In this document: positions 1 through 20,036 of the stretch, piece after piece
How positions within the stretch are numbered: position 1 is the stretch's first letter
Layout of the letters: each line of letters opens with the position of its first letter
Source of the DNA: a virus
Direction: 5' to 3' (one strand)
Virus record (IMG/VR): IMGVR_UViG_3300030108_000976
Location: 16,039-36,074 of that record
Length of the DNA: 20,036 nucleotides
The notes under the pieces: model-generated
Told to the model about the DNA's origin: nothing
Database searches by the model: none
Seen by the model: only the letters and a program-made list of their open reading frames with translations
Made by a program: the position numbers and the translations under genes

Positions 1-242
1 CTTATTTGTCTAAAATGGGTAGAAAAGCAATTAACATGGCAAACTTACCATCAGAGTTACGATTAATGGACATCAGACGTACAGGAACTACAGAAATGGT
101 TGAAGCAGGTGTGCCTATGGGTCAAATTATGTCTGTTACAGGGCATACAAACCCACAATCTGTTAAACCTTACATGAAAAATACTTTTGAGAGTGCAAAC
201 AATGCCTTGACCACACGAAATATGTATGGTAAAAGCAATTAA
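1..242 (+). CDS. Tyrosine recombinase/integrase, C-terminal part (cut by window edge)
   Basis: Only about the last 80 residues are visible. The reading frame is open to the window edge, so the gene starts upstream and the TTG at 6 is not taken as its start. The visible part matches the end of the catalytic domain of tyrosine recombinases, which cut and rejoin DNA through a covalent 3'-phosphotyrosine. MDIRRTGTT aligns with the family's HDLRRTxxT (box II Arg), VTGHT with the LGH motif, and the Tyr of KPYMKNT sits where the nucleophile is expected. The box II His is replaced by Met, which is unusual but seen at low frequency in the family. It may be a phage integrase, which would imply a temperate or formerly temperate phage, or another phage recombinase. 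No attachment site or tRNA is visible nearby. Its stop is followed by a 24-base gap holding the primase ribosome binding site. Confidence 0.72.
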   Translation, partial: YLSKMGRKAINMANLPSELRLMDIRRTGTTEMVEAGVPMGQIMSVTGHTNPQSVKPYMKNTFESANNALTTRNMYGKSN

Positions 243-266
243 CTGCCACAGAGGAGTGATATACAT

Positions 267-1016
267 ATGAATATAAATAATATTATAGAAGATATACAAT
301 TAAGTGTAGGCGAAACAAAAAGAATGAACTGCCCTAACTGTAATGGGTATAAAACATTCACAGTTACTAATAATGCAGGTGCTATTTTGTGGAATTGTTA
401 CAAAGTTACTTGCAATATTAAAGGTAAGTCGAGAGTGCGACTGACTGTAGATGATATTCGTAATACAAATAAAGTAGTTCAAGAAAGAAAGTTTGTGTTG
501 CCTGAATACATAATACCAATGGAGAAAAAACATTTACCAAAATATTTTTATGACATTGATACATCAAATATTCTACATGATGTAAAAGAAAATAGAGTAG
601 TCTTTCCCATTAGACATGATGGGGAACTTGTAGATGCAATAGGCAAAGCAGAAAAGAGATTACCTAAATGGAAGCGATATGGTAAAAGTAATATGCCTTA
701 TGTTTCTTGGTCAAGTTTGACACAGACTTGTGTGTTAGTAGAGGATTGTTTTAGTGCTTGTGTTGCTCAACAATATGGAGTAACAGGAGTAGCTATATTA
801 GGCACAAGTTTAACAGAAACACATAAACAATTCTTATCAAATAGAATGAGTAGAGTTATCGTTGCATTAGACCCTGATGCTTTACAAAGAAATCTACAGA
901 TAGCAAAGGAGTTACGAAGTTATATAATAGAAGTAAAAGTTTTGAGGTTGACAGATGACCTCAAATATCGTAAAACAATAGACATTAATAAATTACAGGA
1001 GTTAGTATGGAATTAG
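267..1016 (+). CDS. DNA primase (zinc finger plus TOPRIM)
   Basis: A 249-residue protein that should make short RNA primers for lagging-strand synthesis. The N-terminal zinc-binding domain shows Cys22-x2-Cys25 and Cys44-x4-Cys49, as in T7 gp4 and related phage primases. The TOPRIM domain follows, with the catalytic Glu159 in VLVED and the Asp pair 202/204 in VALDPDA. The start is supported by GAGGAG at 251-256, ten bases ahead of the ATG. It overlaps the helicase gene by 10 bases, so the two are probably translationally coupled. In T7 primase and helicase are one polypeptide; here they are separate, so they must associate in trans if they work as a primosome. The domain assignment is seen in the sequence; the role is family knowledge. 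Confidence 0.9.
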   Translation: MNINNIIEDIQLSVGETKRMNCPNCNGYKTFTVTNNAGAILWNCYKVTCNIKGKSRVRLTVDDIRNTNKVVQERKFVLPEYIIPMEKKHLPKYFYDIDTSNILHDVKENRVVFPIRHDGELVDAIGKAEKRLPKWKRYGKSNMPYVSWSSLTQTCVLVEDCFSACVAQQYGVTGVAILGTSLTETHKQFLSNRMSRVIVALDPDALQRNLQIAKELRSYIIEVKVLRLTDDLKYRKTIDINKLQELVWN

Positions 1017-2230
1017 CATTAATAAGAAGTTTGATGGACAAAGAGTTCTATGACAATCATAGAGGTTCTAAATGCCCATCTCGATTATTTAGTAAAGATG
1101 TAAGAAAGATAAAGGCAACGATTGATAATGCTATGGATAGGTATAGTAGAAATATTACACCTAACGAAATTGAAGCATTGTTTATGGCAAACAATTCTAC
1201 ACTTACAACTGCACAGAAACAAGCATACTCACATCTGTTCCAACAGATTGTAAAAGAAAAGCCTATGGGTGCTGATGTAGCACAAGATGTATTATCTAAA
1301 TTATTCCAACAAGTAATTGGAGAGGACATTGCTAATATAGGTTTTGATATGGTCAATGGAACTGCAACAAGCCTAGATAACTTACGTAATATACTTGAGC
1401 AGTATGGTGATGACTTTATTCCCAAGATGAAAATAGAATGGGATGATATTAGTTTTGATACATTAATGAAATATGCTGACCAAGAATATAGATGGAAGTT
1501 TAACATACCCTCTGTAGTTAGGAAAATAGAGGGTGTAAGTGGTGGTTTATTGATTGAGATAGGTGCTAGACCAAATACAGGTAAAACATCTTTTCATGCT
1601 AGTTTAATAGCTGGTCCTAATGGATTTGCACATCAAGGTGCAAAGTGTGCTATACTCTGTAATGAGGAAAGTGTGGAGAGAGTGGGGTTGCGATACTTAC
1701 AATCATCTAGTGGGTTATCTTTACAACAGATAAAACAAGACCCATCTGAAGCATTAAAAAGATATCACAAGATATACCCTAATATACGTATCAAAGAATG
1801 TACAGGTAGAGATATAGATTATGTAGAGTCTTTATGTAAATCCTTTGAACCTGACATACTCGTATTAGATATGGGGGATAAGTTTGCTAGGTATGATGGA
1901 TTTGCAAGAGGAGATGAAGCACTCAAAGCAAATGCAATTAGAGCAAGACAGATAGCAAAGCAGTATAGTTGTGCTGTATTTTATATGTCGCAATTAAGTG
2001 CAGATGCAGAAGGTAGAAGTGTATTGAACCAATCTATGATGGAAGGGTCAAGGACAGGCAAGGCTGCTGAAGCAGACCTTATGATATTGATAGGTAAATC
2101 ACCTAACGTAGAAGGGCAAGATGAAGAAAGTCCAATACGACATATTAATGTTGCTAAAAATAAATTAACTGGATGGCATGGCATTATCAATGTAGAACTT
2201 GATTATTTAACAGCGAGGTATAGTGGATGA
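1007..2230 (+). CDS. Replicative DNA helicase, DnaB/gp4 C-terminal type
   Basis: A 407-residue RecA-fold hexameric helicase. The N-terminal 150 or so residues have no motif I recognise and may be the primase-docking or linker part. The motor domain has Walker A GARPNTGKT at 186-194, the H1a acidic pair in LCNEE (Glu220/221), Walker B ILVLDMGD (Asp288), the H3 sensor SQL (Gln329) and the H4-like KNKLTGWHG near the C-terminus. This is the full motif set of the SF4 family, which unwinds the fork 5'-to-3' on the lagging strand. The ATG at 1007 is preceded by AGGAG at 997-1001 inside the primase gene. Its stop overlaps the start of the next gene as ATGA. It is part of one long + strand operon with primase and polymerase. 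Confidence 0.92.
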   Translation: MELALIRSLMDKEFYDNHRGSKCPSRLFSKDVRKIKATIDNAMDRYSRNITPNEIEALFMANNSTLTTAQKQAYSHLFQQIVKEKPMGADVAQDVLSKLFQQVIGEDIANIGFDMVNGTATSLDNLRNILEQYGDDFIPKMKIEWDDISFDTLMKYADQEYRWKFNIPSVVRKIEGVSGGLLIEIGARPNTGKTSFHASLIAGPNGFAHQGAKCAILCNEESVERVGLRYLQSSSGLSLQQIKQDPSEALKRYHKIYPNIRIKECTGRDIDYVESLCKSFEPDILVLDMGDKFARYDGFARGDEALKANAIRARQIAKQYSCAVFYMSQLSADAEGRSVLNQSMMEGSRTGKAAEADLMILIGKSPNVEGQDEESPIRHINVAKNKLTGWHGIINVELDYLTARYSG

Positions 2231-2595
2231 AATTATTTGTATCAAATTCTCCTTTACATGGAGAGGGTGTATTTGCTCAAAGAGATGCTAAAAAAGGAAC
2301 AATTATAGAACTATGTCCTTATATAGTGATTGATGATGATGATTTAAAAAAGAATAGCAGACTATTTGACTATGTTTTTACAAGCCCACAAGATGAAAAT
2401 GACTATCTTTGTGTGCTTGGATATGGTATGTTATATAACCACTCTTACAAACCCAATGTAGAGTGGAGAATACTTGAAGAAGATAATCGTTTTATAGCCT
2501 TTGAAGCAATAAAAAATATAAAAGTTGGTGATGAGATAGTTCACGATTATGGTAAAGGATATTGGGAAACTAGAAAGGAGAAAGTAAATGGGTAG
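2227..2595 (+). CDS. Small SET-domain protein (putative protein lysine methyltransferase)
   Basis: A 122-residue, almost bare SET domain. It opens with the N-terminal SET motif (SPLHGEGVFAQRDAKKG, residues 8-24), in which the GxG at 12-14 is expected to contact S-adenosylmethionine. It continues with YNHS (Asn71-His72), the pseudoknot motif, and ends with VGDEIVHDYG, where Tyr108 matches the conserved catalytic tyrosine. SET proteins methylate lysines, and short SET-only proteins occur in bacteria and viruses. The substrate cannot be told from sequence; a host or phage DNA-binding or ribosomal protein is a guess. No pre-SET or post-SET cysteine cluster is present. It starts within the helicase stop (ATGA) with GAGG at 2215-2218 as ribosome binding site, and overlaps the next gene by 8 bases, so it belongs to the replication operon. 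Confidence 0.83.
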   Translation: MKLFVSNSPLHGEGVFAQRDAKKGTIIELCPYIVIDDDDLKKNSRLFDYVFTSPQDENDYLCVLGYGMLYNHSYKPNVEWRILEEDNRFIAFEAIKNIKVGDEIVHDYGKGYWETRKEKVNG

Positions 2596-3256
2596 TAGTT
2601 TAATATATACACCAAGAAAAGATAAGGAGTTTATTGCTCCCTTTGGTCCTACTATGGGATATATGAAAATGAAAGAAGAAACTGTTATAACTTTAAACAG
2701 TATGATGAATGATAAACTAGAGGACTATTCAGATAATCTAGTTGGTAAACTTAGTGAAGAATTAAAGTTTAATGAAGAGATACTTAAGTTTGCAGAAGCA
2801 GAGTTTGGACAGTTTGTAGGTTCATATAATGCTTTTTCAGAAGTAAGAAATAGTTTAGGTAGTAGACAATTAGATGTAGAGAATAATAATTATGCTTTAC
2901 AAATTGTATCAGGTTGGTTTGTAAGACAATTTGAAAACGAATATAATCCATTACATATTCACACAAGTTGTAATCTATCTTGTGTTGGGTATTTAAAATT
3001 ACCTGAAGGTATAGAAGAAGAGTGGGAAGAAGATTATAAAGACCACCATCCTTCGCATGGACACATACAGTTTGCAAGTGGTACTTCAGCAGGGTATTCT
3101 TGTACAAACTTTTTAGTGAAACCTAGAGTAGGAGATTTCTATATATTTCCTGCACAGTTATTTCATTGTGTCTATCCATTTAAAACAAAGGGGGAACGTA
3201 GGTCGTTTAGTATGAATATGAACTTCCTAGAGATTCCAAAAAAGAAAAGTAAATGA
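2588..3256 (+). CDS. Putative 2OG-Fe(II) oxygenase
   Basis: A 222-residue protein whose C-terminal half (about residues 105-214) fits the phage-type 2-oxoglutarate/Fe(II) oxygenase fold. Residues visible as likely iron ligands are His123 and/or His125 in NPLHIHTS and the distal His193 in LFHCVYPF. Arg204/205 in GERRSFSMNMN is the expected 2-oxoglutarate-binding arginine followed by the SxN strand. VGDFYIFPAQLFH matches the G-x-l-x-x-FP-x-x-x-H signature. The N-terminal 100 residues are helical, with no recognised domain. Such enzymes hydroxylate or demethylate proteins, nucleic acids or metabolites; this one's substrate is unknown. AAAGGAG at 2575-2581 supports the ATG at 2588. It overlaps the SET gene by 8 bases and the following ORF by 4, so the two modifying enzymes are made together. 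Confidence 0.72.
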   Translation: MGSSLIYTPRKDKEFIAPFGPTMGYMKMKEETVITLNSMMNDKLEDYSDNLVGKLSEELKFNEEILKFAEAEFGQFVGSYNAFSEVRNSLGSRQLDVENNNYALQIVSGWFVRQFENEYNPLHIHTSCNLSCVGYLKLPEGIEEEWEEDYKDHHPSHGHIQFASGTSAGYSCTNFLVKPRVGDFYIFPAQLFHCVYPFKTKGERRSFSMNMNFLEIPKKKSK

Positions 3257-3384
3257 TTAAAGATGAAAAAGATATGAAAGAATTAACAAAGTTATATCTT
3301 GGTTTATTAAAAAATCTTACTGTAAAAGATATAAAAAATTTATTTAAAGAGATTAATAAATTTAAAAAGAAAGGAGATAAATAA
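3253..3384 (+). CDS. Hypothetical 43-residue Lys-rich protein
   Basis: A short ORF (begins MIKDEKDMKEL, ends KKKGDK) starting inside the stop codon of the oxygenase gene as ATGA and ending one base into the next ORF (TAATG). It is highly charged and predicted mostly helical, with 14 lysines. No family is recognised. Its credibility comes from position: without it there would be a 130-base hole in an otherwise gapless operon, and both its start and stop interlock with neighbours. AAGAAAAG just upstream is a weak ribosome binding site, so coupling with the upstream gene is likely. Confidence 0.5.
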   Translation: MIKDEKDMKELTKLYLGLLKNLTVKDIKNLFKEINKFKKKGDK

Positions 3385-3524
3385 TGTTAGATAAATTAAA
3401 ACGATTATTTTTTTGGTTTAATACAGATGAATCACAAGACCCACAAATGGATAATATATTACGAACTGTTGTAATAATTTTATTTGGGTGGTTTACCATA
3501 GCATTTATAATGGATTTATTATAA
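3384..3524 (+). CDS. Hypothetical 46-residue single-pass membrane protein
   Basis: An ORF beginning MLDKLKRLFFWFN with one hydrophobic segment near the C-terminus (about residues 27-46, ILRTVVIILFGWFTIAFI). The N-terminal part is first basic then acidic (NTDESQDPQMDN). AAGGAG at 3371-3376, seven bases ahead of the ATG, is a good ribosome binding site. The start shares one base with the previous stop (TAATG), and the stop shares one base with the next start. A short N-in or C-tail-anchored inner-membrane protein is the simplest reading. A holin, superinfection-exclusion or host-takeover peptide are all possible; sequence does not choose between them. Confidence 0.55.
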   Translation: MLDKLKRLFFWFNTDESQDPQMDNILRTVVIILFGWFTIAFIMDLL

Positions 3525-3646
3525 TGTTTGGAAGAATTTTTCACTTATTAAGTAGTGTTGAAATAGATTTAGTGCTAAAAGTTATTGTTATTTTTATTGT
3601 TGCACTAGGTATATTATCAACTGCCATACATTTTATAGGAGTATAG
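3524..3646 (+). CDS. Hypothetical 40-residue single-pass membrane protein
   Basis: An ORF (begins MFGRIFHLLSS) in which residues 14-39 are almost wholly hydrophobic, containing LVLKVIVIFIVALGILSTA. This is a clear membrane span with only short tails. It starts on the last base of the preceding membrane ORF's stop (TAATG) and ends three bases before the polymerase start. The AGGAG used by the polymerase gene (3637-3641) lies at its own 3' end. It has no separate ribosome binding site, so translation probably depends on the preceding ORF. Function unknown. Confidence 0.5.
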   Translation: MFGRIFHLLSSVEIDLVLKVIVIFIVALGILSTAIHFIGV

Positions 3647-3649
3647 GAT

Positions 3650-5668
3650 ATGAAACTTACAATAGATGTTGAGAATACAATAACTAAACGAGATGACAAA
3701 AAACATCTTGACCCATTTGAACCTACTAATAGATTAGTTTTAGTGGGTGCAAAGCAAGAAGATAACACATATCATCTCTTTGACGAAAAGAATGATTTTG
3801 CTGGGTTACAAGAGTTGTTAGACCAAGCAACTATTTTAATTGGTCATAACATTGCATATGATTTAGTTTGGTTATGGGAGTGTGGATTTAAGTATGATGG
3901 TCCTGTGTTTGATACTATGTTAGCAGAGTATGTGCTTCAACGAGGTATTAAAGAACCATTATCTCTTGAAGCCTGTGCTGAAAGAAATAAATTATATACA
4001 CAGAAACAAGATACTCTTAAAGAATATCTTAAGAAAGGATTAAATGTAGATGAAATTCCTAGAGTAGAATTGATAGAGTATTTACAAGCAGACTTAAAAG
4101 CTACACATGAATTGTCTGATAGGTTGTACAAAAAGTTAAACACAGTAGAACATTCAGGATTAATGAACACAGTTTTATTAACCAATGAGGTAGCTATTTG
4201 TTTAGCTAAGATGTATCACAGAGGATTTAAAGTAGACAAAGATAAATTACAAGAGGTGTGTTCAGAGTTTAAAAAAGAGAAAGTAGAACTTGAGAAAAGT
4301 TTACAAGAACAAGTGAGAAAATTAATGGGTGATACACCTATCAATCTTAATAGTCCTGAACAATTATCTTGGGTTATATATGGTAGAAAAGTAAATGACA
4401 AAGATGTATGGTCTAATTCTATTAATCCATATATGGCAGACTCTGAATTTAGAACTATGATAAAAAGACAAACAACACGATTGTTTAAAACAAAAGCAAA
4501 GCAATGCTCTGTATGTTTTGGCAATGGAAGAATAAGAAAGGTAAAAAAAGATGGAACACTATTCTCTCAACATAATAGATGCAAGCCATGTAATGCTAGT
4601 GGTTTTATATATATTAATAGCGACTCTTATGCAGGATTAAAATTTAGACCACCAACACCTAAATGGACAAGTGCAAATGGGTTTACGACTTCTAAAAGTA
4701 ATCTTGAAATATTAGAACGACTAGCTAAAACACATAATATGCATGATGCTGTAGACTTTTTATACAAGGTACGTAGATTAAGTGCTATAGATTCTTATTT
4801 ATCTTCTTTTGTTGAAGGTATAAATGCTTATACAAAAAGTGATGGTAAACTTCATGTGCAATTATTACAGCATAGAACTGCAACAGGTAGGTTTAGTGGT
4901 GCTAATCCTAATATGCAGAATATGCCTAGAGGTGGTACATTTCCTGTAAAGAAAGTATTTGTATCACGATTTAAAGGTGGCAAGATACTTGAAGCTGACT
5001 TTGCTCAGTTAGAGTTTCGTACTGCTGCCTATTTATCACAAGACGAGGTAGCAATCAATGAGGTTAAAAATAATTTTGATGTACATAGTTACACTGCAAA
5101 TATCATTTCGAGTGCAGGTCAAAAGACTTCTAGGCAAGATGCAAAAGCACATACCTTTGCTCCCCTTTATGGAGCAACAGGATACGGAAGAACAAAAGCA
5201 GAAGCAGAATACTACAAACACTTTACAGAAAAATACAAAGGAATCAAACTTTGGCATACCAAATTGGCTAAAGAAGCTATAAATGATAGGCTAATAAAAA
5301 CACCATCAGGTAGAGAGTTTAGTTTTCCTGACGTTATTAGGAGAAGTAATGGTAGTGTATCACATTTTACACAGATAAAGAACTATCCTGTACAATCTTT
5401 TGCTACTGCCGATATTGTTCCGATAGTTTTATTACACATTGACAAATTATTAACACATTTAAAATCATGTGTTGTTAATACTGTACATGATTCGATTGTA
5501 ATTGATGTACACCCCGAAGAAGAAAAGCAAGTTATATTTTTAATTAAAAGTGTTGACAATGACTTATCTAATTTAATTCAATCAAGATGGAATATAGAGT
5601 TTAATGTTCCATTAAAATTAGATTTAAAAATAGGTAATAATTGGCTTGACACTAAAGATGTAGTTTGA
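3650..5668 (+). CDS. polA: DNA polymerase family A with 3'-5' exonuclease and DnaJ-like zinc insert
   Basis: A 672-residue replicative polymerase. The exonuclease domain (1-160) has ExoI TIDVEN (Asp6, Glu8), ExoII HNIAYD (Asn67, Asp71) and ExoIII YLQAD (Tyr144, Asp148), so proofreading should be intact. The polymerase domain has motif A LEADFAQLEFR (Asp450), motif B RQDAKAHTFAPLYG (Arg495, Lys499, Phe503, Tyr507) and motif C VNTVHDS (His613, Asp614). Between them, residues 245-340 are an insert holding CSVCFGNG (Cys286, Cys289) and CKPCNASG (Cys311, Cys314), two CxxCxxxG knuckles like half of a DnaJ zinc domain. This polymerase layout is known from SAR116 phage HMO-2011. Phe503 aligns with E. 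coli Pol I Phe762. No helicase or primase is fused. AGGAG at 3637-3641 supports the ATG. Confidence 0.95.
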   Translation: MKLTIDVENTITKRDDKKHLDPFEPTNRLVLVGAKQEDNTYHLFDEKNDFAGLQELLDQATILIGHNIAYDLVWLWECGFKYDGPVFDTMLAEYVLQRGIKEPLSLEACAERNKLYTQKQDTLKEYLKKGLNVDEIPRVELIEYLQADLKATHELSDRLYKKLNTVEHSGLMNTVLLTNEVAICLAKMYHRGFKVDKDKLQEVCSEFKKEKVELEKSLQEQVRKLMGDTPINLNSPEQLSWVIYGRKVNDKDVWSNSINPYMADSEFRTMIKRQTTRLFKTKAKQCSVCFGNGRIRKVKKDGTLFSQHNRCKPCNASGFIYINSDSYAGLKFRPPTPKWTSANGFTTSKSNLEILERLAKTHNMHDAVDFLYKVRRLSAIDSYLSSFVEGINAYTKSDGKLHVQLLQHRTATGRFSGANPNMQNMPRGGTFPVKKVFVSRFKGGKILEADFAQLEFRTAAYLSQDEVAINEVKNNFDVHSYTANIISSAGQKTSRQDAKAHTFAPLYGATGYGRTKAEAEYYKHFTEKYKGIKLWHTKLAKEAINDRLIKTPSGREFSFPDVIRRSNGSVSHFTQIKNYPVQSFATADIVPIVLLHIDKLLTHLKSCVVNTVHDSIVIDVHPEEEKQVIFLIKSVDNDLSNLIQSRWNIEFNVPLKLDLKIGNNWLDTKDVV

Positions 5669-5708
5669 TATAACTAACAAACATTTTAACGAAAGGAGTA
5701 AATATATT

Positions 5709-6611
5709 ATGAATACAGAAATAACAACAATAGATACTAATAACTTCAATGCTATGGCTAAAGTTATGGGCATAGCTTCTGAAGGAGTACAAAAGAAAAA
5801 AGCAAGCACTCTTGCTAGATTAAGAATAAATCATGCACCTATTTTAGGAGCAGATAAAATTCTAGTTAAAGCAGGAACTTATAAGTTAGAGTTACCTGAA
5901 GGTAGTGAGTTAGGGTTTGGAACTTTCTTTGCAGATAAAGTAGAGATAAGACCCTTCATGCAAAGGTTTATGTATAAAAGATTTGTTAAAGGTACAGATA
6001 AAACACCTAATCGTTATATTAAAACTGTTATGGCTGATAATCTTAACTTAGATTTAAAAGATAATGATGGTGGATTTAACTGTGGTAAACCAGCAGGTTA
6101 TATACAAGACTTTAAAGCATTACCTCAAGATACTCAAGAGCTTATTAAACAGATAAAACGAGTGCGTGTTATGCTAGGAACAGTAACCCTTACCAATTCA
6201 AAGGATGAACAAGGTAATAAAAAAGACTTACCTAAAGATATTCCTTTTATTTGGGAGATAGAAAATAGAGATGCATTTAAAGATGTTGGAACTGTCTTTG
6301 CAAAACTAGCAAAGATGAAACGACTACCAGTGCAACATATGTTAGAGGGTACAACAGTAGAAAGAAAGTTACCTAATGGTAACAGCTTTTTTCTACCTGC
6401 AGTTAGCATGGATACTACTAAAACACTTGAGCTATCTCAAGGTGAGCAAGATAGATTTGCTGATTTTGTTGAATGGGTCAAGGGCTATAATGAGTATATC
6501 ATTAATGCTTGGACAGAGAGAGCTATTCCTGATGATGAATTATCTGATGATGAAATCCTTGATAAAGGAAGAGCAATACTTGATGGTATTATCGAGAAGG
6601 ATGATGACTAA
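5709..6611 (+). CDS. Conserved phage protein, possible ssDNA-binding protein
   Basis: A 300-residue protein with no enzyme motif I recognise. Three observations suggest, but do not prove, a single-stranded-DNA-binding role. It lies directly between the polymerase and the exonuclease. The body is rich in Lys/Arg and beta-prone stretches (about 40-230). It ends in a strongly acidic tail (residues 275-300, with runs such as PDDELSDDE and EKDDD), like the tails by which T7 gp2.5 and bacterial SSB contact partners. It starts after a 40-base gap, one of the longest in the half, with GAAAGGAG at 5691-5698, so it may be strongly translated. Its stop shares one base with the next start (TAATG). A non-enzymatic recombination mediator is an alternative. 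Confidence 0.5.
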   Translation: MNTEITTIDTNNFNAMAKVMGIASEGVQKKKASTLARLRINHAPILGADKILVKAGTYKLELPEGSELGFGTFFADKVEIRPFMQRFMYKRFVKGTDKTPNRYIKTVMADNLNLDLKDNDGGFNCGKPAGYIQDFKALPQDTQELIKQIKRVRVMLGTVTLTNSKDEQGNKKDLPKDIPFIWEIENRDAFKDVGTVFAKLAKMKRLPVQHMLEGTTVERKLPNGNSFFLPAVSMDTTKTLELSQGEQDRFADFVEWVKGYNEYIINAWTERAIPDDELSDDEILDKGRAILDGIIEKDDD

Positions 6612-7468
6612 TGCATCACCCTGCTGAATTAGCATTACATCAATATCTTGATAATGCTACAAAGGGTAAGTCTTCTATGTCTAAAGAAACAATTAAACAA
6701 GTTTCCAAAGACATAGAGGAAACTCTTAGTCGTCAATTTGGTTCTAGGACTAAACGAGATAAGTTTAAACTTAGAATGTCAAATGTAGGTAGACCTAGTT
6801 GCCAACTTTGGTTTGAAAAAAATAAACCTGAAAAGGCACTACCTAGACCTACTACATTTGTAATGAATATGATGATAGGTGATATTATCGAAGCTATCTT
6901 TAAAGGTCTTTTAAAAGAAGCAGGAGTTAAATACGAAAACTCTAATAAGGTTAAGTTAGATTTAGATGGTACTCAAATAGAAGGTACTTATGACTTAGTT
7001 ATTAATGATGCAGTAGATGATGTTAAATCAGCATCTAATTGGTCTTACATAAATAAGTTTGATTCTTTTGAAAAGTTAAAAGAGTCTGATGGATTTGGAT
7101 ATATAGCACAGCTTGCAGGTTATGCTAAAGCATCCAATAAAAAGGCAGGTGGTTGGTGGGTAGTTAATAAAGCCAATGGGGATTTTAAATATGTACCAGC
7201 CACAAGTCTTGACATTGAACAAGAGTGTACCAATATTAAGAATACAATATCTAAAATAGAAGATAATAAATTTGAAAGATGTTTTGAACCTATTGATGAA
7301 ACCTTTAGAGGTAAACCTACAGGTAACAAGATATTAAATGATGGTTGTATCTTCTGTGCATTTAGATATGAATGTTGGGAATCTCTACAAGATTTACCTT
7401 CATTAGTTTCACAAGCACAAACTAAAAAGATTGTGCCATACATTAGCATAAAAGAAAGGAGCAAATAA
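6611..7468 (+). CDS. PD-(D/E)XK exonuclease, RecB/Cas4-like, likely Fe-S
   Basis: A 285-residue nuclease of the RecB/AddB/Cas4 group. The core reads Glu94 in MIGDIIEAI, Asp128 in EGTYDLVI, Asp137-x-Lys139 in DDVKSAS and the QxxxY motif Gln167-Tyr171 in AQLAGYA, in the right order and spacing. Cysteines Cys64, Cys246, Cys249 and Cys255 reproduce the one-plus-three arrangement (CxxCx5C at the C-terminal end) that binds a 4Fe-4S cluster in AddB and Cas4. In phages this gene type is placed near the polymerase and serves in DNA end processing, recombination or host DNA degradation, in the position of T7 gene 6 exonuclease. It starts on the last base of the preceding stop, with GAGAAGGA at 6593-6600. 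No CRISPR array or cas1/cas2 is near, so a spacer-acquisition role is unlikely. Confidence 0.85.
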   Translation: MHHPAELALHQYLDNATKGKSSMSKETIKQVSKDIEETLSRQFGSRTKRDKFKLRMSNVGRPSCQLWFEKNKPEKALPRPTTFVMNMMIGDIIEAIFKGLLKEAGVKYENSNKVKLDLDGTQIEGTYDLVINDAVDDVKSASNWSYINKFDSFEKLKESDGFGYIAQLAGYAKASNKKAGGWWVVNKANGDFKYVPATSLDIEQECTNIKNTISKIEDNKFERCFEPIDETFRGKPTGNKILNDGCIFCAFRYECWESLQDLPSLVSQAQTKKIVPYISIKERSK

Positions 7469-7690
7469 ATGGATAATGAAATGGAAATGTTAGCTGAAGA
7501 AATCAAAGAGATGGAAAAAACTTTGATGGAAAAGAAAAAAGAGTTCAGAGAAAAACGTACATCAAGTTTACGAGCTGCTTTGGAAGCAAAGAAAGAAGCA
7601 GAGAAAGCTGTACGTGAAGAACTAAAAGCTCTTGGTTATACTTCTTCAGATGAGTGGAGTCCATTTAGGTACAGAAGTGTCTTTTTTTAA
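7469..7690 (+). CDS. Hypothetical 73-residue coiled-coil protein
   Basis: A short, highly charged protein, nearly all predicted helix from residue 3 to 53. It has a Glu/Lys heptad-like pattern (EEIKEMEKTLMEKKKEF and AKKEAEKAVREELKAL) and no recognised family. AAAGGAG at 7457-7463, five bases before the ATG, gives a good start. The 3' end overlaps the endonuclease gene in another frame, and its last codons TTT TTT TAA lie on a run of seven T, which could permit a +1 shift into that gene. On its own it would be a small soluble oligomerising protein. Confidence 0.6.
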   Translation: MDNEMEMLAEEIKEMEKTLMEKKKEFREKRTSSLRAALEAKKEAEKAVREELKALGYTSSDEWSPFRYRSVFF

Positions 7691-8150
7691 AGAGATTTCT
7701 AAGCTAACAAAAGGGCAAGCAACAAAGGCAGGATATAGAAGTATCTTTGAGTTTTATATTTCTAAACTTTTAAAGAAAGTTAAAAAGAAATTTAGATATG
7801 AAAAGATAAAAATAGCATGGTTTGAAGTGCAAAAGAAATTCTATGTTCCTGACTTTGTTCTTGATAATGGTATTATTATTGAAGTAAAAGGATGGTTTAA
7901 ACAATCAGATAGAGTAAAACATTTACGAATAAAGAAACAACATCCTAATTTAGATATTAGATTTGTTTTTCAAAATGAAAACAATAAGTTATATAGAGGT
8001 TCTCCTACAACATATGCTAAATGGTGTGAACAACATAACTTTAAGTTTGCAAATAGAATTATACCTAAAGAGTGGTTAAAAGAGAAAGGTAAAGATAAAC
8101 ACCCAAATATAATTGAAAACAATATAAAGGAGATAATATATGACAGATAA
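7650..8150 (+). CDS. Endonuclease I, Holliday junction resolvase (T7 gp3-like)
   Basis: Strongly similar to T7 endonuclease I, which cuts four-way junctions and branched DNA and helps break down host DNA. The active site is VPDFVLDNGIIIEVKGW, matching T7's PDF...ETKGLW (catalytic Asp, Glu and Lys). The tail shares LDIRFVFQN, KLYRGSPTTYAKWCE and FANRIIPKEWLKE with T7. The N-terminal strand-swap segment (YRSIFEFYISKLL) is also present. The start is uncertain. ATG 7650 gives 166 residues but lacks a ribosome binding site. GTG 7677 has AGG seven bases upstream and gives a length closer to T7's 149. TTG 7632 is less likely. A third option is a frameshift fusion with the preceding coiled-coil ORF. 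The gene overlaps the next ORF by 11 bases. Confidence 0.92.
   Translation: MSGVHLGTEVSFFKEISKLTKGQATKAGYRSIFEFYISKLLKKVKKKFRYEKIKIAWFEVQKKFYVPDFVLDNGIIIEVKGWFKQSDRVKHLRIKKQHPNLDIRFVFQNENNKLYRGSPTTYAKWCEQHNFKFANRIIPKEWLKEKGKDKHPNIIENNIKEIIYDR
7682..7690 (+). other. Candidate +1 frameshift slippery site
   Basis: The upstream ORF ends TTT TTT TAA on seven consecutive T. A Phe-tRNA on the last TTT, stalled at the TAA stop, could slip forward one base onto another TTT with full pairing and continue AAA GAG in the endonuclease frame. This is the same logic as prfB (sense codon plus slow stop). The stimulating Shine-Dalgarno-like element that prfB has just upstream is not obvious here. Seen: sequence and frames. 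Inferred: any shifting. Confidence 0.25.
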
Positions 8151-8511
8151 CTTTGAATTTATAAAAGATGATTTATTTAAAACAGAGCCTAGTGATTTTG
8201 TTGTTCGTGTTAGACCCATGCTAGATAGCTACAATATGTGGACAGGTGAAATAGATATGGCTATTGTAACAAGGAAAGATAATTATTTAACTGATAATGA
8301 TTATGATTCAGTTATGCATTTTACAAAGATGATGTGTTCTTCTGTTCCCTTAATGGAAAGCGACAGTGAGCTAAGAAGTAGAATAAATAATTATGTATTA
8401 GACCAAGAAAATAATTGGTCACGTAAAGAAAAGATTAAAAAGGATTTGCAAGTAGATAAAATTAATGGTAATGTTATTCGTGTTGACTTTAAGAAAGGAG
8501 AGAAAGAATGA
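8140..8511 (+). CDS. Hypothetical 123-residue protein
   Basis: Starts at ATG 8140 with AAGGAG at 8128-8133 and ends ATGA-overlapped with the DUF3310 gene. The N-terminal part (VVRVRPMLDSYNMWTGEIDMAIV) looks like a beta hairpin, the middle is helical (DYDSVMHFTKMMCSSVP) and the C-terminus is basic (WSRKEKIKKDLQVDK). I recognise no family or catalytic motif. Its place among nucleotide and DNA metabolism genes suggests an accessory early function, nothing more specific. Confidence 0.7.
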   Translation: MTDNFEFIKDDLFKTEPSDFVVRVRPMLDSYNMWTGEIDMAIVTRKDNYLTDNDYDSVMHFTKMMCSSVPLMESDSELRSRINNYVLDQENNWSRKEKIKKDLQVDKINGNVIRVDFKKGEKE

Positions 8512-8726
8512 ATTTAGATTATGTAAATAGCCCACCACATTACAACAAAAGTAGAATAGAATGTATTGATGCAATAGAGTCTGCTACGGATGAAGGTTTT
8601 GAACATTATTTACAAGGAAACATTATCAAATACATTTGGAGATATAGATACAAAGGTGGTGTTGAAGATTTAAAAAAAGCAAAATGGTATCTTAAAAAAC
8701 TAATAGTGTTGAAGGAACATGATTAA
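8508..8726 (+). CDS. DUF3310 family protein
   Basis: A 72-residue protein matching the widespread phage family DUF3310 (SaV-like). It begins NSPPHYNKSRIECIDAIES, continues GNIIKYIWRYRYKGG, and ends VEDLKKAKWYLKKLI, all of which are the family's signature blocks. The family is found in many podo-, sipho- and myoviruses near nucleotide metabolism genes. Its exact biochemical role is not settled, although links to nucleotide handling have been suggested. The ATG overlaps the previous stop by 4 bases, preceded by AAAGGAG at 8495-8501. The next ORF starts 8 bases before its stop. Confidence 0.9.
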   Translation: MNLDYVNSPPHYNKSRIECIDAIESATDEGFEHYLQGNIIKYIWRYRYKGGVEDLKKAKWYLKKLIVLKEHD

Positions 8727-8883
8727 AGTAAAAGTATATATTACATTAGATATAGATGATGAAGAGTATGCTATACCTGCTGATGGTAATGTTGGTAGCG
8801 AAATAGAAGACTCAATTAAAGACCACTTATATGATGTAAGTGGAGTTAAAATAAAAAATATAAGAACAATACAAGGAGATTAA
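8719..8883 (+). CDS. Hypothetical 54-residue acidic protein
   Basis: A small ORF: MIKVKVYITLDIDDEEYAIP, then a helix (SEIEDSIKDHLYDV) and a final strand (GVKIKNIRTI). The pattern strand, acidic loop, helix, strand is a compact small fold that recurs in marine phage genomes as an uncharacterised ORF. AAGGA at 8712-8716 is immediately upstream, only two bases from the ATG, so spacing is tight. It fills the space between DUF3310 and the reductase and ends two bases before the reductase ATG. Function unknown. Confidence 0.6.
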   Translation: MIKVKVYITLDIDDEEYAIPADGNVGSEIEDSIKDHLYDVSGVKIKNIRTIQGD

Positions 8884-8885
8884 AT

Positions 8886-10823
8886 ATGAATAATGCACTA
8901 CCAACAGACTACCAAAACTTTATAGCACTATCTAGGTATGCTAGATGGAAAGATGATGAACAAAGACGAGAATCTTGGGGAGAAACTGTAACAAGATATA
9001 TGGATTACATGAGTAATCATTTAGAAAATAATTATGATTATACTATACCTACAGAATTAAAAAGTAGATTATATGATGCAATACATTCACAACAGATTAT
9101 GCCAAGTATGCGAGCATTGATGACATCAGGACCTGCTTTAGATAGATGTCATGTTGCAGGATATAACTGTTCATACATACCCGTAGATAGCCCTAGAGCC
9201 TTTGATGAGTGTATGTATATATTAATGTGTGGTACAGGTGTAGGGTTTTCTGTAGAACGAGAAAATGTAGACAAGCTACCTATCATTAATGAAGACTTCC
9301 ATGAATCTGATACAGTAATTAAGGTAGGAGATAGCAGACCCGGTTGGGCAAAATCTTTAAGAGAATTAATTGCTATGTTATATATAGGACAGATACCACA
9401 GTTTGATACTTGGGGAGTAAGACCTGCAGGTGCAAGATTAAAGACGTTTGGTGGTAGAGCATCAGGTCCTGAACCATTAGCTAACTTATATACTTTCTGT
9501 GTAGACATATTTAAAAATGCTGCAGGTAGAAGACTCTATCCAATAGAGTGCCATGATATTATGTGTAAGATTGGTGAAGTTGTTGTTGTAGGTGGTGTTA
9601 GAAGGTCAGCATTGATTAGTTTATCTAATCTTGGTGATGACCAAATGCGACACGCTAAGTCAGGTTCTTGGTGGGAAACAGAAGGACAACGAGCATTAGC
9701 AAATAACTCTGTTGCCTATAAAGGTAAAGTACAAATGGAAACATTTATGCGAGAATGGTTAGCTCTTGTAGAAAGTAAGTCAGGAGAAAGAGGTATCTTT
9801 AATCGTAAGTCTGCTGTTAAACAAGCAGAGAAGAATGGTAGAAGAAATACAGAGTTTGCATTTGGTTGTAATCCTTGTAGTGAGATTATATTAAGACCTT
9901 ATCAATTCTGTAATCTATCTGAAGTTGTCGCAAGAGAGAATGATACATTAGAAACTCTACAAGAAAAGGTAGAACTTGCTACAATATTAGGTACATTTCA
10001 ATCTACACTTACAGACTTTAAATATATTAGAAAGATATGGAAAGATAATACAGAAGAAGAAAGATTGTTAGGTGTATCTCTAACAGGCATATTAGATTGT
10101 CCTACACTTGTTCCTAAGAATGGTAGTATAGATAATCATATATTAAAATGTGTGTTAGAAAACTTAAAAGAAACTGCTGTAACAACAAATGCTGTTTATG
10201 CCAAGCAATTAGAAATACCACAATCTACTGCTATTACTTGTGTTAAACCTAGTGGCACAGTATCACAGCTTGTAGATAGTGCTAGTGGTATTCATGCTAG
10301 ACATAATGATTATTACATTAGAACTGTTAGAGGTGATGTAAAAGACCCACTAACACAGTTTATGATAGAGCAAGGCATACCTAGTGAACCTGATGTAATG
10401 AAACCTCAAAGTGTTATGGTGTTTAGTTTTCCAATGAAATCACCACCTAATGCTATCAAGCGAAATGATAAGTCTGCTTTATGGCAATTAGAAACATGGT
10501 TGATGTATCAAAGATATTGGTGTGAACATAAACCCTCTGTTACAATAACAGTTAGAGAAGAAGAATGGATGGAAGTTGGTGCTTGGGTATATAAACATTT
10601 TGATGAAGTATCAGGTATTAGTTTCCTACCACATAGCGACCACTCTTATAAGCAAGCACCTTATCAAGACATTACAGAAAAAGAATACAATGAATGGATG
10701 GATAAGATGCCAAAGAATATAGATTGGTCAAAGCTACAAGAGTTTGAAAGAGAAGATACTACTACAGGTGGTAGAGAATTAGCTTGTACAGCAGACTCTT
10801 GTGAAGTCGTTGATTTAACTTAA
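8886..10823 (+). CDS. nrdJ: Class II (adenosylcobalamin-dependent) ribonucleotide reductase, monomeric type
   Basis: A 645-residue enzyme that reduces ribonucleotides to deoxyribonucleotides, supplying dNTPs for phage replication. It resembles the monomeric Lactobacillus RTPR type. FGCNPCSEIILRP holds Asn329, Cys331 (thiyl radical) and Glu333. Cys95 (GYNCSYIP) and Cys342 (FCNLSE) are the expected substrate-reducing disulfide pair. The C-terminal ACTADSC (Cys634, Cys639) matches the shuttle cysteines that pass electrons from thioredoxin. KPSGTVS at 454-460 is the substrate phosphate loop. No separate radical-generating subunit (NrdB) or activase (NrdG) is encoded nearby, which fits class II: radical generation needs host adenosylcobalamin but no oxygen. 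AAGGAG at 8874-8879 sets the start. No inserted intein or intron is seen. Confidence 0.93.
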   Translation: MNNALPTDYQNFIALSRYARWKDDEQRRESWGETVTRYMDYMSNHLENNYDYTIPTELKSRLYDAIHSQQIMPSMRALMTSGPALDRCHVAGYNCSYIPVDSPRAFDECMYILMCGTGVGFSVERENVDKLPIINEDFHESDTVIKVGDSRPGWAKSLRELIAMLYIGQIPQFDTWGVRPAGARLKTFGGRASGPEPLANLYTFCVDIFKNAAGRRLYPIECHDIMCKIGEVVVVGGVRRSALISLSNLGDDQMRHAKSGSWWETEGQRALANNSVAYKGKVQMETFMREWLALVESKSGERGIFNRKSAVKQAEKNGRRNTEFAFGCNPCSEIILRPYQFCNLSEVVARENDTLETLQEKVELATILGTFQSTLTDFKYIRKIWKDNTEEERLLGVSLTGILDCPTLVPKNGSIDNHILKCVLENLKETAVTTNAVYAKQLEIPQSTAITCVKPSGTVSQLVDSASGIHARHNDYYIRTVRGDVKDPLTQFMIEQGIPSEPDVMKPQSVMVFSFPMKSPPNAIKRNDKSALWQLETWLMYQRYWCEHKPSVTITVREEEWMEVGAWVYKHFDEVSGISFLPHSDHSYKQAPYQDITEKEYNEWMDKMPKNIDWSKLQEFEREDTTTGGRELACTADSCEVVDLT

Positions 10824-10830
10824 CAAACAG

Positions 10831-10837
10831 AAAGGAG
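10831..10837 (+). promoter_or_regulatory. Ribosome binding site deciding the start of the next gene
   Basis: AAAGGAG lies eight bases ahead of the ATG at 10846. The longer frame could begin at GTG 10837, but that codon overlaps this site, so ATG 10846 is the better start. Confidence 0.8.
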
Positions 10838-10845
10838 TGTTCCTT

Positions 10846-11280
10846 ATGAGTATAGAACCTAATAAAGATAATAGAAAAAAGTTTGACATTGATTTGAAAT
10901 ATGGTAAAGTAAGAGAACAAATGATTGTCGATATGTTACAAGATAAAAAGATAGAGGTGAAAAGTGAAAGAGATATTTGGCAAACTTCGGGTAATATTGC
11001 TGTCGAGTATGAGAGCTATGGTAAACCTAGTGGAATTAATTGTACGGAGTCGGATTATTGGTTTCATAATCTTTGTATTGGAGATGAAACATTTGCTACG
11101 ATTGTTTTTGAAACGAAGAACCTCAAAAAAATAATCAACAATCTTGATTATAAACGAAGTGTAAAAGGTGGTGATAACAATGCTTCACGTATGTACCTAT
11201 TAAATATACAAAGATTGTTTTCATCAGATGTGATTAAGGCTTTTAAAAAGGAGATAAAAGATGCGACAAATGTTAATTAA
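10846..11280 (+). CDS. Putative PD-(D/E)XK-type phage nuclease
   Basis: A 144-residue protein resembling a small family common in phages. The N-terminal block FDIDLKYGKVREQMIVDML supplies a candidate Glu24. Glu37-x-Lys39 in KIEVKSERD supplies the second acid and lysine. A basic and aromatic stretch TSGNIAVEYESYGKPSG then leads to ESDYWFHNL. In that family this order suggests a minimal PD-(D/E)XK nuclease core. The assignment is by pattern only, and a DNA-binding or restriction-like role is the inference. It sits directly after the reductase and overlaps the next ORF by 20 bases. Codons such as ACG, TCG and CGG are a little more frequent than in neighbours, a mild hint of separate origin. Confidence 0.6.
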   Translation: MSIEPNKDNRKKFDIDLKYGKVREQMIVDMLQDKKIEVKSERDIWQTSGNIAVEYESYGKPSGINCTESDYWFHNLCIGDETFATIVFETKNLKKIINNLDYKRSVKGGDNNASRMYLLNIQRLFSSDVIKAFKKEIKDATNVN

Positions 11281-11506
11281 TACTGCTAAAGCATACTATC
11301 TAGGTATGATAAATAGAAGAGTAGCCAATGTTGAGGTGTTGTTAAATCAACCTGTAGGTATTGGTGAGCATGGTGATATACAAGAAGAGATAGAAAAACA
11401 TCTTGGAATAATTGCAGATTACCATGACAAGATAGAAATACTAGAAAAATACTTTAACAAAAAAGAGGAGAGTAAAGATGAGAACACAGAGAAGAAATCT
11501 AAGTAA
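11261..11506 (+). CDS. Hypothetical 81-residue helical protein
   Basis: Starts at ATG 11261 with AAAGGAG at 11247-11253. The protein begins MRQMLINTAKAYYLGMINRRVANVEVLL, then has a conserved-looking turn NQPVGIGEHGD, then an amphipathic helix (EIEKHLGIIADYHDKIEILEKYF) and a charged tail ending KKSK. The helix-GIGEH-helix layout recurs in marine phages as an uncharacterised small protein, probably a helical hairpin that oligomerises. No enzyme motif. It overlaps both neighbours (20 and 29 bases). Confidence 0.65.
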   Translation: MRQMLINTAKAYYLGMINRRVANVEVLLNQPVGIGEHGDIQEEIEKHLGIIADYHDKIEILEKYFNKKEESKDENTEKKSK

Positions 11507-11690
11507 GTATGATGCTCCACTAAGTATTCAATTTGGGTGGGGATATAAAGCCTTCAAAAGAGGTAGTTTAGATAGTAAGTTAAAACAAAACTCTATGCAA
11601 CATAGAGAGTGGCAAAGAGGTTTTAATACAGCTTACTTTGAAAACTTAAAGAAAGTAAAACAACGTGAACAAATTAGAGCAAGAAGCTAA
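11478..11690 (+). CDS. Ribosome modulation factor (RMF)-like small protein
   Basis: A 70-residue basic protein. Two blocks repeat the RMF family pattern: GWGYKAFKRGS (residues 20-30; G..A...G) and REWQRGFNTAYFE (43-55; W..GF..A), separated by a short loop as in bacterial RMF, a protein of about 55 residues that binds the 30S subunit and drives 100S ribosome dimers. If this is right the phage could modulate host ribosomes, but phage members of the family have not been shown to do so as far as I know, and a different small-protein fold is possible. The start has GAGGAG at 11465-11470. It overlaps the preceding gene by 29 bases and the next ORF by 26. Confidence 0.5.
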   Translation: MRTQRRNLSKYDAPLSIQFGWGYKAFKRGSLDSKLKQNSMQHREWQRGFNTAYFENLKKVKQREQIRARS

Positions 11691-11826
11691 AAGATTTTTA
11701 GCTAAAAGAAAAAGCACAAAAGACGAGAAGATTCTAGCAGATGTAAAAGCAATCAATGCTCTGCTAGAGTCTTGTCAACTTAAACTTAGTGAAGTTATTA
11801 AGTTATTGTGCAATCCTACCAAGTAA
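11665..11826 (+). CDS. Hypothetical 53-residue protein (GTG start)
   Basis: An ORF beginning at GTG 11665 inside the RMF-like gene: MNKLEQEAKRFLAKRKSTKD, then helical EKILADVKAINALLESC and LSEVIKLLC. The composition (charged amphipathic helices, no low complexity) looks protein-like. It fills what would otherwise be a gap of over 100 bases. The ribosome binding site is weak (GAAAG at 11651-11655). It runs 24 bases into the 3' end of the convergent virion gene. It may be the last gene of the early operon, or a chance frame. Confidence 0.4.
   Translation: MNKLEQEAKRFLAKRKSTKDEKILADVKAINALLESCQLKLSEVIKLLCNPTK
11733..11768. terminator. Inverted repeat at the convergence point, possible bidirectional terminator
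   Basis: TCTAGCAGA (11733-11741) and TCTGCTAGA (11760-11768) are perfect reverse complements around an 18-base loop that can itself form GCA/TGC pairs (11749-11751 with 11757-11759). It lies where the + and - operons meet tail to tail. There is no U-run right after the stem on the + strand. On the - strand the following sequence is T-rich (CGTCTTTTGTGCTTTTTC, read leftward). A terminator or an RNA-processing hairpin are both possible. Confidence 0.35.
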
Positions 11827-14800
11827 ACGACCTATAAACTTACCCTCATAAAAATAATTTTTAGTAGGATTAGCTTCTTGCATCTCATTAACAGTTGCAC
11901 CATATTTATTTACAAAATATTCATTAGCTAATTCTTTATCTTTACTACTAAGTTTATTAAACTGTACTCTATCAAAAGGTGTATATCCTTTTTTTTCTTT
12001 TGACCTTTTACCTTGTGCTTCAAACTTTGCTAAAGTCTTTGCAAACTTTCTAAATCTTTTAAATTTATTTTTTAAAGATGCAGATTGTTCTAATCTACTT
12101 TTATTTTGATAAGAGTCACTTAATATTTCTTTTGCTAATTGTTTTTCTAATAAAATACCCATATGCTTTTTAACTAAAGCATCTGCTTCTTTATCTCCTG
12201 ATGCTGGAACTATTGTATAACTTTTAATATTAAAAGAATCTAATTCTTTCTCAACAAGATTTTTCCATTGCTCCATTCTAGCACCTGTTATCTGCCCTAT
12301 GATTGGGCTTTGTCTATATACAGCACCCTCTCTTGTTGGACTTTCTAATTCAGGTAATCCTTTATCTAGCACAGGAGTGTTTCTTAATATAGAATTTTTA
12401 AAAGCACTAAGACCTCTTTCTTTTGCACCAAACCCTTGTGTTTGTCTACCATCTCTAACTTTTGCTGCTTCTGTATCGTAAGCCGCATTGATATCTCTAA
12501 TTACTTTCAGTGGTGTAAATGCTCCACCAACAAGTTCTCCATAAAATCCCCCTACAATCTCTCCTAGTTTTTCACTTTTAATACCAGTAAACCCACCTTC
12601 TTTTGAAACCTCGTCAAAAAAACCTTGTAACATATACTCTCCAGCACCTCTTCTAAGCTGCGCACCAGTCATACCTTCTAAAATTTCTCTTGCATCTAAA
12701 TCTTTAAAACTATCTTTTTTTCCTGCTTGAACTAATAACTCTCCAAGAGCTAGATAAGGAGTAAAAGGAAAGAAGGGTCTTAAATCTACTGTTCTTCCAT
12801 CATCTGTCTTACCTTCATACCATTTTGTTTCTGAATTAGCTTCTCTATATTTATAACCAGAATATATTGCTACTGTTCCTACAACAGCTTTTGATAAGTC
12901 TTCTCTAGCTTTCATCCAATCCCTAGACTCAGCCATAGCTAATTTATTTTTAGCATCTCCTGTTAAGTTTCTTCCCTTAAATGCTTTCTTAGTTGCACTA
13001 GCAAGATTAGATATTCCTGATATAGCTGTAAGCCCACTATACTCATATTGAAACTGTAAAGCATTAACCATAAATCTAGCAAATGGAAATGCAGCAGTTC
13101 CAAGTGGTGCTGGTATAGGACCTAATGCTTCATTAATCTTAATAAATCTATGCCCTATACTATCGAACATTCTACCCTTTTGTTGCTTTGGCATACGAGC
13201 AAATGTAAAAGCTAAAGAATCCTCTACTGCTTCTTTTAATACGTTAGTAGGTAACGCTTTACCTGATGCAATAAACTCATTTATATTTTTATATTGTCCT
13301 TTTCCGGGTTTATCTGTTATTAAATTTACTCTACGCATTTGTCTTTCTATAGTATCTACAAATACAGCTCTACGAAATATTAAATCTTGTGCTATATTTA
13401 AACCATTTAAAGCTCTAGTAAACTTAGAAATATCTCTACCTTTATCTCCTACTTCTTGTAATGACCTATCCATAACCTCTGCTAGTTTTCTATTATGTGA
13501 TAATAAAGCATCAGCAACAAATTTAGTTTCTCCAGAACCATTTGCTGTGTCTACAACTCTTGCTAAAGTTCCAAAGGCATCACGACCTATATCTCTAAGT
13601 CCTTGTCTAAATCCCTCTACACTTCCCTCTCCTCTTACTAAAGAAGACATACCTCTATAAGCATGGAATAAAGAGGATTCAATTAATCTTGAAGACATTT
13701 CCATACCAGCTCTACTAAAACCTGTAGCTACGTTTCTTACTGTTGTTGATATTTGTGTAACTAATAAAGCTCTTCTTTCTCTATCTAGTCTTTGAATAAG
13801 AGAACCTGCTCTAGTCATCATAGAAACTTCTTCACTAGGTTGACTAAACATAGAGTCTAACTTTGCACCAAATGCAGGGTCAACTTCTTTTAGCTTTTTC
13901 ATTATTCTACCTACTTGAGAATAATTTTGTAATGTTTTACCTGCATCACTAACAGTTGTTGCCATAGTATCAGCAAACTCTTCAGCAGTTAAACCTGCTC
14001 TACTTAATGCACCTTCTAAAACATCTGTATCTAAATCTTCAAAATCTAATACTTGTGTTACTCTTTTATCCCCTAAAAGATTACTTGTTTCTTGTACTGC
14101 TTTTAAAGACTTTTCCTCAGCTGTTAATTTTTTACCTTTTACAGTTGCTACTTTAGCATTGGCTACTATTTCTGTTATAAGCTCAGATGCTTTTATTTCT
14201 GTGCCTATTATATTATTTAGTGAACCATCATCTGCTGCATTACGAATAATCTCTGTAACAACATCTGTTGTTCTTCTTTGAATCTCTTGTTTTAATTCAG
14301 CTTGTGTTAAATCTCCTGCTTCTTGTAATTCGTTTAAAGTTTTTCTACCTTTAATAACTCTTCCTTCTAGTGGGTCATAACCATCTAACAGAGCTTTTTC
14401 TGTTTGAAACTTTGTATCTGCATCTTTTTGATTTCTAATTCTTTTTTGAAAACTTAAATCATCTAATCTTCTTTTCTTAGCTCTTTTTATAGCTTGCTTA
14501 CCTGTTCCTGCAAGACCTAATGCACCACCTAACACACCACCAGCAAAACCTAATGCACCCATAGCACCTGCTGATACTGCATCTTTCCCTTCATCTGTTA
14601 AATCTCTACCGATAAACTGTGTCTTTTCTATATCCTCGTCTTCTCTAAGACCTGACAACTGTGTCATTTCTTGTTCAGCTAATTCTCTAACTGCACTTTC
14701 TCCACCTTCTATGGCAGCTCCACCTAAAACTATAGGTCTTTTAAATCCTTTATAAGATGCATATTTAGCTGCTTCTTTTAATGCTGCTTTTTTACCACCT

Positions 14801-15444
14801 TCTTTTAATGCTTGTGATACTGCTTTTGTAGCACCAACAGCAACAACTTTACCAACACCAAAACCTATTAAATTTATAGGGTCAAGTACAAGTGCTTTAG
14901 CATAATCACGAATACCACGAACATACCCATCACCACCTTCTTCCCAAAATGAAGGTAGCTTTTCTAGTTGACTATATAAATATCCCCATTGCATACGTTG
15001 TTCTTGGTTAGCTTGTCTTACCCAATCTAACTGTCCATATAAATCAACAGAGTTATTTTCAATACCTCTTACATGACTAACAAATCTTTTAATATAATCT
15101 TCGTTAGATTCTTCTGCTTCTTGTTCTCCATCTTTTCCATACCTAGACGTACCATAATCTCTAAGCATATTCATATAATCATTATCGCTAGATAAATCTT
15201 TATAACTTAGCTTTTCAACTTCGTTTCTTTCTTCTATGTTATCATAAATATGGGAGTATTTTTTAGGAGTGAAGGTATCTAAAACCTCATCATTGTCAGG
15301 GTCTTGATTATCAAAATTAAGGTAAGTATCTACATCTATTATTTGCCCTCTTTTTTTATCTGTTTTTAATGGCTCTAGTGGTGGAGGTGCATCAGATTGA
15401 GGTGTGTCAAAATCAAGATATTCATTTACATTAATTATTGCCAT
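11803..15444 (-). CDS. Large internal virion / ejection protein (T7 gp16-like position)
   Basis: A 1213-residue protein, the last and largest of the - strand virion set. Two copies of a short motif open it: IINVNEYLDFD (3-13) and IIDVDTYLNFD (35-45), linked by a Pro-rich spacer. A helical region with the block DLYGQLDWVRQANQEQRMQW follows. Then come LDPINLIGFGVG (188-199) and a glycine-zipper hydrophobic segment at about 289-314 (GALGFAGGVLGGALGLAG) followed by basic KRAKKRR. The middle is long helix. The C-terminal half has further amphipathic or hydrophobic pieces (AFPFARFMVNALQFQYEY, RPFFPFTPYLALGELLVQAG). Size, position and membrane-active glycine segments fit the large core proteins that T7-like phages eject into the host envelope. 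I see no lytic transglycosylase Glu motif, so peptidoglycan cleavage is not supported. The start is 5 bases past the previous stop. Confidence 0.72.
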   Translation of the reverse strand: MAIINVNEYLDFDTPQSDAPPPLEPLKTDKKRGQIIDVDTYLNFDNQDPDNDEVLDTFTPKKYSHIYDNIEERNEVEKLSYKDLSSDNDYMNMLRDYGTSRYGKDGEQEAEESNEDYIKRFVSHVRGIENNSVDLYGQLDWVRQANQEQRMQWGYLYSQLEKLPSFWEEGGDGYVRGIRDYAKALVLDPINLIGFGVGKVVAVGATKAVSQALKEGGKKAALKEAAKYASYKGFKRPIVLGGAAIEGGESAVRELAEQEMTQLSGLREDEDIEKTQFIGRDLTDEGKDAVSAGAMGALGFAGGVLGGALGLAGTGKQAIKRAKKRRLDDLSFQKRIRNQKDADTKFQTEKALLDGYDPLEGRVIKGRKTLNELQEAGDLTQAELKQEIQRRTTDVVTEIIRNAADDGSLNNIIGTEIKASELITEIVANAKVATVKGKKLTAEEKSLKAVQETSNLLGDKRVTQVLDFEDLDTDVLEGALSRAGLTAEEFADTMATTVSDAGKTLQNYSQVGRIMKKLKEVDPAFGAKLDSMFSQPSEEVSMMTRAGSLIQRLDRERRALLVTQISTTVRNVATGFSRAGMEMSSRLIESSLFHAYRGMSSLVRGEGSVEGFRQGLRDIGRDAFGTLARVVDTANGSGETKFVADALLSHNRKLAEVMDRSLQEVGDKGRDISKFTRALNGLNIAQDLIFRRAVFVDTIERQMRRVNLITDKPGKGQYKNINEFIASGKALPTNVLKEAVEDSLAFTFARMPKQQKGRMFDSIGHRFIKINEALGPIPAPLGTAAFPFARFMVNALQFQYEYSGLTAISGISNLASATKKAFKGRNLTGDAKNKLAMAESRDWMKAREDLSKAVVGTVAIYSGYKYREANSETKWYEGKTDDGRTVDLRPFFPFTPYLALGELLVQAGKKDSFKDLDAREILEGMTGAQLRRGAGEYMLQGFFDEVSKEGGFTGIKSEKLGEIVGGFYGELVGGAFTPLKVIRDINAAYDTEAAKVRDGRQTQGFGAKERGLSAFKNSILRNTPVLDKGLPELESPTREGAVYRQSPIIGQITGARMEQWKNLVEKELDSFNIKSYTIVPASGDKEADALVKKHMGILLEKQLAKEILSDSYQNKSRLEQSASLKNKFKRFRKFAKTLAKFEAQGKRSKEKKGYTPFDRVQFNKLSSKDKELANEYFVNKYGATVNEMQEANPTKNYFYEGKFIGRLLGRIAQ
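15310..15438 (-). repeat. Duplicated 11-residue motif at the N-terminus of the large virion protein
   Basis: Residues 3-13 (IINVNEYLDFD) and 35-45 (IIDVDTYLNFD) share I-I-x-V-x-x-Y-L-x-F-D. They are separated by a flexible Pro/Lys linker. This looks like two copies of a short binding motif, for instance for docking to another core or portal protein. Confidence 0.6.
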
Positions 15445-15449
15445 TTCAA

Positions 15450-16946
15450 TTACTTTCTTCTATCACCACGTTTACCTTGTTGTGGTGGAATAATTGGTGG
15501 TGGTGGTGCTTTATCTTTGTTTGGAGGTTGTCTACGTCTGCCTGCATCACGACCTATATTTTCTTTTTTTACTACTTCTTTTTCTTTTTCTTTTTCTGGC
15601 TTTTCTCCACCTTCAAGCACAAATTGAAATTTATTTTTATTCATTTCTTCTAACTCAGCTTTTCGTAATCTTATTTCATTATTTATTATTTGGTTAGCAT
15701 CTTCAATACTTATACCATAATTCTTTACAAGGTCCTCTCCTGTCTTTTGCATCATAGCATTAAAATTATTTGCATCAAATACATTCATACTATTAATTCT
15801 TTGTTTAAAGAGTGCATTTGTAAAACTTTTAGCACCTGCAAAACCCTCTCCAAACTGAGTAGTATCAAATGATAATTTTTTTTCTTCTCCTTCTGTTGGT
15901 TGTTCTGCACCTAATATTCTACTTTGTACATTTTTTACTATTGAACCTAAATTTAAACTTCGTGCTATATCTTCACCACCACTTCTATAACTTCCATCAT
16001 CATTTAATATATTAGATTCTACAAAGTTTACTTTTGCATTATTAACAGCTTCATTATACATTTTGTCTGCTTCAGCACCTATTAATAATGTACCATCTGA
16101 TGATGTTACAGTTGACGGATTTGTACCAGTACCCTTATTATATCCTATAGCAGCTAATGCTTCTTCCTTCATTAATTTATAAGCAGCTATATTATTATTA
16201 AAGGTAAGTGTACTACCACTATCATCTGCATCCTCTGCTACTGATATTTTTCGTATAGCTTTTATTAGTTCTATATTAGCATCTTCTATTACATCTCTCT
16301 CTTCAGCAGATAAATCTTTGTTCTGTAATTTTCTAAAGTTAGAAGCATATTGTTCTTGTAATGTCTGTGGTTTTGTAGGTAGTTTGCTTAAATCAATACT
16401 AGACTTACCAAACTTATAAGATGTAGCTTCTGCAACTTCATTTGGAATAAGACCAAGTGATTTCATTTCCTCTAATCTTTCATTATATGCAACATCCATA
16501 CTAGAACCTAGCATAGAATCTGTTTGCTGTGTCATTGTAGGTTTTTCAAAAGATACAGGTTTAACAAGAGCTTGAGCAAATTGTTCACTGGTATCATACC
16601 CAACTTGATTTCCACTAGGAGTATATGTATAAATATCACTAGCACTAATACCATTCTTTCTTCCCTCTTCAAAGTACAACATCATTTTTTCTGCATGGGC
16701 TTTTCCACCACGAGCAATACTTGCAGCAGTTTCTAAATTACCATCAAAGTAACCTGATAACTGATTTATTAATTCTGTAGTTTCTTCAATTTTATTATCA
16801 CGTTTATCTTTCTTTTGATAATAACGCTGCGTACCCAAATCTAAGGCTTTATCAACTAGAAGGTCAACTCTTTTATCTTCTTCTTTTTGTTTGTCAACAA
16901 GCTCTGTTGCAAGACCTTTAAACGCTGCACCTATTTTAAATACCAT
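15450..16946 (-). CDS. Virion protein, possible internal core protein (T7 gp15-like position)
   Basis: A 498-residue protein, mostly helical, with no enzyme motif. The N-terminus (MVFKIGAAFKGLATELVDKQKEEDKRV) is an amphipathic helix followed by a charged coiled stretch. The C-terminus is unusual: an alternating Lys/Glu run (KPEKEKEKEVVKKEN), then RDAGRRRQPPNKDK and a proline run (APPPPIIPPQQ) ending in basic GKRGDRRK, which must be an exposed disordered tail. ATG 16946 directly abuts the previous stop (TAA-ATG), with AGGAG as ribosome binding site in the upstream gene's end. It lies between the 664- and 1213-residue proteins, so a role in the internal core is the inference. The pyrimidine-rich + strand at 15560-15600 is simply the reverse of its Lys/Glu codons. 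Confidence 0.62.
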   Translation of the reverse strand: MVFKIGAAFKGLATELVDKQKEEDKRVDLLVDKALDLGTQRYYQKKDKRDNKIEETTELINQLSGYFDGNLETAASIARGGKAHAEKMMLYFEEGRKNGISASDIYTYTPSGNQVGYDTSEQFAQALVKPVSFEKPTMTQQTDSMLGSSMDVAYNERLEEMKSLGLIPNEVAEATSYKFGKSSIDLSKLPTKPQTLQEQYASNFRKLQNKDLSAEERDVIEDANIELIKAIRKISVAEDADDSGSTLTFNNNIAAYKLMKEEALAAIGYNKGTGTNPSTVTSSDGTLLIGAEADKMYNEAVNNAKVNFVESNILNDDGSYRSGGEDIARSLNLGSIVKNVQSRILGAEQPTEGEEKKLSFDTTQFGEGFAGAKSFTNALFKQRINSMNVFDANNFNAMMQKTGEDLVKNYGISIEDANQIINNEIRLRKAELEEMNKNKFQFVLEGGEKPEKEKEKEVVKKENIGRDAGRRRQPPNKDKAPPPPIIPPQQGKRGDRRK

Positions 16947-17453
16947 TTAGTTTCTCCTCGCCATTAAACCCATTGGTTCTTCTTCTTCTTCAACATCATC
17001 ATCATCTTCCTCTGTTGGCATATCTTCTGCATCACCTGTTAATGCCTTAATTTTATTTAAAGCACTTGCTACTATACTAGGTGATGGTCTATTAGATTCT
17101 TCATCTTCTTCAGTTCCTAATTCATATTCTACATTTGCTGATTCTGCTAAATATGCCATCATTTCTATTAATACAGGCATTATTAATACACCTACATCTA
17201 TTGTATGTCTGCCTTGTAAAGTAGCACCTAACATCATAGAGTTAGCTATAGTCTTTAGAGGAATACCTAATTCTATAATTGAGATTAACTCTTCTACAAA
17301 GTTTGGGTCTACCAATCTAGGAATATAAAACTCTACTGCTTGTTGCACAGTAGTAAACTGTGGTGGGTTTTGCCACGGGCGATTTCCTAATTCAGCAGTT
17401 AAAGATTGACCCGGAATAGGAGCATCTAAAGGTGGTTTAGGATTCTCTGCCAT
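16947..17453 (-). CDS. Conserved 168-residue virion-associated protein
   Basis: Begins with a Pro-rich block (PPLDAPIPGQSLTAELGNRP) that recurs at the start of a conserved uncharacterised protein in marine podo- and myoviruses, sitting just before the core proteins. A helical hydrophobic middle follows (YIPRLVDPNFVEELISIIE and DVGVLIMPVLIEMMAYLAES). The C-terminal third is very acidic (TEEDDDDVEEEEEPMG) and ends MARRN. The acidic tail is coded by GAA/GAT triplet runs at 16980-17010. The ATG at 17453 is preceded by the purine tract AGAAGAGAAG. The stop abuts the next start. A small structural or assembly protein is likely; the role is unknown. Confidence 0.65.
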   Translation of the reverse strand: MAENPKPPLDAPIPGQSLTAELGNRPWQNPPQFTTVQQAVEFYIPRLVDPNFVEELISIIELGIPLKTIANSMMLGATLQGRHTIDVGVLIMPVLIEMMAYLAESANVEYELGTEEDEESNRPSPSIVASALNKIKALTGDAEDMPTEEDDDDVEEEEEPMGLMARRN

Positions 17454-17637
17454 TTTTCTTCTCTTCTTTCTTAGCTCTAATTTTTGCTACTATATTACCT
17501 ACTACTTGTTGTGGAGTAAGTTGACCACCCATATTTTGAATAGAACCATTCGGTGACATCATACCTCTTCCCTTTTTCTTTTTACTAGGTAGTTCTAAAT
17601 TATTATATGCTATTGAAGCTACTTTATCAAAATCCAT
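17437..17637 (-). CDS. Hypothetical 66-residue protein
   Basis: A short basic protein (MDFDKVASIAYNNLELPSKKKKG..., ending KKEEKKNGRES). An extension with a TTG start at 17664 is possible, but ATG 17637 sits one base after the stop of the 664-residue gene and is preferred. The C-terminal half reads LTPQQVVGNIVAKIRAKKEEKK, an amphipathic basic helix. It overlaps the next gene by 17 bases. No family is recognised. Its place inside the virion block suggests a minor structural or assembly part. Confidence 0.55.
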   Translation of the reverse strand: MDFDKVASIAYNNLELPSKKKKGRGMMSPNGSIQNMGGQLTPQQVVGNIVAKIRAKKEEKKNGRES

Positions 17638-17638
17638 A

Positions 17639-19633
17639 TTATCCAAATCCAAACGCTTTACCAATTACGCTACTACTCTTAGCAGTTAAAAATGACCCTA
17701 TTAAACTTCCAAATGCTTCAGATGAAGCGTAGTCATTTTTCATTGCTTGAATATTAGCACCTGAATCAACAACTAATTGTTGCTTCGCTAAATCTACTAC
17801 ACGACTTCTTTCATTTTCGGCTGAAGTCCAAGCCCATTCCATTGTATCTCCAAAATATTGCCATAAGTTATTATACGCTTGATTAGATATACCAAGTAAA
17901 GATGCAGCATTTCTTTCATTAGCACGATTAATTGCTGTTGTATCTGCTGTTGCTACTTGTCTTCTCCACTGTGCATTACTTTGGTCAATAACTAATCTAT
18001 TCTGTGCATTAAATTGGTCACGTTGATTATTTAATTCTGCATTAAATCTTTCTATTGTATTAACTTGTCCTGCATTAAACTGTGATTGTGCATTTGATTG
18101 TGATGTATTAAACTGTTCAACTTGATTAGCAAGATTAGCAAAGAATTGGTCAACTTGATTTTGACTTGATGCATTAAATTGTCTAGCAGCGTTTGTTGCA
18201 GATTGGTCGGTAAATAAACTTTGTACCCTTTGTTGTGCTTTAAACATCTCTGTTTGTTGTTGATTAGATAAGTTAGCCATATCTCTTTGTAAAAATGATT
18301 GTGCATTTTGTACGGATGCTTGTTGTCTATTATTAAGATTAGATAAATCCATATTTGCTAAAGCACTTGCTTCTGCTATAACAAGAGCTTGTTGGTTAGA
18401 TAAATTATTTAAGTTCATTGTATTAGCTAACCTAGAATTTTCTAATTGTATTTGTTGTTCAGCAGTAAAATTTCTATTTGCAACATCACTTATCTTTGCA
18501 GCATTTTGCACTCTTGTTTGAAATTGTTGGTCAAACTCTTGTCCTATGAATGCTGCTCTTTGTTGAGCAGCCAACATTGCTCTTTGTTGTCTATTAGATA
18601 AGTTCTGTGCTTCAAACTGTGCAGTAACTTGTGCATCTGCTTGTGCAATCGGTAACGCAGATTCAATCGCAGCTTGTACCATTGCTTGCCCTGCCATTGA
18701 TGAAGCACCCAAACCTCTTTGTGCCATAGCAGCTTGTACACCTCTAATAGCACCTGCAGCCCAAGAAGGAGGATTTGTTGCATCAAAGTTAGCAGTTAAA
18801 CTTGCAAGTTGTCCTTGCACTGTTGCTTTTTCAGAAGGTGTTGAAGTTGCTGCTTGTACTTGTTCAGCAAATGTACTAGCCTTTTCTGCATTAGCAGTAG
18901 ATGATATTAATTCACCTTCTTGTATTTGTCTTTGAACAGGATTATCTATTAAGGTAGCTTGACCTTGAGCAGCTTGAAGATTACCAACACTTGAAGCAGT
19001 TTGTTGTGCTGCTGTTATTTTAGAACGAGGGTCTTCAGGATTAACTTGAGCAGCTTGTGTTGCTTGTAAAGCTGTGTTAATTTGTCCTGTTGCTTGTTCT
19101 GGTGTAAACTGTTGTGCTTGAGTACGTGTTTGTTGTCCAGCTTGAGCAGTTGCAGCAAGTGCAGTAGGTAAAGCTATACCCCCTACTACTTGCCCACTTC
19201 TAGGGTCAACAAACTGTTGTTGTTCCATTTGAGTTCCTTGAGCAATTTGTGCAGAACCTTGAGGTAAACTTGGGTTAGTTACCATTTGAGCTGATATATC
19301 ACCTATACTAGAACCTGCTGTATATCCTTGTTGTGGAGTAAATTGTTGAGGTAATGGATTAAAATTAGGATTATTAATTTGTTGAGTAGGAGTATTTACA
19401 GGTCTAGGCATAGCAGGATTAGTTAGTTCTAATCTAGGTGCTGTTCCACCTTGTTGAAATGCTAAACCACCTTGAGCCATTCGCATAGCTGTATTCGTAT
19501 ATCTTTGCATCTGCTCTTGCTTATCAGGATTTTCTTCTAAAAAAGTTCCAAACTCTTTCATATCACCTTGATAACCCATAGCTTTAGCAATCTTATTTAA
19601 CCCTTCAGGTTTAAATGCTCTAAACATTGCCAT
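17639..19633 (-). CDS. Gln/Asn/Ala-rich virion protein with hendecad repeats
   Basis: A 664-residue protein, very rich in Gln, Ala and Asn and almost lacking Cys. The N-terminal block (FRAFKPEGLNKIAKAMGYQGD, with EFGTFLEENPD) is conserved-looking and is followed by about 200 residues of Gln/Pro-rich linker. From about residue 330 comes a long helix with strict periodicity: Leu/Phe at 345, 367, 389, 411, 433 and 455 (22 apart) alternating with Ala/Ser at 356, 378, 400, 422, 444 and 466. Then Phe at 486, 497, 508, 519, 530 and 541 (11 apart, usually QFN). The C-terminus has an aromatic block (NNLWQYFGDTMEWAWTSAENE) and a Gly/Ser-rich hydrophobic end (FGSLIGSFL... IGKAFGFG). It is the first large gene of the core block, so an ejection or core protein is likely. 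ATG 19633 has AAAGGA upstream. Confidence 0.7.
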   Translation of the reverse strand: MAMFRAFKPEGLNKIAKAMGYQGDMKEFGTFLEENPDKQEQMQRYTNTAMRMAQGGLAFQQGGTAPRLELTNPAMPRPVNTPTQQINNPNFNPLPQQFTPQQGYTAGSSIGDISAQMVTNPSLPQGSAQIAQGTQMEQQQFVDPRSGQVVGGIALPTALAATAQAGQQTRTQAQQFTPEQATGQINTALQATQAAQVNPEDPRSKITAAQQTASSVGNLQAAQGQATLIDNPVQRQIQEGELISSTANAEKASTFAEQVQAATSTPSEKATVQGQLASLTANFDATNPPSWAAGAIRGVQAAMAQRGLGASSMAGQAMVQAAIESALPIAQADAQVTAQFEAQNLSNRQQRAMLAAQQRAAFIGQEFDQQFQTRVQNAAKISDVANRNFTAEQQIQLENSRLANTMNLNNLSNQQALVIAEASALANMDLSNLNNRQQASVQNAQSFLQRDMANLSNQQQTEMFKAQQRVQSLFTDQSATNAARQFNASSQNQVDQFFANLANQVEQFNTSQSNAQSQFNAGQVNTIERFNAELNNQRDQFNAQNRLVIDQSNAQWRRQVATADTTAINRANERNAASLLGISNQAYNNLWQYFGDTMEWAWTSAENERSRVVDLAKQQLVVDSGANIQAMKNDYASSEAFGSLIGSFLTAKSSSVIGKAFGFG
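18005..18181 (-). repeat. 11-residue protein repeat block (QFN repeats)
   Basis: Codes residues 485-543 of the same protein. Six Phe residues lie exactly 11 apart, at 486, 497, 508, 519, 530 and 541, each within (Q/R)F(N/F). An 11-residue period means three helical turns, typical of right-handed hendecad coiled coils. Confidence 0.82.
18254..18604 (-). repeat. 22-residue protein repeat block
   Basis: Codes residues 344-460 of the 664-residue protein. The heptapeptide NLSNRQQ or a variant starts at 344, 388 (NFTAEQQ), 410, 432 and 454, with a weaker copy at 366. The spacing is 22 residues (66 bases) or a multiple of it. The copies are diverged at DNA level, so this is an old protein repeat and not a recent DNA duplication. 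Confidence 0.8.
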
Positions 19634-19636
19634 CTA

Positions 19637-19870
19637 TTATTTATCCTTTTGTAATGCTCTATCTAGTTTGTCTTCTAGTCTATGTAATGCTTCCATGACT
19701 TGTTGCATTTCATTATGCATATCACCACGAGTAGCATATTCTTCTCTTGTTTTATTTAATAATATATCTATTCTTTTTACTTCAGATACTAATGCACGAA
19801 ATGTCCAAAACGCAGGAGCTATAATCAGCGTTAGAACAACATTCCAAAATATCATTGGGGATATTTCCAT
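19637..19870 (-). CDS. Membrane-anchored coiled-coil protein, possible holin
   Basis: A 77-residue protein with one N-terminal membrane span (residues 7-26, IFWNVVLTLIIAPAFWTFRA), followed by a continuous charged helix (SEVKRIDILLNKTREEY, then MHNEMQQVMEALHRLEDKLDRAL) ending in Lys. This layout (short periplasmic end, one span, cytoplasmic coiled coil) is seen in XhlA-like holins and in small phage membrane proteins encoded by the tail or lysis region. No endolysin or spanin gene is adjacent in the window, so lysis is only one option; a virion or tail-associated membrane anchor is another. It begins 3 bases after the upstream gene's stop and ends 3 bases before the 664-residue gene. Confidence 0.6.
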   Translation of the reverse strand: MEISPMIFWNVVLTLIIAPAFWTFRALVSEVKRIDILLNKTREEYATRGDMHNEMQQVMEALHRLEDKLDRALQKDK

Positions 19871-19873
19871 TGG

Positions 19874-20036
19874 TTAACTCTTTGTATACATAGTTTTTAC
19901 ATCATTTAATAATTTGTAAAAATTACCATTTTTATTTAACTTATCATTATTTATATCGTGCCAAAGTGTATCTAACTGCTCTTCAATACTTGGATATTCT
20001 TTTTGTCTTTTATTTATATAAGCATAATTATCTGGA
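19874..20036 (-). CDS. Conserved small phage protein, C-terminal part (cut by window edge)
   Basis: An open frame entering from the right edge. The visible 53 residues contain YINKRQKEYPSIEEQLDTLW, matching a very common small phage protein with the core KRxxEYPSIxxQLDxLW, found in T7-like and marine phages close to tail or structural genes. Its function is unsettled. The rest (HDINNDKLNKNGNFYKLLND) is helical and ends KSstop. The start lies beyond the window. It is followed 3 bases later by the membrane coiled-coil gene, in the same operon. Confidence 0.75.
   Translation of the reverse strand, partial: PDNYAYINKRQKEYPSIEEQLDTLWHDINNDKLNKNGNFYKLLNDVKTMYTKS

Follow-up and report, generated by a model that had tools for sequence, protein, structure and literature searches.

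A vSET-like SET protein and a 2OG-Fe(II) oxygenase-family protein carried as one exchanged block at the helicase-polymerase junction of an HMO-2011-type phage

The window, the whole stretch of 20,036 nucleotides analysed here, covers bases 16039-36074 of a viral record that is 36,074 bases long (L091). Its DNA polymerase is 66.9% identical to that of the Puniceispirillum phage HMO-2011 and contains a DnaJ_CXXCXGXG match that scores under the Pfam cut-off. Because of this DnaJ-type zinc insert and the identity to the HMO-2011 polymerase, the sequence places this ocean phage among the HMO-2011-type podoviruses, a group recognized by a family-A polymerase with a partial DnaJ domain and with SAR116, Roseobacter and SAR11 as recorded hosts (PMC9038755). 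The GC content of the phage is 33%, against 35-49% in the SAR116 stretches read, so its host may be other than SAR116; tRNA genes, sought for host assignment, were not found. The early region of the record also contains a cytosine-5 DNA methyltransferase-like ORF (L091 12872-13876), judged by eye from its GGSPCQGFSFSGKG motif.

The SET and oxygenase genes are intact and lie between the helicase and polymerase genes with an 8-base overlap and exact ORF boundaries, as the initial annotation described (Table 1). Neighbouring genes of this operon typically overlap by a few bases (10 for primase/helicase, 4 each for helicase/SET and oxygenase/next ORF), so the SET/oxygenase overlap alone tells little of joint function and was dropped as a sign of it. 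Three ORFs of 40-46 aa separate the oxygenase from the polymerase. These tiny ORFs at 3253-3646, two of them hydrophobic, are kept at 82-100% in the related contig L002 and have no Pfam match where tested.

Table 1. Features at the helicase-polymerase junction and the Lys-rich repeat gene of the same phage (window positions unless record bases are indicated)
Feature	Position	Strand	Evidence or remark
Replicative helicase	1007..2230	+	PF03796 (DnaB_C); left edge of insertion slot
Exchanged block	2224..3247	+	91-100% nucleotide identity with L005; mostly 96-100% with L002
SET-domain protein, 122 aa, vSET-like minimal lysine methyltransferase (predicted activity)	2227..2595	+	PF00856, PDB match, model
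2OG-Fe(II) oxygenase-family protein, 222 aa, HxH...H metal motif and R204	2588..3256	+	PF13759, PHROG 81, model
43-aa ORF, helicase-polymerase slot cargo	3253..3384	+	No Pfam match
46-aa ORF, slot cargo, C-terminal half hydrophobic	3384..3524	+	No Pfam match
40-aa ORF, hydrophobic, ATG at 3524	3524..3646	+	ORF list
Family-A DNA polymerase with DnaJ-type zinc insert	3650..5668	+	Right edge of slot; HMO-2011-type marker
Lys-rich repeat protein, 185 aa (MRGGGMAKMAKKK, MMRGGMAKKKK)	L091 2963-3520 (record bases)	minus	GGMAK repeat

The SET protein matches PF00856 (E 3.5e-15; 56.7 bits against a curated cut-off of 22.4), and its best sequence match in the PDB is vSET of PBCV-1 (1n3j; E 5.1e-16 over residues 3-117), in agreement with the family profile. 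The predicted model has a pLDDT of 88.4 and matches vSET 3kma at a TMt of 0.86. It has 320 PDB matches at E <= 0.001, and the best 50 of these 320 are all SET proteins or complexes. The SET motifs for cofactor binding and catalysis, GxGVFA, NHS..PN and E(I/V).xDYG, are present and invariant or nearly so across 44 sequences, in which G14, N71, H72, N77, E103 and Y108 are invariant; pairwise dN/dS in a small sample is 0.20-0.49. Together, these features point to a SAM-dependent protein-lysine methyltransferase of the vSET type.

Like vSET (A612L) of the PBCV-1 chlorella virus, the window protein is a minimal SET of 119-122 aa that matches end to end and has no added domains. Of the vSET active-site tyrosines Y16, Y50, Y105 and Y109, the last three correspond to Y49, Y108 and Y112 in the window SET, whereas Y16 is replaced by E13. 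We know of no histone H3 substrate in bacteria. vSET itself methylates Lys27 of histone H3, is packaged in the virion and has been linked to host transcription shut-off (PMC7019647). The Stenotrophomonas phages Ps15 and Moby also have minimal SET genes in their annotation, but the proteins are about 33% identical to the window SET, and their genomes of about 160 kb have no adjoining oxygenase annotated. The initial description of SET proteins as rare in phages is too strong, as a search of viral contigs with a narrow pattern gave 173 stretches that encode SET. A DNA search for the SET-oxygenase block among sequenced phages gave no match.

The oxygenase matches PF13759 (2OG-FeII_Oxy_5; E 3.2e-17; 63.2 bits against a curated cut-off of 27) and the oxygenase family PHROG 81 (E 4.1e-24), and falls under the cut-off of the TIGR02466 subfamily (40.4 against 62.5 bits). 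Its model (pLDDT 82.8) adopts a double-stranded beta-helix fold, with Z 11-14 against 6n1f, 3bvc, 2rg4, AlkB and prolyl hydroxylases, the best structures being 6n1f, 3bvc and 2rg4 at Z 13-14. A function read from the fold was dropped, as prolyl hydroxylases, lysyl hydroxylases and AlkB are all among the matches, which do not discriminate between them. Both 3bvc and 2rg4 are listed as uncharacterized, so they have no function to transfer to the window protein. Most enzymes of the Fe(II)/2OG superfamily have HxD/E...H as their iron triad, whereas the window oxygenase has H123-I-H125...H193. All of the 33 sequences compared have the three histidines and R204, and the middle residue (I) varies. 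HxH also occurs in the solved protein 2rg4 (HIHPHS) and in three SAR116 homologues, and is therefore a family trait, with no loss peculiar to the window oxygenase. R204, which follows the distal histidine, probably binds 2-oxoglutarate. Pairwise dN/dS in a small sample is 0-0.09, and the comparison with L002 gives 10 nucleotide changes and zero amino-acid changes. The protein is most likely a separate Fe/2OG-dependent enzyme that would hydroxylate a protein side chain. Missing catalytic residues would have counted against the initial proposal, and the alignments show the active-site residues kept in both proteins.

In the two loci read, relatives of the oxygenase with 68-76% identity are flanked by scaffold and capsid genes, these gene names being given by analogy with the HMO-2011 gene order. 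Two records, L076 (3600-4875) and L077 (5001-6303), have the oxygenase genes as a tandem pair, with 69% and about 62% identity to that of the window. Roseobacter phage CRP-345 encodes a class I SAM-dependent methyltransferase, gp61 (L308 22159-22863), just upstream of its scaffold and capsid genes, near the oxygenase position of other relatives.

The helicase-polymerase junction is an insertion site. It was compared at 76 junctions, 72 fetched by polymerase and the remainder from the window, L002 (the same contig as L216), HMO-2011 and CRP-345. The slot is empty, with a gap of 0-9 nt, at 41 of the 76 junctions, and the others hold inserts; HMO-2011 has none. Slot fillers include many nuclease genes (Endonuclease_7, HNH_3 and T5orf172/MUG113 proteins) as well as proteins of 145, 161 and, in one type, 177 aa without a Pfam match. 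CRP-345 likewise carries endonuclease VII and accessory genes in this slot, but its cargo is a thymidylate synthase, with no SET or oxygenase. The SET-oxygenase pair is present at one of the 72 junctions fetched by polymerase.

SET and oxygenase have recently moved as a unit between phage backbones that are otherwise diverged. The helicases of L002 and L005 are 58-74% identical to that of the window, far under the identity of the block (Table 1), and the left border of the jump in identity coincides with the SET start in both. In L002, the shared block runs on to about 4100, inside the polymerase gene. An Endonuclease_7 gene lies ahead of SET in L002 and L004, and a T5orf172/MUG113 gene follows the oxygenase in the record of L005. 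The exchange probably reflects recombination at a nuclease-visited site; nuclease-driven movement is read from these relatives because no nuclease is left in the slot of the window itself.

Bacterial relatives of the window SET were found at 11 loci (57-62% identity) in a single genome contig scan, all labelled SAR116, Puniceispirillum or unresolved Alphaproteobacteria and the only bacterial relatives in that scan. The SAR116 (Puniceispirillales) protein has the same length as the window SET in the variable loop after residue 54, but in the loci read its gene stands alone on the chromosome, with no adjoining oxygenase. In a profile search, 51 of 61 SAR116-family genomes each had one SET match, against eight weak matches in 189 genomes of other Alphaproteobacteria; the gene is nearly universal in its family and rare in the rest of the class. 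Full-length relatives of the oxygenase occur in 3 of 61 genomes, which rules it out as a SAR116 core gene. We found no papers describing SET in SAR116 or in HMO-2011-type phages, nor any on the function of the SAR116 protein, and the main text of the HMO-2011-type survey nowhere mentions an oxygenase or methyltransferase (PMC9038755).

Viral SET genes occur in three settings: that of the window, the replication operon of another phage lineage, and the late gene clusters of related phages. Phylogenetic analysis places the late-cluster type on one side of a 100/97 branch and the remaining three groups, SAR116 among them, on the other. The window SET belongs to the latter side, which argues against its derivation from the late-cluster SETs of related phages. 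The SAR116, other-operon and window SETs follow no resolved order on their side of the tree, which shows neither a capture straight from a host nor which way the gene moved.

A conserved feature of the late-cluster SETs is their neighbour. In 53 of 56 loci, which are partly redundant, SET is preceded directly by a gene for a Lys/Met/Gly-repeat protein, with a 1-nt overlap in 49. This protein has up to 37% lysine and C-terminal repeats such as MMRGGMAKKKK, and is likely a basic DNA- or virion-associated protein. The gene is present across HMO-2011-type phages, including HMO-2011 itself, where the copy (L307 5629-5781) is absent from the annotation. Sequence searches with this low-complexity query found no relative in sequenced phages and, without a positive control, none in SAR116, and these negatives carry little information. 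Several apparently unrelated late proteins (L091 4341-4907 and others in the late clusters of L100, L105 and L016) have a similar [YF]R.(N)KGG[ML][VL] or KGGL motif close to a lysine-rich tail, which may be a common signal for targeting or packaging.

The initial annotation proposed that the two enzymes could write and edit lysine marks on a host or phage protein, such as a nucleoid or ribosomal protein, or act on separate targets. In the writer/eraser reading, SET would methylate a lysine and the oxygenase would hydroxylate or demethylate the same site. The genes do adjoin, overlap and travel together, and in a set of 30 records selected by polymerase or by the pair, no record has just one of them (3 with both, 27 with neither). 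Some phages of a related lineage also hold both, though far apart: 6 of 44 oxygenase records there have a SET, sited elsewhere. Among viral records with SET, 7 of 33 have the oxygenase. Many records in both counts are fragments, which makes their absences soft, but single-gene records over 40 kb exist on both sides, with oxygenase and no SET at 43-54 kb (G012, G013, G029, G043 and G044) and SET and no oxygenase at 42-58 kb (G054, G056 and G058). SET in relatives adjoins the Lys-rich gene or stands in another replication operon, and in SAR116 it is mostly partnerless. The survey of co-occurrence that had been called for thus gave no consistent association. As most relatives carry one gene only, a writer/eraser relationship is weakened, and we regard it as unlikely. 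Part of the proposal holds: both enzymes are real, conserved and, judging from their sequences, apparently functional, and they move as one block. What does not hold is a lasting partnership, since the joint movement is local, among a few close phages, and a shared mark is not supported. It is more probable that SET and oxygenase are independent tools, each modifying proteins, than that they form a matched writer and eraser. The pair was also considered as a defence or anti-defence system and set aside, with no PADLOC match.

A different possibility is that SET specifically methylates the Lys/Met/Gly-repeat protein of the phage, tuning DNA packing or ejection, while the oxygenase acts elsewhere. 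The tight late-cluster linkage and the lysine content favour this, and the window phage encodes a version of its own (Table 1). The neighbourhood is nevertheless circumstantial, because the protein is also found in records where SET is not, HMO-2011 and CRP-345 among them, and because the gene in the window phage lies away from SET. In addition, the window SET belongs to a different clade from the SETs that adjoin the Lys-rich gene, and SAR116 has the enzyme with no Lys-rich relative found in a search that lacked a positive control. The repeat protein is thus a candidate substrate by neighbourhood, and such a dedicated role is possible but doubtful. It is very improbable that SET and oxygenase are passive hitchhikers with no role in infection, although mobile genes occupy this slot and the pair itself is rare. 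Sequence comparisons indicate that both genes are conserved and that purifying selection acts on them, most strongly in the oxygenase; dN/dS well below 1 is already suggested by the small sample, and the active-site residues are retained.

The explanation we prefer, to which we give roughly even chances, is an accessory cargo block in which SET and oxygenase are separate enzymes, recombined into the slot and co-inherited because both are useful. SET would have been acquired either from a SAR116-like bacterium or from a different phage already carrying it, and would have been joined with the oxygenase by recombination at the helicase-polymerase slot. During infection, it would methylate the native target of the bacterial SET or the phage's own Lys-rich GGMAK-repeat protein, and the oxygenase would hydroxylate something other than the SET target. 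The pair would be kept together since both help the phage, with neither reversing the other. A slot that collects nucleases and accessory genes accounts for the pair in the window, and a purpose-built module is not needed.

The most valuable lead, rather than the pair, is the core SET of SAR116 together with the phage relatives of it that adjoin a Lys-rich gene. SET enzymes are familiar mainly from the chromatin of eukaryotes. Here, a family-wide SET in abundant marine bacteria has relatives in at least three phage settings, one of them with a conserved Lys-rich neighbour, providing a concrete hypothesis on which enzyme and which substrate could take part in protein methylation during phage infection. 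Rather speculatively, a core SAR116 lysine methyltransferase may have been captured by several phage lineages and may methylate a Lys-rich virion or nucleoid protein in HMO-2011-type phages. If so, the SAR116 core SET would be previously undescribed, and the methylated Lys-rich repeat protein would represent a bacterial-virus analogue of histone-tail methylation.
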